DNA from: Acidobacteriota bacterium
GTDB lineage: Bacteria; Acidobacteriota; Terriglobia; Terriglobales; SCQP01
Direction of reading: 5' to 3'
Assembly (NCBI GenBank): GCA_021818955.1
Contig: JAKASR010000011.1
Coordinates: 1 to 64,000 of the forward strand
Length of the DNA stretch: 64,000 nucleotides
Of this stretch, positions 1 to 64,000 are shown piece after piece (within the stretch, counting starts at the first letter, position 1; every line of letters begins with the position of its first letter). Below the pieces are notes generated by a model, which saw only the letters and a list, made by a program, of their open reading frames with translations, searched no databases and was not told where the DNA came from. Made by a program: the position numbers and the translations under genes.

Positions 1-1
1 C

Positions 2-157
2 GCCCCGGCGCCCGTCACCCACCCGCGTTACACCCCCCTGCCCGATGGCGCCCTGCCGCCTTCGCCGCCGCCGGCCATGAGCGCTGAACTGGCCGCCGGA
101 TTGTCGGAACTGGATGCCTTTGTCCGCGGCATCGGCCCCGGCAAATCCGGCCGCTAA
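2..157 (+). CDS. C-terminal end of an unrecognised protein (partial)
   Basis: An open frame enters from the left edge and stops at TAA 155-157, giving 51 visible residues. The first half is rich in proline and alanine. The last part reads as a short helix ending in GIGPGKSGR. No start is visible and I recognise no family. It could be the disordered tail of a larger protein. It is the only plus-strand frame that stays open to a sensible stop before the non-coding stretch that follows. The call rests on that alone, so confidence is modest. Confidence 0.4.
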   Translation, partial: APAPVTHPRYTPLPDGALPPSPPPAMSAELAAGLSELDAFVRGIGPGKSGR

Positions 158-772
158 GGACGCAGCGCTAGGGTGATGCGCTCCGCGCTCCGCGCTCCGC
201 GCTTTGTGCTTTGCGCTCTGCGCTTTGTGCTCTGCGCTTCTTCCCTCCGCTTAGTGGGCGAGACTGGTCCTCTTGCTTCCGGCGGGCCCTCATCCCGCGT
301 TGTGGGATGAGTTTTTCATGGTTCAGTTTTATTGGTTTTAAGACCGTAAAATTCGCCTCTTCCAATCCGGTCGCCGGAACCTCAGCCCTTCCGGCAAGTT
401 GAAGCAGATTGAAGCTATGCGATGCCGCTCGCCTCGCTCGGCTCTTATCCGGCCTCCGCCGTTCTTCCGCCACTCGTGTGCCCGGACGGTTTCCGGTTTG
501 CTTTTTAATTAATAACTAGTCGCTAATATCTAATAACTACAAAATAATAACTACTGGCTTCCGCCGCACATGAGACACATTTCTATTTCGCCCCTTCGCC
601 GCCAACCCTCCGCTCTGCCAGGAGTTATCCCCTATTTTGCCCGTTCCCGCCGCCTCGCCGTGTCTCGCTGCGCGCGCGGCTTGGAGCCGCCCGGCGCCGG
701 CCTGCGCCAGACCGGCCTGCGCCTGGCGACGGCCCAACCTGCCGTCATCGGACGTTCTGGCTCATCAATTAG
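158..772. other. Non-coding stretch with simple repeats and an AT-rich island
   Basis: No convincing gene is visible between the left partial gene and the carB stop. Bases 176-240 are a degenerate tandem run of GCGCTCC/GCGCTTT-like units, which produces spurious frames on both strands. Bases 500-556 are strikingly AT-rich for this GC-rich window and carry three copies of TAATAACTA. A 12-base direct repeat, CCGGCCTGCGCC, occurs at 697-708 and 712-723. No clear terminator for carB is seen on the minus strand. Confidence 0.6.
510..553. repeat. Three direct repeats of TAATAACTA in an AT-rich island
   Basis: Exact copies of TAATAACTA lie at 510-518, 531-539 and 545-553. The surrounding 50 bases are mostly A and T, while the flanks are GC-rich. 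The function is unknown. They could be protein-binding sites or a decayed element. There are no DnaA-box matches beside them. Confidence 0.6.
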
Positions 773-4057
<3,285 letters not shown>

Positions 4058-4113
4058 GATCCCTCAAGCCTGAATAATTCGAAAGGTTGGAATAAGCCCG
4101 CTGCGCGAGTGGC

Positions 4114-5316
4114 TCACGCGCGCCCACCCGGAATGGCTGGGCTGCCAGGGCGCGATTCCCGCGGCATGGCTTTCCACTCGCGCATCATGCGGACGAAGTC
4201 GGCAAACAGGTAATGCGAATCATGCGGGCCGGGCGACGCCTCGGGGTGGTACTGCACGCTGTAGAGCGGCAGGGAGCGGTGGCGCAGGCCCTCAAGCGTG
4301 CCATCGTTGAGGTCGAAATGCGTGCATTCCACCTCGGCGGCGGCCAAGGAATCCGGATCCACGGCGAAGTTGTGGTTGTGGGCGGTGATCTCGATGCGTC
4401 CGGTGGCCTTGTGGCGCACCGGATGATTGCCGCCGTGATGGCCGAATTTGAGCTTGTATGTGCGGCCGCCGAGCGCCAGGCCAATGAGCTGGTGTCCCAG
4501 GCAGATGCCGAAAATCGGCGCGCGCCCCATCAGCTTGCGGATGTTTTCCTGGGCGTAGGCGACCGGCTCGGGATCGCCCGGGCCATTCGAAAGGAAAATG
4601 CCGTCCGGCTTGAGCGCCAGCACGTCCTCGGCCGAGGTCTTGGCCGGCACCACGCGCACCCGGCAGCCGTGCGCCGCCAGTTGGCGCAGGATGTTGCGCT
4701 TGATGCCGAAATCGTAGGCGACCACCCGCAGGGCGTCGGCCGCCACGCTGGGCGCGGGAGCATGCTCGGGAATGGGCGCGCCCAGCGCTTGCTCCCAATC
4801 GTAGCCCGCGCGCGTGGTCACTTCCTGGGCCAGGTCGAGCCCGACGATGGGTGGCACCGCCTGCGCCTTCGCTACCCATTCGCGGGCCCGCGCCGGATCG
4901 AAACCGGCGGCCTCGGCGCCGTGCAGCAGATAGCCGCGCTTCACCCCCACCGAGCGCAGATGACGCACCAGCGCGCGCGTATCGATCTCGGAGAGCACGG
5001 GTATGCCGAACCGTTCGAGATATGCCTGGCAGGCTTCCTGGCTGCGCCAGTTGCTGGCCAGGCGCGAGAACTCGCGCACGATCAGAGCTTCAATAAAGGG
5101 GTGGGCGGCTTCGTCATCCCAGGCATTGGCGCCGTAGTTGCCAATCTGCGGCTGGGTAAGGCAGACCATCTGGCCGGCATAGGAGGGATCGGTGAAGATT
5201 TCCTGGTAGCCGGTCATGGAAGTATTGAACACCACTTCCCCGCCTCGCCCGGCCTGTGCGCCAAAGCCCAGGCCTCGGAACCAGCGTCCGTCTTCCAGTA
5301 CCAGGAATGCTTCCAT
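4114..5316 (-). CDS. carA: Carbamoyl-phosphate synthase small subunit (glutamine amidotransferase)
   Basis: CarA hydrolyses glutamine and channels ammonia to CarB. The 400-residue protein has the N-terminal CPSase small-chain domain (about 1-140) and a class I amidotransferase domain. Its nucleophile is Cys272 in GICLGHQ, and the His-Glu pair lies in YHPEAS (357-359). The start ATG at 5314-5316 is preceded by GGAGG, a good ribosome binding site. It is upstream of carB in the same direction and probably co-transcribed with it. The last ~20 residues after the amidotransferase fold are a low-complexity tail. Confidence 0.97.
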
Positions 5317-5603
5317 TTGCCTCCGTACGGCGTATGTGCGTAGCGCCGCCAGGCGCCCGGCCAGCGCAGCGCGCCAGATACGCCGCAGTTATTTTACCAA
5401 ACGCGGCGGGACGGCAAGCCGATGGCCTGCCGTTATTTTTTACGGCGGGCGTAGCCCTGCCGTTAACGCTGAAAATCTTTGGACCCGTGATGGATTTCCA
5501 TTACAAGCCGGCTGCTTTGCCATCGCCGTTGCCATTTTGCATACATGATGACAACCACGATTGCATCCATGCCGGAATTGTTGTTAACTGTTCTTACACT
5601 AGG
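5317..5603. other. Intergenic region upstream of carA and of the 16-codon ORF
   Basis: About 290 bases separate the carA start (minus strand) from the ribosome binding site of the tiny plus-strand ORF. It should hold promoters for both, since the two are divergent. I see no unambiguous -35/-10 pair. The stretch from about 5540 to 5600 is less GC-rich than its surroundings. Confidence 0.5.
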
Positions 5604-5617
5604 AAAGGAGGTGGTCC
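5604..5617 (+). promoter_or_regulatory. Exceptionally extended Shine-Dalgarno sequence
   Basis: AAAGGAGGTGGTCC at 5604-5617 complements almost the whole 3' tail of bacterial 16S rRNA (GGATCACCTCCTTT), with a single G:U wobble. Ordinary ribosome binding sites use 4-7 of these bases. The core GGAGG sits 7 bases before GTG 5619, so it is placed correctly for initiation. Confidence 0.75.
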
Positions 5618-5618
5618 A

Positions 5619-5669
5619 GTGGAAGAAACAGGTAGTAGATCTTGGACTAGTGAGGTGGCTGAGGCTTAG
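5619..5669 (+). CDS. Putative 16-residue peptide or leader ORF
   Basis: From GTG 5619 to TAG 5667-5669 the frame encodes MEETGSRSWTSEVAEA. It follows an almost full-length anti-anti-Shine-Dalgarno match. Its codons (AGT, AGA, TCT, ACT) are AT-richer than those of the neighbouring genes. A GGCGC/GCGCC hairpin begins at the stop codon. The peptide is acidic, has one Trp and no Cys, and lacks a signal peptide or membrane segment. It could be a small functional protein, a regulatory leader, or part of an RNA that binds the 30S subunit. I do not recognise the family. The call rests on the ribosome binding site and compact layout. Confidence 0.45.
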   Translation: MEETGSRSWTSEVAEA

Positions 5670-5684
5670 GCGCTCGCATGCGCC
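5669..5684 (+). terminator. Small hairpin at the end of the 16-codon ORF
   Basis: GGCGC (5669-5673), loop TCGCAT, GCGCC (5680-5684), followed by TGTTTGCC. The stem starts on the last base of the TAG stop. The U-tract is weak, so it may be an attenuator-like or stabilising hairpin rather than a full terminator. Confidence 0.35.
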
Positions 5685-5821
5685 TGTTTGCCTCGGTAAT
5701 CCGGCGCGCGCAGTGCGGGCCGCCGGAGGCCGCGATCGGTACATGTGACCGCCTCGGCCAATCCCAACAGCCTAACCGCCCCGCAGCGATCCGCCATGGC
5801 GCGTATCCTACGGGCTATCCC

Positions 5822-5851
5822 ACACCCCCCGCGGTCCGCCGCGGGGGGTGT
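5822..5851. terminator. Strong 13-bp hairpin after the aldehyde dehydrogenase gene
   Basis: ACACCCCCCGCGG (5822-5834), loop TCCG, and its perfect complement at 5839-5851. It lies five bases beyond the stop codon of the minus-strand dehydrogenase gene. On the plus strand it is followed by TGTGTTT, so it may stop transcription from either side. Confidence 0.75.
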
Positions 5852-5856
5852 TGTGT

Positions 5857-7290
5857 TTACATCAGCAGCAGGCGGGGCTCGGTCATGTGCTCGATTGCGT
5901 AGCGGAGGCCTTCGCGGCCGATTCCGGAATCCTTGACGCCGCCGTAAGGCATGGGATCAAGCCGGAAAGAAGACGCTTCGTTGACCATCAGACCGCCAAC
6001 CTCGATTTCGCGAAATGCCTGGCGGATGAATTCCAGATCGCGGGTAAACAGTCCGGCCTGTAGCCCATAGCGGCTGGCATTGGCTTCGGCAATAGCCTCG
6101 GCGGGCTGGCGGTAAGGTTTTAAGGCCAGCACCGGAGCGAAAGCTTCTTCGCGCCAGATGCGGGCCTGGGGCGGGACATTTTCCAGCACGGACGGCTCGA
6201 CAAAGCCGCCATCGCGGCTGCCGCCGCGGAGCAGGCGGGCGCCGAGCGAGACGGCCTCGTCAATCCATTCAGCGGCGCGGCGGGCGGCGGCCTCGGTGAT
6301 CATCGGCCCAATATCGGTGGTCTCTTCGCGCGGGTCACCCGGACGCAGCCGGCGCGCGCCTTCCACCAGACGGTCGCGCAGTTCGTCATAAATCGCTTCG
6401 TGCGCCAGCACGCGCTGCACCGAGATGCAGGATTGTCCGGCGTAGCCAAACGCGCCGGCGGTGAGCAGGGCGGCGGCGGAGTCGAGATCGGCATCGCAAT
6501 GAACGATATTGGCGGCGTTGCCCCCCAGTTCCAGCACGACCCGGGCGCGTCCGGCGCGCGCTTTGAGTTTCCAGCCCACGGCGGCGCTGCCGGTAAAGGA
6601 AAACAAGGCCAGGCGTTCGTCATCGAGTATTTGTTCGACCGGCTCGGCGCCGCCGGAGAGCACGTTCACGGCGCCGGCGGGCAAATCGCAATCCAGCGTC
6701 AACTCGCCCAGCCTTAGCCCGGTGAGCGGAGCGCGCGGCGAAAGCTTGATCACGATGCTGTTGCCGGCGGCGATGGCCGGCGCGAGCTTGTGCAGCACCA
6801 GGTTGAGGGGGAAATTGAACGGGGTCACGCCGGCTACCAGGCCGAGCGGAAAGCGGCGCAGCAGCGCCAATTTACCGGCGCCGCCGGGCACCGCGTCAAG
6901 GCGCGGCAACTCGTCCTCGAGGCCGGCGGCGGCTTCGGCGGCGGCTCGCAGCGTCACCAGCGCGCGCTGCACTTCCCTGCGGGCGTCGCGCAACGGTTTG
7001 GCGGCTTCATCCGCCATCAGCGCGGCAAATTCATCCTGGCGCTCGCGCAGCCGGGCCTCGAGCTCGGCCAGCGCCTGGCGGCGGGCGCGGGCGTCGAGCG
7101 CCGCCATGGCCGGACGCGCGGCGGCGGCGGCATCGAGCGCGCGCTGCACTTCGAGCGCCGTCGCCTCGCCGCAGCATCCGACCTCTTCGCCGCTGAAAGG
7201 CGATTGCACCGCAACGGCATGCGAGGGCCGCAATCGCGTGCCGCCAAGAATAAAGGGGTATAAACGGCTGCTCTCGCCCGCGGTTGCCAT
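5857..7290 (-). CDS. NAD(P)-dependent aldehyde dehydrogenase family protein
   Basis: A cytoplasmic enzyme oxidising an aldehyde to an acid through a cysteine thiohemiacetal. Over 477 residues it shows the family hallmarks: Asn159 in TPFNFPLNL, the Gly motif FTGSAAVGW (232-240), the general base Glu254 in LELGGN, and the nucleophile Cys288 in GQSCISVQR. The GQSCISVQR signature resembles the lactaldehyde / non-phosphorylating glyceraldehyde-3-phosphate dehydrogenase branch, but the substrate cannot be fixed from sequence alone. It is divergent from ruvC, 98 bases away, so the two promoters share that gap. Confidence 0.9.
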   Translation of the reverse strand: MATAGESSRLYPFILGGTRLRPSHAVAVQSPFSGEEVGCCGEATALEVQRALDAAAAARPAMAALDARARRQALAELEARLRERQDEFAALMADEAAKPLRDARREVQRALVTLRAAAEAAAGLEDELPRLDAVPGGAGKLALLRRFPLGLVAGVTPFNFPLNLVLHKLAPAIAAGNSIVIKLSPRAPLTGLRLGELTLDCDLPAGAVNVLSGGAEPVEQILDDERLALFSFTGSAAVGWKLKARAGRARVVLELGGNAANIVHCDADLDSAAALLTAGAFGYAGQSCISVQRVLAHEAIYDELRDRLVEGARRLRPGDPREETTDIGPMITEAAARRAAEWIDEAVSLGARLLRGGSRDGGFVEPSVLENVPPQARIWREEAFAPVLALKPYRQPAEAIAEANASRYGLQAGLFTRDLEFIRQAFREIEVGGLMVNEASSFRLDPMPYGGVKDSGIGREGLRYAIEHMTEPRLLLM

Positions 7291-7388
7291 GCGACACCTG
7301 CCGATTTCAGAATAACCCTCGATGCGAGCTGCGGCGCGCTGAAATAGCTCATGGACCGTTCCGTCCTGCTCTGTTAGACTCGCACGCG

Positions 7389-7898
7389 ATGCTTATCCTC
7401 GGCATAGATTGCGGCAGCCAGGCGACCGGCTACGGCCTGGTCGAAAGCGATGGCCATCGCCACCGGGCGCTGGCTTTTGGCGCCATCCGGCCGCCCAAAA
7501 AAGACGACTTCGCCCGCCGGCTGGATTTTATTCATCGCCAGGTGTGCGAGCTGATCGCGGCGCAGCGCCCGGACTGCGTCGCCGTGGAAGACATCTTTTT
7601 CGCCGAAAACGCCCGCTCCGCCATCAAGCTGGGGCATGTGCGCGGCGTTGTCTTGCAGGCGGCGGCGGCGGCCGGCGTGGCCGTGGCGGAATACACCCCG
7701 CTGGCGGTAAAAAGCGCGCTCACCGGCTACGGCCGGGCGGAAAAACAGCAGGTGCGGCACATGGTCGCGGTATTGCTCGCGATGGAGGAAGCGCCGGTGT
7801 CGCTCGACGCCTCCGACGCGCTGGCGGTGGCCATCTGCCATATACATACCGCGGGCGCGATGGCGGCCTCGGCCTCGGGCGGCGCATCCGCCGTTTGA
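7389..7898 (+). CDS. ruvC: Holliday junction resolvase RuvC
   Basis: RuvC is the dimeric endonuclease that resolves Holliday junctions with RuvAB. The frame is open further upstream, but ATG 7389 begins the conserved strand MLILGIDCGSQATGYG and gives the usual 169 residues. Catalytic acids are visible: Asp7, the Glu in CVAVEDIFF, and the paired Asp in LDASDALAVAICH near the C-terminus. ruvA and ruvB are not beside it, and the commonly adjacent yebC is not in the window. The gene stands alone between two minus-strand genes. Confidence 0.95.
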   Translation: MLILGIDCGSQATGYGLVESDGHRHRALAFGAIRPPKKDDFARRLDFIHRQVCELIAAQRPDCVAVEDIFFAENARSAIKLGHVRGVVLQAAAAAGVAVAEYTPLAVKSALTGYGRAEKQQVRHMVAVLLAMEEAPVSLDASDALAVAICHIHTAGAMAASASGGASAV

Positions 7899-8066
7899 TG
7901 GACCGATGCCGTTGGCTCTCGTTGCCTAAACAATCGAGTTGCGCCTGCACCTCGATTGCTGCTGAAGCTACCCCGCCCTCGCCCGCTCCAGCCCTCGGTT
8001 ACGCCGGAATAAGTCGATGATCGTGCTCGGGCTTCCGCCCGCGGCGTTGGCCGCCGCCGTGCAGGC

Positions 8067-8663
8067 TCACGCGTTGTTCGCGTGCTTCTGAATCAGCGAC
8101 AGGAACTCCTGCCGGGTATCCAGTTCGGTGCGGAAGGAGCCGAGCATGGCGGAGGTAACGGCGGAAGAGTGCTGCTTCTCCACCCCGCGCATCATCATGC
8201 ACAGATGCCGTGCTTCAATGACCACGCCCACGCCCAGCGGCTGGATCAACTCGTTGATACTGTCGGCGACTTGCTGCGTCAGGCGTTCCTGCACCTGCAG
8301 CCGGCGGGCGTACATATCCACCAGGCGGGCGAGTTTGCTCAGCCCGATTACCTTGCCATGGGGCAGATAGGCAATGTGCGCGCGCCCGAAGAATGGCAGC
8401 AGGTGATGCTCGCAAAGGCTGAAGAGTTCAATGTCTTTCACGATCACCATCTGGTCGTAGTTCACCGAAAACATCGCCTGGTGCAGCAGCTTCTTGGGGT
8501 CGATGCGGTAACCGCTGGTGAGATCATCGAGCGCCTGCGCCATGCGCTCGGGGGTGCGCAACAGGCCCTCGCGGGCGGGGTCGTCGCCCAGCCGCGATAT
8601 CAGCTCGCGCAGCAGCGCCTCGATCGGAACGTCTTGCAAATTGGGCAAAGGATTTTCAGGCAT
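8067..8663 (-). CDS. folE: GTP cyclohydrolase I
   Basis: FolE converts GTP to 7,8-dihydroneopterin triphosphate, the entry to folate and queuosine precursors. The 198-residue protein has the zinc ligands Cys84 and His87 in [12 protein letters not shown], and Cys155 in [12 protein letters not shown]. The typical start [17 protein letters not shown] (36-52) is also present. Length and motifs match the decameric FolE1 family. It is convergent with ruvC and divergent from the TlpA-like gene. Confidence 0.96.
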
Positions 8664-8718
8664 AGCGTGGCTTGGACGATGGCATGAAAATACCGATATC
8701 CTTTACCATAACATCTGA

Positions 8719-9258
8719 ATGAAATCTCGCCGGTTGCAACCCTTCTCCGCCGCCGCGCGAACGGCAACGCTGTTGCCGCTGGCGCTATTTGTCGGCTTGC
8801 TGGCCGGGTGTCACCATGCCGCCCGGGTGGGCAAGCGCGCGCCCGATTTCAGCGTGCGGACCCTCAATGGCCGGATTCGCACGCTCGCCAGCTATCATGG
8901 CCGCGTATTGATTTTAAACTTCTGGGCTACCTGGTGCCCGCCCTGCATTGCGGAAATTCCCTCGCTGAATCGGTTGCATGCGCTCATACACGGCCAGCCG
9001 GTCAGCCTGCTGGCCATCTCGATTGATAAGGATCCGGCCGCCTACCGGAAATTTTTAAAAGACTGGAAAATCGGCTTTGCCACCGCGCGCGATCCTTCCG
9101 AAGCGATCATGCACCGCTACGGCACGCGGAAAATTCCCGAAACCTACATCATCGGCCCGAACGGCCAAGTGCGGCGCAAGATCGTCAGCGCCAGCAACTG
9201 GACCGACCCGGAGATGGTGCGCTATTTGACCGACCTGGCGCATGGCAACATGGATTGA
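8719..9258 (+). CDS. TlpA-like thioredoxin-fold lipoprotein
   Basis: A membrane-anchored periplasmic thiol-disulfide protein. Residues 1-31 are a lipoprotein signal with a lipobox ending LLAGC31. The thioredoxin-like domain carries the redox motif WCPPC (Cys73, Cys76), and a cis-Pro region is seen at RKIPETYIIG. This is the pattern of TlpA/ResA reductases that keep apo-cytochrome c or other exported cysteines reduced. No cytochrome maturation genes are adjacent, so the client is unknown. It starts 55 bases from the divergent folE start. Confidence 0.88.
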   Translation: MKSRRLQPFSAAARTATLLPLALFVGLLAGCHHAARVGKRAPDFSVRTLNGRIRTLASYHGRVLILNFWATWCPPCIAEIPSLNRLHALIHGQPVSLLAISIDKDPAAYRKFLKDWKIGFATARDPSEAIMHRYGTRKIPETYIIGPNGQVRRKIVSASNWTDPEMVRYLTDLAHGNMD

Positions 9259-9322
9259 AACCGGCTCGGGGCTTGCAAGCCTGCAATTTAGGCGTTGCCC
9301 CATGCGGTTTTTTTAAGGCTGG

Positions 9323-9526
9323 CTACGCTCCGCCGCCGACAAACTGCACCACTTCCAGCCGGTCGCCCTCGGCCAGGCGGCGGGAGTTCCACTCCTGGCG
9401 CGGCGACAATGCGTGGTTCAACTCCACGGCCACGCGCGCGGGCGGCAAGCCCAGTTGGGCCAGCAGATCGGCGATGGTCGGCTCGCCGGCGACTTCCTTT
9501 TCGGCGCCATTGACGTAAATACGCAT
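9323..9526 (-). CDS. thiS: ThiS-like sulfur carrier protein
   Basis: A small ubiquitin-fold sulfur carrier of thiazole (thiamin) synthesis. ATG 9526 gives 67 residues beginning [20 protein letters not shown], with the conserved helix and ending VVQFVGGGA. The family normally ends on Gly-Gly, which is adenylylated by ThiF and converted to thiocarboxylate. Here an extra Ala follows three glycines, confirmed at the DNA level (GGC GGC GGA GCG TAG). Neighbouring thiG, thiF or thiO genes are absent, so it is an orphan here. A MoaD-like carrier is possible, but the N-terminus and length favour ThiS. Confidence 0.82.
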
Positions 9527-9640
9527 AATTTTCACGGCCGTTCCGGCGGCCCTCAGGGCGGCTTCCACGTTTCAATCGTCCAGGGCGAACCGGCTCCAGC
9601 CTCAGCGCTTCTCCGCTTCCTCTTTTATACTGAATTTTCC

Positions 9641-10957
9641 ATGCCCTCGCGTCTCGAACAATTGGAGCATACGGTTGCCGCGCATCCCTCGCTGCCGCGC
9701 GAAGCGGTGGTGAAAGAAGACCTGCTGCGCACCGGCATTGCCTTTGGCCCGGAGGCGCTGCGGCTGGCGGAGCGGTTTAAAAAGAAAGCCTATTTTATCT
9801 TTTCCTTCGACTTGGTGCCGTTGGCGGCGATGCCGCAGGGCGAACACTGGCACGCTCCGGAAGAGCTTTGGCTGGAGGGTGGCGGCTGGGAATTCCGGCC
9901 GACGGTCGTTTCGGTGCGGCTGAATCCGGCGTCCCCCTATCGCGTCGAAGCCCAGGAGGGCGAAGCGGTGTTGCTGCTGGAAGGCGAGGAATTGGCGCAG
10001 GTGAAATTTCCGCCCGTGCCCGAGTACTACACCCGCGCCCTCGCGAGCGGCAAGCGGGTAATCGAGATCGCTCCCACGATTGAATGGGGCTATCTGGTTT
10101 ATCTCACCGTATTCCGCATTTGCCAGTACTGGGGCGATCAGGAAGAGTGCCAGTTCTGCGACATTAACGAAAATTATCGCCAGCAGACCAAGGCTGGCCG
10201 CCCCTACACCGGCGTGAAGTCGGTGGAAGAGATTCTGGAAGCGCTGGAAATCATCGCTGCGACCGACTCGGCCAGCCGCGCCTATACCATTACCGGGGGC
10301 AGCGTGACCTCGCGGCTCAAAGGCCAATCGGAGGTGGAATTTTATGCCGCCTATGCCGAGGCGATTGAGCAGCGCTTTCCCCACCGCTGGATCGGTAAGA
10401 TGGTGGCGCAGGCGCTGCCGCCGGAGGAGGCGCGGCGTTTTAAAGACGCCGGCATCAAAATCTACCATCCCAACTACGAAGTCTGGGACGCGCGGTTGTT
10501 TCGCCAATTCTGCCCCGGCAAAGACCGTTACGTCGGACGCGAGGAATGGATGCGGCGCATCCTTCAGGCGGCGGAAATTTTCGGCCCGGCCTGCGTGATT
10601 CCGAACTTCGTTGCCGGCATCGAGATGGCGCGCCCGCATGGCTTCGAGCGGGTGGAAGACGCCATTCGCTCCACTGCGGAAGGATTGCAGTTTTTCATGT
10701 CGCGCGGCGTCTCGCCGCGCTTTACCACCTGGTGTCCGGAACCGCTGACCACGCTGGGCAAGGCCAATCCGGACGGCGCGCCGCTGGAATACCATTGCCG
10801 CCTGCTTGAAACCTGGCGCGACACCCACGCGCACTACGGCTTGCCGGCGCCTCCGGGCTATGGCGATCCCGGCCTGGGACGGGCGGTGTTCTCGGTCAGC
10901 TCGTTTATGGACGTGATCTCGCCCGCGGCGCCGCCGCCGCCGGTATTGCTGGCGTAG
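9641..10957 (+). CDS. Radical SAM-like protein with extended CX8CX2C cluster motif
   Basis: A 438-residue cytoplasmic protein. The longer open frame overlaps thiS, but ATG 9641 gives a natural start. The likely [4Fe-4S] ligands are Cys161, Cys170 and Cys173 in ICQYWGDQEECQFC, a CX8CX2C spacing. Downstream are a GGSVTSRL-type 'GGE-like' strand and the segment KIYHPNYEVWDARLF, both resembling radical SAM TIM-barrel strands. The reaction is unknown. It starts 114 bases from the divergent thiS start, which may hint at cofactor metabolism, though that is weak. It could be a noncanonical radical SAM enzyme rather than a classic CX3CX2C member. Confidence 0.75.
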   Translation: MPSRLEQLEHTVAAHPSLPREAVVKEDLLRTGIAFGPEALRLAERFKKKAYFIFSFDLVPLAAMPQGEHWHAPEELWLEGGGWEFRPTVVSVRLNPASPYRVEAQEGEAVLLLEGEELAQVKFPPVPEYYTRALASGKRVIEIAPTIEWGYLVYLTVFRICQYWGDQEECQFCDINENYRQQTKAGRPYTGVKSVEEILEALEIIAATDSASRAYTITGGSVTSRLKGQSEVEFYAAYAEAIEQRFPHRWIGKMVAQALPPEEARRFKDAGIKIYHPNYEVWDARLFRQFCPGKDRYVGREEWMRRILQAAEIFGPACVIPNFVAGIEMARPHGFERVEDAIRSTAEGLQFFMSRGVSPRFTTWCPEPLTTLGKANPDGAPLEYHCRLLETWRDTHAHYGLPAPPGYGDPGLGRAVFSVSSFMDVISPAAPPPPVLLA

Positions 10958-11030
10958 GTCATTGCGGCCCGGCCGCCGGGTCGGGGCCGGAATCGTAGTC
11001 CGAAACGCCGGGTTCCGCCGCGGGAAACGC

Positions 11031-11567
11031 CTACCAGCCCTTCTGCTTTCTAAGCGTGGTGATATGGGCGGCATGGTGGCGGCCGTGCCAGGCGTAGAGG
11101 CCGAGCATGCGGTCGAGCGTCATGCGCCCGTTGACGGGGTGCTCGAGCTGGCGCTCGAAATCGGCGGGAGAAAGCGATTCGAGCAGCAGCGCCAGGCGGC
11201 GATGCAGCGCGTCGAGCAGGTCGAGCGAGAGCTCAACCGGGGCGGATGCCGCGTCTTTCAACCCGGCCCAGAGCTTTTCGTCGTAGGCGTAAATGCGCGG
11301 CGTGTTTTCCGTCAGCGCCAGGCGAAAGCGCGAATAAGCATTCAAGTGGCTATCGGCGACATGGTGCACCACCTGGCGCAGCGTCCATCCGCCTTCGCGG
11401 TAAGGCGTATCGAGCTGTGCCGGCGTCAGCCCCTGAACGGCGGCACGCAGCCCGGCGGGGGCGGCGGCGAGTTCGGCGATCCACTGCCGGCGCAGGTCCG
11501 GGGTCGAGCCCTGATATTCGAATTTGCCAATGGGATAGCGCGCATCGGGAGCAGCGGCGGTGGACAT
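11031..11567 (-). CDS. DinB/YfiT-family putative metal-dependent hydrolase or thiol transferase
   Basis: A 178-residue four-helix-bundle protein of the DinB superfamily, YfiT/BstA branch. The three expected metal-binding histidines appear in GWTLRQVVHHVADSHLN (middle) and WHGRHHAAHI (C-terminus). The family contains bacillithiol S-transferases and putative hydrolases that act in detoxification, but the substrate here is not deducible. It lies six bases after the stop of the upstream radical SAM gene on the same strand, so the two probably form an operon. Confidence 0.85.
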   Translation of the reverse strand: MSTAAAPDARYPIGKFEYQGSTPDLRRQWIAELAAAPAGLRAAVQGLTPAQLDTPYREGGWTLRQVVHHVADSHLNAYSRFRLALTENTPRIYAYDEKLWAGLKDAASAPVELSLDLLDALHRRLALLLESLSPADFERQLEHPVNGRMTLDRMLGLYAWHGRHHAAHITTLRKQKGW

Positions 11568-11573
11568 AAAAAC

Positions 11574-12674
11574 TCAGTTCTCCGATTCGATTTCGGCCCA
11601 CTCCGGCTCGCCCGCGTCCGCGCCCAGCGCCGGCAAGATCTTGGCCGGGTTGCGGATGGAAACCAACTCTGGCGCGGGTTCGGAAACCGCCGCTTCGGCG
11701 GCGGGGCGCTGCCGCCCACGCCACTGGTCCAGCAGCGAGGTGTAATGGGCGCAGGCGACGGTGCAGAAGGGCGAGCAGGATTTTTCGGTGAAGTATTCGC
11801 GCCGGAGGTCGTCGCGGGTATAGCCGGCCAGCGGCACGCCGGGATAGCCGCGCTGCTGCGAGCAGTAATGCACCAGGCCGTTTTCGCAGATGTAGAGATA
11901 ACGGCTGCCGGAGCGGCAGCGCCAGCGATTGGGCAACCCGCGCGCGATATTGTCCTGGAAGCGGTTGTAGCGGGCAAAGCTGCGCTTGCCCAGCGATTTG
12001 ACCTGGCGATAGATGGCAATCTGGCGATCGTTTAAAGGCCGGAGCTGGCCGTGGCCGTCGTGGATGATGCCGACAGTGGAGATGAAGCCGAGCTCGACCG
12101 CGCGGCGGGCGATGACCAGCGCGTCTTCCGGCCGGGCAACCCCGGCGCCGAGCACGGAATTGATATTGACGTCGAAGCGGGCGTAGGCGGCCAGCAACTC
12201 GAGTTTTTTATCCAGCACCTTCAGACTTTTTTTCGAGACTTCGTCCGGCTGGATGTTGTCAATCGATATTTGCAGGTAATCGAGCCCGGCCCGATTGAGC
12301 TTTTCGATGCGTTCCCGGACGAGCAGGTAGCCGTTGGTGATCATGCCGGCGAGCATGCCGGCGGCGCGGATCGCGGCGACGATTTCCTCGAGCTCGGGGT
12401 GCAGCAGCGGTTCGCCGCCGCTAATGGTGACCAGGCTGACGCCCAACTCGCCCAGCTTGGCGACCCGCCGGCGCATTTCCTCGAGCGGGACGGGACGGGA
12501 GAAATCGTCATATTCGTTACAGTATCCGCAAGCCAGATTACAACGGCGCATCGGCACCATATGCACCTGGATGGGATGCGCCGTGTCGAGGAGCGCATGG
12601 GCCACCGCGCGCCATTCGCGCCAACGGCGGGATAAGGGCTTGCGAGGGGTGTGGATTGGGGCCGTAGCGGGCAT
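11574..12674 (-). CDS. Radical SAM protein with SPASM-like C-terminus
   Basis: The canonical cluster motif is CNLACGYC (CX3CX2C), followed by the ISGGEPLLHPEL strand typical of SAM binding. The C-terminal third adds cysteines in WRCRSGSRYLYIC, VHYCSQ and CSPFCTVAC, which suggests a SPASM or twitch domain with auxiliary Fe-S clusters. Such enzymes often modify peptides or cofactors. The start is uncertain: the frame is open to 12758 with Met at 12758, 12716 and 12674. I chose 12674, which places the first Cys near residue 48. It is probably co-transcribed with the DinB-like gene and is divergent from the lpt genes. Confidence 0.8.
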   Translation of the reverse strand: MPATAPIHTPRKPLSRRWREWRAVAHALLDTAHPIQVHMVPMRRCNLACGYCNEYDDFSRPVPLEEMRRRVAKLGELGVSLVTISGGEPLLHPELEEIVAAIRAAGMLAGMITNGYLLVRERIEKLNRAGLDYLQISIDNIQPDEVSKKSLKVLDKKLELLAAYARFDVNINSVLGAGVARPEDALVIARRAVELGFISTVGIIHDGHGQLRPLNDRQIAIYRQVKSLGKRSFARYNRFQDNIARGLPNRWRCRSGSRYLYICENGLVHYCSQQRGYPGVPLAGYTRDDLRREYFTEKSCSPFCTVACAHYTSLLDQWRGRQRPAAEAAVSEPAPELVSIRNPAKILPALGADAGEPEWAEIESEN

Positions 12675-12812
12675 GAATGCAGTTGTAGTGTCGCCGAAAA
12701 CACCGGCGATTGTCATCCGGCATTCAGGGAAATGGCGTATCCCGGCAGCCAATGGCATCGTGAGCTCTCGGGCGGCGTAGCCCCAGGCGGCAGCTGCTTT
12801 AGACTGAAATTG

Positions 12813-15605
12813 GTGGCGAAACCATACCCTTCTCTTGGCGCCTGGCGGCGGCGGCTACGGTTATGGATGACCGTAGTGCTGCTCGCGGGAGCCGGCCTGT
12901 TGCTGGCGCTCTATTGGCGCAACCGGCTGCGGCCTCATCCGCCCGCGGTCCAGCGGCTGAAATTGAGCGTTCGCGAGAGCGCTCACGGCTTTGAACTGAG
13001 CCGCAGCCTGGGCGGTCGCACTTTATTTCGCCTGCAAGCCGCAACCGCGGTGCAGTTGCGGCTGCATCAACGCGCGATATTGCATAACGTCAAAATCGCC
13101 GTTTACCACGCCAGAACCAATCAGGTTGACCAGATATACGGCCAGAATTTCGAATATCTGCCCGAAAGCGGTTTGGTCTCCGCGCCCGGCTTGGTGCATA
13201 TGGATCTCGGCGGCCAACCCGGCCCGAGCACCGGCTTCCAGCAACCCCCGGCCGAGGAGCGCGGCAATCCCATCCACATAGAAGCCCATAACCTCAGCTT
13301 CAACCTGCACACCGGGCGGGGAGTGTCGCAGGGTGGCGTCCAATTTCGTTATTTACAAGCCACCGGACAGGCCGACAGCGCCGAACTGAGCGCCCATCCG
13401 AACCAAGCCATGCTCAGCGGCCATGTGCAATTGCTTTGGCGAAGGCCGGGACAGCCGGACCTGCGCATCTATGCCCAGCAGGCGCAGTTAAGCCGCAGGA
13501 ATTTCACGATTATTTTGAGCGGGCAACGCGGCCATCCGGTCAGAATTGTCGAACAATCGGCCGGCGGCCCTTCGGGGACAGTGCGACCGGCCAGCCGGCG
13601 GCCGCCGCCGGCTACCGCCGCTTTCGCAATGATTGCCAGCTTTCAGGCGCCGCAAATCGTGCTTTACCTTCATCCCGACTACAGCCTCGATAAATTGCAT
13701 TTTCTCGGCGGCTTGCGCGGGGAATATCTATCCAGCGTCGAGCGGATGCGGCTGCGCGCCGGTTCCGGGTGGGCCTGGATGCGCGCCGTGGGCAATGCCA
13801 CCCAACCGCCGGTCGGCCATGCCGCCTCTGCGCGCAGCAAGCTGTCGGCTCTAACCAGCGGCGCCGCACATTTATTGCCGGTGAGAAATGACCTGGCGTC
13901 AAATTCGAATCTGCTGCCGCGGCAACCGGTTCAGATCGACCGGCTATCGCTTGTCGGCGGGGTAAAAATCACCCGCCGGCTGCCCGGAGAAATTCAAACG
14001 CTGGCGGCGCAGCGGCTCGAAGCCGGGTTTGCTTCCGGCAACCATCTCCGCCAGATGGAATTGCTGGGCTCGGCGGAGCTGGCTACGCAACATGCCGCGC
14101 TCAAAGTTTCTCGTAGAACAGCAGAAACCAAAACACCCGCACCCCTGCCCGGCGCGGTGCAATCGGCCTCCATGCCGCCGCCGGCTACGCCGCCGGGCTT
14201 TACCCTGCCGGGGCTGCCGTTTTCCGGCGCCGAGGCGGCGCAGGGCGATTGGCAGTTACGCGCACCTCGCATGCACTTCGATTTTGGCCCGGGCGGAGCG
14301 GCGCCCCGATCGCGGGCGCGTATCGCGTGGATGCCGTCCAGCCGTTTGCGCACGGTGGATGCCGTTGCGGCGGGCTCGCCGGAACTGCCGAAATTGAATT
14401 TCATCTCGCCCGGGCGCCCCCGGTCCAGCGCGCAAAGCGCGAACATGCATTTTCAATTTGGCGCCGGACAGCGCATTGCGGCAGCCCGGTTGGAGGGCGG
14501 GGTGAATCTGGCGTCTTCATTGGCCGGCCCGCGGGGAATGATCCCACGCCGCAATACGGCGCAAAGCCTATACCTGACGTTTAATTCCGCCGGCAAGTTG
14601 ATTGAGGCCCGCGAAGACGGGCGGGTCATGCTGCAACAGGGGGCGGAATCGGCGCGCGCCGATCAGTTGCGCTACGTTCCCGGCAGCGGGCAATTGCTTC
14701 TGCGGGCGCAACCCGCAAGCCAATTTAGCCAGGGCGAAGTACGGGTGCAGGCGCCGCAGTTCCGCCTGGCGTCTGCGGAATTGATTGCCACGCATACTAC
14801 CGGGCAGATCCGCGCTCCCGGAGCGGTTCGTATCGCGATCCGGCCGGGCGCGGGCATGGGCCTGGATTTTCTGCCGGCGACCGGGCGCGCTCAGCCAGCG
14901 CGCGCGGCCACCGGCGGGGAAGAGACGATCAACCTGGCGGCCGGAAATATGCAGGCATATCAGCGTACCGGCTGGGCCTTATTTAATCATGGCGTGAGGC
15001 TTTGGCAAGGCCCCAACCTGCTGACCGCCGAACGCATGGTGTTCGATCGCAAGCAGCAGACGCTCGACGCCGGCGGGGGCGTGAGCAGCGTATTTTTGCT
15101 GCCGCCGCAAAAACCGGGTGCGATCGCGAAAAACCCCCTGGCCTTACCAGGCGCTCAATTGAAAATCGGCCAAACCCGCACGGCACAAAGCATTTCGATT
15201 CGCGCTTCCAGCCTGCATTTTGCGCAACCGGCACACGTGGCGCGCTATCAAGGAAGTGTGCGGATGAGTAACGGATCAGCCCAGTTGCGCTCGCACCAGT
15301 TGTACATAGACTTCAGCGCCGGCGCGCACGGCAAAGGCAGCGGCCCGCTGCGGCGCGTGGTGGCGATGGGGGATGTGAGGCTGCGCTCCGGCACCCGGCG
15401 CGGCCAGGCCGAGCGGATGATCTACGATTTCGAACATAATCTGATCACCTTGCGTGGTGGCACGCCAAGCATTTATGATGCCGAACTCGGTTTTTTAACC
15501 GGCCGTTCGTTGACTTTCAATCCCGCCGAAGATAGCATTAAAGTCGAAAGCTGGTCGAATGCAAGGGTTTACAGCACTTATTACCCGCAGAAACAAAAAC
15601 CGTAA
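12813..15605 (+). CDS. Large LptC/LptA-like lipopolysaccharide transport protein
   Basis: A very large (about 930-residue) inner-membrane-anchored periplasmic protein. One transmembrane helix ([19 protein letters not shown]) is near the N-terminus. The rest is beta-rich with repeated OstA/LptA-like segments, for example '[21 protein letters not shown]' and '[19 protein letters not shown]'. Stand-alone LptC and LptA are about 190 residues each. The immediate overlap with lptB (shared base in TAATG) supports a role in carrying LPS across the periplasm. The start is uncertain: GTG 12813 (or TTG 12810) precedes the membrane helix, and no clear ribosome binding site is seen. The segment from 13551 to 14430 is low-complexity and Pro/Ala/Arg-rich. 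Confidence 0.75.
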
Positions 15606-16363
15606 TGGGTTTGGACAATAACTCACCATCGCATTCGGCCCATATCCTGGCAGCCGACCAGATCGGCAAGCATTTTCGAGGCCGGGCGGTAGTCCAAGGT
15701 GTGAGCTTATTTATTGAAAAAGGCGAGGTCGTGGGACTGCTGGGGCCCAATGGCGCCGGCAAGACGACCACGTTTCATATGCTGGTGGGACTGCTTAGCC
15801 CGGATACCGGGCGCATACGGTTGGATGACACCGACATCACGGCCATGCCGATGTACCAGCGCGCCCGCCTGGGGATCAGCTATCTGCCCCAGGAGGCTTC
15901 GATTTTTCGCAAGCTGACGGTCGAACAAAACCTGATGGCCATCTTAGAAACTCTACCGCTCGATACCGCTGCGCGCCAGGAGCGGCTGGAAGCCTTATTA
16001 GAACATTTAGGCCTGAACAAAGTGCGGCGCACGCCCGGTTATGCGTTGTCAGGCGGCGAACGGCGGCGTACCGAGATTGCCCGCGGCCTGGTGCTGAATC
16101 CGCAATTTATTCTGCTGGACGAACCTTTCTCCGGGATTGACCCGATTGCCGTGCTCGATATTCAGCGCATTATCTTTGATCTGCGGCGGCGGGGCATCGG
16201 CGTTTTGATCACCGATCATAACGTGCGCGAAACGCTTTCCGTCACCAACCGGGCGTATATCATAAATGACGGGGTCATTTTTCGCGCCGGCGCGCCGCGC
16301 GAGCTGGGTAGCGACGAAGAGGTTCGACGCGTTTATTTGGGTGAAAGCTTCACTCTGGCTTAA
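15605..16363 (+). CDS. lptB: LPS export ABC transporter ATP-binding protein
   Basis: LptB powers extraction of LPS from the inner membrane by LptFG. At 252 residues it carries Walker [10 protein letters not shown], the signature [13 protein letters not shown], Walker [13 protein letters not shown] and switch His in ITDHNVRE, all in the LptB-specific form. The ATG overlaps the stop of the lptC/A-like gene by one base and rpoN follows three bases after its stop. This is the same gene order as lptA-lptB-rpoN in proteobacteria. lptF and lptG are not in the window. Confidence 0.96.
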
Positions 16364-16366
16364 CGC

Positions 16367-18079
16367 ATGCATATCGGTCCCAAATTAGTGCCCAAGCCGG
16401 CTCTGAAGCAGACCTTGACGCCTGGGCTGGTGCAGATGGTCAACCTGCTGACCCTGAATAAGCTGGATTTGCAGGAAGCGATCACGCAGGAGTTATTGCA
16501 AAACCCGCTGCTGGAAGAAGCGCAGGAGCAGGACGAAGCCACCGAACCCATCACCATTGACCAGTTGATTCAGGCCGAGGCGAAACTGCGGCAGGAATCC
16601 GCGGACCAGCAGGTGTTGGATGCGGTGCGGGAGCCGGCCGAGTCCAATCCAAACTCCACGATGACGGCCGAGCCGGGTGCCGAAACGACTGCTGAAGCCT
16701 ATGGCAGCGAGGAAGCGAGCGCCGGCGCAGGAGAGATGCGCAGCCATGAGGAACCGCGCAGTGAGCCGGTTGCGGGCGGCGAAAACGAAGGCGGGGAGGC
16801 GGAAGCGGCGGCGGAAACGGCCGCCGTGGACCCGTTCGAGGAGATCGATTTTGGCGACTTTTTCGAGAAGTATCTCGATCCCGGCAGTTTCGTGGGCGAG
16901 AGCGAGGAAATCGAACGCCCCACCTACGAAAACTTCCTCAGCGCGCCCACCACCCTGACGGACCATTTGCGCTGGCAGCTGAGCGTCTCGCAAGCCGACG
17001 AGGTGGTGCGCGAGGCGGCGGAAGCGATCATCGGCAATCTGGATGAAGACGGCTACCTGACGGCGGAGGAAGAACACGGGCGGCGGCCCTTGCACCTGGA
17101 AGAAATTGCCGAGGCGGAGCAGTTGCCGCTGGCGGCGGTGCAGTCGGGACTGGAGTTGGTGCAGAGTTTCGACCCCCCGGGGGTGGCTTGCCGGGATCTG
17201 CGCGAATGCCTGCGGCTGCAATTGCGGCAATGTCCGCTCTTACAGCCGCTAGCGCTGACGCTGGTGGAAGAGTATCTGCCGGCGCTCGAAAATCGCGACT
17301 ACAAGGGCATTGCGCGGGCCTTGGGCGTGCCGGTGGAGAGCGTGCAAACGGCGCTGGCCTCGATCCGCCGGCTTGATCCTCATCCCGGGCGGCGCTATAA
17401 CAAGGCGCAGGTGCGGCTCATCGAGCCCGATCTGTTTTTCGTTAAGGGGCGGGCGCAACCTTGCCCGATTTGCGGCCGCGAGGACTGCGAAAACGAATAC
17501 CGCATCCTGCTGAACGACGATGGACTGCCGCAGTTAACCATTAATCGCGGTTACCGCTCAATGAAATGGGACAAGAGCGAGCGCGAGGTATCGCGCTACA
17601 TCCGCGAGCGCTATAGTAGCGCCATTCAGTTTTTAAAAAATCTGGAGCAGCGGAAACAAACCATCGCCCGGGTTTGCCATTCCATTATTGCCCGCCAGGC
17701 CGAATTTTTGGATTTTGGCATGGACGCGCTCAAGCCGATGATGATCAAGGAAGTGGCGGAGGAAATCGGAGTTCACCCCTCGACCGTGAGCCGCGCCGTG
17801 GCGAATAAATATGCGCATACCCCGCAGGGGGTGCTGGAATTGCGCTTTTTCTTCACCGAGTCGGTGCAGGGCGAGCGCGGCGGCGAGACCTCGCTGGTGA
17901 ATCTGAAACGACGGGTGAAAAAACTGATCGAGGAAGAAGACACGGCGCATCCTCTTACCGACGAACGCATTACCGAACTGCTGCGCGCCGAAGGCATCAA
18001 TGTGACCCGCCGCACCGTGGCCAAGTACCGCGAAGACATGCATATCCCCTCGACCCATCAACGGCGGAAAAAAATCTAA
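16367..18079 (+). CDS. rpoN: RNA polymerase sigma-54 factor with cysteine insertion
   Basis: Sigma-54 directs RNA polymerase to -24/-12 promoters and needs an AAA+ activator to open DNA. The 570-residue protein has region I (residues 1-50, Gln/Leu-rich), a long acidic linker (55-190), the core-binding domain, and the C-terminal RpoN box TRRTVAKYRE (547-556). Unusually, CPICGREDC (366-374) is inserted between PDLFFVK and the strand YRILLNDDGLPQL, giving three cysteines that could bind a metal. Two sigma-54 activators and three candidate -24/-12 promoters occur later in this window. It lies in the lpt operon, with rapZ following. Confidence 0.96.
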   Translation: MHIGPKLVPKPALKQTLTPGLVQMVNLLTLNKLDLQEAITQELLQNPLLEEAQEQDEATEPITIDQLIQAEAKLRQESADQQVLDAVREPAESNPNSTMTAEPGAETTAEAYGSEEASAGAGEMRSHEEPRSEPVAGGENEGGEAEAAAETAAVDPFEEIDFGDFFEKYLDPGSFVGESEEIERPTYENFLSAPTTLTDHLRWQLSVSQADEVVREAAEAIIGNLDEDGYLTAEEEHGRRPLHLEEIAEAEQLPLAAVQSGLELVQSFDPPGVACRDLRECLRLQLRQCPLLQPLALTLVEEYLPALENRDYKGIARALGVPVESVQTALASIRRLDPHPGRRYNKAQVRLIEPDLFFVKGRAQPCPICGREDCENEYRILLNDDGLPQLTINRGYRSMKWDKSEREVSRYIRERYSSAIQFLKNLEQRKQTIARVCHSIIARQAEFLDFGMDALKPMMIKEVAEEIGVHPSTVSRAVANKYAHTPQGVLELRFFFTESVQGERGGETSLVNLKRRVKKLIEEEDTAHPLTDERITELLRAEGINVTRRTVAKYREDMHIPSTHQRRKKI

Positions 18080-18143
18080 TATTGCCCGGCGGTCTGCCGG
18101 CCGCGCAGGCGTGCTAGCCGGCTATCGGCATTACACTAACTCC

Positions 18144-19070
18144 ATGGCCCGCAAACGCGCCGAATCCACCCCCGTCGTGCACAAGGGCGAACGCCATGCG
18201 GCCGAACGCCACCTGGTCATCCTGACCGGAGTGAGTGGCTCGGGCAAAGGTTCGGTATTGCGCGGCTTTGAAGACAACGGCTATTACTGCGTGGACAATT
18301 TGCCCCTCGAATTATTGCCCACCTTCGCCGAACTGGTGCTGCAATCTCCTGAAATTGAGCGCGCCGCCCTGGTTGTGGACGTGCGTGAGGTGGGCCGCCT
18401 GGTCAGTCTGCCCGAGCAGATTGCCCGGCTGCGGCAATCGCCCTTGCGCGTGTCGCTGATTTTTCTGGATGCCTCGGAAGAGGCGCTGGTGCGCCGCTTC
18501 AGCGAGACCCGCAGGCCACACCCGCTCGGTCATCGCGACCTGCGCGCCGGTATCCGGGCCGAACGCCGCCGCCTGGCCCGCTTACGCAAGTTGGCCGACC
18601 TGGTGATCGATACTTCTCCCTTCAACGTACGCGAGCTGCGCGATTATGTGGAACAGAAGATCATCCATGCCAATCGGGAGCGGGCGCTACGCATCGGCCT
18701 CATCAGCTTCGGCTACCGTTATGGCCTGCCCGCCGACGCCGACCTGGTGCTGGATGTCCGTTTTTTGCCCAACCCCAACTACATCCCCAGACTGCGCCAC
18801 CACAGCGGCCGCGATCCAAAAGTCGCCGCCTTCATTCGCCGCTTTCCGCAGACGCGCGAGTTCCTGAACCGCACCACCGAACTGTTGCTGTCGCTCATTC
18901 CCCATTATATTGAGGAAGGCAAAAGCTATCTCACCATCGCGCTGGGCTGCACCGGCGGCCAGCATCGCTCGGTGATGATGGCGGAAGAAATTGGGCAACG
19001 CCTCCGCCACGCGGGCTATCACCTGAAAGTGCAGCACCGGGATCTGCCCCTGGCAACGCTAGCCGGCTGA
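18144..19070 (+). CDS. rapZ: RNase adapter / nucleotide-binding protein RapZ
   Basis: A P-loop protein of the RapZ/YvcJ family. In E. coli it guides RNase E to the GlmZ sRNA and controls amino-sugar synthesis. Walker A GVSGSGKGS lies near residue 32, followed by the family signature GYYCVDNLPLELL. The conserved C-terminal GCTGGQHRSV is present. I chose ATG 18144 (308 residues); an in-frame start at 18111 adds 11 residues without a better ribosome binding site. Its position after rpoN matches proteobacterial order, but hpf and ptsN, normally between them, are missing. Confidence 0.93.
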   Translation: MARKRAESTPVVHKGERHAAERHLVILTGVSGSGKGSVLRGFEDNGYYCVDNLPLELLPTFAELVLQSPEIERAALVVDVREVGRLVSLPEQIARLRQSPLRVSLIFLDASEEALVRRFSETRRPHPLGHRDLRAGIRAERRRLARLRKLADLVIDTSPFNVRELRDYVEQKIIHANRERALRIGLISFGYRYGLPADADLVLDVRFLPNPNYIPRLRHHSGRDPKVAAFIRRFPQTREFLNRTTELLLSLIPHYIEEGKSYLTIALGCTGGQHRSVMMAEEIGQRLRHAGYHLKVQHRDLPLATLAG

Positions 19071-19126
19071 GCCGGCCGGCTTCGTAGGATTAGGCCGGGC
19101 GGGCAATTCCGGCTAAAATTGCAGCC

Positions 19127-20998
19127 ATGCGCGAATGGATGCGATTGGCGCGAATGGCGGCTCGTTATTGGCTGCACTTTGCGCTGGCCATTGTATTGAT
19201 GGCCTTCGTCGGCGCCTTGATGGGCGTGCTGGTGCTCCTGTTCGGGGCGGTCATTCAAACCGTACTGGAACCCCACACTAACGGGCATCGCCAAGTGATG
19301 CTGCTGCAGCGCCTGCCGTTTCTCGGCCGTCCTTTATACCTGAACGCATTCATGCCCGGCTGGATTTCGCACAATCCCGCCTCGATGGTGGCCATCGCCA
19401 TGGTTGCGACGGTAGCCATCAAAGGCGCCTGCCAATACCTTGGCACCTACCTGGTCAACTACGGCGGTTATGGTCTCATCACCGACCTGCGCAATCATTT
19501 TTATGAAAAGCTAATCTATAAATCCGCGGCTTTCTTCCATAAGCACTCCACCCCCAAACTGATTTCCACGGCGATCAACGACATCAATCGCATTCAAACC
19601 GGGCTATCTTACAACCTCGCCGATGCGCTCCGCCAGGGTTTCACCCTGTTCTTTCTGCTGGTCACGATGCTGGTGATCAACTGGAAACTGTCACTCTTGA
19701 TGTTTTTGCTGACCCCGGTGGTGGTCATCCCCAGCGCGAGCATTGGCCGGCGGGTGCGGCGAACCACGCGCCGCGGCCTGGATGTGATGGCGGACGTGCA
19801 GCACATCCTGCATGAAACCCTGACCGGCAATCGCGTGGTCAAGGCGTTTAACATGGAGTGGCACGAGATCCAGCGGTTTCGCAATGCCGCGATGCGGCTG
19901 CTGCGCCAGAACCTACGCTATATCCAGCAGCAGAACCTCAGCTCGCCCCTCATGGAATTTTTCGCGGTATGCCTGATTGCTCTATTCGTGCTCTATGCCC
20001 GCAGCCTGATCAATCACGGTTATATGACGATGACGACGGCGGTTGCATTCTTCATCGCGCTGACCCAGATTTATCAACCCTTACGGCGCCTGCCCGGCAT
20101 TTACAATCATTTCCAGCAGGCGCTGGGCTCAGCCCAGCGGGTGTTCGAGTTCATGGACGAGCGCCAGGATGTGACCGAGCGTGAAAACGCCAAGCGGTTG
20201 CGCGGCCTGCGCCAGTCGATCCGTTTCGAGGCCGTGCAGTTTGCCTATGACGGCGAAGAGCCGCTGCTGCACGACATCAACCTGGAAATTCAACGCGGCC
20301 AGGTTGTGGCGCTGGTAGGGGCCAGCGGCGCGGGCAAATCCACCATGGCCAATCTGCTGCCGCGCTTTTTCGATGTCACCGGCGGGCGGGTGCTGGTGGA
20401 TGGCCTGGATGTGCGCGAGTTGACGCTGCGCTCGCTGCGCGACCAGATCGCCTATGTCGCCCAGGATACGATTTTGTTCAACGATACGGTGGCCGCCAAT
20501 ATCGCCTATGGCTCGCCCGCGGTCAGCGAAGCGCGCATCCGGGCCGCGGCTGAAGCGGCGCTGGCGCACGATTTCATTGTGGCGATGGCGAAGGGCTATC
20601 AGACCTTGCTGGGCGAACGCGGCTTAAGACTTTCCGGCGGCGAGCGGCAGCGCATTGCCATTGCGCGCGCGCTGTTGAAAAATGCGCCCATCCTGATTCT
20701 GGACGAGGCCACCTCGGCGCTGGATGCGGAAAGCGAGTTGCTGGTGCAACGCGCTCTTGGCAACCTGATGCGGAACCGCACCGTGCTGGTCATCGCCCAC
20801 CGCCTTTCCACCATCCGCAGCGCCGATTGCATCGTGGTGCTCGAAAAAGGACGCATTATCGAACAAGGTACGCACGATGAGCTGATGGCCTCGAGCGGCC
20901 CCTATCGCCGGCTTTACGATCTGCAATTCACCGATAGCGACGATTACGCGGCGCTGGCGCCGGCCATCCTCCCGGTCCCGGTTCCCCCCCATGCCTGA
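19127..20998 (+). CDS. MsbA-like ABC exporter (transmembrane and ATPase fused)
   Basis: A 623-residue half-transporter. The N-terminal ~330 residues hold six predicted membrane helices. The ATPase domain has Walker A GASGAGKST, signature LSGGERQRIAIARAL, and Walker B ILILDEATSALDAE. The sequence HKHSTPKLISTAINDINRIQ and the neighbourhood of LPS-transport genes suggest lipid A-core flipping across the inner membrane, as MsbA does. Other ABCB-type exporters share these motifs, so the substrate is inferred. It ends eight bases inside the yicC gene. Confidence 0.88.
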   Translation: MREWMRLARMAARYWLHFALAIVLMAFVGALMGVLVLLFGAVIQTVLEPHTNGHRQVMLLQRLPFLGRPLYLNAFMPGWISHNPASMVAIAMVATVAIKGACQYLGTYLVNYGGYGLITDLRNHFYEKLIYKSAAFFHKHSTPKLISTAINDINRIQTGLSYNLADALRQGFTLFFLLVTMLVINWKLSLLMFLLTPVVVIPSASIGRRVRRTTRRGLDVMADVQHILHETLTGNRVVKAFNMEWHEIQRFRNAAMRLLRQNLRYIQQQNLSSPLMEFFAVCLIALFVLYARSLINHGYMTMTTAVAFFIALTQIYQPLRRLPGIYNHFQQALGSAQRVFEFMDERQDVTERENAKRLRGLRQSIRFEAVQFAYDGEEPLLHDINLEIQRGQVVALVGASGAGKSTMANLLPRFFDVTGGRVLVDGLDVRELTLRSLRDQIAYVAQDTILFNDTVAANIAYGSPAVSEARIRAAAEAALAHDFIVAMAKGYQTLLGERGLRLSGGERQRIAIARALLKNAPILILDEATSALDAESELLVQRALGNLMRNRTVLVIAHRLSTIRSADCIVVLEKGRIIEQGTHDELMASSGPYRRLYDLQFTDSDDYAALAPAILPVPVPPHA

Positions 20999-21929
20999 TA
21001 CGCCTCCTGCCTCAACTTGCCATTCCATGACCGGGTTTGCCCAGGCCCGGGCGGAACTGGCCACTCCCGGCGGAGCGCTGGCGTTCACGCTGACGCTGAA
21101 AAGCGTGAACCATCGTTTTCTCGATTTGAATCTGCGATTGCCGCCCGGGCTGGAGGCGCTGGCGCCGGGAATCGAGCGCCGGTTGAAATCCGAATTGCGC
21201 CGCGGCCACGTGGATTGCATGGTACAGTTCGACCAATCGCCTCCGGCCGCGTACCGCTTGGATGCGGCCATGGCGGCGGCGTACCGTCAAGCATGGAAGG
21301 AATTGTCAGGCCGCGCGCCGGATTCCGAAGCCCATCCGGAACCCGAAGCCATGCTGGCCGTACCGGGCATGCTGGCCGCCTGCACCCCGCCGCTGCTGGG
21401 CGCCGATGCCACGCCGGGCAAACTGCCCTCCGGCTTCGAGACGGCGCTGGGAAAAGCCGTGGCTGGCCTGATTCGCATGCGGCAGGTAGAAGGTTCGGCG
21501 CTCCGCCGTGAGTTGGAGAGCCGGCTCGAGCACTTAAGCAAAGATGTGGAGCGGATCGCCGTTCAGCAAACGGCATTGGAAACCGCACTTCGCGAGCGGC
21601 TCCGCCGGCGGCTGAATGATATGGCCGTGCCCGAAGTGAGCGCGGAGCGCCTGGCCCAGGAGGCCGCACTGCTGGCCGAACGCGCCGACATCAGCGAGGA
21701 ATTGGCCCGGCTGCGGGCTCATGCCGGCCAGTTTGCCGCCACCCTGGCCGCGGGTGGAGAAATCGGCAAGAAGCTGGAATTTTTGCTTCAGGAAATGCAT
21801 CGCGAAGCAGGCACGCTGCTGGCTAAGACCGGCAGCGGTTCCGGCGCCGGATTGGAAATTACCGAAGCCGGGCTGCGCATCCGTCTGGAACTCGAAAAAT
21901 TACGCGAACAGGTGCAAAATCTGGAGTGA
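20991..21929 (+). CDS. yicC: YicC-family endoribonuclease
   Basis: The 312-residue protein has the diagnostic N-terminus SMTGFAQA, the motif LKSVNHRFLDLNLRLPP, and the C-terminal DUF1732 motif KLEFLLQEMHREAGTLLAK. YicC proteins are reported endoribonucleases acting on sRNA. The gene usually sits beside gmk, as here: its stop overlaps the gmk GTG start (GTGA, 21926-21929), so translation is coupled. Confidence 0.93.
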   Translation: MPDTPPASTCHSMTGFAQARAELATPGGALAFTLTLKSVNHRFLDLNLRLPPGLEALAPGIERRLKSELRRGHVDCMVQFDQSPPAAYRLDAAMAAAYRQAWKELSGRAPDSEAHPEPEAMLAVPGMLAACTPPLLGADATPGKLPSGFETALGKAVAGLIRMRQVEGSALRRELESRLEHLSKDVERIAVQQTALETALRERLRRRLNDMAVPEVSAERLAQEAALLAERADISEELARLRAHAGQFAATLAAGGEIGKKLEFLLQEMHREAGTLLAKTGSGSGAGLEITEAGLRIRLELEKLREQVQNLE

Positions 21930-22681
21930 ACCCGCCACCGCCCATCCAGGATTGCGAACGCGCTGCCGGAAGCGATGGGGCGTGGGCTCGCCCTCCCCTG
22001 CTGTTCATCCTCTCCGCCCCCTCGGGTTCGGGGAAAAGCACGTTAGTGCGCGAGCTGCTGCGCGTGCTGCCGGAACTGGAATTTTCTATTTCTTACACCA
22101 CGCGCCCGCCGCGCGGCAGTGAAATCAACGGACGGGAATACTTTTTTGTCAGCCGGGAAGAATTCGAGGCTATGCGCCAGTCCGGCGACTTTCTGGAATG
22201 CGCCGAAGTTTTTGGCCACTGCTACGGCACCGCCTGGGCATACCTGGAAGATGCCCGCAAGCAGGGCCGCGACCTGGTGCTCGATATCGATGTGCAAGGT
22301 GCGGCGCTAGTGAAAGCCCGGCGCCCGGACGCGATCGGCATCTTCATCGCCCCGCCCGACCGCCAGACGCTGGCATGGCGGCTGCGCCATCGCGGCCAGG
22401 ATACGGAATCGGCCATGGAAACCCGGCTGCGCGACGCGTCGCGCGAGATTGCCGCGTATAATAAGTATGACTTTCTGTTGCTCAATGATCGGCTGGAAGA
22501 TTCCGTCGAGCGGTTGAGCGCCATTGTCGAAACCGAACGCGCCCGGGTGCGAGGCCCGCGGCCGGGGGAAAGCGAAGCCGCCCGCCAGCGCCGCGAGCAA
22601 CTGGCCGCCAGTTGCCGGCGCGAGCATGCGGCGGTGCTGCTTCAGCCGATACTACGTTCTTTTGGCCTTACCGGCGCCTGA
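21926..22681 (+). CDS. gmk: Guanylate kinase
   Basis: Phosphorylates GMP to GDP. The P-loop APSGSGKST lies at 31-39, followed by FSISYTTRPPRGSEINGREYFFV, the GMP-binding region. The family core is about 200 residues; this protein is 251 because it has about 22 extra residues at the N-terminus and a charged C-terminal tail. GTG 21926 is used, in overlap with the yicC stop. An internal start closer to the P-loop cannot be excluded. rpoZ follows, as in many bacteria. Confidence 0.95.
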   Translation: MNPPPPIQDCERAAGSDGAWARPPLLFILSAPSGSGKSTLVRELLRVLPELEFSISYTTRPPRGSEINGREYFFVSREEFEAMRQSGDFLECAEVFGHCYGTAWAYLEDARKQGRDLVLDIDVQGAALVKARRPDAIGIFIAPPDRQTLAWRLRHRGQDTESAMETRLRDASREIAAYNKYDFLLLNDRLEDSVERLSAIVETERARVRGPRPGESEAARQRREQLAASCRREHAAVLLQPILRSFGLTGA

Positions 22682-22714
22682 GCGCCGGGCGCCATCGCCA
22701 GCAGGAGAGAAGGC

Positions 22715-22936
22715 ATGCAAGCCTATAAAAGCATTGAAGATATTCCCAGCCGTTACGAGTTCGTGCACGTGGTCGCCCGCCGCGCGCGCAAAATCCAGAA
22801 TGGCGCGCGCCCGATGATCGCGACCCTGGTGCGCAAACCGACGCGGGTGGCGGAGATGGAAACCATGGCGGGATTGGTGGAGTATTATCATCTGCCGCCG
22901 TCCCATCCGGAAACCGCGCCAAAAACGGAAAAATAA
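22715..22936 (+). CDS. rpoZ: RNA polymerase omega subunit
   Basis: The 73-residue protein helps assemble RNA polymerase by clamping beta-prime. The conserved helix reads SRYEFVHVVARRARKIQNGA. A clear AGGAGAG ribosome binding site precedes ATG 22715. It sits 33 bases after gmk and 19 bases before coaBC, within the same plus-strand run. It lacks the longer acidic tail of E. coli omega. Confidence 0.93.
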   Translation: MQAYKSIEDIPSRYEFVHVVARRARKIQNGARPMIATLVRKPTRVAEMETMAGLVEYYHLPPSHPETAPKTEK

Positions 22937-22955
22937 ACTGCGATCGGCGCCGTCC

Positions 22956-24248
22956 ATGAAATCTTCGCCAGCCAGAATCCTGCTGGGCGTAAGCGGCGGA
23001 ATTGCCGCCTATAAGGCCGCTGAACTGGCGCGCCGGCTGATCGAGCGCGGCGCTCGGGTGCGCGTCATTCTTACCCGCAACGCCTGCCGTTTCATTTCAC
23101 CCTTAACCTTTGCGGCGCTGACCGGAAGTCCTGCCCTGACCCGCCTTTTCACCGCCGCCGCGCCGATGGCCGGCAGCGATGATTTTGCTTCTTCGGTCGA
23201 GCATATTCGCCTGGCGCAATCGGCGGACCTGTTGCTGATTGCGCCCGCAACCGCGAACCTGATGGCGCGCCTGGCGCATGGGCTGGCCGATGATCTGCTC
23301 ACCACCGTCTATCTGGCTACGCCTGCTCCCGTGCTGTTGGCGCCGGCCATGAACTCGCAAATGTGGCGGCATCCGGCGACCCGGGAAAATCTGGAACGCC
23401 TGCGGCGTCACCGGGTGGAATGGATCGAACCGGAATCGGGCGAACTGGCCTGCGGCATGGTCGGCCCTGGACGACTGCCCTCGATGGAGGCGATTATCGC
23501 CCGCGCCTGGGCCCGCCTGGAGGGCCGCGCTGCCGACCTGGCCGGGCAAACCGTGTTGATCACCGCCGGCCCAACCCGCGAACCCATCGATGCCGCGCGC
23601 TTTATTTCCAACCGCTCCAGCGGCCGCATGGGCTACAGTTTGGCGCAGGCGGCGGCGGAGCGCGGCGCCCACGTGGTGTTAATCAGCGGGCCGGTTGTAA
23701 TCGATTCTCCGGTGGCGTCGCATGGCGAGATTGAGCTGATCCGGGTGACCACCGCCGCGGAAATGGCGGCGGCGGCCTGGTCGGTGTATGAGCATTGCGA
23801 TATGGCCGTGCTGGCCGCCGCGGTGGCGGATTTTCGCCCGGCAACGGCCAGCACGGAAAAGCTGCCGAAGCTCGCCCATGATTGGGAGCTAAAACTGGAG
23901 CCTACAATCGATATCCTGGCCGAAATGGGAAGGCGCAAGCGGCATCAGTTTTTAGTCGGTTTTGCCGCCGAATGGGCCGCCGGCGATGAAACCTCCGCCC
24001 GCGCGCGCGCCCGGGCAAAACTGCGCGCGAAAAATGCCGACTTGATGGTGTATAACAATATCAGCCGCACCGATATCGGCTTCGATCAGGAATCGAATGC
24101 AATCGTGCTGATCGATCCGGAAGGAGAGCGCGCATTGCCCCGGGCATCCAAGCTGGAAATCGCGCATGCCATTCTCGATGCGGCGCAGGCCCGGCGCTTT
24201 CCGGCGCGCACTCCGATCATCATCCCCGCCGAGACCCCAATCCGATGA
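22956..24248 (+). CDS. coaBC: Bifunctional phosphopantothenoylcysteine decarboxylase / phosphopantothenate-cysteine ligase
   Basis: Catalyses two steps of coenzyme A synthesis. The N-terminal flavoprotein domain (CoaC) starts LLGVSGGIAAYKAAELAR and contains APATANLMARLAHGLADDL and the PAMNSQMW motif. The active-site Cys lies in ELACGMVGPGR. The C-terminal CoaB domain begins TVLITAGPTREPID, with NRSSGRMGY and the Lys in ASTEKLPK. At 430 residues it is the normal fused length. It overlaps the next gene by ATGA. Confidence 0.96.
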   Translation: MKSSPARILLGVSGGIAAYKAAELARRLIERGARVRVILTRNACRFISPLTFAALTGSPALTRLFTAAAPMAGSDDFASSVEHIRLAQSADLLLIAPATANLMARLAHGLADDLLTTVYLATPAPVLLAPAMNSQMWRHPATRENLERLRRHRVEWIEPESGELACGMVGPGRLPSMEAIIARAWARLEGRAADLAGQTVLITAGPTREPIDAARFISNRSSGRMGYSLAQAAAERGAHVVLISGPVVIDSPVASHGEIELIRVTTAAEMAAAAWSVYEHCDMAVLAAAVADFRPATASTEKLPKLAHDWELKLEPTIDILAEMGRRKRHQFLVGFAAEWAAGDETSARARARAKLRAKNADLMVYNNISRTDIGFDQESNAIVLIDPEGERALPRASKLEIAHAILDAAQARRFPARTPIIIPAETPIR

Positions 24249-25129
24249 AGGCCGATCCCCGACCCTTGGCTGAATATCTTCGCTTTTTAAAGGAAATCGG
24301 CATCGAAGACACCTCCATTTCGCCTGCGCTTGCCGCGCGTTTTTCGGATGCGAGCCAGCCCCCAACCCCCGTTTCGCCGGCCGCCCCCTCCCTCATCGCC
24401 CCTCCGGTCGAGCCCATGAAGACCTCGCCTAGTTCCCCTCGCCCAGCGCCCATTTCCCCGCCCCGCCGCAGCGACAGCGATAGCTTTTCCATTACGGCCA
24501 TAACCGCGTCCTCAAGCGCGCCCGCGGCGGCCTTCACGGATCCGGCGGAACTGCTTCGCCAAATTCAGGAAGACCTGGGCGATTGCACCCGCTGCAAGCT
24601 GCACGAGTTGGGACGCAAGCAGATCGTATTTGGCGTGGGCAATCCGCGGGCGCGGCTGGTATTTGTGGGAGAAGGCCCGGGAGCGGACGAGGATGCTCAA
24701 GGCATACCCTTTGTCGGCCGCGCCGGGAAACTGCTGACCGACATGATCGAAAAAGGCATGGGGATAGGGCGAGACGAGGTCTATATTTGCAACGTGGTGA
24801 AATGCCGTCCGCCCGGAAACCGCACCCCGGAAAGCGACGAGACCGAAACTTGCTCGCCTTTCCTGCGGCGGCAAATCGCCGCCCTACGCCCGGAGATGGT
24901 CTGCGCGTTGGGCGCGGTGGCGGCGCAAAACCTGCTGCGGCGCCGCGGTCCGATCGGCGGTTTTCGCGGCCGCGTACACGAGATCGAAATCGAAGGCTTC
25001 ACCACCCGCCTGGTGGTGACCTATCATCCGGCTTATTTATTGCGCGACCCCTCGCAGAAAAAAGAAGCCTGGAAAGACTTGCAGATCGTCATGCGGGAAC
25101 TGGGCATGCCGCTGCCGGCAAGGACCTAA
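24245..25129 (+). CDS. Family 4 (Fe-S) uracil-DNA glycosylase
   Basis: Removes uracil from DNA in base-excision repair. After a roughly 100-residue Pro/Ser-rich N-terminal extension comes the UDG fold. Four likely [4Fe-4S] cysteines are Cys114 and Cys117 (DCTRCKL), Cys187 (VVKCRPP) and Cys203 (ETCSPFL). The active-site motif is GEGPGADEDAQG, and the second motif is YHPAYLLR. Core length and motifs fit family 4; the disordered N-terminus is longer than usual. It is translationally coupled to coaBC and is the last gene of this plus-strand run. Confidence 0.93.
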   Translation: MKADPRPLAEYLRFLKEIGIEDTSISPALAARFSDASQPPTPVSPAAPSLIAPPVEPMKTSPSSPRPAPISPPRRSDSDSFSITAITASSSAPAAAFTDPAELLRQIQEDLGDCTRCKLHELGRKQIVFGVGNPRARLVFVGEGPGADEDAQGIPFVGRAGKLLTDMIEKGMGIGRDEVYICNVVKCRPPGNRTPESDETETCSPFLRRQIAALRPEMVCALGAVAAQNLLRRRGPIGGFRGRVHEIEIEGFTTRLVVTYHPAYLLRDPSQKKEAWKDLQIVMRELGMPLPART

Positions 25130-25159
25130 TTCAATTTCGTTCGGCTATCTGATGCCAGA

Positions 25160-27721
25160 TTAGCGGCTTGGCTTGACCAATGCATTCGCGGCGTTGGCCA
25201 ACAGTACCCAACTGCTGGCGGCCGAGATGGTGGTTTCATCTTCGAACCAGAGAAAGCCGAAATGCGTGATGCACTCCGGGAAATCCGGCTTGATCACGAT
25301 ATAGCCCGGAATCATGCCGCCGGGAATGTAGGAGTGGTCGCCGCGGTTGACGGAGTACGTCTTCAGTTTGGAAACGCGGCCGATGCCGGCAATATACGAA
25401 ACGCTCGAAACCGGGTGCGTGCCCAGCAGGTAATTGGCGGCGCGAAGCGTATATTGCGGGCCCACAATGCCGGGAAAAGCCTGATGGAGGAAATACATTT
25501 CCACGCCAAAGCTCGCGACTTGTTCGGAACCGCCCCAACCGCCCATTGATGGTGGAACGCCGAAGGGATTCGCCGCGAGATACTTCCGCAGACGCGGCAT
25601 ATAGGCTTGCAAGGCCGTCCGGAAACGAGCGCGGTAGCTGGCGTCGAGATAGGGCAAAGCGCGAACCGCGGTCCATCCCTGAAACCCGAACTGCCGCAGC
25701 AGGCGGGGAAATAACTCTTCGACGCGATGCTTATAGGGCTGGGCCCCATGCGTGGCGATCATCAGCTCCAGCGCGGCGCTCCAGTCCGGCGCGCCAAACC
25801 TTGCAAAACGAGACATGGGGTTGGGTCCGGGGTGCGCCTTTTGCTCGTTCCAGAGCTTGATGGCGGCATCGAGGCATTCTTTCGAGAGCGAATCATTCCA
25901 ACCCTTCAGCGTGCGTGAGGCCTCGGCTAGCGAGGCGGCGGCGGCATATTCCATGAAAGGGTTATAGCTGGTCCAGGCCCAGCGGTCATCGGGCGTGCCG
26001 GAGAAGCGCCCTTTCACCTGGTTCGGCGCGAGCTGGGAATCGTAAACGCGGCCATCGGTTTGAGAGGCGGCGTCGCCAACCTCGGTATACTGCCGCAAGG
26101 TGGCGGCCTGGATGCCTTCAAAGGTATGCCCGACGGCATGAATTTGCGCCAGAGTCTGGAGTACGCCATGCTCCACCTGCTCAACCGCGTCCGGGACGCC
26201 GTCCGGGTGGTGCATCTCGACTTGGCGAGTGCTTTCATTCACGCTCAATTCGTCCCACTTCATATGGAAAGTGTTATAAGCCAGGGCTAAATTCTGGATG
26301 GTGATGTATTGTCCGAACGCGTCGTTATCGAAATCACCGGCATCGAACCAGCCGCCGATATTCAAGCCTGGAATATGCTGGCCGGGCTTGAACCTGGAAT
26401 AGGTGTCTTTGCCCATCCGGTAGCCATCGAAGTGAACCAGATTGGGCGGCGCTTGCAGGGCATCGTCCATGAAGGGAAGGCCATGCCAGATGTGGTAGTT
26501 ATCCCGCACGGCAACATGGTCCATCTGCACCGCCAGAAAGGCGTCGAGCGAGGTTTGCCAGGTATGGCGGTAGATATCGTTGGCAATGGGAAAAAGATCG
26601 GTATGCCGGCCGGCGTATTCGATCCGGTAAAGACCCGGGCGGCGGACAGCAGAAAAATTGAACCTGGCGTAAACGTAACGCAACCAGGGCTGGGGCTTTG
26701 AGACCGGACCGGAGAAGACCTGGCGGTAAGAGCCATCGCGCGTAAGGCGCAGCACCTTGGCAAATCCGGGGGCTTTAAAGCGTGGGTCGAGCTCGATGAC
26801 GGCAACTTTAGGAAAATCCGGCGCATAGCCGGCCTGGCTATGGGCGATCATCGGCGGCCGTACCCAATCGGGCCTATAATGCGGCCGAATGTGCCATACC
26901 ACCGCGCCTCGGGTCTTGTCCGCAGGAATAAGCGTGCGCAATACAAACCAGCCGTTCTGCGCCATGTCGCGCCCGTCGTAAAACTGCAACTTCCCGGAAT
27001 CGGAGGTTATGGTGATACGGTCGGATGGGTCCTGGGGTGCGAGGGTGATGGTCCTGCCGGTAGCAAAGGGCACAGGTTGCAGGTAATCCTCGGCTATGTG
27101 CAGATCGTGAGTATAGTACGGGTCGCCTTTCATCCCGCCGGGCGGAGGTGGGACCTTGATCATCCGGTCTTCCGGATAGCGCGGAAAGATTCCGTATACG
27201 CGATGATCCACGACATAGGCTTTATCCATGTAAACGGAAGGTAAAAACTCGAGATTAAAGCCGGCGCGGCCGGCTAAAACCCGGGGCAGCGGCCGGGTTA
27301 AATTAACGCTCACCCGGACTCCTCCCGGCTCGGCGGCGACCACGACCTGGTAATTCAACTTGTAGGCGGGATAGGCCATATCGGCGATCAGACGTTGATG
27401 TTGCGGGTCGGCAAGCCGTTTTTTGAGCAGCGGGATCAAATCCCATTGCTCCGGAGTGGGCATCAGGCGCAGGGAGCCATTGGTGGCAATGCGATGGTCA
27501 CGAAGAATGATCTCCATGGCCGCATTCTTCTGATCGAAAAAGACGGGATTGTAATTGCTGCTGTAGAGCATGAAATTGACGCCGGGCGCGCTGAGATAAC
27601 CCAGGCGAGTGACTTTTAAATGCAATTCGGCACGATGCGCCTGTGCGCTCAATAAAGTAGCCGGTAGCCAAATGAGCCATAGGGCATGCAGCCAGGGACG
27701 AGACCGTCGCAACGTAAGCAT
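25160..27721 (-). CDS. Secreted glycoside hydrolase family 9 (cellulase-like) protein
   Basis: A predicted periplasmic or secreted beta-glucanase. ATG 27721 gives 853 residues with a signal peptide ending near LLSAQA. An N-terminal extension of about 270 residues precedes an Ig-like CelD_N segment (from SQAGYAPDFPKVAVIEL), then the (alpha/alpha)6 barrel. GH9 hallmarks are GGWFDAGDF (catalytic Asp region), the late His motif NRGDHSYIPGGMIPG, and the acid in WFEDETTISAASS. An upstream in-frame Met at 27772 would precede the signal peptide less plausibly. No other cellulases are adjacent. It is convergent with the uracil glycosylase gene. Confidence 0.88.
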   Translation of the reverse strand: MLTLRRSRPWLHALWLIWLPATLLSAQAHRAELHLKVTRLGYLSAPGVNFMLYSSNYNPVFFDQKNAAMEIILRDHRIATNGSLRLMPTPEQWDLIPLLKKRLADPQHQRLIADMAYPAYKLNYQVVVAAEPGGVRVSVNLTRPLPRVLAGRAGFNLEFLPSVYMDKAYVVDHRVYGIFPRYPEDRMIKVPPPPGGMKGDPYYTHDLHIAEDYLQPVPFATGRTITLAPQDPSDRITITSDSGKLQFYDGRDMAQNGWFVLRTLIPADKTRGAVVWHIRPHYRPDWVRPPMIAHSQAGYAPDFPKVAVIELDPRFKAPGFAKVLRLTRDGSYRQVFSGPVSKPQPWLRYVYARFNFSAVRRPGLYRIEYAGRHTDLFPIANDIYRHTWQTSLDAFLAVQMDHVAVRDNYHIWHGLPFMDDALQAPPNLVHFDGYRMGKDTYSRFKPGQHIPGLNIGGWFDAGDFDNDAFGQYITIQNLALAYNTFHMKWDELSVNESTRQVEMHHPDGVPDAVEQVEHGVLQTLAQIHAVGHTFEGIQAATLRQYTEVGDAASQTDGRVYDSQLAPNQVKGRFSGTPDDRWAWTSYNPFMEYAAAASLAEASRTLKGWNDSLSKECLDAAIKLWNEQKAHPGPNPMSRFARFGAPDWSAALELMIATHGAQPYKHRVEELFPRLLRQFGFQGWTAVRALPYLDASYRARFRTALQAYMPRLRKYLAANPFGVPPSMGGWGGSEQVASFGVEMYFLHQAFPGIVGPQYTLRAANYLLGTHPVSSVSYIAGIGRVSKLKTYSVNRGDHSYIPGGMIPGYIVIKPDFPECITHFGFLWFEDETTISAASSWVLLANAANALVKPSR

Positions 27722-27856
27722 AGGTTTAGCTTTTGGGTTCCCATGAAGTCCAGGCGAAAACAAAAGCAGCATAGCGTATTTTGGGCTGGCCCATGAGATG
27801 CGTTCAAATAAAAAGTGTCATTTAGACGTCATGCAATGGTTATAAACCCGAGATCG

Positions 27857-29554
27857 TCACGATGCTTTAGCCACCCAAAGATGGTTAGGCGTACGCCTCA
27901 GCCCGTATTCATACTTCCTCAAATAGGTCTCCAAACGGCGCTGATAACGCTGCCGGCGGCGGATGAACCAATCCGCATCCGGCGGCAAGGTCCTTTGCGC
28001 GGCGAAAGCGCAAAAAGCGGCGCGAAATGCGGCATAGGCCGGGCGGTGCCAGAGCAGGCGTTCCCGTATTTCCTGGTCGCCGCTGCGGCGGCAATAGGCA
28101 TGCAGCGCGAGTTCGGAAAGCGACGGGCCAAATTCCACCTCGATGCCGGCCAAATCCCAGGCAGGATCGGTTGGGCCGGGAAAAAAATGATCATCGCCAT
28201 GATCGAGGGCGTCGAACTTTACAAACTTCCCTCCGGCATAGCCCCATTCTTCAGCGAGCATGCGGCCATCCAGGCGGCAACAGGGGCCGGCGATGGGTGC
28301 GGGAAGGCGGGGGTTGCGGGCCAGCAGCAGCCGGCAATTCGTGGGCAGCATTTCCAGCAACTCGGGCGATGGCAAGGCGTGATTTTCCAGGCGATATTGC
28401 GCCGCGCACCAGGCCAGATAATCACCCACCCATTCCGCCCACTGTTCCAGCAGCAGACGCGAGGCCGGGGAGAAAAATAGCGCGCGCGAGTTCAAAACCG
28501 GCTGGCTGATCCAGCCGCCTCCTTCCTCGCATGCTTTCAGGCTGAAGCCGGCGCGAGCCAGCTGGCGCGAGCGCTCGGCCGCCGCGCTAGCGGGTTCACC
28601 TAGCCCGGCGAATTTAAATAATTTCGTGCCGCTGACGTCGAGGTATTTCAAGCGATCCTGCCAGGGCCAAACGGGGATGGGGCAGCCCGGGGCAAACACC
28701 TGCCGCCAGCGTCCAGCCCCCAAGTCACGGCTAGCCCCAGGCGGAGGCGCCGGTGGAGGCGCCGGATAGCGTTGCCAAGTTTCCCATTCCCGCGCCGCCA
28801 GAGGGTGGCTGAGCTGTGCGGCAGACGGATCCCAGCTGGGCAGCAAAGCGATCCGTTGCCGGGAAATACCCAGCTTGCCCAATGCCTGCATCAGGCCGGC
28901 AAATGAAGATCCGCTTAATCCCGGCCCTTCATCGGCCAGCAGGAAGTCGCCCGGCCAGGCGAGCAGCAGCTTTTCGAAATCTTTTGTCCAGCGGTAATAA
29001 CGGTTATCGGGCAAGCCTCGCGGACGAAGCGTGCTAAAGCGAATTTCCATGCCGGCGGCAGCCAGTTCTGCCGCCGCCACCGCCCCTAATGTGCTGCCAA
29101 TCGTACGCATGCCAAGCACCCAGGCCCGCGATTGCCGCAGATGCTCGTCACGCCAACGCCGGGCGGTGGCGGCGTAAACGGAGGGATGCAAGGCATAAAA
29201 CCTAAAACCTTCGGCGGCAGCCAGGCTGAAATTGCGGCAGCGCACCCAACTGTCTAATTGCGAATCCATCCGGGCTTTATGCCTTGTCATAGCCGCATTT
29301 TGCCGGGTTGAGCCATTTCGCGATATAAACTGCGCCGCTGCGCTTAAAAGCCGCGCGCGCGCGCAACCCAGTATGGGAGGTTCATGATCGTTGGCGGCAC
29401 AAACATAATCGGCGATGGCACATTCCAGATCGCCCGCCGCCAGCAGACGGCGGAGTTTCGCCTCCGAGATGGAGAGCCCTTCCCCGCTCTGCCGCAACCG
29501 GGACAGTAATTCCCCTCCCGTAAAGCGTTTTCTGGCACCGCGAAAAATATACAT
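27857..29554 (-). CDS. Unrecognised protein with phosphoribosyltransferase-like and kinase-like segments
   Basis: A 565-residue cytoplasmic protein of unknown role. Near residue 150 it reads VLGMRTIGSTLGAVAAAEL. Near residue 215 it reads FLLADEGPGLSGSSFAG, which resembles the PRPP-binding loop of type I phosphoribosyltransferases (acidic pair followed by a Gly/Ser-rich loop). The C-terminal half contains DGRMLAEEWGYAGGKFVKFD and later TDPAWDLAGIEVEF. This is reminiscent of the catalytic and metal loops of aminoglycoside-phosphotransferase-fold kinases, though degraded. No signal peptide or membrane segment is seen. It is divergent from the bactofilin gene. The domain calls are tentative. Confidence 0.6.
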   Translation of the reverse strand: MYIFRGARKRFTGGELLSRLRQSGEGLSISEAKLRRLLAAGDLECAIADYVCAANDHEPPILGCARARLLSAAAQFISRNGSTRQNAAMTRHKARMDSQLDSWVRCRNFSLAAAEGFRFYALHPSVYAATARRWRDEHLRQSRAWVLGMRTIGSTLGAVAAAELAAAGMEIRFSTLRPRGLPDNRYYRWTKDFEKLLLAWPGDFLLADEGPGLSGSSFAGLMQALGKLGISRQRIALLPSWDPSAAQLSHPLAAREWETWQRYPAPPPAPPPGASRDLGAGRWRQVFAPGCPIPVWPWQDRLKYLDVSGTKLFKFAGLGEPASAAAERSRQLARAGFSLKACEEGGGWISQPVLNSRALFFSPASRLLLEQWAEWVGDYLAWCAAQYRLENHALPSPELLEMLPTNCRLLLARNPRLPAPIAGPCCRLDGRMLAEEWGYAGGKFVKFDALDHGDDHFFPGPTDPAWDLAGIEVEFGPSLSELALHAYCRRSGDQEIRERLLWHRPAYAAFRAAFCAFAAQRTLPPDADWFIRRRQRYQRRLETYLRKYEYGLRRTPNHLWVAKAS

Positions 29555-29685
29555 CGCAAATCCGCGCTACTTTAAAGGATTAGAGTGCTGCCTTAATAAA
29601 AAGTTGGGTCAGCGATGGCTTTTGCCCGGACGGCAGATTTGGGATTGCGACTTTGACCGCGAATTCGGCTACAATAGCTTCGCTT

Positions 29686-30264
29686 ATGTCGTTCTGGAGA
29701 CGTCAGGAAGAACCCTCGCCGGCGCAGCCACTTGCGCCCGAACCCGTTCCCACTGCGCCGCCGGTTGCAAAGGAGAATCCTGTGCCGACCACGCTAGAAA
29801 CTGGCCGCGATAGTGCCTATGTGGGAATTTCCGTGCGTATTCGCGGCGAAATCCAGGGCAAGGAAGATTTGTTTCTGGATGGGGAAATCGAGGGCGACAT
29901 CCGCCTTCCCGGCCAACGCCTCGTGGTGGGTCCAAACGCGCGCATTCACGGGCAAATCCAGGCGCGGGAAGTGCTGGTGCAGGGTAAGGTGCAGGGCAAT
30001 ATCCGAGCCCAAAGCCGGCTGGAAATTCAGCGCACGGGATGGGTGGAAGGCGAGTTGAAAATCAGCCGGATCGCGATTGAAGATGGCGCCTATTTTAAAG
30101 GTTCGGTGGAGATTGCGGCAGAAGAAAGCGCGACGGACTCCGCCTCCGCCGCTCAAGCAGCCGCCGCGCCGTCCGGTTCCGCAATGCCCTCGAGCGCAGC
30201 GGGAGGAGCGGCTCAACCCCTGCCGCAAACGCCCCCGATTCAGCGTTCTTGGTTGAAAAGCTGA
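29686..30264 (+). CDS. Bactofilin-family cytoskeletal protein
   Basis: Bactofilins polymerise into filaments that position cell-wall, stalk or polysaccharide machinery. ATG 29686 gives 192 residues: a Pro/Ala-rich tail of about 45, a central DUF583 beta-helix domain with repeating IRGEIQGKEDLFLDGEIEGD / IHGQIQAREVLVQG turns, and another Pro/Ala-rich tail. This three-part layout is typical. The following gene is 55 bases away on the same strand. Confidence 0.92.
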   Translation: MSFWRRQEEPSPAQPLAPEPVPTAPPVAKENPVPTTLETGRDSAYVGISVRIRGEIQGKEDLFLDGEIEGDIRLPGQRLVVGPNARIHGQIQAREVLVQGKVQGNIRAQSRLEIQRTGWVEGELKISRIAIEDGAYFKGSVEIAAEESATDSASAAQAAAAPSGSAMPSSAAGGAAQPLPQTPPIQRSWLKS

Positions 30265-30319
30265 AATACGCAAGTTTTGGGAAGCCGGCCTGCCGTTTCC
30301 CCCCAGCAGGTGAAATGAA

Positions 30320-30988
30320 TTGGAGTTGCTGAACAAGGTCCGCTCCGCCTGGAGCTTTTACGGCAAATCTTCCACCCGGGGCGAAGCCATCGTTCCGGGC
30401 ATTCCTCGCCATAGCAATGGCCTGAAGGAACTGACCCGGGCTTGGGTAGAGGCGAGCGAGAAAGAACAGCGCTTGCGAGTCCTGGATCTCGGACCTACCT
30501 CGCGCGCAAATATCGTGTACATCACCGGCTTGGGCCATAGCCTGTTCAACGAAGACCTGCTGCGGGCCATACCCACCCCCCTTTTACAAACCTTGAATCT
30601 TGAAGAGCAGGCGGAATTTGAGGCGGAAAAATTCTTCAACGATAACTTGAAGCTGGAACCCGCATCTTTTGATGCCGCCCTGCTTTGGGATCTTCCGGAC
30701 TATCTGCCTGAACCGATGGTGCGACCGCTGGTGGCCAGATTGGAACTACTACTCAAGCCGGGTGGCGGCATCTTGACCTATTTGCATACCCGCGACGCCG
30801 GCCCTAATGCCCCGTTTCTGCACTATCATATTCAGAATCACGATACGCTCGAGTTAAGAGTTGGACCGCGGATTCCACTCAAAAGAATCTACAACAACCG
30901 CCATGTCGAGCAGTTGTTTCATAATTACCGCTCTTTCAAGTTTTTCCTTGGGCGGGATGGCTTAAGAGAAGTTCTAGTGATTCGTTAA
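30320..30988 (+). CDS. Class I methyltransferase-like protein
   Basis: A 222-residue protein that begins at TTG 30320, with AGGTGA 8 bases upstream. Residues 50-58 (LRVLDLGPTS) resemble the SAM-binding Gly loop. DAALLWDLPDYL and LLKPGGGILTYLH match the later Rossmann strands of small-molecule methyltransferases. The Gly-rich loop is weak (DLGPTS rather than DxGxGxG), so it may bind SAM poorly or differently. It probably shares transcription with bactofilin. Confidence 0.6.
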   Translation: MELLNKVRSAWSFYGKSSTRGEAIVPGIPRHSNGLKELTRAWVEASEKEQRLRVLDLGPTSRANIVYITGLGHSLFNEDLLRAIPTPLLQTLNLEEQAEFEAEKFFNDNLKLEPASFDAALLWDLPDYLPEPMVRPLVARLELLLKPGGGILTYLHTRDAGPNAPFLHYHIQNHDTLELRVGPRIPLKRIYNNRHVEQLFHNYRSFKFFLGRDGLREVLVIR

Positions 30989-31249
30989 GCCAAGCCGTGT
31001 CCCATTCTGGGAATTTATTTGCGGCGTCAGTGTAATCAGATAGCTGCCAGCATTGCAGATTGCATCCATTTAGAATGTCCTGCGAAAGCGGGATCCTTTC
31101 TCAATTCTCCTGCCTGGGTAGCCGACAGCGCGCTTGCCGGCTACCCTTTCCTCTCTCAAAAGAAAAATCTTGGAGTGGCATACTGCCCGGCATACCGGTA
31201 TATCAATCTCGAATGTATCCGCGTTCTATCGCGCCGCTTTCTGGGACAG

Positions 31250-31687
31250 TTAGCTTTTTTCGCCAGCGGCGGGAATGGCGGGATTGACGACGGCGGTACA
31301 GTGGGCGCAGCGGCGGGCCTGGGCGGGAATATCGCTCAGGCATTCGGGACATTTGCGGATATTGGGGTCGGGCGGCGGCACTTGCTTGTAGCGGCTGATC
31401 AGCTTGTTGACCGGCAAGACCACGAAGAAGAAGATCGAAAGAGCGATCAGCAGAAAACTGACAATGGCGTTAATAAAATCGCCGAATAGAAACTTCGATT
31501 TGTGCAGGGTAAAGGCCCAGGCGGCAAAGCTAGGCTGGCCCCAGATGGCGGCGATCAGAGGGGTGATCAGGTCTTTCACCAGCGCGGTGATGATCGCGCC
31601 GAAGGCGGCGCCCATCACCACGCCGACAGCCATATCGACGACATTGCCGCGCAAGAGAAATTTTTTCAGGTCTTGAGAAACGGCCAT
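31250..31687 (-). CDS. mscL: Large-conductance mechanosensitive channel with zinc-ribbon tail
   Basis: MscL is a homopentameric inner-membrane pore that opens under hypo-osmotic shock. The 145-residue protein shows TM1 (VVDMAVGVVMGAAFGAIITALV) preceded by the amphipathic N-terminus, and TM2 (INAIVSFLLIALSIFFFVVLPV). The C-terminus is extended with CPECLSDIPAQARRCAHC, a CX2C...CX2C zinc-ribbon-like tail seen in several phyla. It stands alone between the methyltransferase-like gene and ETF-QO. Confidence 0.94.
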   Translation of the reverse strand: MAVSQDLKKFLLRGNVVDMAVGVVMGAAFGAIITALVKDLITPLIAAIWGQPSFAAWAFTLHKSKFLFGDFINAIVSFLLIALSIFFFVVLPVNKLISRYKQVPPPDPNIRKCPECLSDIPAQARRCAHCTAVVNPAIPAAGEKS

Positions 31688-31776
31688 GCCATTAAAATAG
31701 CAGTTTTTCGATATTTAGCTTTTCCGCCTGACGCTCATCAGTTAATGCATCGATCCAAATTTTCATTATCAACGAG

Positions 31777-33438
31777 CTACATGCCTTCGTAGTTGGGACC
31801 GCCGCCGCCTTCGGGGGGCACCCAGGTGATGATCCCGTAAGGGTCCATGAAATCGCAAGTCTTGCAGTGTACGCAATTGGAGGGATGCAACTGCAAGCGC
31901 CGCTCTCCGCCTTCGCCGATGAGTTCATAAACGGCGGCGGGACAGAAGAACTGGCAAGGGTTGCCGTATTCGTGGCTGCAGCGAAAGGTGCAAATGCCGG
32001 GATCGCGCACCTGCAAGTGCGGCGGCTGGTTTTCCTCATGGCGCGTGCCGGAGTAATAGAGGTCGGCCAGCTTATCGAAAGTGAGCTTGCCGTCGGGCTG
32101 GAAGGGAGCGGGCGGAGCGGCTGGCATTTCCGCCAACGGGCGCATGCGCAAATGGCCGGCGACGGCGGGATAGCGGCGGCGCAGGCCGCGGCCGCGAGTC
32201 AGCATTTGCAGGCCGGCATGGGCCAGGCCGGCCAGGAGCCCACGCTCGAAGCCTTGATGGAAGTTACGCACCGCATAAAGCTCGCGCCCGATGACGCCGG
32301 AGCGCACGGCCTCGGCGTATTCCAGCAGGCGCCGCGGTTCGGACAAAGCAATCGCTTGATAAGCGGCTTCTGCGGCCAAGCGTCCGGACTCTAGCGCGAG
32401 ATGAATGCCTTTCAAGCGCTGGCTGTTGAGCAAGCCGGCGCCATCGCCGGCAATCATCCAGCCCTGTCCGGCCAGCGGCGGCATCGAGTCCCAGCCGCCG
32501 ATGGGAATGGTTTTGGCGCCGTAGCGCCGCAGCTCGCCGCCTTGCAGCAGCGCCCGCACCCGGGGATGGGTTTTGAAGCGCTGGAAATAGGCGTGCGGGT
32601 CGGTGCGCGGGTCGGCGTATTCAAGCGCGGTCACCAGGCCGATGGAGACGCGATTGCCGGGCAGGCCGTAAATCCAGCCGCCGCCGTATTGCGAGGGCGG
32701 CAACGGCCAGCCCAGGGTATGCCAAACGCGGCCGGCGGGAAACCGCCCGGCGGGCAGTTCCCATATTTCTTTCACGCCGAGCGAATAGAGCGGCGGGTTG
32801 ACGGAGGCGAGCTTGAGCGTCTCCAGCAACTGGCGTGTCAGCGAGCCGCGCGAGCCTTCGGCGAGCACGGTGACCGGCGCCAGCAGATCGTAGCCGGGCT
32901 CGAAGTTGGATTTCTGCTTGCCATCGCGGTCCAAGCCCTTGTCGCCGGTGCGCACGCCGCGCATTTTTTGCGGCTGGTCCCGATGCCAAAGCGGCTCGAC
33001 GGCGGCGGTGGCGGGAAAAATGGTGACGCCGGCGGCTTCGGCGCGCGCCGCCAGCCATTGTCCCAGTCGGTTGACGGAGATGACGAAATTGTCATGATTG
33101 CGCAGCGGCGGCGGAGTCAACGGCAAGGGCCAGGCGCGGCGAGCGGTCAAAGCGAAAACGGCATCATCGGCAACGGGAGTAAAGGCGAGTTCTTGCGACT
33201 GCTCGAAATCGGGCACGAGGCGTCGCCAGGCGGCAGGGTCCATGACCGCCCCGCTGAGCAGGTGGGCGCCGGGTTCCCTGCCCTTTTCCAGCACCAGGAT
33301 GTTTTCTTTCTGGAGCGGGCGGTCGGGATGCTCGCGATTGTGCCGGTCGTAAAGCTCGGCAAGGCGCAACGCGCAGGCCAGGCCGGCCGGTCCGGCGCCG
33401 ACAATGACGATGTCGGCCTGCATCTCTGGGTGTTGCAT
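31777..33438 (-). CDS. Electron-transfer flavoprotein:ubiquinone oxidoreductase
   Basis: A membrane-associated flavo/Fe-S enzyme that passes electrons from ETF to the quinone pool. The FAD motif DIVIVGAGPAGLACALR is at the N-terminus. The C-terminal ferredoxin-like domain has CTFRCSHEYGNPC and NCVHCKTCDFMDPYG, the family signature for the [4Fe-4S] cluster. At 553 residues the length is normal. A second start at 33423 is possible. etfA and etfB lie just upstream on the same strand, making a complete ETF electron-transfer module. Confidence 0.94.
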   Translation of the reverse strand: MQHPEMQADIVIVGAGPAGLACALRLAELYDRHNREHPDRPLQKENILVLEKGREPGAHLLSGAVMDPAAWRRLVPDFEQSQELAFTPVADDAVFALTARRAWPLPLTPPPLRNHDNFVISVNRLGQWLAARAEAAGVTIFPATAAVEPLWHRDQPQKMRGVRTGDKGLDRDGKQKSNFEPGYDLLAPVTVLAEGSRGSLTRQLLETLKLASVNPPLYSLGVKEIWELPAGRFPAGRVWHTLGWPLPPSQYGGGWIYGLPGNRVSIGLVTALEYADPRTDPHAYFQRFKTHPRVRALLQGGELRRYGAKTIPIGGWDSMPPLAGQGWMIAGDGAGLLNSQRLKGIHLALESGRLAAEAAYQAIALSEPRRLLEYAEAVRSGVIGRELYAVRNFHQGFERGLLAGLAHAGLQMLTRGRGLRRRYPAVAGHLRMRPLAEMPAAPPAPFQPDGKLTFDKLADLYYSGTRHEENQPPHLQVRDPGICTFRCSHEYGNPCQFFCPAAVYELIGEGGERRLQLHPSNCVHCKTCDFMDPYGIITWVPPEGGGGPNYEGM

Positions 33439-33562
33439 AATCGGCAGCGAGGCGAAAAGCGCATCGCCAAAAGATTATTGTAGCGATTGAAGATCGAGTT
33501 TTCAGATTTTTACTTTTTAGTTCCACCAAACTGCGCGGTCACCGTTGACCTTCTGAAAAAAA

Positions 33563-34573
33563 TCACCCCTGTTGCTGCAGTATGCTAATGAGCGCGGGAA
33601 CGATTTCGAACAAGTCGCCCACCGCGCCGATGTCGGCGATTTCGAAAATCGGCGCCGCGGCATCTTTGTTCACGGCGGCGATCAGGCGCGAAGCTTTCAT
33701 GCCGACCAGGTGCTGAATGGCTCCGGAAATGCCCAGAGCGAGGTAGAGGCGCGGCGCCACGGTCTGGCCGGATGAGCCCACCTGGCGATCCATGGGCAGC
33801 CAGCCGTTGTCGCAAATTGGGCGCGAGGCGGCCAACTCGGCGCCCAGCCGTTCGGCCAATTCGCGCGCCAGATCGAGATTTTTAGCTTCGCGAATGCCGC
33901 GGCCGACGGCCACGATTTTTTCCGCCTTCGATAGATCCACCGCCTGGCGGGCTTCCTGGTAGGGCTCGCCGGCGCGCACTTTCGGCTCGCCAATTTCCGG
34001 CTCCAAGATTTCCACCGGCGCGGGGGCGGCGGCGCGCTGCAGATTGTCGGCGGAAAACGCGCCGATTTGCAAGCTGAGAAACAGCGGCGGCGGCAGGGTG
34101 GCGACAAACTCGGCGGCCAGCTTGCCCTGATACATGGGGCGGGTGCAGACAAGCTGTTCACCTTCGCGGCGCAGGGCAATCACATCGCCGATCAGTACGC
34201 GTCCGGCGCGGTCGGCGAGCCGGGGGGCGAAATCGCGGGTTTGATAGCTATGGATAAAGAAGATCCAGGCCGGGTTGGTTTTGCGCAGCAATGCGCCGGC
34301 GGCAACGAGCCAGGCTTCGGCGACATAAGGCGCCAGACGGGGATGCTGCACGCGCCAGATGCGGGCGAGGGCGCATGCGTCCAAAGCGCGGACGGCGGCC
34401 TCGGTTTCGGCGGCGTTGCCGAGAATGGCGGCTTCGAGCGCGAAACCGGCCGCGGCGGCCTGCGCTTGCGCGGCGGCCAGGGTTTCCAGCGCGGCGGCGG
34501 CAAGCCTGCCGCCGCGTTGTTCGACAAAGACCAGGGCGGTTGCAGAAACGGGAGATGGAGTGGAAGCGTTCAT
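33563..34573 (-). CDS. etfA: Electron transfer flavoprotein alpha subunit
   Basis: The FAD-binding ETF subunit. At 336 residues, the C-terminal FAD domain contains ASRPICDNGWLPMDRQVGSSGQ, LALGISGAIQHLVGMK and INKD-like AAVNKDAAAPIFEIADIG. These are the signature residues that wrap the FAD. It lies 68 bases after etfB and 124 before ETF-QO, all on the minus strand. Confidence 0.95.
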   Translation of the reverse strand: MNASTPSPVSATALVFVEQRGGRLAAAALETLAAAQAQAAAAGFALEAAILGNAAETEAAVRALDACALARIWRVQHPRLAPYVAEAWLVAAGALLRKTNPAWIFFIHSYQTRDFAPRLADRAGRVLIGDVIALRREGEQLVCTRPMYQGKLAAEFVATLPPPLFLSLQIGAFSADNLQRAAAPAPVEILEPEIGEPKVRAGEPYQEARQAVDLSKAEKIVAVGRGIREAKNLDLARELAERLGAELAASRPICDNGWLPMDRQVGSSGQTVAPRLYLALGISGAIQHLVGMKASRLIAAVNKDAAAPIFEIADIGAVGDLFEIVPALISILQQQG

Positions 34574-34641
34574 GGCAGGTATCGAGGTTCGATGCGGAGC
34601 GGCATGGAGTGGCGCATAAGCGATGGCCGACGGGCCGTTGG

Positions 34642-35454
34642 CTACGAGCCCGGCAGCAGATGGGCGGCGCGCAGATGCTCAAGCAACCGGGCGGCAATTT
34701 CCGGAGCCGGGCCGTCGAGCATGATGGTTTTTTTAGTTTTTTGCGGCACGAACAGACGCAGCATGCGCTGGCAATTGGGAGTATCCACGCCCAGTTCCTC
34801 AAGAGGAATTTTAGCCAGCGGCTTATTTTTCGCCTGCTTGATGCCGAGCAGGGTGGCATAGCGCAGCTTGTGAATGCCGGATTGAATAGTCAATACCGCG
34901 GGCAGCGGCATTTCGAGGGATTGAAAGAAGCCGCCTTCCAGTTCGCGTTTAACCCGCAGGCCGGAGCCGGCGGGTTCGATTTGCATGATGATGGTCGCGT
35001 GCGGCAGGCCGAGGCGCTCGGCCAGCAGCACCCCGGTCTGGGCAAATCCCATATCGTCGGATTGCAAGCCGGTCAGCACCAGATCAAATCCGCCCGCGGC
35101 GGAGCCGGCCGCGGCGCCGGAGGAAGAGGCGTCGCGCTGCAAGGCGGCGGCGATCGCGGCGGCGGTGGCGGCCGCATCCAGGCGAGCTTCCGGCGGCGAG
35201 ACCAGATGCAGGGCGCGGTCGGCGCCTTTGGCCAGAGCCTCGCGCAAAATCTGGGATGCGCGTTCCGGGCCCAGCGTCAGCGCCACCACCTCGCCGCCGC
35301 CGGCTTCCTTGCGCCGCAAAGCTTCTTCGAGCGCATAAGCATCGGGCTCGTTCATTTCATAGCCGACGTCTTCGCGAATGCCGCTGCCGTCGGGCAAAGG
35401 GCGCAGCGGCGCATCCTTGGCCGGAACCTGCTTAAGGCAGACCACAATTTTCAT
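34642..35454 (-). CDS. etfB: Electron transfer flavoprotein beta subunit
   Basis: ATG 35454 gives 270 residues starting MKIVVCLKQVPAKDAPL, the canonical EtfB N-terminus; the long upstream open frame is not needed. The AMP-binding strand LVLTGLQSDDMGFAQTG and the C-terminal KAKNKPLAKIPLEELGV-type signature are visible. EtfB pairs with EtfA to carry electrons from acyl-CoA and related dehydrogenases. Confidence 0.95.
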   Translation of the reverse strand: MKIVVCLKQVPAKDAPLRPLPDGSGIREDVGYEMNEPDAYALEEALRRKEAGGGEVVALTLGPERASQILREALAKGADRALHLVSPPEARLDAAATAAAIAAALQRDASSSGAAAGSAAGGFDLVLTGLQSDDMGFAQTGVLLAERLGLPHATIIMQIEPAGSGLRVKRELEGGFFQSLEMPLPAVLTIQSGIHKLRYATLLGIKQAKNKPLAKIPLEELGVDTPNCQRMLRLFVPQKTKKTIMLDGPAPEIAARLLEHLRAAHLLPGS

Positions 35455-35506
35455 GCGTGAAACCTCGCATGCGGCGCCGATAGAAAGCCTTCGCCGCGGG
35501 TAACGT

Positions 35507-35998
35507 TCAGCCGGTTTTAACGGACGTATGACAGGCGCCCAAGCCCTGTTTTTCGAAGTAGCGCTGATGATATTCTTCGGCGCGGCAGAAAGGGCCGGCG
35601 GGCAGAATCTGCGTGACAATCGGGCGGGCGAAAGCGCCGGAACGTTCCCGCTCGGAGCGCGACGCCAGCGCCTCGGATAGTTGCGCGGGCGAATGATAAA
35701 AAATGGCGGAACGATATTGCTCGCCGACATCCGGCCCCTGGCGGTTCAGGGTGGTGGGGTCGTGAATTTCCCAAAAATGGCGCAGCAGATCGTGATAGGA
35801 GATGCGGGCGGGATCGAAAGTCACCTCGACCGCCTCGGCGTGTCCGCTGCCGCCGGCGCAGACCTGGCGATAGGTGGGATTGACGGTGTTGCCGCCGGTG
35901 TAACCGGATACGGCATCCAGCACGCCGGGCAGCTGCCGGAAGGCCGCTTCCACGCCCCAAAAACAGCCGGCGGCAAAGGTGGCTTTTTCGGAGTCCAT
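35507..35998 (-). CDS. msrA: Peptide methionine-S-sulfoxide reductase MsrA
   Basis: Repairs methionine-S-sulfoxide in proteins. ATG 35998 follows a GAGGTG ribosome binding site and gives 163 residues. The active-site motif [10 protein letters not shown] has nucleophile Cys12. [21 protein letters not shown] and YRSAIFY are typical. A C-terminal resolving cysteine is in GLGACHTS. It lies upstream of etfB on the same strand, 52 bases away, so oxidative repair and electron transfer may share a transcript. Confidence 0.95.
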
Positions 35999-36100
35999 GG
36001 GCACCTCGCTCAAGAGATTAGTGTAGCGCGGCGGCGGCAAAACCGCTTTTATTTAGGCGTTAAGGCGGGTCGGCCGCTTTTAGACGTGACGCACATTCCA

Positions 36101-38371
36101 TCACCTGCGATTTTTGATTTTTACAATTGCTGGTTCGGGAATACCCGTCGGCAAACTGGGACGATCTTTCCAGGCAAGCGCGGCGGGAGAAGGCGAAATA
36201 TTGCCGCCGGCGCTGCCGACCAGCAGGACGCTGGAAATCTTCCCGCCGCTTTCCGGAATATTCAGACTGCCGGTGGTGATGCCCGGCTGGGCGGGTGTAA
36301 AGCTGATGTCAAGCAGACACCAGCCTGAAGCGGCGGGATTCTGGTTATTCGCCGGCGCCAGAGCGCGTCCGCAAGCATAGTTGGGATCGGGCGAAAGGGT
36401 GAAGCCGGGAGTAGCGGCAATCGCGCCCAGCGCCACCCAGGCGGCATGCCGGTTGACGATCGCCACGCGTAAAGGCGGGGTGGTTTCACCCACGGCCGCA
36501 TTTTGGAAGGTCACGATGTCGGGAAAAATCCAAAATGCCGTGGCGGAGGAGGAGGCGCAGGTGGCTGAATTCCAGCCCGAATTACCGCCGGCATCGATGA
36601 GATCGAATTGGGACAGGCAGCCGGAACGGTAAATGCCGGCGATGCCCACACCGCTAGCGGAAGTATTGCGCACGGTGGCGGCGCCAAAGCCAGCCTCGGT
36701 GAAGACGTAGGTCCCTACCCGGGAAATCGCGTTATCGCGAATGTGAACATGGCCGGTGCTGTTGGGGCCGAGAAACTGTATGGCCTGGTAAGGGCTGGCC
36801 TGTATCCGGTTATGGCTGAGCTGGATGTCGGCATTGATGTCGCCCTGCTGCGGCCAGAACCAGATCGCTCCGATGCCATGAAAAAATCCGGGATCGAACT
36901 GGCCGTCGCGGTTCAACACATTTTGGGTAATGTAAAGCGTGCCCGACATGGGCACGGAGTTGAAGCGCGCGCCAATGTTGATGCCGCCGCCGCGGGTTAC
37001 GGTGTCTTGCAAGAGATTACGGGCTATGCGCACATCGTTGCCGGAACCATACACGGCGATGTTGTTGGCCAGTCCGGGGGAATCGACGGTATTTTGCGCG
37101 ATGGTGTCGTGGGCGTCGGCGGCATTCTGCGACCATAAGGCAATGCCGTCATCCTGCGTATTGCGGAAAAAACTGTTTTCGACCCGGGAGCGGCTGACTC
37201 CGCCGTAGGCGGCATCGAAATTCACGCCGTCGGCCTTCAAGTCCATGACGCGCAGGTTTTTCAGCGTCAGGTTGACAACCGGGCCGACGATCCAGGCGCC
37301 GACTTTCTCGTTCTGTATCCAGATGTGCGAGATGGTCGAATCACTGAATCCGCCGTTGAAGCCATTGACCGAACCATCCTGGTTCCGGCGCACGGCTACC
37401 TTGCCGAAAAGCGCCAAATGAGAGATGTTCACGTGCGAACTGGCGGGCGCGATATGGCCGGCAAATTCGACCGACAAGCCGGTAAGCGTGGTGTACCACT
37501 CGCCGGCGCCGAGAATCGTGACCTGGTTAACCTGAAGCGGAGCATGAAGGGCGTAAGTTCCCGGCGGCAAATAGACGGTGCGGCCGGAAATTTCTCCGGC
37601 ATCAATCGCGTTCTGAAGCGCCCGGGTCGAATCGTTCACGCCGGTGTTATCAGCCGCGTAGGGCGGTTGCACGGCGTTGATGGCATTGACGGGCTGGGCA
37701 ATGGGCGGAGGAACGAGTTCGAAATCGGCGGTGTTGATGGCATACCAAGGCGAATTGTCGCCCGCATCCACTTGCAGTTTCACGACCGTGCCCGCGGGCA
37801 AGGCGGAGGAAAACAAATAACGGACATCATTATAGAAATCATGCGGCGGGTTGAAGCCAGGCATGCCAAGCTGCGGAATTTTACTGAAGCTATAGGGGCC
37901 GTAAAGCCAGCTGAATTTCGAAGTCAGCGACATCCTTGCGACGAACTGCTGATTAACATAAAGGCTCAGGGGTTCGGTAATGCCGCCGCCATGCGGCGCA
38001 TCAGGTAGAGCGTAATGCACGGTCATGCCGCTGGCGGGCGAGGTCAGGGTAAAAGAAAGGTATTGTCCCCGCCCGATCAGCAGCACGGCCTGGCGCCCGG
38101 TCGCTTCCGCGGCGAGGCTGCCAAAATTGTCGTTGGGGCCGAGGGTGTATCCATTCGTCCGCACGCCAGGACCGGCGGCGGCATTGAATTCCACGAACGG
38201 CACGCGCGCACCGGCAGGAAAGGCATACCAATGACGGATGTCCAAAGCCGGACGGCGCGATGTCGAAGCCGGGCGGCGCAGTCGCGATGGATTCGTGTGA
38301 TCAAAGGCCGGCAGCGCCGAGAATATAGCGACGCCGGCGGCGAACCCGGCAAGGCGGCCCAACAGCCCCAA
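36101..38371 (-). CDS. Secreted right-handed beta-helix protein
   Basis: A 756-residue exported protein. A signal-like helix (LAGFAAGVAIFSALPA) is at the N-terminus. A beta-sandwich of about 180 residues precedes DNTGVNDSTRALQNAI, the usual entry to pectate-lyase-3-type parallel beta-helices. Repeated short strands with Asn ladders run to about residue 560. The C-terminal ~150 residues resemble an Ig/ASPM-like domain (VTFQNAAVGETTPPLRVAIVN). The combination resembles mycodextranase/alpha-glucanase or pectinase-type enzymes, but the catalytic residues cannot be fixed by eye. The start is a TTG at 38371 with a poor ribosome binding site, so the first residues are uncertain. Confidence 0.75.
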   Translation of the reverse strand: MGLLGRLAGFAAGVAIFSALPAFDHTNPSRLRRPASTSRRPALDIRHWYAFPAGARVPFVEFNAAAGPGVRTNGYTLGPNDNFGSLAAEATGRQAVLLIGRGQYLSFTLTSPASGMTVHYALPDAPHGGGITEPLSLYVNQQFVARMSLTSKFSWLYGPYSFSKIPQLGMPGFNPPHDFYNDVRYLFSSALPAGTVVKLQVDAGDNSPWYAINTADFELVPPPIAQPVNAINAVQPPYAADNTGVNDSTRALQNAIDAGEISGRTVYLPPGTYALHAPLQVNQVTILGAGEWYTTLTGLSVEFAGHIAPASSHVNISHLALFGKVAVRRNQDGSVNGFNGGFSDSTISHIWIQNEKVGAWIVGPVVNLTLKNLRVMDLKADGVNFDAAYGGVSRSRVENSFFRNTQDDGIALWSQNAADAHDTIAQNTVDSPGLANNIAVYGSGNDVRIARNLLQDTVTRGGGINIGARFNSVPMSGTLYITQNVLNRDGQFDPGFFHGIGAIWFWPQQGDINADIQLSHNRIQASPYQAIQFLGPNSTGHVHIRDNAISRVGTYVFTEAGFGAATVRNTSASGVGIAGIYRSGCLSQFDLIDAGGNSGWNSATCASSSATAFWIFPDIVTFQNAAVGETTPPLRVAIVNRHAAWVALGAIAATPGFTLSPDPNYACGRALAPANNQNPAASGWCLLDISFTPAQPGITTGSLNIPESGGKISSVLLVGSAGGNISPSPAALAWKDRPSLPTGIPEPAIVKIKNRR

Positions 38372-38737
38372 AGCACTGCTTGAAGGTTTATTTTGTAAGC
38401 TGAAAATTTAGCTACCCCGAGCTGCAAGCATTACGCCGGGATTTGAGCCCGGTCATTTGCTACCAGCGCGCCGCAAGATGGCATTATGGCCATGCGGTGT
38501 AGAAATGCAAATAAGGTTATTGCCTGAAGCGTGACGCATTCGCCGCTCGTTTTTGGCTATATCCCATTTCCAATCGGGCATTTTAAAGGCGTGAAATTCC
38601 GATTCGAAGCAGTATTTCAGTATGACCTATCAGATTAGAGACGTTTGAGCGCCATGACCAAGCCGGCGAGACTGCGAAAAACCCATTGCTAAAAAATAGC
38701 GACATGGCGACATGAAGGCCATAAACCTGTCGCAGCA
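38372..38737. other. Intergenic region between two minus-strand secreted-protein genes
   Basis: No gene is visible. A CCGGG/CCCGG hairpin lies at 38436-38452. I checked for a c-di-GMP riboswitch and found no GGGCAAACC-type core. It probably contains the promoter of the beta-helix gene. Confidence 0.5.
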
Positions 38738-38760
38738 AAAAAATCCCGGAGGGCAGGATT
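38737..38760 (-). terminator. Rho-independent terminator overlapping the stop of the outer-membrane protein gene
   Basis: Read on the minus strand: AATCC, nine-base loop, GGATT, then a run of T (complement of seven A at 38737-38743). The stem is only five base pairs, but the U-tract is good and it begins at the stop codon. Confidence 0.5.
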
Positions 38761-39646
38761 ATCTTCCCACGGCTAGTTGGAAGGCATAAAGCTGGCGATT
38801 GAAGCTGTGGGTGGGGGTATAACTGTTGGTCCCTTTCGCTTCAATACCGGTTTTCAGCCGCCATTTGCCCAGATCAAACTGCAAAATCAAGCCTCCTCCA
38901 AAGCCATAGGCCAGCGTAGCGGTTGCAACCGGCTCCGGGATGTAATTGTGGAGCAAGACCTGGTCAATGGGCAGCAGATTGAAATTGGAATGGATCGACC
39001 ATCCCGGTTTTCGGATTTGACCCCGCCAGCCCAAGCCCAAACGTAATTCATAAATAATCGCTCTTTCCGGGCTGGACCGGTAATACTCGTGCGAAGGTAA
39101 CAATGGATTGCTGTTCAAGTCGTAGGTAAGAATTTCATGATAACGAGCCGATTGGCGAAGGAATCCTCCCTCCATTCCCCAGTCGCCCCAATGCCGAAGA
39201 CGCCCCAGTTGGCTCCATTGGCTGAACACGAAGGTGTGATTGCTGGTGGTGCCGGCATCGCCGTGCGTAGCTGTGGTATTGGGTTCGTAGTCGGTATCCT
39301 GGTCGTAACCAAAATGATCCTGTGCGCCGGGACTGAGGCGAAACCGGGTGATTTGCCGGGCGGCATCCCAATGCCAACGCAAGCCGGCGACAAGGTCCAC
39401 GCCATCGTAGCCATAACCCTGCTGAAACTCATGCGGGTAGGGATCGTGTAATACCGGGATATGGAAATCGAAATGCACATGGTCGTGCTCCAGCATCAAC
39501 CCGGCGCTCACCCGATCCAATCCGATCTGGGCTGGTAAATTCAGCCCCAGCAGTGGAAGCAAAAAGATCCATAAAACAAGCCGCCGCCCGCCCCTTGGAA
39601 TTTTTTTAGGGCTTTTCTTATCAGCAGAATCCATGGTCGGTTTCAT
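38759..39646 (-). CDS. Predicted outer-membrane beta-barrel protein, unknown family
   Basis: ATG 39646 follows the stop of the carbamoyltransferase by four bases and gives 295 residues. A charged N-terminus, a hydrophobic segment (LVLWIFLLPLLGLNLPAQIG) and an AQ cleavage site make a signal peptide. The mature part alternates aromatic and polar residues, as in GLRWHWDAARQITRFRLSPG, and ends on an aromatic-rich strand (RQLYAFQLAVGR), like barrel-forming proteins. I recognise no family. The tight spacing to the carbamoyltransferase gene suggests an operon. Confidence 0.65.
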   Translation of the reverse strand: MKPTMDSADKKSPKKIPRGGRRLVLWIFLLPLLGLNLPAQIGLDRVSAGLMLEHDHVHFDFHIPVLHDPYPHEFQQGYGYDGVDLVAGLRWHWDAARQITRFRLSPGAQDHFGYDQDTDYEPNTTATHGDAGTTSNHTFVFSQWSQLGRLRHWGDWGMEGGFLRQSARYHEILTYDLNSNPLLPSHEYYRSSPERAIIYELRLGLGWRGQIRKPGWSIHSNFNLLPIDQVLLHNYIPEPVATATLAYGFGGGLILQFDLGKWRLKTGIEAKGTNSYTPTHSFNRQLYAFQLAVGR

Positions 39647-39650
39647 CTGT

Positions 39651-41216
39651 TTATTTGCGCAGCAGCCAATGGCCAAGCAGCAGCGTGTCAAGGCCATGGG
39701 AATAGAAAGTGCGCAAAGCCTGTCGCGGGGTGGAGACAACAGGCTCGCCGGGGGCATTGAAGGAGGTTTGCACCAGGGCGGGCAGGCCGGTGACTACGCC
39801 TATGCGGCAGAGCAAGCGATGGAAGAGCGGATTTTCACGCTCGCGCACCAGCTGCAGGCGCAGTTCGCCATTGGGCAAGATCAACTCGGGCGCGCGTTCG
39901 GCGAGGCGCGGGAGGGGGCGGGCGAGCGAGGCCAGATAGCGGCAATTGGGGCCAGCATCGGCCCATGCCGCCGCGGCTTCTTCCGGCATCGAGAGGGCAA
40001 AGGGGCGAAACAGCTCGCGATTTTTCACATAGAGGTTTAAATTTTCACGCAGGTACGGCATTGCGGGGGAGGCCAGAATGCTGCGCGCGCCCAGGGCGCG
40101 GGGGCCGAGTTCCGCCGGTCCCTGGAACCAACCCAGGATATGGTGGGCATTCAATTCTTCCACCGCTAAATCGAGCAAAGCGGCATCGTTGAGCCAGGCG
40201 GCGCGCAAGCGGCAGTTGTCAATCGTTTCCTTGATCTGCTCATCCGACCAGGCGGGGCCAAGAAAGGGGCTGGGGGAGGCGGCGGGAGCGGGCAGCGCGG
40301 GGTGGGCGGCGGCGAGCGCAGCGCCTAAAGCCAGGCCATGCTGTCCCGCCGCGAAGGGCACCCGCACCGGAATGCCGGCGCGCTCGAGAGCGCGCACTAA
40401 TAAGGCGTTATGGGCAAAATCGCCCATCAGGCAAAACTGGCGGTCCGAGTCGGCGCGGTGGGCGGCATGAAATACGGACAGCAGGCTGGTTTCAAGCGCG
40501 CGCTGGGCACAGGCGGCGCGCTCAGCCGAAGGCAGCGGCGCGATGGCTTGCAAGGCTTGCGCCACAGGCAACTGCAGCCGTTCGCCCTCCCAAGCCGGCA
40601 GCCGGTCCAGGCTGGAAAAGCCTAACAGGCTTTGCCATTGCAAGCGCTCTTCGGCGTGCCGCCAGCCGCAACGGGCCGCCACCAGGCTGAAAAATTCCAG
40701 CACCGAATCGGCATAAGGCACAACGGTAATTTGCAGCCGTTCACCTTCGATTTCGACCAGAGCGGAATCGGTGTGACGGTTCGCCTGAAAGATCCAAAGC
40801 TTGGGCGCAGGGAAAAAGTATCGCGCCCAGGTGGCCAAAGCCTGAATCGGGGAAATCCAGCGAGTCCCCTCGCGGCGGCGCAACTCCAGCAGGATTTCAT
40901 CACGATCAGAGGCGAAATCCCGTCCATCGACCCCGGTAAAGGCGACTTGCAGGCGGGGAGAAGCCGCCAACCGGCGCCCGGCTTCCAGATGCTCCCAAGG
41001 CATAGACTGCGCCAGCGTGCCGGAATGCAGCCAAGCGGCAGTGACCGCGCCTGAACTGAGCGCCGCCAGACCCAACCAGCGAAATTCCTGAGTGCCGGGC
41101 GGGCAGGCGTCGAGCGAAACGGAAGTGGAAGACAGCATCGATCCGGCGGACATAAAGCAATTCGTCCCTAAAGCTATTGCAGGCAGCTCACACCCGAGGA
41201 AGGGCGTAAGGGGCAT
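39651..41216 (-). CDS. Divergent NodU/CmcH-family carbamoyltransferase
   Basis: The C-terminal half matches carbamoyltransferases that attach carbamoyl to sugars or antibiotics: GWFQGPAELGPRALGARSIL, KNRELFRPFALSM and LVQTSFNAPGEPVV are all present. The N-terminal Kae1-like half is degenerate. The HHxxHA metal-binding motif is missing, and the later ATP loop reads AGQHGLALGAAL where the family has AGDxGxALGAAL. A start with an AAGGAT ribosome binding site is at 41216. It is followed immediately by an outer-membrane-like gene and is divergent from a sugar nucleotidyltransferase. It could modify a surface glycan, or be inactive. Confidence 0.75.
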   Translation of the reverse strand: MPLTPFLGCELPAIALGTNCFMSAGSMLSSTSVSLDACPPGTQEFRWLGLAALSSGAVTAAWLHSGTLAQSMPWEHLEAGRRLAASPRLQVAFTGVDGRDFASDRDEILLELRRREGTRWISPIQALATWARYFFPAPKLWIFQANRHTDSALVEIEGERLQITVVPYADSVLEFFSLVAARCGWRHAEERLQWQSLLGFSSLDRLPAWEGERLQLPVAQALQAIAPLPSAERAACAQRALETSLLSVFHAAHRADSDRQFCLMGDFAHNALLVRALERAGIPVRVPFAAGQHGLALGAALAAAHPALPAPAASPSPFLGPAWSDEQIKETIDNCRLRAAWLNDAALLDLAVEELNAHHILGWFQGPAELGPRALGARSILASPAMPYLRENLNLYVKNRELFRPFALSMPEEAAAAWADAGPNCRYLASLARPLPRLAERAPELILPNGELRLQLVRERENPLFHRLLCRIGVVTGLPALVQTSFNAPGEPVVSTPRQALRTFYSHGLDTLLLGHWLLRK

Positions 41217-41419
41217 TATTTCATCCTTTTCCGAACGGCTGGGGCAACGAATACGGCCGAACGCAACTTTTTGCGGCTCGGGTTTTCCATACCTAAGCTG
41301 TTAGCACAACGGGAAGTGGTGGAATTCACCCTCCTCCGTTTTTCCGGACAATGGCTGGAATCCGGCGTATTTGCTCCGCCGGGATAACCGGGACAAAGCA
41401 ATTCGGGCTCTTACCTGGC

Positions 41420-42244
41420 ATGCTGGGAATTGTGCCTGCAGCCGGACGCGGCAGCCGGATTCAGCCGCTGGGCTGTTCAAAAGAACTGTTGCCGGTGGGC
41501 ATGCAATTCCGGGATGGGCGGTTGAAGCCCCGGGCAGTAGCCGAGTACCTGTTGGATCGCATGCTGTTGGCCGGAGCGGACCGGATTGCGATGGTGCTTT
41601 CGCCGGAGAAAAGCGACCTGCTCCGCTACTTCGCGGAAACCGATTACAGCCGGTATCTTTTTTTCGTGTTGCAGCCCGAGCCGGAGGGGCTTTGCGATGC
41701 CGTCTTTCGCGCCGTGCCCCATGTGCGGCCGGATGAAGCCGTGCTGATCGGCTTGCCGGACACGATCTGGATGCCCAACGATCTTTTTTCCCGGGCGCCG
41801 CGCGAGCAGCCGCACTTGATTACTTTTCCGGTGGCCGCGGCCGAACAGTTTGACGCGGTAATCAGCCAAGGTTCGGGCCCGATCCAGGCGGTGGCGCGGG
41901 TCGAGGTGAAACAAAGCGGCAATCCACGCCGCCGCATTTGGGGCGGGGTTACGCTGCCGGGCGAATGCTTACTGGAAATGGCGGCGATGTGGCAGGACAT
42001 GAAGCCACGCCCGCATTACCTGGGCGACTTGTTTAATAGCTGGTTGGCGGCGGGCCGGTCGCTGAGCTGCGATGCCGCCGGTCAATGGTATCTGGACGTA
42101 GGCACGCTAGAGGGTTATCATCAGGCGCTGGATTGGAGCCGGCGCGAGCGGCCGCTGCTGGTTGCCGAGCGCGACGGCGAGGCATGCGGCGCGCCCTCGC
42201 GGCCGCCGGCAATTGCGGCGGCAAACCTGAAAATGGTAAAGTAG
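41420..42244 (+). CDS. RmlA-like sugar-phosphate nucleotidyltransferase
   Basis: ATG 41420 gives 274 residues. The nucleotide-binding signature AAGRGSRIQPL...KELLPVG is at the N-terminus, with the IGLPDTIW metal-binding strand (Asp) in the middle. The product is a nucleotide sugar for surface polysaccharide; which sugar is unclear. The C-terminus ends just 11 bases before tRNA-Gly. It is divergent from the carbamoyltransferase gene, about 200 bases away, and may supply the same glycan. Confidence 0.8.
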   Translation: MLGIVPAAGRGSRIQPLGCSKELLPVGMQFRDGRLKPRAVAEYLLDRMLLAGADRIAMVLSPEKSDLLRYFAETDYSRYLFFVLQPEPEGLCDAVFRAVPHVRPDEAVLIGLPDTIWMPNDLFSRAPREQPHLITFPVAAAEQFDAVISQGSGPIQAVARVEVKQSGNPRRRIWGGVTLPGECLLEMAAMWQDMKPRPHYLGDLFNSWLAAGRSLSCDAAGQWYLDVGTLEGYHQALDWSRRERPLLVAERDGEACGAPSRPPAIAAANLKMVK

Positions 42245-42255
42245 ATTGCATTCGA

Positions 42256-42330
<75 letters not shown>

Positions 42331-42464
42331 GAATAAATTTCATTTTCAATTTACCGTTTCAGCTCAATGCAATTGTTTCCGGGCGAAAGCGGCATAAGCC
42401 TGAAGCGCTGCACCCATCAATCATCGCTGCTTAATTTTTCTTTCGCCGAGGGCGGCAGCCGCCT

Positions 42465-43184
42465 TCAGAGTGGCGGCAACGCGGCGCTTGCGGACGGCAG
42501 CATGCCATTGCGATAAAGAAAGATGGCCAGCTCATGCCGCCGCCGAACACGGCATTTTCTGAGCAAATTGGCGACGTGATATTTGACCGTCCGCTCGGAA
42601 ATATTCAACTGTACGGCGATTTCTTTATTGGTGCGGCTATCCAGCAGGAGCGGAACCATTTCCCGCTCGCGGCGGCTGAGCTGAACCAGCGGAAAAGGTT
42701 TTTGACCCGCCGGCACGCGCGCCAGCAGCAACTCGACCATGCCGGAGAGCATGGAGCGGGGAATCCAAAAGACGCCTTGCACTACCTGCCGGATGGCGCG
42801 GGCCAGTTCGTGTTGAATGCGGTCATAGGCGATCAGGCCGCGGACCCCGAGAAAGATTAAGGGAAAAGCCGAATCCAGGCTAAAACTTTCATCCAGCGCC
42901 AGCAGCACGGGGTGCGTCCCCTGTTGGCGCAACTCGCTCGCAATGCTTTCCACGATCGCCAGAGAGCCGTGCACATCGACAATCTGCGCCTGGCTGGGCA
43001 CGACCGTGGGAGCCGGAGCGCCCGGCGCGGGCAACGGGCATAAATGGACGAGGAATTCGGCCGGGTTGAGGCAGCTTCGAACCCGCTCGAGCGCGACCTG
43101 ATGGCTGGCGTAAATGGCGACTTCCAGCCGCGCCGTCGAGGCTGAGTCAGCATGATTCGAAATATCTAAATCATTCTCAATCAT
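42465..43184 (-). CDS. LuxR-type regulator with degenerate receiver-like N-terminus
   Basis: The 239-residue protein ends in a LuxR helix-turn-helix (LSRREREMVPLLLDSRTNKEIAVQLNISERTVKYHVANLL). The N-terminal 150 residues have a receiver-like alternation of strands and helices, but the phosphoacceptor acid pocket is not evident, so it may respond to something other than phosphorylation. It is divergent from the secreted glycosidase-like gene. The 127-base gap holds a perfect inverted repeat that could be its operator. Confidence 0.85.
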   Translation of the reverse strand: MIENDLDISNHADSASTARLEVAIYASHQVALERVRSCLNPAEFLVHLCPLPAPGAPAPTVVPSQAQIVDVHGSLAIVESIASELRQQGTHPVLLALDESFSLDSAFPLIFLGVRGLIAYDRIQHELARAIRQVVQGVFWIPRSMLSGMVELLLARVPAGQKPFPLVQLSRREREMVPLLLDSRTNKEIAVQLNISERTVKYHVANLLRKCRVRRRHELAIFLYRNGMLPSASAALPPL

Positions 43185-43211
43185 TGTGATGGATACTGAG
43201 TGTCAAGGCAA

Positions 43212-43254
43212 AGTACAGGGGGTAACCCTGTACTAAATTTGTAATAGGGTACAG
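43212..43254. promoter_or_regulatory. Inverted repeat and third half-site, candidate operator
   Basis: AGTACAGGG (43212-43220) and CCCTGTACT (43226-43234) form a perfect 9-bp inverted repeat with a 5-base spacer. A third GTACAG occurs at 43249-43254. It lies between the divergent LuxR-type regulator and the glycosidase-like gene, as expected for an autoregulatory operator. It could also be a short RNA hairpin. Confidence 0.5.
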
Positions 43255-43311
43255 TGGAAACCATGAGTCGAAGCGCGGATTATAGGGTCTTTCCAGTAAA
43301 GGAAGGACTGA

Positions 43312-45567
43312 ATGAAGGGTGTCTTTCCGCGTTTCTTGCTCGCAGCCTGGTCGGTATTCCTGATCTTTCTTCTCACTGACTGCGGAGGAGGAATCAGTAA
43401 TCCGCCCGCGGCAAATATCAAGTCTCTGACGGCGCTGTCGATCACGACCAGCAGCTTGCCCACCGGGACGGAGCAGCAAAGCTATCAGGCCCGCATGCAG
43501 GCCATCGGCGGCCTGGCGCCGTACCACTGGAAAGTCAGCGGGGGAGCCTTGCCAGCGGGCTTGAATTTGTCGAGCGGCGGCATGATTTCGGGCACTCCGA
43601 GCACTGCGGGGTTGGCCGATTTCAGCGTCTCGGTGACCGATACGGAAGCAACGCCTCAAACCACCCGCGCCAGCCTGCAGATTGCCATCGCCACGCCGCC
43701 GGCCGGCAGCGCGGCGCTCAGCATCCAGACCAGCGCCTTGCCGGGCGGCACGGCGCAGACCGCGTATCAGGCCACCTTGAGCGCCAGCGGCGGCCAGTCG
43801 CCTTATACCTGGAAGCTGAGCGGGGGCACATTGCCGGCAGGCTTGACGCTGACCAGTGGGGGCGCGATTTCGGGCACCCCCGGCGCCGCGGGCACGGCCC
43901 GCTTCAGCGTGTCGGTTTCCGATGCGGAGGCAAAGCCACAAACCTCCAGCGCCAGTTTTCAAATTACGATCCAGAACCAGGACCTGGCCCTCGATCCCTA
44001 TGGTGGGCTGGCGGGAATCAGCGTTGACGCCGGCACGGGATTTTTCACCGTCAACAAAGTAGGCTCGCGCTGGGTCTTCACGGATCCCGACGGCCACCCC
44101 TTTTGGATGTTGGGCGTGTTTGCGGTGGATTTGATAACCGACACCTCGACGGGCTCGGCTTACACTTTGAATAAATACGGCGGCAGCCGCTCGGTTTGGG
44201 GCCTGCAGGCGGTGCGACGGCTGCAACATTGGGGGTTCAATACCGCAGCGGAATACGCCTCGGCCTATGTGGTGCCGCTGAACAAAAACGGCAGTTACGA
44301 AACCAGCGATCCCCTGCCCTGGGTGGACATCATGAAGCCTTCTTATTACAGCCTGCGCGATTACAATCATTACGCGCCGGCGCCGGTTAAAGATCTGGTG
44401 GCGGGATTGGATGCGGAGTACACCAACTTTCGCGGCGACCCGTTGCCGGATGTCTTCGACCCCAACTACGCGGCTTACGCCCAGGCATTTATCCACGCCA
44501 ACACCTCGGCCGCCGAAGCGCAATCGCCCTGGCTGGTAGGCACCGCGACCGACGATACGGATGAACTCTGGGGTTTCGGCCCCGGGCCCGACCTGCCGGC
44601 GGCGCGGCAAAGTTCGAATATCGGCTGGCTGGTGTTGTGCACCAACTTCGCCCAAAGCTCGAACGCCAGGCTGGGCGAGACCTACACCGACACCAAGGTG
44701 TACTCGAAATACGCGCTGCGCGACTGGCTGGAGAATAAATACGGCACGATCGCGGCACTGAACACGGCGTGGGGATCGGACTACACCACCTTCGACGATG
44801 CCGGCGGCTACGGCAGCGGCACCGGGCTGCTGGACGAAGACGGGCGGCACGCCTGGGTGGGACACGACGATATCTCGATGTCGACGGCCCAGGCGCAGGT
44901 ACGCGCCGACCTGAATGCGTTTTTGGCGGTGTTCGCGAACCAGTATTTTTCCGTGGTGACGGCGGCGCTGCGGCAGGCGCGGCCGAACCAACTGGTGTTC
45001 GGGCCGGCCACGCTGAACGGCTGGGGCGGCATCAGCCGGCGGGCCATTCTGGCGGCGGCGGCGAAATACACCGATGTGGTGCAGGCGAGCATGAGCACGC
45101 AGGCGGTGTACGACCTCAGCCTGCAATATGCCGGCGACCGCCCGTTTGTCACCTGGATAGGGATGCCGGCCAATCCCGATTCCGATCTGGCGGCATATCC
45201 CAATCCGGCGGACAATCCGGTGGCGTACACCAGCCAGGCGGCGCGCGGCGCCGCCTATGCGCAAACGGTGGAAAGCGATTTTGCTTATACCGGTAGCGCG
45301 GCTGCGGGCGCGCTCGAGGGCAGCAGCAATGTGATCGGGGCTAAATTCTGGGCCTGGTGCGATTCCTGGGGCGAGAAGACCAATTGGGGCCTGGTCTCGT
45401 TTATGGATAATGCCTACGACGGGAAGGAAGATGTGACCGCCAACGGGCTGGACAATTGGGGGTTTGCCATCGGCGGCGAAAGCGGCAATTACGGGGATTT
45501 CATCACTCCGGCGAGCACCGCCAACGAGCAAGTGCTGCAGGAATTGGGGCAGGCGCTGCATCCCTAG
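43312..45567 (+). CDS. Secreted protein with two Ig-like repeats and a glycosidase-like domain
   Basis: A 751-residue exported protein; AGGAAGGA precedes ATG 43312. The signal ends LLTDCGGG, a possible lipoprotein site with an unusual Asp before Cys. Two He_PIG-type repeats follow (LPTGTEQQSYQARMQAIGG... and LPGGTAQTAYQATLSASGG...), about 90 residues each. From residue 225 a domain opens VNKVGSRWVFTDPDGHPFWMLG, the classic start of agarase-like and related TIM-barrel glycosidases. The substrate is unknown. Confidence 0.8.
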   Translation: MKGVFPRFLLAAWSVFLIFLLTDCGGGISNPPAANIKSLTALSITTSSLPTGTEQQSYQARMQAIGGLAPYHWKVSGGALPAGLNLSSGGMISGTPSTAGLADFSVSVTDTEATPQTTRASLQIAIATPPAGSAALSIQTSALPGGTAQTAYQATLSASGGQSPYTWKLSGGTLPAGLTLTSGGAISGTPGAAGTARFSVSVSDAEAKPQTSSASFQITIQNQDLALDPYGGLAGISVDAGTGFFTVNKVGSRWVFTDPDGHPFWMLGVFAVDLITDTSTGSAYTLNKYGGSRSVWGLQAVRRLQHWGFNTAAEYASAYVVPLNKNGSYETSDPLPWVDIMKPSYYSLRDYNHYAPAPVKDLVAGLDAEYTNFRGDPLPDVFDPNYAAYAQAFIHANTSAAEAQSPWLVGTATDDTDELWGFGPGPDLPAARQSSNIGWLVLCTNFAQSSNARLGETYTDTKVYSKYALRDWLENKYGTIAALNTAWGSDYTTFDDAGGYGSGTGLLDEDGRHAWVGHDDISMSTAQAQVRADLNAFLAVFANQYFSVVTAALRQARPNQLVFGPATLNGWGGISRRAILAAAAKYTDVVQASMSTQAVYDLSLQYAGDRPFVTWIGMPANPDSDLAAYPNPADNPVAYTSQAARGAAYAQTVESDFAYTGSAAAGALEGSSNVIGAKFWAWCDSWGEKTNWGLVSFMDNAYDGKEDVTANGLDNWGFAIGGESGNYGDFITPASTANEQVLQELGQALHP

Positions 45568-45595
45568 GCTCCCGGGGGGTGGGGGAAGAAAAACC

Positions 45596-45624
45596 GAAGT
45601 CCGGCGCTGCACGCGCCGGACTTC
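45596..45624. terminator. 12-bp hairpin between convergent genes
   Basis: GAAGTCCGGCGC (45596-45607), loop TGCAC, perfect complement at 45613-45624. On the minus strand it is followed by GGTTTTTC, so it fits a terminator for the PEP-CTERM gene. It also lies 28 bases past the plus-strand glycosidase stop. Confidence 0.8.
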
Positions 45625-45672
45625 CAGGGTAAAGCCACCACCGGTTGGAGGCGACGAGGATAATCCCCGGGA

Positions 45673-45695
45673 CCCAACCGGCAGTGCCGGTTGGG
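45673..45695. terminator. Second hairpin just downstream of the PEP-CTERM gene
   Basis: CCCAACCGGCA and its complement TGCCGGTTGGG are separated by one base, so the effective stem is about nine base pairs. It lies eight bases beyond the minus-strand stop. Together with the hairpin at 45596 it forms a tandem terminator. Confidence 0.65.
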
Positions 45696-45703
45696 CAACG
45701 GGA

Positions 45704-46441
45704 TTAGCTAACCACCTTCATTCCCCGCTGAAAACGCATACGCCGGCGCAGCACGCCGCCGAGCATCAGCAGGCCGGAACCAAACAGCAACAACGAACTC
45801 GGCTCCGGAGTTGGGGTAATGCTGGAAGAAATCAACTGCGCCACCAAAGAACCGTTGGTGCCTTCCAGCGTAGAAATCGCAATGGGGGCCGCGAACTGCA
45901 CATTGAGCTGCAGCACGGCTTGCGCATTGCTGAATGCCGAGGCCAAGAGGCCGCCCGTCACGGTCATATTGGCTTGCATATTGGCATTAAAGCTGCCAAC
46001 CATGGAGCCGCTGCCGTTGGCCGGTCCGGGCTGCTGGTAAAAATTCACCAGATTCAACGAGCCGGTCAATAAGGTGCCGCTCTGCCCATTCGCGCTACCG
46101 GTCAAATTAAAATTGATCGGCGCCGTAGAAGTGACGGAATAAAGTCCGGCCGTGCTCGTATTCGCCAGGGTGATCGATCCAGCGGTGGATGTGATGTCGA
46201 AGTTACCCGAAGACGAAAGCGAGCCGTACCCGGTTTCCATACCGGTGAGATTGCATTGTTGCCCGGAGCAAGTGCCGAGAGTGACCCCTACGGTGCTGGT
46301 CCCGTGACCTTGTCCGGTAAACGTTACGATCTGACCCGGTCCGCCTTCCAACGATATGCCGCTTTGAGCCGCCAATGGCAGGCTCACAGCCAGCATAAGG
46401 AAAGCAGTCAGCGTCAGACCCGTTACCCATTTTCGCTGCAT
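45704..46441 (-). CDS. PEP-CTERM domain-containing exported protein
   Basis: ATG 46441 follows GGAGGA and gives 245 residues. The signal peptide ends near LPLAAQSG. The mature part is rich in Ser, Thr, Gly and Asn, as expected for a glycosylated surface protein. The C-terminal sorting tag is TPEPSSLLLFGSGLLMLGG followed by RRRM, the PEP motif, membrane helix and basic cluster cut by exosortase. No exosortase gene is visible in the window. Exopolysaccharide genes lie about 7 kb away, the usual partner of such proteins. Confidence 0.92.
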   Translation of the reverse strand: MQRKWVTGLTLTAFLMLAVSLPLAAQSGISLEGGPGQIVTFTGQGHGTSTVGVTLGTCSGQQCNLTGMETGYGSLSSSGNFDITSTAGSITLANTSTAGLYSVTSTAPINFNLTGSANGQSGTLLTGSLNLVNFYQQPGPANGSGSMVGSFNANMQANMTVTGGLLASAFSNAQAVLQLNVQFAAPIAISTLEGTNGSLVAQLISSSITPTPEPSSLLLFGSGLLMLGGVLRRRMRFQRGMKVVS

Positions 46442-47090
46442 ACCTGATTCCTCCAAGATTCGGACGATTCCCACTCCCCACGGGGTGGTCGCAATCCAAA
46501 GTGCACGTCAGCTGCCAATGAACTCTCTTAGAGCATGCGCATAATTTTGTCATTTGGCGCCGCGGCTCATACGCCCATAAATGAGTCACTTACGCCGGCA
46601 CCGCAAGCGCGTGCATATAGCGAGCATGCCGCCAAGAGCAAGGGTTTGCGTTTTCACCTTCAAGCGCTGCACAACGCCCGCCGCACGCAGCTCAACCGGC
46701 AACGAAATCATTTCGCATCCGGTGCAAACTCGCGGCTATTTCCCATGTTTTTTCGGACGCGCCTTTTGGCAAGTTAACTGGATTCTAAGTCAGTGATAAT
46801 AACCCGCAGGCGGTAGTTAGAAGGCGGGCCGGCCGTTATTCCGTTTAGGCGTTTACGTTGCAAGGCCCATTGTATTGCTTTAGTTGGCCGTAGCGGACGC
46901 CCGCCGCGGCGAATGAAAACTCATGGCGCCTTCGGGATCCACCGCCGGGAAAAGCCCGCGCGTGCCTAGCCTGCAAACATGGTTTCAGGCGTTGTATCGA
47001 GGTTGCCAAAAACGAAAACTACTCTTGCACGCATTTGAAGCCGGCAATGATACCAGGCGGCCGTTACGGGTGCGCGTTTCCGCCGCCCTT
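46442..47090. other. Intergenic region upstream of the PEP-CTERM gene
   Basis: About 650 bases without a gene I can support. Frames crossing it have no signal, motif or ribosome binding site of note. It includes the PEP-CTERM gene's 5' region. A near-match to a -24/-12 promoter on the minus strand (about 46477-46494) has one extra spacer base, so I do not call it. Confidence 0.5.
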
Positions 47091-47125
47091 CCCCAAAAAT
47101 AAAACGCGGGCGAAGCGCCCGCGTT
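47091..47125 (-). terminator. Terminator of the first sigma-54 activator gene
   Basis: AACGCGGGCG (47103-47112), loop AAG, CGCCCGCGTT (47116-47125). Read on the minus strand it ends in TTTTATTTTT (complement of 47095-47104). It lies 40 bases past the stop of the minus-strand activator. A textbook Rho-independent terminator. Confidence 0.88.
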
Positions 47126-47165
47126 GATTGAAGCCGGACTGGCCCGCAAGCCTTCGCCGCGCGGC

Positions 47166-48428
47166 TTACTCCGCACCGGGCGAGGCGGCGCGAGCGCGCA
47201 TCGATTCGGAATAGCTGTGCGGGCGCAGCTGATAGCGCTGCAATTTATTGAGCAGGGCGCGATAGCTGATATTAAGCACGCGGGCGGCGCTGCTGCGGTT
47301 CCAGCGAGTTTCTTCCAGCACGCGCGCGATGGTTTCGCGCTCCAACTCGTCTTTGGCATTGCGAACAATCGCCTTCAGGTCGCGGCCCTGGAGCGGCTCC
47401 GGCGCGGCGGCGGCAGGGGAAAGAGCGGCGGCGAGCGCTACCGGAGCGGCGGCGCGGCGCGGCGCGGCATGCAATTCATGCAGCACCTCATCGCCGAAGA
47501 TAAGATAGCGCTTGATCACGTTTTCCAGTTCGCGCACGTTGCCCGGCCATTCGTAATCGAAGCAGATCCGCAGCAGTTCCGGCGAAAACGGGCGGGGCTC
47601 GCAACCGTATTGTTGGGCAAAGCGCTCGAGATTGTATTGCAGGAGCGGCTCGATATCTTCCTGACGTTCGCGCAGCGGCGGCAGGGTCAGGGAGAAAACG
47701 TTCAGGCGGAAAAACAGGTCTTCGCGAAAGCGCTTTTCCAGCAACGCCTGATGCACGTTGATGTTGGTGGCGGCCAGCACGCGCACGTCGGCATACACTT
47801 CGGTGCGCCCGCCCAGGCGGGTAAAGCGGTGGTCCTGCAAAACATGCAGCAGTTTGGCTTGCAGCATGGGCGACATCTCGCCGATTTCATCGAGCAGGAT
47901 CGTACCCTTCTGGCAAAGCTCGAATTTGCCCGGTTTGCTGCGCATCGCGCCGGTGAATGCGCCGGGCTCATAGCCGAACAGTTCGCTTTCCAGCAATTCA
48001 TCCGGCAAGGCGGCGCAGTTGACCTTGAGGAAGCGGTGATGACGGCGCTCGGAATGGTGGTGAATCAGGCGGGCCACCGCTTCCTTGCCACAGCCGCTTT
48101 CGCCCAGAATCAACACCGGCACGTCGAATTGAGCGAGCTGTTGGCTGCGCTCAAAGATTGCCTGCATGCTCGGACTGCGGGCGATAAACTGCCCATCGCC
48201 TTCCAGCGGCTCACTGATCACTGACTCGCCGGCTGACTCGCGCGGCAATGAGACCAGGGAATGCAAGCCGCGGCCGACTTCGGGCGCGAGCGAGTCCAGG
48301 CGTTGGGGCAAGCTGGCGGGGTTGGAAACGGCCAGGGGCACGGCGCAGCCACTGGCGCCGGCACGCATCGGGTTAGGATTCGAACGGGGATTCACCAGGC
48401 TGAAGGTTGACCTCATAAGTTCTCTCAT
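47166..48428 (-). CDS. Sigma-54-dependent activator without a receiver domain
   Basis: An AAA+ enhancer-binding protein that opens sigma-54 promoters. The 420-residue protein has a short N-terminal region (1-80) with no receiver, GAF or PAS domain. Walker A is GESGCGKEAV, the sigma-54 contact loop is GAFTGA, and Walker B is GTILLDEIGEM. The C-terminal Fis helix-turn-helix reads RWNRSSAARVLNISYRALLNKL. Lacking a receiver, its activity may depend on a partner or on expression level. It is paralogous to the activator at 53537. Confidence 0.94.
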   Translation of the reverse strand: MRELMRSTFSLVNPRSNPNPMRAGASGCAVPLAVSNPASLPQRLDSLAPEVGRGLHSLVSLPRESAGESVISEPLEGDGQFIARSPSMQAIFERSQQLAQFDVPVLILGESGCGKEAVARLIHHHSERRHHRFLKVNCAALPDELLESELFGYEPGAFTGAMRSKPGKFELCQKGTILLDEIGEMSPMLQAKLLHVLQDHRFTRLGGRTEVYADVRVLAATNINVHQALLEKRFREDLFFRLNVFSLTLPPLRERQEDIEPLLQYNLERFAQQYGCEPRPFSPELLRICFDYEWPGNVRELENVIKRYLIFGDEVLHELHAAPRRAAAPVALAAALSPAAAAPEPLQGRDLKAIVRNAKDELERETIARVLEETRWNRSSAARVLNISYRALLNKLQRYQLRPHSYSESMRARAASPGAE

Positions 48429-48619
48429 TTTGCGGGCACAGGCGCCGCAGCCACGCTCTCATATGAACATCGCTGCATTTTCTGGGCAATCCGGGAATCC
48501 CGGAAATATGCTAAAAATTTCCAGGAAGCTGAAAAAAATTGGAATTGCCGCTGACCACACTAATTCAAGAAAATTGCTTTAAGTGCAGGTTCAGGGAGGA
48601 GTTAGGGAGGGGCCGAGGC

Positions 48620-49027
48620 TTAGCTAATGGCTTCGGCGCGGGAATGGGGCGTCTCCGGACCGAGCATTGCTTGCACTACGGACAGCAACTGCGAGGCCAG
48701 ATGTTTTTTTGATAAAAACGCCTGCGCGCCACACTCCAGCGCGGCGGTGCGATAGTGGGGCTCGGCATGCACGCTGCAGACCAGGATTTTGCAGGCGGGC
48801 CAGTCGGCGCGAATGCCGCGGATGACCTCCAGCCCGCTGCAGCCGGGCATGGCCAGATCCAGGATGACCAGATCGGGATGCCAGAGTCGGGTCTGGGTAA
48901 TGGCTTCCCGCCCATCGCTGGCCTCGCGGACCTGGTAATGGCCGGAGTCTTCTTCCAAGATACGGCGGGCGAGCTGGCGGAAATACCGCTCGTCGTCAGC
49001 GATGAGAACATGCTTCAGCCCAGGCAT
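48620..49027 (-). CDS. Single-domain response regulator (CheY-like)
   Basis: A 135-residue stand-alone receiver. The acidic pair is in LIADDERYF, the phosphorylated Asp in LVILDLAMPG, and the conserved Lys in AFLSKKH. No output domain follows; the C-terminus is a short polar tail. It lies between the receiver-less sigma-54 activator and the stressosome operon, all on the minus strand, so it may relay a signal between them. That link is inference. Confidence 0.9.
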   Translation of the reverse strand: MPGLKHVLIADDERYFRQLARRILEEDSGHYQVREASDGREAITQTRLWHPDLVILDLAMPGCSGLEVIRGIRADWPACKILVCSVHAEPHYRTAALECGAQAFLSKKHLASQLLSVVQAMLGPETPHSRAEAIS

Positions 49028-49297
49028 AGCTTCACCCTTAGCTTAGGCTTATCGTCCGATGGAAATGCGAGGTGAATCGGAGAATCGCCTTACGCTGATT
49101 CCCGCCGCCGTATAGGCCCTTCCCCCACCGGGGGCAATCAAAACTCGTCCCTGAGCGCGGCGGTCATGCCACCAGCCGCCGCCCGCAGGGATATAGCTTT
49201 CACTTTAAGCCCTCCGCCAGGCAATACCATGCGGTAAAACCTGGAAACCGGCGGAAAAAAACACAGAGGCGGGTGTAAGCACAGGTCTTGCATGCCT

Positions 49298-49933
49298 TTA
49301 CGGCTCGATCATGCCACGGCGGATGGCATAACGCACCAGCCCGGCAACAGAGTGAATATTGAGTTTTTCCATGATATGGCCGCGGTGCGATTCGGCGGTT
49401 TTGACGCTGATTCCGAGCAGGACGGCGATTTCCTTGGTGCTTTTTCCTTCCGCCACCAGTTGTAAAACCTGGCGCTCGCGCGAGCCCAGGGAATCGGGGG
49501 CAGGTTCGGAGTTGCTCAGGTAGGCGCGGACGACCGTGCCGGAGACATCGGGGCTCAGGAACAATCCACCCCGCAGCGCTTCCTGCACGGCTTGCAGCAA
49601 TTCGGAAGCGGACTTGCTTTTCAATACATATCCGCTAATGCCGGTCTGCAGCGCCTGAAGCACATAAGGCTCTTCGATGTGCATGGTCAGCAGCACCACG
49701 CGCGTCTGGGGAGCGGTGCGGATGATTTCGCGAGCAGCCTCCATACCGTTGAGCAAGGGCATGCGGACATCGAGGATGGCCACCTGGGGATGCAACGCCT
49801 GCGCCAGGCGGACGGCTTCCTGGCCGTCGGCGGCTTCGCCTACGATTTCATAGCCGGCTTTCTCGAGCAGGGCGCGAAAGCCCTGGCGCACCACTTCATG
49901 ATCATCAGCCAGCAGCAATCGTGCCAGCGCCAT
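49298..49933 (-). CDS. NarL-family response regulator, output of the stressosome operon
   Basis: ATG 49933 follows GGGAGGT and gives 211 residues. The receiver (1-120) has Asp55 in VAILDVRMPL and Lys105 in YVLKSKS. The LuxR helix-turn-helix (about 146-211) reads LGSRERQVLQLVAEGKSTKEIAVLLGIS. It overlaps the kinase gene by 29 bases and is last in the operon. It is the probable transcriptional output of the rsbRSTX-kinase module. Confidence 0.94.
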   Translation of the reverse strand: MALARLLLADDHEVVRQGFRALLEKAGYEIVGEAADGQEAVRLAQALHPQVAILDVRMPLLNGMEAAREIIRTAPQTRVVLLTMHIEEPYVLQALQTGISGYVLKSKSASELLQAVQEALRGGLFLSPDVSGTVVRAYLSNSEPAPDSLGSRERQVLQLVAEGKSTKEIAVLLGISVKTAESHRGHIMEKLNIHSVAGLVRYAIRRGMIEP

Positions 49934-50855
49934 AGTGACCTCCCGCCGGCAAGGGCAACGATAGTGAAATCGTGGTGCCCGCGCCCGGTTTGGATTCGAT
50001 CTGCATTTCGCCGCCCAGGCTGCGCACCCGCTCGCGCATGCCCAGCAGGCCAAGGCTGTGCCCCGAGCCGGCCTGGCGCGGGTCGAAACCACAGCCATTA
50101 TCCTCGATCTTGAGTTCAATGTGCTGGGAATCGGACTGTAAGGCCAACCGCGCGCGGGTGGCGCGCGCGTGCCGCACTAGATTATTCAAGCCTTCCTGAG
50201 CGCTGCGATAGAACGCCAATTCGAAAGCGGGGGGCAAGCGTTGGCGCACCCGATCTTCCACTTGGATGCCGATGCCGGAACGGGCGGCGATGCCCTGCGC
50301 CAGAAAATCCAGCGCCGGGCCCAAACCCAAATCGTCGAGAATCGTCGGGCGCAACTCGTGCGAGAGGCGGCGCAACTGGGTTTCGACCGCTTCCAGCATA
50401 TCGCGGACCTCGTCCAGAAAGGGCGTAGCCGAAGGCGATAATTCTTTGCGCGCCTGATCCACCCGGACAAAAACGCAGGTGAGTAACTGGCCGGATTCAT
50501 CATGGAGCGCATGGGCAATCTTGCGCAACTCGTCTTCCAGTCGCTGATTGATGCTGCGCAGGGCGCTATTGGCCTCGCTAAAGCCACGCAGCGACATCTC
50601 GAAGCTGGCCAGCGATTCCGCCAGCAAGTGTCCGGCGGCCAGCACGCGATCGGGGGAAACCCCGGTGAGCAAGCCGGCCAGCACGCGATGATGGATATCA
50701 ATCAAGGGCAGCATGCCGCGCCCTTCGTTGAGCAGGCGGCGGCCGAGCGCGTAGGCATCCAGCAGCGCGGCTTCGCTATCCTCGCGCAGGTAGGATTCCA
50801 GCGCCTGGCGATAGAGACTGGCGGGATCGGGTTGTTTACTGGGGTTACCGGCCAA
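49905..50855 (-). CDS. Histidine kinase with RsbU-like N-terminal domain
   Basis: A 316-residue soluble kinase. The phosphoacceptor is His118 in IAHALHDESGQLL (HisKA_3 type). The N-box is EGLNN (221-225), the G1 box EDNGCGF (251-257) and the G2 region GLLGMRERV. Residues 14-62, LYRQALESYLREDSEAALL...DIHHRVLAGL, resemble the RsbU N-terminal domain that binds RsbT in Bacillus. The usual PP2C phosphatase is absent and a kinase takes its place. It overlaps rsbX upstream and the NarL gene downstream. This suggests RsbT activates a kinase rather than a phosphatase. Confidence 0.88.
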   Translation of the reverse strand: MAGNPSKQPDPASLYRQALESYLREDSEAALLDAYALGRRLLNEGRGMLPLIDIHHRVLAGLLTGVSPDRVLAAGHLLAESLASFEMSLRGFSEANSALRSINQRLEDELRKIAHALHDESGQLLTCVFVRVDQARKELSPSATPFLDEVRDMLEAVETQLRRLSHELRPTILDDLGLGPALDFLAQGIAARSGIGIQVEDRVRQRLPPAFELAFYRSAQEGLNNLVRHARATRARLALQSDSQHIELKIEDNGCGFDPRQAGSGHSLGLLGMRERVRSLGGEMQIESKPGAGTTISLSLPLPAGGHYGAGTIAAG

Positions 50856-51471
50856 GACTGCCTCCGGTATAACGGGCGACGATCACCAGCGCATCATCGG
50901 CCGGCTTTGAGGGCAGATAACGGCGCAACAGGGTTTGCGCCATCACCTCGGGCGGGGAATCCGGCGCCGGCAGCGGATCGCCGTAGGGCATGCGGATTCC
51001 GTCGGTATACATTACCAGCATATCGCCGGCATGGATGGGCATCATAGTGGCCTGCAGGCGGGGCAGCGTCAGCCCCACGACCCCGGAGCGCAGCAGCAGA
51101 TATTCGCGCTCGGCGTCTTGAGCGCGCACCAGCACGGCTTCGACATTGCCCACGCCCATCCAGGTCATGGTGTGATCCTGCGCATTAAAGGTGGCCAGGC
51201 TGAGGCAAACGCCGCGGCTGCCGGCCAGCATCTGGTGACAACGGCGGGTGAGGTCGATGACGGAACTGGGCGCAAAGGTTTCAAGCACCTCGCGTGCGCG
51301 CCGGGCGGCGTCGGCGGCCTCCGGGCCGTGGCCCAAGCCATCCAGGACCGCCAGCAGCGCCCCGGCGGGAGGAAAAAAGCGCACCAGGCCGGCATCGCCG
51401 GAAACCGACTCTCCCGGCTTGGTGAAAGCGCTGCTGGCCCAATCGAGCATGGACATCAACGCAGTTCCCAT
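50845..51471 (-). CDS. rsbX: RsbX-like PP2C phosphatase
   Basis: A 208-residue protein of the PP2C/SpoIIE fold. Metal-binding acids are seen in AVLDGLGHGPEAADAA (Asp44, Gly45), MYTDGIR (Asp157) and ADDALVIV (Asp192/193). In Bacillus RsbX dephosphorylates RsbS and RsbR and resets the stressosome. It overlaps rsbT by 16 bases upstream and the kinase gene by 11 bases downstream. Confidence 0.9.
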   Translation of the reverse strand: MGTALMSMLDWASSAFTKPGESVSGDAGLVRFFPPAGALLAVLDGLGHGPEAADAARRAREVLETFAPSSVIDLTRRCHQMLAGSRGVCLSLATFNAQDHTMTWMGVGNVEAVLVRAQDAEREYLLLRSGVVGLTLPRLQATMMPIHAGDMLVMYTDGIRMPYGDPLPAPDSPPEVMAQTLLRRYLPSKPADDALVIVARYTGGSLGR

Positions 51472-51860
51472 TTCACTGCCGTGACGACCGTGCCTTGCCC
51501 GGGGAGGGAACGGATTTCAAAGCTGTCCATCAAGCGCTTGACACCGGGCAGCCCGAGGCCCAGCCCGCCAGAGGTGGAAAAACCATCCTGCAGGGCGCGT
51601 TCGATATCGGCGATGCCCGGCCCCTGATCGCTCGCCACCACCATCACCCCGCGGCGCCCGCCCTCATGGAGCAAGCGCAATTCGATTTCGCCTTCGCGCG
51701 CATATAACAGGATGTTGCGCGCCAGTTCGGAGATGGCGGTCGCCAGCAAGGTGATATCGATGGAGGCAAAGCCCGCCTGCAAGCCCAACGCCCGCCCTTT
51801 CTGTCGCGCAGCCAGGACGTCGGTGTCGGCCTTGATCGGGATATGTTCGCTAATGGCCAC
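51456..51860 (-). CDS. rsbT: RsbT-like serine/threonine kinase
   Basis: The 134-residue GHKL-fold kinase phosphorylates RsbS and RsbR and is released on stress to activate a target. The N-box is SELARN (44-49), the G1 motif SDQGPGI has Asp78, and the G2 motif is GGLGLGLPGVKRLMD. Length and sequence match RsbT rather than RsbW. It overlaps rsbS by 11 bases. The kinase with the RsbU-like domain, encoded two genes on, is the likely target. Confidence 0.93.
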   Translation of the reverse strand: MAISEHIPIKADTDVLAARQKGRALGLQAGFASIDITLLATAISELARNILLYAREGEIELRLLHEGGRRGVMVVASDQGPGIADIERALQDGFSTSGGLGLGLPGVKRLMDSFEIRSLPGQGTVVTAVKWELR

Positions 51861-52275
51861 GGCGATCGCGGGTTGGGCTCTTACCGGCCGGGGGCCGAAG
51901 ACCCGGGGCCGCCGCTTTGGCGGCGCGCTGTTTGCGGTTCAGATATGCCAATCCTTCTTCCAGATCGAGCGCAGTGGCGACCCCCTCCAGAGAGAGTCCC
52001 AACTGCACCATGGCAAAGGCAAGGTCGGCATGAATGCCGACAATCACGGTTTCGGCGCCGCGAAACCCGGTCATATGGGCAATATCCCGCAAGGTGCGGC
52101 AGGCAAAGGAATCCAGCACATCGACCGCGGTGACGTCCACGATCAAACCGCGGGAACGATAGCGGCCCACCTGCTCCACCAGCGTGCGCCGCAACTGCGC
52201 CAGATCGGCGTCAGTCAAAGCGGATTGCACGGTGGCAATCAGATACGGCCCCTGCTTGAGTACAGGGACATCCAC
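51850..52275 (-). CDS. rsbS: RsbS-like STAS domain protein of the stressosome
   Basis: A STAS-fold protein that holds RsbT in the stressosome core. In 141 residues it has the phospho-site region VDVLDSFACRTLRDI, with Ser56 at the position RsbT phosphorylates in Bacillus, and GADLAFAMVQLGLSLEGV-like helix sequence. A basic, Pro-rich C-terminal tail of about 25 residues extends beyond the usual RsbS. It lies 32 bases downstream of rsbR. Confidence 0.92.
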   Translation of the reverse strand: MDVPVLKQGPYLIATVQSALTDADLAQLRRTLVEQVGRYRSRGLIVDVTAVDVLDSFACRTLRDIAHMTGFRGAETVIVGIHADLAFAMVQLGLSLEGVATALDLEEGLAYLNRKQRAAKAAAPGLRPPAGKSPTRDRRGH

Positions 52276-52307
52276 TGCGCGCTCCTTTCAGTCCGGTCCG
52301 GGGCGAA

Positions 52308-53228
52308 TCAGGCGTCCACGGCGTCGCTGGAAAATTGCATCACTTTGTAGCCCAGCAGGCGCTCCGCTTCTTCTATGCCGCCCTGCAAATCGCCGACGGT
52401 GGTCATCTTGCCCAGGTCGACGCCGATGGTGACCAGCGTCTGCGCGATTTCAGGCGACAGGCCGGTCACAATCACGGTGGCGCCGAGCAGGCGCGAAGCC
52501 TCGACGGTTTGTACCAGGTGGTTGGCCACGGTGGCGTCCATGGCGGCCACGCCGGTGATATCGATGACCACCACCTTGGCGCGGTTGGTACGGATGCCGC
52601 GCAAAAGTTGTTCGGTCAGCTGGCGCGCGCGCTGGGGATCGATGACCCCGATGATGGGCAGAATCAACAGCCGCTCGCGCACCTGCAACACCGGCGTGGA
52701 GAGCTCGCGAATGGCTTCCTGCTGCTCGCGGATGATGCGCTCGCGTTCCTGCACGAAGCCCACGGATACGGTATTGGCGATGCGGTTGGCGGCGGGCTCG
52801 TAGGCGTCGAGAATGCGGTTGAGCTTGGTGAAATCACCCTGATATTTTGCAAACAGCGAACGCGCCAGCACGTCGCGCAACAGCAGCACAATGCCGATTA
52901 CCTCGTGGGTTTCGACGCCGCGGGGGATGATGCGCTCGGAGAGGTTGCGGGCGTAGGCCTGCAAAGCTTCAAAAGTGCCGGTTTCCAGCGCCTCGACGTA
53001 GTTGTCGTACACCGAGGTCGCTTCCGCGAAGACCTCTTCCTTCGTCATCGCCGTCAACAGTTCCGCCTCGGTGATGCGCCGCGCCCATTCCTCGCGCAAC
53101 TGTGTGCGGTTTTGGCGCAGGTGCGCCACCAACTCGCGCAACAGCGACGTAGTGGATTCCGGGCCGGGTATGGACTTGGATTGCAAGGCCCTCGCCGCTG
53201 CCGCGGCGTAACTTCTAGAACCTTTCAT
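52308..53228 (-). CDS. rsbR: RsbR-like stressosome sensor
   Basis: The 306-residue protein has a variable N-terminal sensor domain (about 20-170, RsbRD-like with four-helix pattern) and a C-terminal STAS domain (about 180-300). The STAS phospho-site loop reads ITGVAAMDATVANHL: the Thr sits one residue later than in the common DTxVANH form (Ala232-Thr233). The second site Thr264 in EIAQTLV is kept. A strong ribosome binding site (GGGGAGG) precedes ATG 53228. It is first in the minus-strand operon. Confidence 0.92.
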   Translation of the reverse strand: MKGSRSYAAAAARALQSKSIPGPESTTSLLRELVAHLRQNRTQLREEWARRITEAELLTAMTKEEVFAEATSVYDNYVEALETGTFEALQAYARNLSERIIPRGVETHEVIGIVLLLRDVLARSLFAKYQGDFTKLNRILDAYEPAANRIANTVSVGFVQERERIIREQQEAIRELSTPVLQVRERLLILPIIGVIDPQRARQLTEQLLRGIRTNRAKVVVIDITGVAAMDATVANHLVQTVEASRLLGATVIVTGLSPEIAQTLVTIGVDLGKMTTVGDLQGGIEEAERLLGYKVMQFSSDAVDA

Positions 53229-53295
53229 GCCTACCTCCCCTCGTCTCGCTTGAAATATTTTGCATCCGGCAATATGAAATTACGCGGTAATCCAG

Positions 53296-53324
53296 AATAG
53301 ACTAAGCTCGCGCCCGCTTGTCAA
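53296..53324 (-). promoter_or_regulatory. Sigma-70-like promoter for the stressosome operon
   Basis: Read on the minus strand: TTGACA (53324-53319), a 17-base spacer, TCTATT (53301-53296). The -35 is perfect; the -10 matches four of six. It lies about 70 bases upstream of the rsbR start. Confidence 0.6.
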
Positions 53325-53504
53325 GCCAACCCTTTCTCTACGGCGTCTCCGGCGCGTTTTGCGGAAAAACCCTCCAAAAAACGAGTCTGGAGCGGCGCGA
53401 TCAAGTCGCCGCGGTTAAAAAGTTGCGCTAATCCCGCAAATTCTTTCTTAAAACCACTCCAGAAAAACCCGGACTCGTCAATCGGGAATTTCCCCCTGCC
53501 GTTT

Positions 53505-53519
53505 TGGCAGTGTAAGTGC
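53505..53519 (+). promoter_or_regulatory. Candidate sigma-54 promoter before the second activator
   Basis: TGGCAG-N5-GTGC at 53505-53519, with the essential GG and GC spaced by ten bases. Two positions depart from TGGCAC-N5-TTGC. It would start transcription near 53531, only about six bases before ATG 53537. Confidence 0.5.
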
Positions 53520-53536
53520 AATTTCGTGGTGTAGCC

Positions 53537-54625
53537 ATGAAAGCTCCTGACTGGACGCCCTCGTCGAGTTTGCTCAACCCGCCAGGCACGGTGGATAACG
53601 GGGAAGAATTAACGCCGCCGGAAGAAGTGATCTTCGGCGTCAGCCCCGCCATGCAACTGGTCCGCACGCGAATTGAGCGGATTGCGCCAACTAATATTCC
53701 CATCCTGATCACCGGCGAAAGCGGCACCGGCAAAGAGGTGATCGCTCGCATGATCCACCGCCATTCCAAATGGGCTTCGGGTCCTTTGGTCAAGGTCAAT
53801 TGTCCGGCCATCCCCGGCAGCCTGCTGGAAAGCGAACTGTTTGGTTATGAGAAAGGCGCATTTACCGGCGCCAATCTTACCAAACCGGGACGCGTGGAGT
53901 TGGCGCATGAGGGGACGCTGTTTCTCGACGAAATCGGGGAACTGGATCCGGGACTGCAGTCCAAGCTGCTGCAATTGCTGCAGGAAAATTGCTTCATGCG
54001 CCTGGGTGCGCGGCAGGAAAGCCGGGTGCGGATGCGTTTTCTGTGCGCCACCAATCGAAATCTGGAAGTCGAGGTGGAAGCGCGGCGTTTTCGGCAGGAC
54101 CTCTATTACCGCATCAACGTGGTTAGCCTGACGCTGCCGCCTTTGCGCGAACGCGCCCAGGACATCCCGGTGCTGGTGGAGTACTTCTTACGCCAGTTAT
54201 CAGCCCGCTATGGGCGTCCTTACGAGCCGCTCATTCCGGCGCAGATGGCCATGCTGCGCGCCTATAACTGGCCGGGCAACATCCGCGAGTTGGAAAACCA
54301 GATCAAAAGCTACGTCATCCTGGGCACGCTGCAACACGTGGAAAACGAGGCGTCGCACCGGTCCGCCGACGCGGGCGCGCGGCTGGCGGGAGAAATCAGC
54401 CCCGACGGATCTTTCCCGCTGAAAAACGTCACCCGCCGGGCTATTCACGAAATGGAGCGGGAAATCATCCTGAAAGTGCTGGAAGCAAACCAATGGAATC
54501 GCAAACAAACCGCCCAGGTCTTACGCATCAGCTATCGCGCGCTGTTGTACAAACTGAAGGAAGCCGGCATCACGCGGCGGCGCAATCCGCTGCCGGTGGC
54601 GCCGCCCAGCGAGCCGGCGGCCTAA
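53537..54625 (+). CDS. Sigma-54-dependent activator of the exopolysaccharide locus
   Basis: ATG 53537 gives 362 residues. After about 30 unrecognised residues come Walker A GESGTGKEV, the sigma-54 loop GAFTGAN, Walker B GTLFLDEIGEL, and the C-terminal Fis helix-turn-helix QWNRKQTAQVLRISYRALLYKL. No receiver is present. It resembles PrsR-type regulators of exosortase-linked polysaccharide loci, minus the receiver. Its stop overlaps the next gene by one base, tying it to the export genes. Confidence 0.92.
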   Translation: MKAPDWTPSSSLLNPPGTVDNGEELTPPEEVIFGVSPAMQLVRTRIERIAPTNIPILITGESGTGKEVIARMIHRHSKWASGPLVKVNCPAIPGSLLESELFGYEKGAFTGANLTKPGRVELAHEGTLFLDEIGELDPGLQSKLLQLLQENCFMRLGARQESRVRMRFLCATNRNLEVEVEARRFRQDLYYRINVVSLTLPPLRERAQDIPVLVEYFLRQLSARYGRPYEPLIPAQMAMLRAYNWPGNIRELENQIKSYVILGTLQHVENEASHRSADAGARLAGEISPDGSFPLKNVTRRAIHEMEREIILKVLEANQWNRKQTAQVLRISYRALLYKLKEAGITRRRNPLPVAPPSEPAA

Positions 54626-55215
54626 TGCGGCCAGCCGCGGCGCTGGCGCTGGGGTTGGGGTTGGGATTGAGCCTCTGGGCTGCCAAGCCCACCGGCAAGC
54701 CGGCGCCGGCGCCGCAAAAACCGCATGCGCGCAATTACGTCATTGGCATCGGCGACGTGCTCGATGTGGACGTTTGGCAAAGCAAAGAAGCCTCGAAAGT
54801 GGTGCCGGTGCGCCCCGATGGTGAAATCTCGCTGCCCCTGGCCGGCGAAATTCGCGCCAACGGGCGCACGCCGGCCCGCTTGCAGCAACGCATTGCCGCC
54901 AAGCTCAGCCGCTTTATGGATCACCCTTCGGTGACGGTCATCGTGCAGCAGGTGGGCAGCCGCTTTTTCAGCATCATGGGCCAAGTCCAGAAGCCGGGGC
55001 AGTTTCCGCTGCTGACGCCGACCTGGCTGTTGCAGGCTCTGGCCGAGGCCGGCGGATTCACGCCTTTCGCCAATCGCGGCGGCATTCTGCTGATTCGCGT
55101 GACCGCGAAAGGACAGCAACTCCGCTACAAGGTCAATTACAACGACATCATCAACGGCAGCAAGCCGTTTGAGAACTTTCGCCTGAAGCCGGGCGACACC
55201 ATCGTGGTGCCCTAA
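54625..55215 (+). CDS. Wza-like polysaccharide export protein
   Basis: ATG 54625 overlaps the activator's stop (TAATG). The 196-residue protein has a signal peptide (ALALGLGLGLSLWAAK), then the Poly_export domain YVIGIGDVLDVDVWQSKEAS and an SLBB-like domain (GQVQKPGQFPLLTPTWLLQALAEAGG). It ends LKPGDTIVVP, the usual finish. No lipobox Cys is visible, unlike classic Wza, so its membrane anchoring is unclear. It forms the periplasmic and outer-membrane part of the export channel. Confidence 0.9.
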   Translation: MRPAAALALGLGLGLSLWAAKPTGKPAPAPQKPHARNYVIGIGDVLDVDVWQSKEASKVVPVRPDGEISLPLAGEIRANGRTPARLQQRIAAKLSRFMDHPSVTVIVQQVGSRFFSIMGQVQKPGQFPLLTPTWLLQALAEAGGFTPFANRGGILLIRVTAKGQQLRYKVNYNDIINGSKPFENFRLKPGDTIVVP

Positions 55216-55220
55216 ACAGC

Positions 55221-56555
55221 ATGAAAATGCTTGCTCATCTTCTACCGTTGGCCGCCGCCGGAACCCTGGCGCTGGTTCTAGCCGTTCCCCGCCTGCAAGC
55301 GCAAGCTCGGCCGGAAGCCTCGACCACGGGCGGCATCATTCAGGACTTCGGCTGGTCCGAGCAGAGCGCGTACAACAGCAACCCCGGCGGCAATAATGCT
55401 AAAACTTTGGCCAGCCCGGAGCAGGACCTGGATGGGTTTATTCAATTTGGCGGCGAAGATCAGATCAATGGCTGGTCGGTGCGCTATCAGCCGCTGCTCC
55501 GCTATTACCTGTCCTCGCCCCAGCTCAATGGCTTGAGCCACAGCTTGCGGGCCAGCTTTCACTGGATGCCCTCGCCGCGCTGGCGATTGGAGGGGAAAGG
55601 CTGGGGCATGTACGTGCGCGGTGTTCCCGGACTGGCCCTCACGGGGGTGGGAAATTCCGGCTTTCATTCCGGCTCGAATGTGCTGTCGCCCACCGTTCGC
55701 GAGGCGGACGGCAAGGCGCAAATGACGCTGCAGTATTTGATCAGCCCGCGCGCGATCTGGGAAATCTTCAGCGGTTATCACATCCGCCGTTATCCGCACT
55801 CCAACTTCGTGAAAACCGGCACCAACGATTTGAGTTATTTCGACTACGGGCTGGGCTTCATTCTGCAATCGACGCCGCGCACGCAATGGTCGGTGCTGGC
55901 CCGCAACGACAACATGGCGTTTGGCACGGGCAGCTCGAGCGCGCGCCAGCCGGGCATATTGGCTCCGGTCTCGCCCACCTCGCACATCGCCGCCCAAAGC
56001 GTGACGCTGAACTGGATGCATCGCTTCACGCACCAGGCCTCGCTGCGCATTTTCGGCGGGCCGGAATACAGCGTGCTGCATGAAACCATGCCGTTCACGC
56101 TGCTGAATCTCAATTTCACCCTGCGCATTCACCGCGTCCGCACTTATCCCAGCTTTGGTGCTGTTTTTTGGGAGCGGAAAGGCATCTGGACCTGGCAAAT
56201 CGCCGGCCGGCAGCAGATCAGCAACGGCGGCGGCCTGTTTCCCGTGCCGGTGGTCAGCGATACAGGGCAGTTTCGCCTCGACCATCCGTTGATGAGCGGC
56301 TGGCATTCGCAGATGGGCGTGAACTACACCCACCTGCGCACTCTCAGCAGCGGCATCCTGGGCGCGCACGTAAATGCGATTACGGCCGGCATGGTTTTGC
56401 GGCATCGCATCAGCCGGCATTTGATGCTGAATTTGGAAGGCAACTACCTGATTCAACGCGCCGGCGGATTTTTGCGCGTGCCGCCGGCCGTCAATCAAAC
56501 CTTTGTCGGGGTGCGCGTTTCGTACGATTTGCGCGGCTGGCCCAATCTGGAGTAA
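55221..56555 (+). CDS. Exopolysaccharide-associated outer-membrane beta-barrel protein
   Basis: A 444-residue exported protein with a clear signal peptide (LLPLAAAGTLALVLAVPRLQAQA). Alternating strands with aromatic ends, such as VRYQPLLRYYLSSPQLNG and HMLNLEGNYLIQ-like segments, fit a beta-barrel. It occupies the position of the TIGR03016-type outer-membrane proteins of exosortase-linked polysaccharide loci, but I cannot confirm membership by eye. It starts five bases after the export gene. Confidence 0.7.
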   Translation: MKMLAHLLPLAAAGTLALVLAVPRLQAQARPEASTTGGIIQDFGWSEQSAYNSNPGGNNAKTLASPEQDLDGFIQFGGEDQINGWSVRYQPLLRYYLSSPQLNGLSHSLRASFHWMPSPRWRLEGKGWGMYVRGVPGLALTGVGNSGFHSGSNVLSPTVREADGKAQMTLQYLISPRAIWEIFSGYHIRRYPHSNFVKTGTNDLSYFDYGLGFILQSTPRTQWSVLARNDNMAFGTGSSSARQPGILAPVSPTSHIAAQSVTLNWMHRFTHQASLRIFGGPEYSVLHETMPFTLLNLNFTLRIHRVRTYPSFGAVFWERKGIWTWQIAGRQQISNGGGLFPVPVVSDTGQFRLDHPLMSGWHSQMGVNYTHLRTLSSGILGAHVNAITAGMVLRHRISRHLMLNLEGNYLIQRAGGFLRVPPAVNQTFVGVRVSYDLRGWPNLE

Positions 56556-58163
56556 ATGCCCATGCCTACTTCCCTCAACTCCGTCACGCGTCCGCCCATG
56601 ACCTGGCAGGCGATTCAGTCCATGGCCTTGCGCCGGCGCTGGTGGTTTCTCGTCCCTTTTTTCCTGGCCTGGGCGGTGGCGTTCACGCTCAGTTGGGTGT
56701 TGCCGAAAAAATACCAATCGCAAGCGCTGCTGGTGGTCGACCAGCAGACGGTGCCGGCCACTTACGTGCAGCCGAATGTGGTCTTCAATGCCGACACCCT
56801 GCTGCAAAACATGGCGCAGCGCATTCTCAGCCGCGCGCGCCTGGAAAAGATCATGCAGCGTTACAATCTTTATCCTAAAATCCAGGCCACGCTGGGGCCG
56901 GATGCGGCGGTGCGGGCGCTGCGCAAGGATATCAGCATCACCCCTGTACAATTGGGCAACCTGGCGCCGGACAACGCCCATAACTGGACCGCGTTCAGCA
57001 TTGCCTATACCGGCAGCTCGCCCGAACAGGCGCGGCAGGTTGCCAGCCGGCTCACCTCGGCCTTCATCGAAGAGAACCTGCGCGTCACCCAGCAAGCTTC
57101 CAATCGCACCACTTCGTTTTTACAACAGCAATGGGCGCAGGCGCAGCAGGCGGTCAAGCTCGACGAGCAGAATATCCAGAAGTTCGAGCGCAATAATCTC
57201 GGCACCCTGCCGGGACAAAGCCAGGCCAACCTGGCGGTGGTGTTGAGCCTGGAAAACCGGTTGGGCGACGCGCAAGGCGCGCTGCTGCGCAGCCAGCAGC
57301 GCATCGCCTATGACGAAAATCTGCTGAAACAGCAGCGTAACTGGGCCGCGGCCGCGCCGCTGGAACAACGGCTGCAAAATTTGCGGATGAAGCTGGCCGA
57401 TCTGCGCTCGCGCTATACCGAGCAATACCCCTCGATACCTCAGGTGGAAGGCGAAATTGCCCGCTTGCAAGCCCGGCTGAAAAAGCTTATGGCGGCGCCC
57501 GCCGGCGGCGCGGCCGGCGCGCCCGCCGGCGCCTCCGGCGCGAATACGGCTAACGACACCGAGGCCGCCCTGGCGGGCATGCCGACGCGCACGCAAATTA
57601 AAAGCGATATGCAGTCGGAAAAACTGATGGAATCGCGTGAAAAGCGCCAGGTCGCCTCGCTCAACCAGGAATTACAGCAGTATCAATTCCGCCTCAATCA
57701 GGAACCTGTGCGCGGCAACCAGCTCGCCAGCCTGGAAGCGCAATACCAACAGGACCAAAGCAATGCCACCGCGCTGCTGCTGCGCCTGAACAACTCCAAA
57801 CTGGCTTCGCGGCTGGAACAGCGCCAGGGCGGCGCTCAGTTCCGCATCGTAGATGCGCCCAACCTGCCGGAAAAACCGGTCTGGCCGAAGCCCTTGCAGT
57901 TCAGCGGATTTGGCCTGCTGGCCGGCATCGCGCTGGGCCTGGCCATCACCGCCGGGGTGGAACTGCGGCAAGATCAGATTCATTCCTCGCAGGAGCTGGC
58001 GCAATTTGCGCTGCCCCCGATCTTGTGCCGCATCCCGCCCTTGCAGAGCACCATGGACCGGGTGCGCAAACGCTCGCTGCACACGCTGGAATGGGCCATC
58101 GTCACTGTCTTATTGGGCGCCATGATCGTCGGCAACTATTTGATCCTGCACCTGCACCGTTAA
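56556..58163 (+). CDS. Polysaccharide chain-length determinant (Wzz/GumC-like)
   Basis: A 535-residue inner-membrane protein that sets polymer length with the BY-kinase. The N-terminal membrane helix follows RRRWWFLVPFFLAWAV. A long periplasmic coiled-coil region runs about 60-440, and the proline-rich motif PEKPVWPKPLQFSG leads to the second helix near 450. A third hydrophobic segment at the very C-terminus (IVTVLLGAMIVGNYLIL) is unusual. It directly follows the barrel gene, and the kinase gene starts four bases after it. Confidence 0.9.
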   Translation: MPMPTSLNSVTRPPMTWQAIQSMALRRRWWFLVPFFLAWAVAFTLSWVLPKKYQSQALLVVDQQTVPATYVQPNVVFNADTLLQNMAQRILSRARLEKIMQRYNLYPKIQATLGPDAAVRALRKDISITPVQLGNLAPDNAHNWTAFSIAYTGSSPEQARQVASRLTSAFIEENLRVTQQASNRTTSFLQQQWAQAQQAVKLDEQNIQKFERNNLGTLPGQSQANLAVVLSLENRLGDAQGALLRSQQRIAYDENLLKQQRNWAAAAPLEQRLQNLRMKLADLRSRYTEQYPSIPQVEGEIARLQARLKKLMAAPAGGAAGAPAGASGANTANDTEAALAGMPTRTQIKSDMQSEKLMESREKRQVASLNQELQQYQFRLNQEPVRGNQLASLEAQYQQDQSNATALLLRLNNSKLASRLEQRQGGAQFRIVDAPNLPEKPVWPKPLQFSGFGLLAGIALGLAITAGVELRQDQIHSSQELAQFALPPILCRIPPLQSTMDRVRKRSLHTLEWAIVTVLLGAMIVGNYLILHLHR

Positions 58164-58167
58164 AACC

Positions 58168-59013
58168 ATGATTTCTCCCATCACACCAGGACGCCAGAAC
58201 ATGCCTTCTTTATCGATTGCCGCAACCCGCCTGCCGGCGCCCGAAGCCGCCGAACCGTTCCCCGGAACCGGAGATCTTTTGGAACTGGAAACGGAGCTGG
58301 CCAAGGTACGCCTGCTGCCGGAAACCATGAGCCCGCATCCTCGTCTGGTGGCCTGGACCAAGCCGGATGAAATGGAAGCGGAGCAGTTCCGCCGGCTGGC
58401 GGTGCGGCTGCAAGGGCTGCGCGCGCAGCGGGAAATCAAGCTGCTGGTCATCACCAGCGGCGCCCCGCGGGAAGGTAAAAGCCTGATTGCCGCCAATCTG
58501 GCCATGATCATGTCCCGCTTGAGCCGGGAACGAGTGCTACTGCTGGAAGGCGACTTGCATCGCCCCACCCTGATGCGCCGGCTTAAGCTCTCGGAAAAAG
58601 CCCCGGGACTGGGCAATTGGCTGGAGAAACAATGCCCGTTTTCGGACTGCATGATGCGCCACCCCACCGAGTCGCTCTGGGTGCTTCCCGCCGGCCAGGT
58701 GCAGCGTCCGCCCCTGGAATTGCTGGAACAGGCGCGGTTGAGCAACTGGGCGCGGCAGTTGAAACAGCATTTCGATTGGGTGCTGGTGGACGCGCCGCCG
58801 CTGCTGCCGCTGGCGGACGCCAATCACTGGACCGCCATCGCCGATAGCGTGCTGCTGGTGGTGCGCCAGCATATGACCCGCCGCAGCGAATTACGCCAAG
58901 TGCTGGAACTGGTGGATTCCCGGATGCTCATTGGAGTGGTGTTGAATGACAGCTCCGGGCCCGAGCACCGCTACTATTCGCAGTACTACTACAGCCGCCG
59001 ATCGAAAGATTAG
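58168..59013 (+). CDS. CpsD/CapB-like bacterial tyrosine kinase
   Basis: The cytoplasmic kinase partner of the chain-length protein. Walker A reads SGAPREGKS (97-105) and Walker B VLVDAPP. The A' motif is LLLEGDLHRP (124-133), where the family norm is DxDxR. The C-terminal tyrosine cluster YYSQYYYSRR is the autophosphorylation tail. ATG 58168 is used; ATG 58201 is an alternative with a ribosome-binding-like CAGGACG. It is the last gene before the intergenic sigma-54 promoter. Confidence 0.9.
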   Translation: MISPITPGRQNMPSLSIAATRLPAPEAAEPFPGTGDLLELETELAKVRLLPETMSPHPRLVAWTKPDEMEAEQFRRLAVRLQGLRAQREIKLLVITSGAPREGKSLIAANLAMIMSRLSRERVLLLEGDLHRPTLMRRLKLSEKAPGLGNWLEKQCPFSDCMMRHPTESLWVLPAGQVQRPPLELLEQARLSNWARQLKQHFDWVLVDAPPLLPLADANHWTAIADSVLLVVRQHMTRRSELRQVLELVDSRMLIGVVLNDSSGPEHRYYSQYYYSRRSKD

Positions 59014-59564
59014 CCCGGCGCCGGTCCGCCCATTCGCCGCTGCCGTGCATCGGTGCCAGGGCGTAAGCCCGCGCCGCCGCGGGGTCGGAATTCTTCCTTC
59101 CGCTTTTGAAAACGCGCGGCGTCCGCCCTGGCTTTCAGGCGCTGACGCTTGCGCAAATGCCGCTACCCCGCCGGCGTTCACGGACGAAAATTTCTGTCCG
59201 ACCCGGTCGTTTACGCGTCCGGTTCGTCCGCTTTCTATGCGGAGCTTTTATTCCATCCGCGGCAATTCAGCTCACAAGAGGATTGCTGTTTCCTGGCAAT
59301 CTTTTGCATTTTCCGGAGCGATTTCCCGCCCTGCCGTGTCGCGCAAACTCCCGGGCTGCGGCCTTATTGCGATTTCTCGCGGGCTGGCGCATGTTGGCAT
59401 CGCAATTGCCAGACATTTCCAGTTAGGCGGGGCTGAACAGTTACCCGGGGAGCATTAGGCTTCAGGCCTTGCGCTGCAAGGCGCGGCAGACGGATTGGCT
59501 GATTTTCTCCGAGTACAGCCCATTTTTTTTCTGAAATTTCAGGAGCCCGGAAAGAGAGCGGAGC
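59014..59564. other. Intergenic region with a sigma-54 promoter
   Basis: About 550 bases without a supported gene, dividing the exopolysaccharide locus. The only clear signal is the -24/-12 element at 59395. The ribosome binding site of the next gene (GGAG) lies just before 59565. Activator sites are expected upstream of the promoter, but I could not define a repeat with confidence. Confidence 0.6.
59395..59409 (+). promoter_or_regulatory. Candidate sigma-54 promoter before the first glycosyltransferase
   Basis: TGGCAT-N5-TTGC at 59395-59409, one mismatch to TGGCAC-N5-TTGC, with exactly ten bases between GG and GC. It is followed by a leader of about 145 bases to the glycosyltransferase start. 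Confidence 0.75.
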
Positions 59565-60713
59565 ATGTTTCACGATACGACGGCTGTGATTTTTTGGTCA
59601 TCGCTGGGACTGCTGATTTACGCCTACGCCCTCTATCCCGGGCTGCTCTGGCTGGCGTTCACCGCCATTCAGATGCGCCGCGATCTGCGCTATCTGCAAT
59701 CGCCCCATGAACGCCGGTCTCAATCGGACATGCGAGCTCCCCGCATCAGCCTGATCATTGCCGCCCACGATGAAGCCGGCAGGCTGGCGCCGCAGTTCGC
59801 GGCATTGCGCGAATTGAATTATCCGAACTGGGAAGCGATTTACGTCACCGACGGATGCCAGGATGCCACCGCCGACGAAATTCGTGCCGTGGGCGATCCG
59901 CGCTTGAGCGTGCTGGAATTAGACGTCCGGAAGGGCAAAGCCAACGCCCTCAACCAGGGAGTAAGATTGGCGAGCGGCGAATTGCTGGTTTTTACCGACG
60001 CCGGAACCCGGCTGGCGCCGGATTGCCTGTGGAAACTGGCGCGTCATTTCCAGCAGCCCGGGGTGGGCGTCGTCTGCGGCCTGGTTAATTTTGACGATCA
60101 GCCGGGCACGGTGCGCACCGAAAGCCGTTATTGGCGCTTCGAATGCGCTTTGCGCCTACTGGAATCGCGCCTGGGAGTCACCCTCAATGCGCATGGTGGG
60201 CTTTACGCCATGCGCCGCAACGCCTATCGTCACTTGAAGGAAGATACGCTGGTCGACGATCTGTTACTGCCGTGGCAAGTGCGTGCGCAAGGGTTACGGG
60301 TGATCTACGATCCGGAAGCGCGGTGTACCGATACCTGGCCGGATTCGGTCTCCGGCCAGGTGCGGCGGAGGCGGCGGCTGGCGCAGGGCAGTTTCCGCGC
60401 CTTGCGGCAGGTCTGGAATACGCCCAGTGATTGGATCACGCTCTGGGCGTTTGTCTCGCATAAGCTGTTGCGCTGGATCACTCCGTTTCTGGCGCTGCTG
60501 CTTTTACTGTCTTGCCTGGCCAGCCTGACGCACATCGCCAGCGAAGTGGTGCTGGCCGGCATGGCCTACATGGCGGTCTGGGCCTGGCTCGACAGCCGGC
60601 GCTCGCGAGATGGACTGATTTACTATCTGCTGGCAATGAATCTGGCCTTTTTGCAAGGCTGCTGGCGGGCGCTCTGGCCCTCCCACGACGGCACCTGGGA
60701 ACGAGTGCGATAA
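59565..60713 (+). CDS. Family 2 glycosyltransferase, membrane-bound (first paralog)
   Basis: A 382-residue inner-membrane enzyme that builds a polysaccharide. The GT-A domain begins ISLIIAAHDEAGRL, followed by YVTDGCQDAT, LVFTDAGTRL (metal-binding Asp) and the catalytic-base region LVDDLLLPW. Hydrophobic helices lie at both ends (ALLWLAFTAI, LLRWITPFLALLLLLSCLA). The enzyme at 62406 is a clear paralog. It is probably driven by the sigma-54 promoter upstream. Confidence 0.9.
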   Translation: MFHDTTAVIFWSSLGLLIYAYALYPGLLWLAFTAIQMRRDLRYLQSPHERRSQSDMRAPRISLIIAAHDEAGRLAPQFAALRELNYPNWEAIYVTDGCQDATADEIRAVGDPRLSVLELDVRKGKANALNQGVRLASGELLVFTDAGTRLAPDCLWKLARHFQQPGVGVVCGLVNFDDQPGTVRTESRYWRFECALRLLESRLGVTLNAHGGLYAMRRNAYRHLKEDTLVDDLLLPWQVRAQGLRVIYDPEARCTDTWPDSVSGQVRRRRRLAQGSFRALRQVWNTPSDWITLWAFVSHKLLRWITPFLALLLLLSCLASLTHIASEVVLAGMAYMAVWAWLDSRRSRDGLIYYLLAMNLAFLQGCWRALWPSHDGTWERVR

Positions 60714-61095
60714 CCGTCTTCACCGCTTTTTAGGTTTCGCCTTGCACGGCGCGCCTGAGACCATCCACTCGGCGCGCCGCCCGGGGCGCAACTTTTTTCA
60801 GCCGTCAGGGAATTTTCACTGTCATGCGCCCTCGACCTTATGAATGCATCTGCTCAGATCGGTACGCGACTGCAACTCGATTGCGCTTGAAAACGCCATT
60901 TTGCTGCCGGTATTTTGCCGGTTTGCTGAAATTCACTGCAGCGCATGACTGCCGGATTGCATCTTCGACCGCCGGGCTTCAGGGAAAACCCGGCAAAAGC
61001 AAAAAGGATTCCTTAATGGCACGGCAATTGCCAAGTCTTTGCATGTGGACGCGGCAAGGGTTCGCCGCGCGTTAAGGTTCGACTTTCATAATTCC
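60714..61095. other. Intergenic region with a perfect sigma-54 promoter
   Basis: About 380 bases without a gene. A GCCGGG/CCCGGC hairpin lies at about 60971-60994, directly upstream of the promoter element at 61017. The region between 60790 and 60930 is less GC-rich and may bend or bind regulators. Confidence 0.6.
61017..61031 (+). promoter_or_regulatory. Perfect sigma-54 promoter before the sugar transferase
   Basis: TGGCAC-N5-TTGC at 61017-61031, a full match to the -24/-12 consensus with the correct ten-base spacing between GG and GC. The expected start of transcription near 61043 leaves a 53-base leader to ATG 61096. Confidence 0.88.
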
Positions 61096-62409
61096 ATGCG
61101 ATCCGCCCTGGCGTGCATTCCGAAACGAGTGGTGTTGCTGCTGTGCTCTGAAGCCGTGCTGGTGATCAGCGCCTTGATGCTGGGGGTGATCGCGCATTGG
61201 GGCGGATTGGGTGGATGGATGCTGTCGCATCAGGAAGATGGCCCCCGCATTGCGGTCGTGGGGGGCGTCTGCATGCTCTGCATGTATTACTACGATCTTT
61301 ACGATTCCTCGATGCTGATCAATTTGCGGCTGGCGCTGGCGCGCCTGCTGCAGGTGCTGGGCACGGCGGCGCTGATTCTGGCGGCGCTCTACTCGATGTT
61401 TCCCGGTCTGACGCTGGGCCGCAACATTATCCTGATCGGACTGGCGCTGGCGGGAGTGCTGGTGGCCGGCTGGCGGCAGTTATTTTTCCGGCTCAACCGG
61501 GTGCACTGGCTGAATGAACCGGTGCTGATTGTGGGCGAGGGCGTGCTGGCGGCGAAACTGGCGGAGGAATTTTTCTCCCGGCCGGAATTGGGCGTGCGCC
61601 TGGCCGGCATGGCCAGCGAGTCTGCGGACCTCGCCCAGGGTGCCGGGCGCGTCCAGGCGCGACGCGCCATTGTGGTCTTGCCGCGGCCCTGGCCGGAGTG
61701 GGTGCGGGGGTTGGGCGAGCGCGGCCTGCAACTGCAGGATGGCGCGGCGGTGTATGAACGCATTACGGGCCAGGTAGCGCTGGAAGCGGACGCGGCTCCG
61801 ATGATTCCTCCCAGCGCCCGCATGACCCTGCGCCGCAAGCGGCTGTTTTCCCTGGCCGTCGCTGTTCCCGGCCTGTTGCTGGCCTGGCCGTTGATGCTTC
61901 TGATTTCGCTGGCGATTCGTTTGGATTCTCCTGGCCCCGCCCTGTTTCGCCAGCGCCGCATCGGCTGGCAAGGACGGCCGTTTACCCTCTTCAAATTTCG
62001 CTCCATGTACGTCAATGCCGATGCCGGCGGCGCGGCGCGCCCGGCGGGTTTTCGCGACGCGCGCTGCACGCGCGTGGGCCGCTGGCTGCGGCGCGCGCGC
62101 CTGGACGAGCTGCCGCAGTTGTGGAATATCCTGCGCGGCGACATGAGCCTGGTGGGCCCGCGACCGTTTGTTCCCGAGCAGGAAGCGGAATGCGTCCGCG
62201 CCATCCCCGGCTACGAGTTGCGCTGGCAGGTGCCGCCGGGCGCCACCGGTTGGGCGCAGGTCCACCACGGCTATTGCGCCACCCTGGAAGACAATCGGGA
62301 AAAGCTGGCCTATGACCTGTTCTACGTAAAGCACCTGTCGGTGGCGCTCGACCTGGTGATCCTGTTCCAGACGGTGAAGATTCTGCTGCTTGGAAGAGGT
62401 GGGCGATGA
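61096..62409 (+). CDS. Polyprenyl-phosphate sugar-1-phosphate transferase (EpsB/WbaP-like)
   Basis: The initiating enzyme that puts the first sugar on undecaprenyl phosphate. ATG 61096 (437 residues) is preferred because the upstream in-frame ATG 61039 lies before the predicted transcription start. About four N-terminal membrane helices and a Rossmann-like middle precede the C-terminal transferase: LFRQRRIGWQGRPFTLFKFRSM, LRRARLDELPQLWNILRGDMSLVGPRP. It overlaps the next gene by ATGA. Confidence 0.93.
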   Translation: MRSALACIPKRVVLLLCSEAVLVISALMLGVIAHWGGLGGWMLSHQEDGPRIAVVGGVCMLCMYYYDLYDSSMLINLRLALARLLQVLGTAALILAALYSMFPGLTLGRNIILIGLALAGVLVAGWRQLFFRLNRVHWLNEPVLIVGEGVLAAKLAEEFFSRPELGVRLAGMASESADLAQGAGRVQARRAIVVLPRPWPEWVRGLGERGLQLQDGAAVYERITGQVALEADAAPMIPPSARMTLRRKRLFSLAVAVPGLLLAWPLMLLISLAIRLDSPGPALFRQRRIGWQGRPFTLFKFRSMYVNADAGGAARPAGFRDARCTRVGRWLRRARLDELPQLWNILRGDMSLVGPRPFVPEQEAECVRAIPGYELRWQVPPGATGWAQVHHGYCATLEDNREKLAYDLFYVKHLSVALDLVILFQTVKILLLGRGGR

Positions 62410-63587
62410 GCGCAGTCTGGCGCACGGCGGCGATGCTGGCCTTTTGGAGTTCACTGGCCGCCCTGTTCTACACCTATCTCCTCTACCCGCTGCTGCTGTC
62501 GCTGGGCTATACCGCGGCCGAATTGCGCGCCGCCTGGCGCCGCATGATGCGCGATCCTCTGGGCCCGCATCCCGCGCCTCCCCGGAATGAGTTGGCGTTG
62601 AGCGTAGTGGTGGCGGCGCACAATGAAATTGACAGACTGCCGGACCTGGTGCAATCCCTGCGGGATTGCGATTATCCGGAAGGCCAGGTGGAACTGATCG
62701 TCGTTTCCGATGGCTCCGACGACGGCACCGCGGCATGGCTTCAGGCCCGGCGCGAACCCTGGATCCGAAGCAAAGTCCTGCAACGGCAGCAAGGCAAAGC
62801 CAACGCGTTGAATCATGGCGTGGCCCTGGCGCGGCACGACCTGCTGGTCTTCACCGACGCCAGCACCCGGTTGCTGCCCCACAGCTTGAGCATGCTGGCG
62901 CGGCATTTTCAGAATCCCCGCGTGGGTGTGGTCTGCGGGCTGTTGCGGTTTGTTCACAATCGCCATTCGGAGGGAACCGAAGGCGTGTACTGGGGTTATG
63001 AATGCCTGTTGCGCCTGATGGAAGATCGCCTGGGCGCCACCTTGACCGCCAGCGGCGCGTTTTATGCCTTGCGCCGGCAATGCTACCCCGGGCTGAAGCC
63101 GACGACGCTGATTGAAGATTTCGTGGTCCCGATGTATGCGCGCCGTTGCGGCTATCAGGTGCGCTACGATCCGGAAGCCGTGGCATTGGAATTTCCCGCC
63201 GCCACCATGAGTGGCGAATTCGCCCGCCGCGCCCGGTTGGCCATGGGCGGTATTCGCGCACTGCGCGACTTGCTCGGCACTCCGCTCGATGGGGTCACGC
63301 GCTGGGCGTTGATCTCGCATAAGCTGATGCGCTGGCTGACGCCGTTTTTCCTGCTCGCCATGCTGCTCAGCTCGCTGGCGCTTTGGCGCCAGCCGTTCTT
63401 CCGTTGGCTGGCGCTGGGACAGCTTGGCGTTTATCTCTGGGCGGTAACCGGCGGCCGGAGCTGGTTGCCGGGAGCGCGCCTGGCGCGCGTTACTTATTAT
63501 TTTCTCGCCATGAATCTGGCCCTGTTATGGGGCATGCTGCGCGCCATGCGCCGCCGGGAGGAAACCACGTGGCAACGAGCGGCCTGA
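62406..63587 (+). CDS. Family 2 glycosyltransferase, membrane-bound (second paralog)
   Basis: A 393-residue paralog of the enzyme at 59565. The nucleotide-sugar domain starts LSVVVAAHNEIDRL, with LIVVSDGSDDGT, LVFTDASTRL and TLIEDFVVP. The C-terminal membrane segment HKLMRWLTPFFLLAMLLSSLA mirrors the first paralog. It overlaps the sugar transferase stop by four bases and contains the start of the deacetylase gene, so the three are translationally linked. Confidence 0.92.
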   Translation: MSAVWRTAAMLAFWSSLAALFYTYLLYPLLLSLGYTAAELRAAWRRMMRDPLGPHPAPPRNELALSVVVAAHNEIDRLPDLVQSLRDCDYPEGQVELIVVSDGSDDGTAAWLQARREPWIRSKVLQRQQGKANALNHGVALARHDLLVFTDASTRLLPHSLSMLARHFQNPRVGVVCGLLRFVHNRHSEGTEGVYWGYECLLRLMEDRLGATLTASGAFYALRRQCYPGLKPTTLIEDFVVPMYARRCGYQVRYDPEAVALEFPAATMSGEFARRARLAMGGIRALRDLLGTPLDGVTRWALISHKLMRWLTPFFLLAMLLSSLALWRQPFFRWLALGQLGVYLWAVTGGRSWLPGARLARVTYYFLAMNLALLWGMLRAMRRREETTWQRAA

Positions 63588-64000
63588 ATCCGGCTTGCAT
63601 CCTGCTCTTTCACGGCCTGCTGGGCGAGGGCGAGCGTGGCGACCGGTATGCCTTGCCGGAGCGGCGCTTCGCCCGCTGGCTGCGCCAGTTCCGGGATGAG
63701 AACCGCGCCTGCGCTTCCCTGCCCCGCTGGTGGGCGGAGGAAACGCCCGCTGCGGGGCCGCAGCTCGTGCTCGCCTTCGACGACGGCGGCGAGAGCGATT
63801 TTCAAAGGGCCTTTCCGCGGCTGTTGGAAGCGGGGCAGCCAGCCGTGTTTTTCATCAATACCGCCCGCGTGGGCGCCCCAGGGTATCTGAGCTGGAACCA
63901 GATCCGCGAGATGCGTCGGGCGGGCATGTCGATTCAATCGCACGGGCATGATCATGTCGCTTTGACTCAACTGGAAACTTCCGAGCTGGATGCGCAACTC
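63569..64000 (+). CDS. Polysaccharide deacetylase family protein (N-terminal part)
   Basis: GTG 63569 lies 8 bases after GGGAGG and the frame stays open to the right edge (144 residues visible). NodB-type motifs are present: LVLAFDDGGESD (catalytic Asp pair) and SIQSHGHDH (metal-binding His). The enzyme removes N-acetyl groups from the polymer, which alters its charge. It starts 19 bases inside the upstream glycosyltransferase gene. The rest of the protein is beyond the window. Confidence 0.88.
   Translation, partial: MATSGLNPACILLFHGLLGEGERGDRYALPERRFARWLRQFRDENRACASLPRWWAEETPAAGPQLVLAFDDGGESDFQRAFPRLLEAGQPAVFFINTARVGAPGYLSWNQIREMRRAGMSIQSHGHDHVALTQLETSELDAQL

Follow-up and report, generated by a model that had tools for sequence, protein, structure and literature searches.

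Among described systems, the RsbRST–RsbU–SigB pathway of Bacillus subtilis shares RsbR, RsbS, RsbT, RsbX and the RsbU_N docking domain with the acidobacterial locus analyzed here, which has a HisKA_3 kinase in place of the PP2C phosphatase and a NarL regulator in place of SigB, and lacks RsbV, RsbW and SigB. The catalytic core of this kinase has the fold of DesK and VraS, HisKA_3 enzymes that are membrane kinases, whereas its input is a soluble RsbU_N domain. RSTX modules of alpha-, beta- and gamma-Proteobacteria (Heinz et al. 2022, PMC9237108) are alike in that rsbR-S-T-X is followed by an RsbU_N signaling protein proposed as the RsbT target, although RsbR in that survey carries a globin-coupled (heme) sensor and is here of the non-heme RsbR/RsbRD type, in an acidobacterial host. 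Because that study and passages of a second one (eLife 2025, PMC12143880, Fig. 5E) report that stressosome operons encode signaling proteins with RsbU_N, some of them kinases, the concept of RsbU_N kinase wiring is already published. The same proposed linker mechanism is applied to a Gammaproteobacteria RsbU_N histidine kinase, 'NreB' (MBI3545564.1), modeled as an AlphaFold2 dimer (PMC12143880, Fig. 5E); that protein comes from another phylum, and the passages of the paper that deal with it contain no regulator, operator or wide survey. Moorella thermoacetica MtG (RsbU_N-GAF-GGDEF), reported to be under RsbT control in work cited in passages of PMC12143880, also places RsbU_N on a non-phosphatase output of a stressosome system, with cyclic di-GMP as the output where the present locus has a phosphorelay. 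In Vibrio, contact between RsbT and a kinase without an RsbU_N domain could not be shown (PMC9237108).

The operon occupies positions 49298–53228 of the window, the whole 64,000-nucleotide stretch that was analyzed, and its genes were identified by profile and structure-library searches. The features are as follows.

52308..53228, minus strand: RsbR co-antagonist/sensor with a non-heme-globin-like N-domain (about residues 26–160), a signaling helix and a STAS domain (STAS, 55.7 bits)
51850..52275, minus strand: RsbS scaffold (STAS, 40.6 bits), with conserved target serine S56 in 'LDSF'
51456..51860, minus strand: RsbT switch kinase, a GHKL ATPase (HATPase_c, 48.3 bits; also HATPase_c_2)
50845..51471, minus strand: RsbX-type PP2C feedback phosphatase (SpoIIE/PP2C, 61.4 bits)
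49905..50855, minus strand: soluble histidine kinase RsbU_N-HisKA_3-HATPase_c, 316 aa, TTG start (Pfam)
50595..50813, minus strand: RsbU_N domain of the kinase (residues 15–87), predicted RsbT docking site (PF08673, 40.6 bits)
50340..50531, minus strand: HisKA_3 dimerization/phospho-acceptor region of the kinase (residues 109–172), with H118-D119-x-x-x-Q123 (PF07730, 33 bits)
49947..50213, minus strand: HATPase_c catalytic domain of the kinase (residues 215–303; PF02518, 56.4 bits)
49298..49933, minus strand: NarL-family response regulator, REC (phospho-acceptor D55) plus GerE HTH (REC, 101.6 bits; GerE, 70 bits)
48620..49027, minus strand: stand-alone receiver-domain protein just downstream, tentatively a possible accessory (REC, 96.8 bits)

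All six genes lie in the order rsbR-rsbS-rsbT-rsbX-kinase-NarL regulator on the minus strand, just as the original prediction had placed them, and they mostly overlap as claimed: four of the five junctions do so (by 11, 16, 11 and 29 nt), the sole gap being the 32 nt between rsbR and rsbS. GGAGG-type ribosome sites precede both the kinase and the NarL regulator, which begins with ATG at 49933.

A sensor-plus-STAS RsbR, a single-STAS RsbS with the target serine and an RsbT are encoded in the same operon, the gene set of a stressosome RST module. RsbR aligns with Listeria RsbR over residues 33–296 (E 9e-35), and its AF2 model matches both RsbR of the Listeria stressosome (7b0u; Z 19.8 over 266 residues) and the RsbR N-domain (2bnl; Z 14.3). 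The threonine equivalent to T205/T209 is retained as T264, and the T171/T175 equivalent is alanine. Residues 1–114 of RsbS align with Listeria RsbS (E 6e-22), RsbX matches the RsbX structure 3w40 (E 8e-14) and the ATP site of RsbT is conserved. The RsbR model matches the Listeria fold over its full length; a mega-dalton RsbR/RsbS shell that binds RsbT would be the predicted assembly.

The N terminus of the kinase had been claimed to resemble the RsbT-binding domain of RsbU over residues 14–62, and a profile search had been suggested to check it. That search returned a true RsbU_N domain (40.6 bits against a Pfam cut-off of 25.5) with a longer extent, residues 15–87; a genome-wide search scored it at 43.7 bits and found no second RsbU_N in the genome. 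The first refuting outcome named in the original prediction, a profile search without RsbU_N similarity, did not arise. Compared with the solved B. subtilis RsbU, the kinase gives a weak match as a single sequence (E 0.003) and a better one as a profile (hhalign 1.3e-6). A fold search of the PDB with the whole kinase model gave matches covering the core alone (residues 89–304), so the identity of the N-domain is that given by sequence profiles, and the absence of RsbU among those matches carries no weight. The supposed replacement of the phosphatase also holds, as Pfam places HisKA_3 and HATPase_c after RsbU_N, and the C-terminal PP2C/SpoIIE domain of RsbU is absent from the kinase.

RsbT positions are given in what we take to be the B. 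subtilis numbering. It agrees with the residues named in PMC12143880, passages of which implicate E24, Y28, I74 and I78 of RsbU and R19/R23 of RsbT in the RsbU–RsbT contact. R19 and R23 are invariant in all 25 family RsbT proteins, and Glu occupies the position equivalent to E24 in 55 of 56 RsbU_N domains; Y28, I74 and I78 are not conserved, being Leu, Ala and Ala in the window. Two further candidates were rejected. The linker motif L-R-x-[IL]-[NQ] (kinase residues 99–103, like RsbU L90–Q94) is no proof of RsbT contact, since family kinases without RsbU_N keep it (L091, L095, L097 and L099), and the D92 position of the RsbU R91–RsbT D92 charge pair is not conserved in family RsbT.

A survey of genomes for the RsbU_N–kinase fusion, likewise suggested in the original prediction, drew on a scan that used the kinase N terminus as its sole key, together with RsbU_N genome matches, and yielded 58 loci. 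RsbT lies upstream in 51 of these, across several phyla, and a response regulator lies downstream in 53; where kinases of this family lack RsbU_N, RsbT adjoins none of the seven loci. Among 396 Acidobacteriota genomes, RsbU_N was found in 15 and RsbT (threshold >170 bits) in 17, with both in 14 (Fisher 5e-22), and in the three RsbT-only genomes rsbT sits at a contig start. Presence/absence coupling, operon linkage across phyla and the zero-of-seven contrast back the prediction that RsbT acts on the kinase. As judged from these gene neighborhoods, the stressosome–kinase wiring forms a gene module that is both widespread and tightly linked. On sizeable contigs, a few RsbU_N kinases (L046, L047, L069 and L096) are remote from any rsbT, as would be expected if the kinase–NarL pair were a mere neighbor of the stressosome, with RsbU_N a plain dimerizer and the input another signal. 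We give this reading hardly any credence in view of the co-occurrence of RsbU_N with RsbT and the contrast between 51 of 58 and zero of seven loci; moreover, the genome of L046 has RsbT at a separate locus, L043. Mirror-tree comparison of RsbT with RsbU_N gave no signal specific to this pair beyond operon co-inheritance (partial r about 0.05), and the kinase core and response regulator co-evolve with a partial distance correlation of 0.81.

The kinase and regulator genes have the features of a HisKA_3/NarL two-component system: an H-D-x-x-x-Q motif, HATPase_c and an adjoining REC-GerE partner gene. Across 26 sequences, H118 is invariant and D119 and Q123 are nearly so; the HDxxxQ motif suggests, at the sequence level, a bifunctional kinase/phosphatase. 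In the AF2 model (pLDDT 84), the fourth N-domain helix runs unbroken into the HisKA_3 helix (residues 68–138), and helices running into a coil are, in passages of PMC12143880, the architecture by which RsbT activates RsbU.

We consider it likely that the stressosome, an RsbR and RsbS core holding RsbT, controls the cytoplasmic two-component system through docking of RsbT on RsbU_N, with RsbT promoting kinase autophosphorylation. Under a presumed stress, RsbT would phosphorylate RsbR/RsbS and then leave the stressosome. Free RsbT would putatively dock on the RsbU_N domains of the kinase dimer and re-order the helix that continues into HisKA_3, presumably favoring kinase autophosphorylation at H118. 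Phosphoryl transfer from the kinase to D55 of the NarL regulator would then change transcription, RsbX would reset the stressosome and, in many relatives, the regulator would probably act on the palindrome TCAGGTNNNNACCTGA for autoregulation.

The same wiring could work with the opposite sign, RsbT docking ordering the coiled coil and locking a phosphatase state so that stress lowers regulator phosphorylation. In DesK, which is structurally related, the phosphatase state goes with an ordered coil. The kinase core matches DesK (Z 17.0, rmsd 7.9, 206 residues) and VraS (VIA Z 20.2, rmsd 1.7, 133 residues), the HDxxxQ phosphatase signature is retained and, according to passages of PMC12143880, RsbT acts on RsbU by linker ordering. 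RsbT is, however, an activator of B. subtilis RsbU, the best-tested RsbU_N enzyme, and we regard the inverted sign as unlikely. Highly improbable, in our view, is that RsbT acts on the kinase through Ser/Thr phosphorylation and not by stable docking: RsbT belongs to the protein kinases and its ATP site is conserved, and Heinz et al. proposed such a route for downstream kinases without RsbU_N (Vibrio D1, PMC9237108), but the docking domain missing from Vibrio D1 is present here.

As to the original prediction's claim of no sigma-B or RsbW, no SigB/F/G-type sigma factor exceeded the TIGR02980 cut-off in the genome (one of 14 control genomes passes). Contig C28, elsewhere in the genome, encodes a protein resembling RsbW/SpoIIAB together with a STAS partner, so the absence of RsbW is true at the operon locus only.

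In relatives, rsbR is preceded in about half of the upstream regions by TCAGGTNNNNACCTGA, a conserved palindrome never found at that score in shuffles; exact copies number one to three per genome against zero for the reversed control. It also precedes response regulator genes in two family loci without a stressosome (L095 and L099). In many relatives, the NarL regulator probably binds this predicted site before rsbR, the module controlling its own expression. The window's own rsbR promoter is without the palindrome (best score −2.4 bits); the best site in the window, at 38509 (18 bits), lies well away from the operon. The single exact site in the source genome, on contig C10, is within chance expectation. 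We do not propose a larger regulon in relatives, as exact sites away from rsbR are about as many as chance predicts. One of these precedes a second rsbR (L126); the other neighbors are unrelated, namely an ABC transporter (L123), a reprolysin-like peptidase (L127) and a protein of no family (L125). A REC-only or second response regulator gene near the operon in relatives often bears the same palindrome, which is absent before the REC-only gene of the window.

The RsbR sensor is 84% identical across phyla while synonymous sites are near-saturated. Recent horizontal spread was rejected as the sole cause of this conservation: with a value of 0.46 against 0.37 at random, four-fold-degenerate positions come close to saturation, so strong purifying selection is needed. 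RsbR-sensor/kinase fusions and an RsbU_N/sigma-54-activator output were also observed. The open literature searched held no report of the palindrome before rsbR in relatives, of such fusions or of that output, or of an RsbR sensor so conserved with near-saturated synonymous sites.

The compact soluble operon (RsbR, S, T, X, kinase and regulator) means that a stressosome-to-DNA chain could be rebuilt in vitro, and the relatives add a candidate operator usable for a reporter. The strongly conserved RsbR sensor suggests a single signal common to bacteria of several phyla. Evenly poised, in our judgment, is the broader reading in which the module would serve soil bacteria of several phyla as a widespread and self-contained stress switch, with its own NarL-bound operator (TCAGGTNNNNACCTGA), a near-frozen RsbR sensor pointing to one common and essential signal, and interchangeable inputs and outputs, the direct fusion of the RsbR sensor to the same kinase bypassing the stressosome and the RsbU_N–sigma-54 activator providing another output.

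The gene layout of the original prediction was confirmed on the minus strand of the window, with overlaps at four of the five operon junctions (11, 16, 11 and 29 nt) and good ribosome sites for the kinase (TTG start) and the regulator (ATG at 49933).

Window 49298-53228, minus strand: rsbR, rsbS, rsbT, rsbX, soluble histidine kinase and NarL-family response regulator (RR), in transcription order
Window 48620-49027: REC-only protein, directly downstream of the NarL regulator
Window 47166-48428 (minus), 53516-54625 (plus) and 54493-58163 (plus): open reading frames around the operon, which appears to be flanked by two putative sigma-54 activators, judged by sequence alone

An apparent exopolysaccharide export and chain-length cluster also adjoins the operon. 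RsbR and RsbS matched Listeria relatives with solved structures (E values of 9e-35 and 6e-22, respectively) and RsbX matched structure 3w40 (8e-14). The AF2 model of RsbR resembled full-length RsbR as seen in 7b0u, the stressosome of Listeria (Z 19.8 and rmsd 4.6, 266 residues), as well as 2bnl, an RsbR N-domain (Z 14.3 and rmsd 2.3, 131 residues); these fold matches place the sensor in the non-heme globin class. In an alignment of RsbR relatives across phyla (including window 52308-53228), mean identity was 84% in the N-domain and 91% in STAS, with four-fold-degenerate sites near saturation; RsbU_N and the kinase HATPase were 46-49% identical. Because the literature describes RsbR N-domains as the part of the stressosome that senses and varies (PMC4976288), an identity of 84% is unusual, suggesting strong selection on a shared ligand or interface.

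The claimed resemblance of the kinase N-terminus to RsbU_N held in a profile search, in which residues 15-87 matched PF08673 with 40.6 bits (cut-off 25.5), ahead of HisKA_3 (residues 109-172) and HATPase_c (residues 215-303). A profile of relatives aligned with RsbU of Bacillus subtilis, linker included (hhalign 1.3e-6). The AF2 model (pLDDT 84) contains short helices at 11-25, 28-43 and 48-62 and one helix, 68-138, that continues into the HisKA_3 domain; the core is similar to VraS and DesK. The RsbU_N domain is real and is the only one found in a search of the genome.

The association of RsbT with RsbU_N was assessed at two scales. Among 396 Acidobacteriota genomes, RsbU_N was present in 15, this RsbT type (>170 bits) in 17 and both in 14. 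In the three RsbT-only genomes, rsbT lies near the contig start on the minus strand, where following genes would be cut off, and the match in the one RsbU_N-only genome scored lowest of all and fell below cut-off. RsbU_N was absent from all other genomes of this sample listed under the window genome's order. A kinase N-terminus scan of 84,980 species genomes, combined with the RsbU_N genome hits, gave 58 non-duplicate RsbU_N loci from Acidobacteriota, Nitrospirota, Methylomirabilota/Rokubacteria, Gamma- and Betaproteobacteria, Armatimonadota and ANGP1. Upstream of the RsbU_N gene were RsbT (51), RsbS (47), RsbX (48) and RsbR (45), and an RR was downstream in 53; RsbT was nearby in 0/7 loci whose kinase belongs to this family and lacks RsbU_N. 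The association exceeds chance at both scales (Fisher 5e-22 for genomes and 5e-6 for RsbU_N loci versus kinases without the domain), with P values that overstate the number of independent events because the loci are related. The module is patchy, occurring in approximately 19/95 Methylomirabilota and 1/246 Nitrospirota genomes.

According to a 2025 eLife paper (PMC12143880), RsbT binding to the N-domain of B. subtilis RsbU orders a coiled-coil linker and activates the phosphatase, with RsbU E24 implicated in the contact. The E24 equivalent is Glu in 55/56 RsbU_N domains, and R19 and R23, RsbT residues implicated in RsbU binding, are invariant in 25/25 family RsbT. By analogy, RsbT would dock on RsbU_N as in RsbU, and the simplest reading is an RsbU-like chain in which a kinase replaces the phosphatase. 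RsbU Y28, I74 and I78 are not conserved in RsbU_N domains, mirror-tree comparison of RsbT and RsbU_N gave no signal beyond operon co-inheritance, and an R91/Q94-like linker motif was discarded as contact evidence, being also found in family kinases lacking RsbU_N; for these reasons, we rate the contact as only likely. H118 of the kinase is invariant and D119 and Q123 are nearly so among relatives, an HDxxxQ motif suggestive of kinase/phosphatase bifunctionality. In DesK, an ordered coil accompanies the phosphatase state. On these two points, the effect of RsbT may have either sign, and the RsbT-ordered coil could instead promote the phosphatase state of the kinase. For the last step of the RsbU-like chain, co-evolution of the kinase core with the RR (partial r 0.81) supports signaling from kinase to RR. 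The proposed route from stress through RsbT and kinase to NarL is backed by linkage, co-occurrence and this correlation, with the RsbT-kinase contact as an inferred step.

Inputs and outputs are exchanged in relatives' loci (L-numbers).

L091:6380-7681, L092:1521-2822, L097:83-1360, L100:6449-7615 and L101:6452-7618: RsbR sensor-kinase fusions beside a NarL regulator
L044:4068-5906: acidobacterial RsbU_N-GAF-AAA+ sigma-54 activator-Fis HTH protein, after rsbRSTX
L038: RsbU_N-headed PAS-GAF hybrid kinase, after rsbRSTX, Acidobacteriota
L039: RsbU_N-headed HisKA kinase, after rsbRSTX, Acidobacteriota

In the five fusions, an RsbR sensor (RsbR profile from approximately 5 to 158-161) replaces RsbU_N on the same HisKA_3 kinase family. 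The L101 fusion scored above the Pfam RsbRD_N cut-off, and its kinase branches within the RsbU_N kinases. Two fusion-bearing MAGs also contain the full operon (L065/L100 and L078/L097). The fusion is a candidate stressosome-free shortcut of the same pathway. At L044, the stressosome is apparently wired to sigma-54 transcription; a second RsbT-like match follows rsbX there.

Unsupervised inverted-repeat counting identified the palindrome TCAGGTNNNNACCTGA in 11-13 of 42 rsbR upstream regions (shuffles ≤3) from several phyla.

L037:675-690, L079:4573-4588, L103:4356-4371 and others: TCAGGTNNNNACCTGA before rsbR

In some Acidobacteriota, a second common stretch, TCGGGGTATTCATGG, lies approximately 20 nt downstream. 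A matrix derived from 22 sites upstream of rsbR found 46 sites in 0.86 Mb and 0 in shuffled sequence, a scan that is partly in-sample. Exact TCAGGTNNNNACCTGA occurs at 1-3 copies per genome in 13/17 genomes (reversed pattern, 0); as many of these were picked for having it at rsbR, the informative part is its rarity elsewhere. One independently found site precedes a second rsbR (L126). In relatives, sites also lie in front of genes close to the operon that encode a second RR or a REC-only protein similar to that of the window. Two of these loci, L095 and L099, have the kinase and RR and no stressosome, and this points to the RR, whose GerE recognition helix is well conserved, as the predicted binder. 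The palindrome is absent upstream of the window's own rsbR; the candidate operator therefore applies to the family and not demonstrably to this strain.

No sigma factor in the genome reaches the SigB/F/G cut-off, in line with the predicted lack of sigma-B. The accompanying claim of no RsbW is true of the operon, not of the genome, as an RsbW/SpoIIAB-like gene overlapping a STAS antagonist gene is present on another contig (C28:39253-39624; L048:7221-8023). This pair adjoins DisA/CdaA-like and GlmM-like genes, named from sequence alone, and no sigma factor was found among the neighbors.

RsbU_N domains on signaling proteins after RSTX modules were reported by Heinz et al. 2022 (PMC9237108), and the eLife paper models an RsbU_N histidine kinase and proposes modular exchange (PMC12143880). 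In the open literature searched, we found nothing on the module in Acidobacteriota, the candidate operator or the fusions. The original interpretation is supported; the basic idea of RsbU_N-headed outputs is already published, and several features of the family are new and testable.
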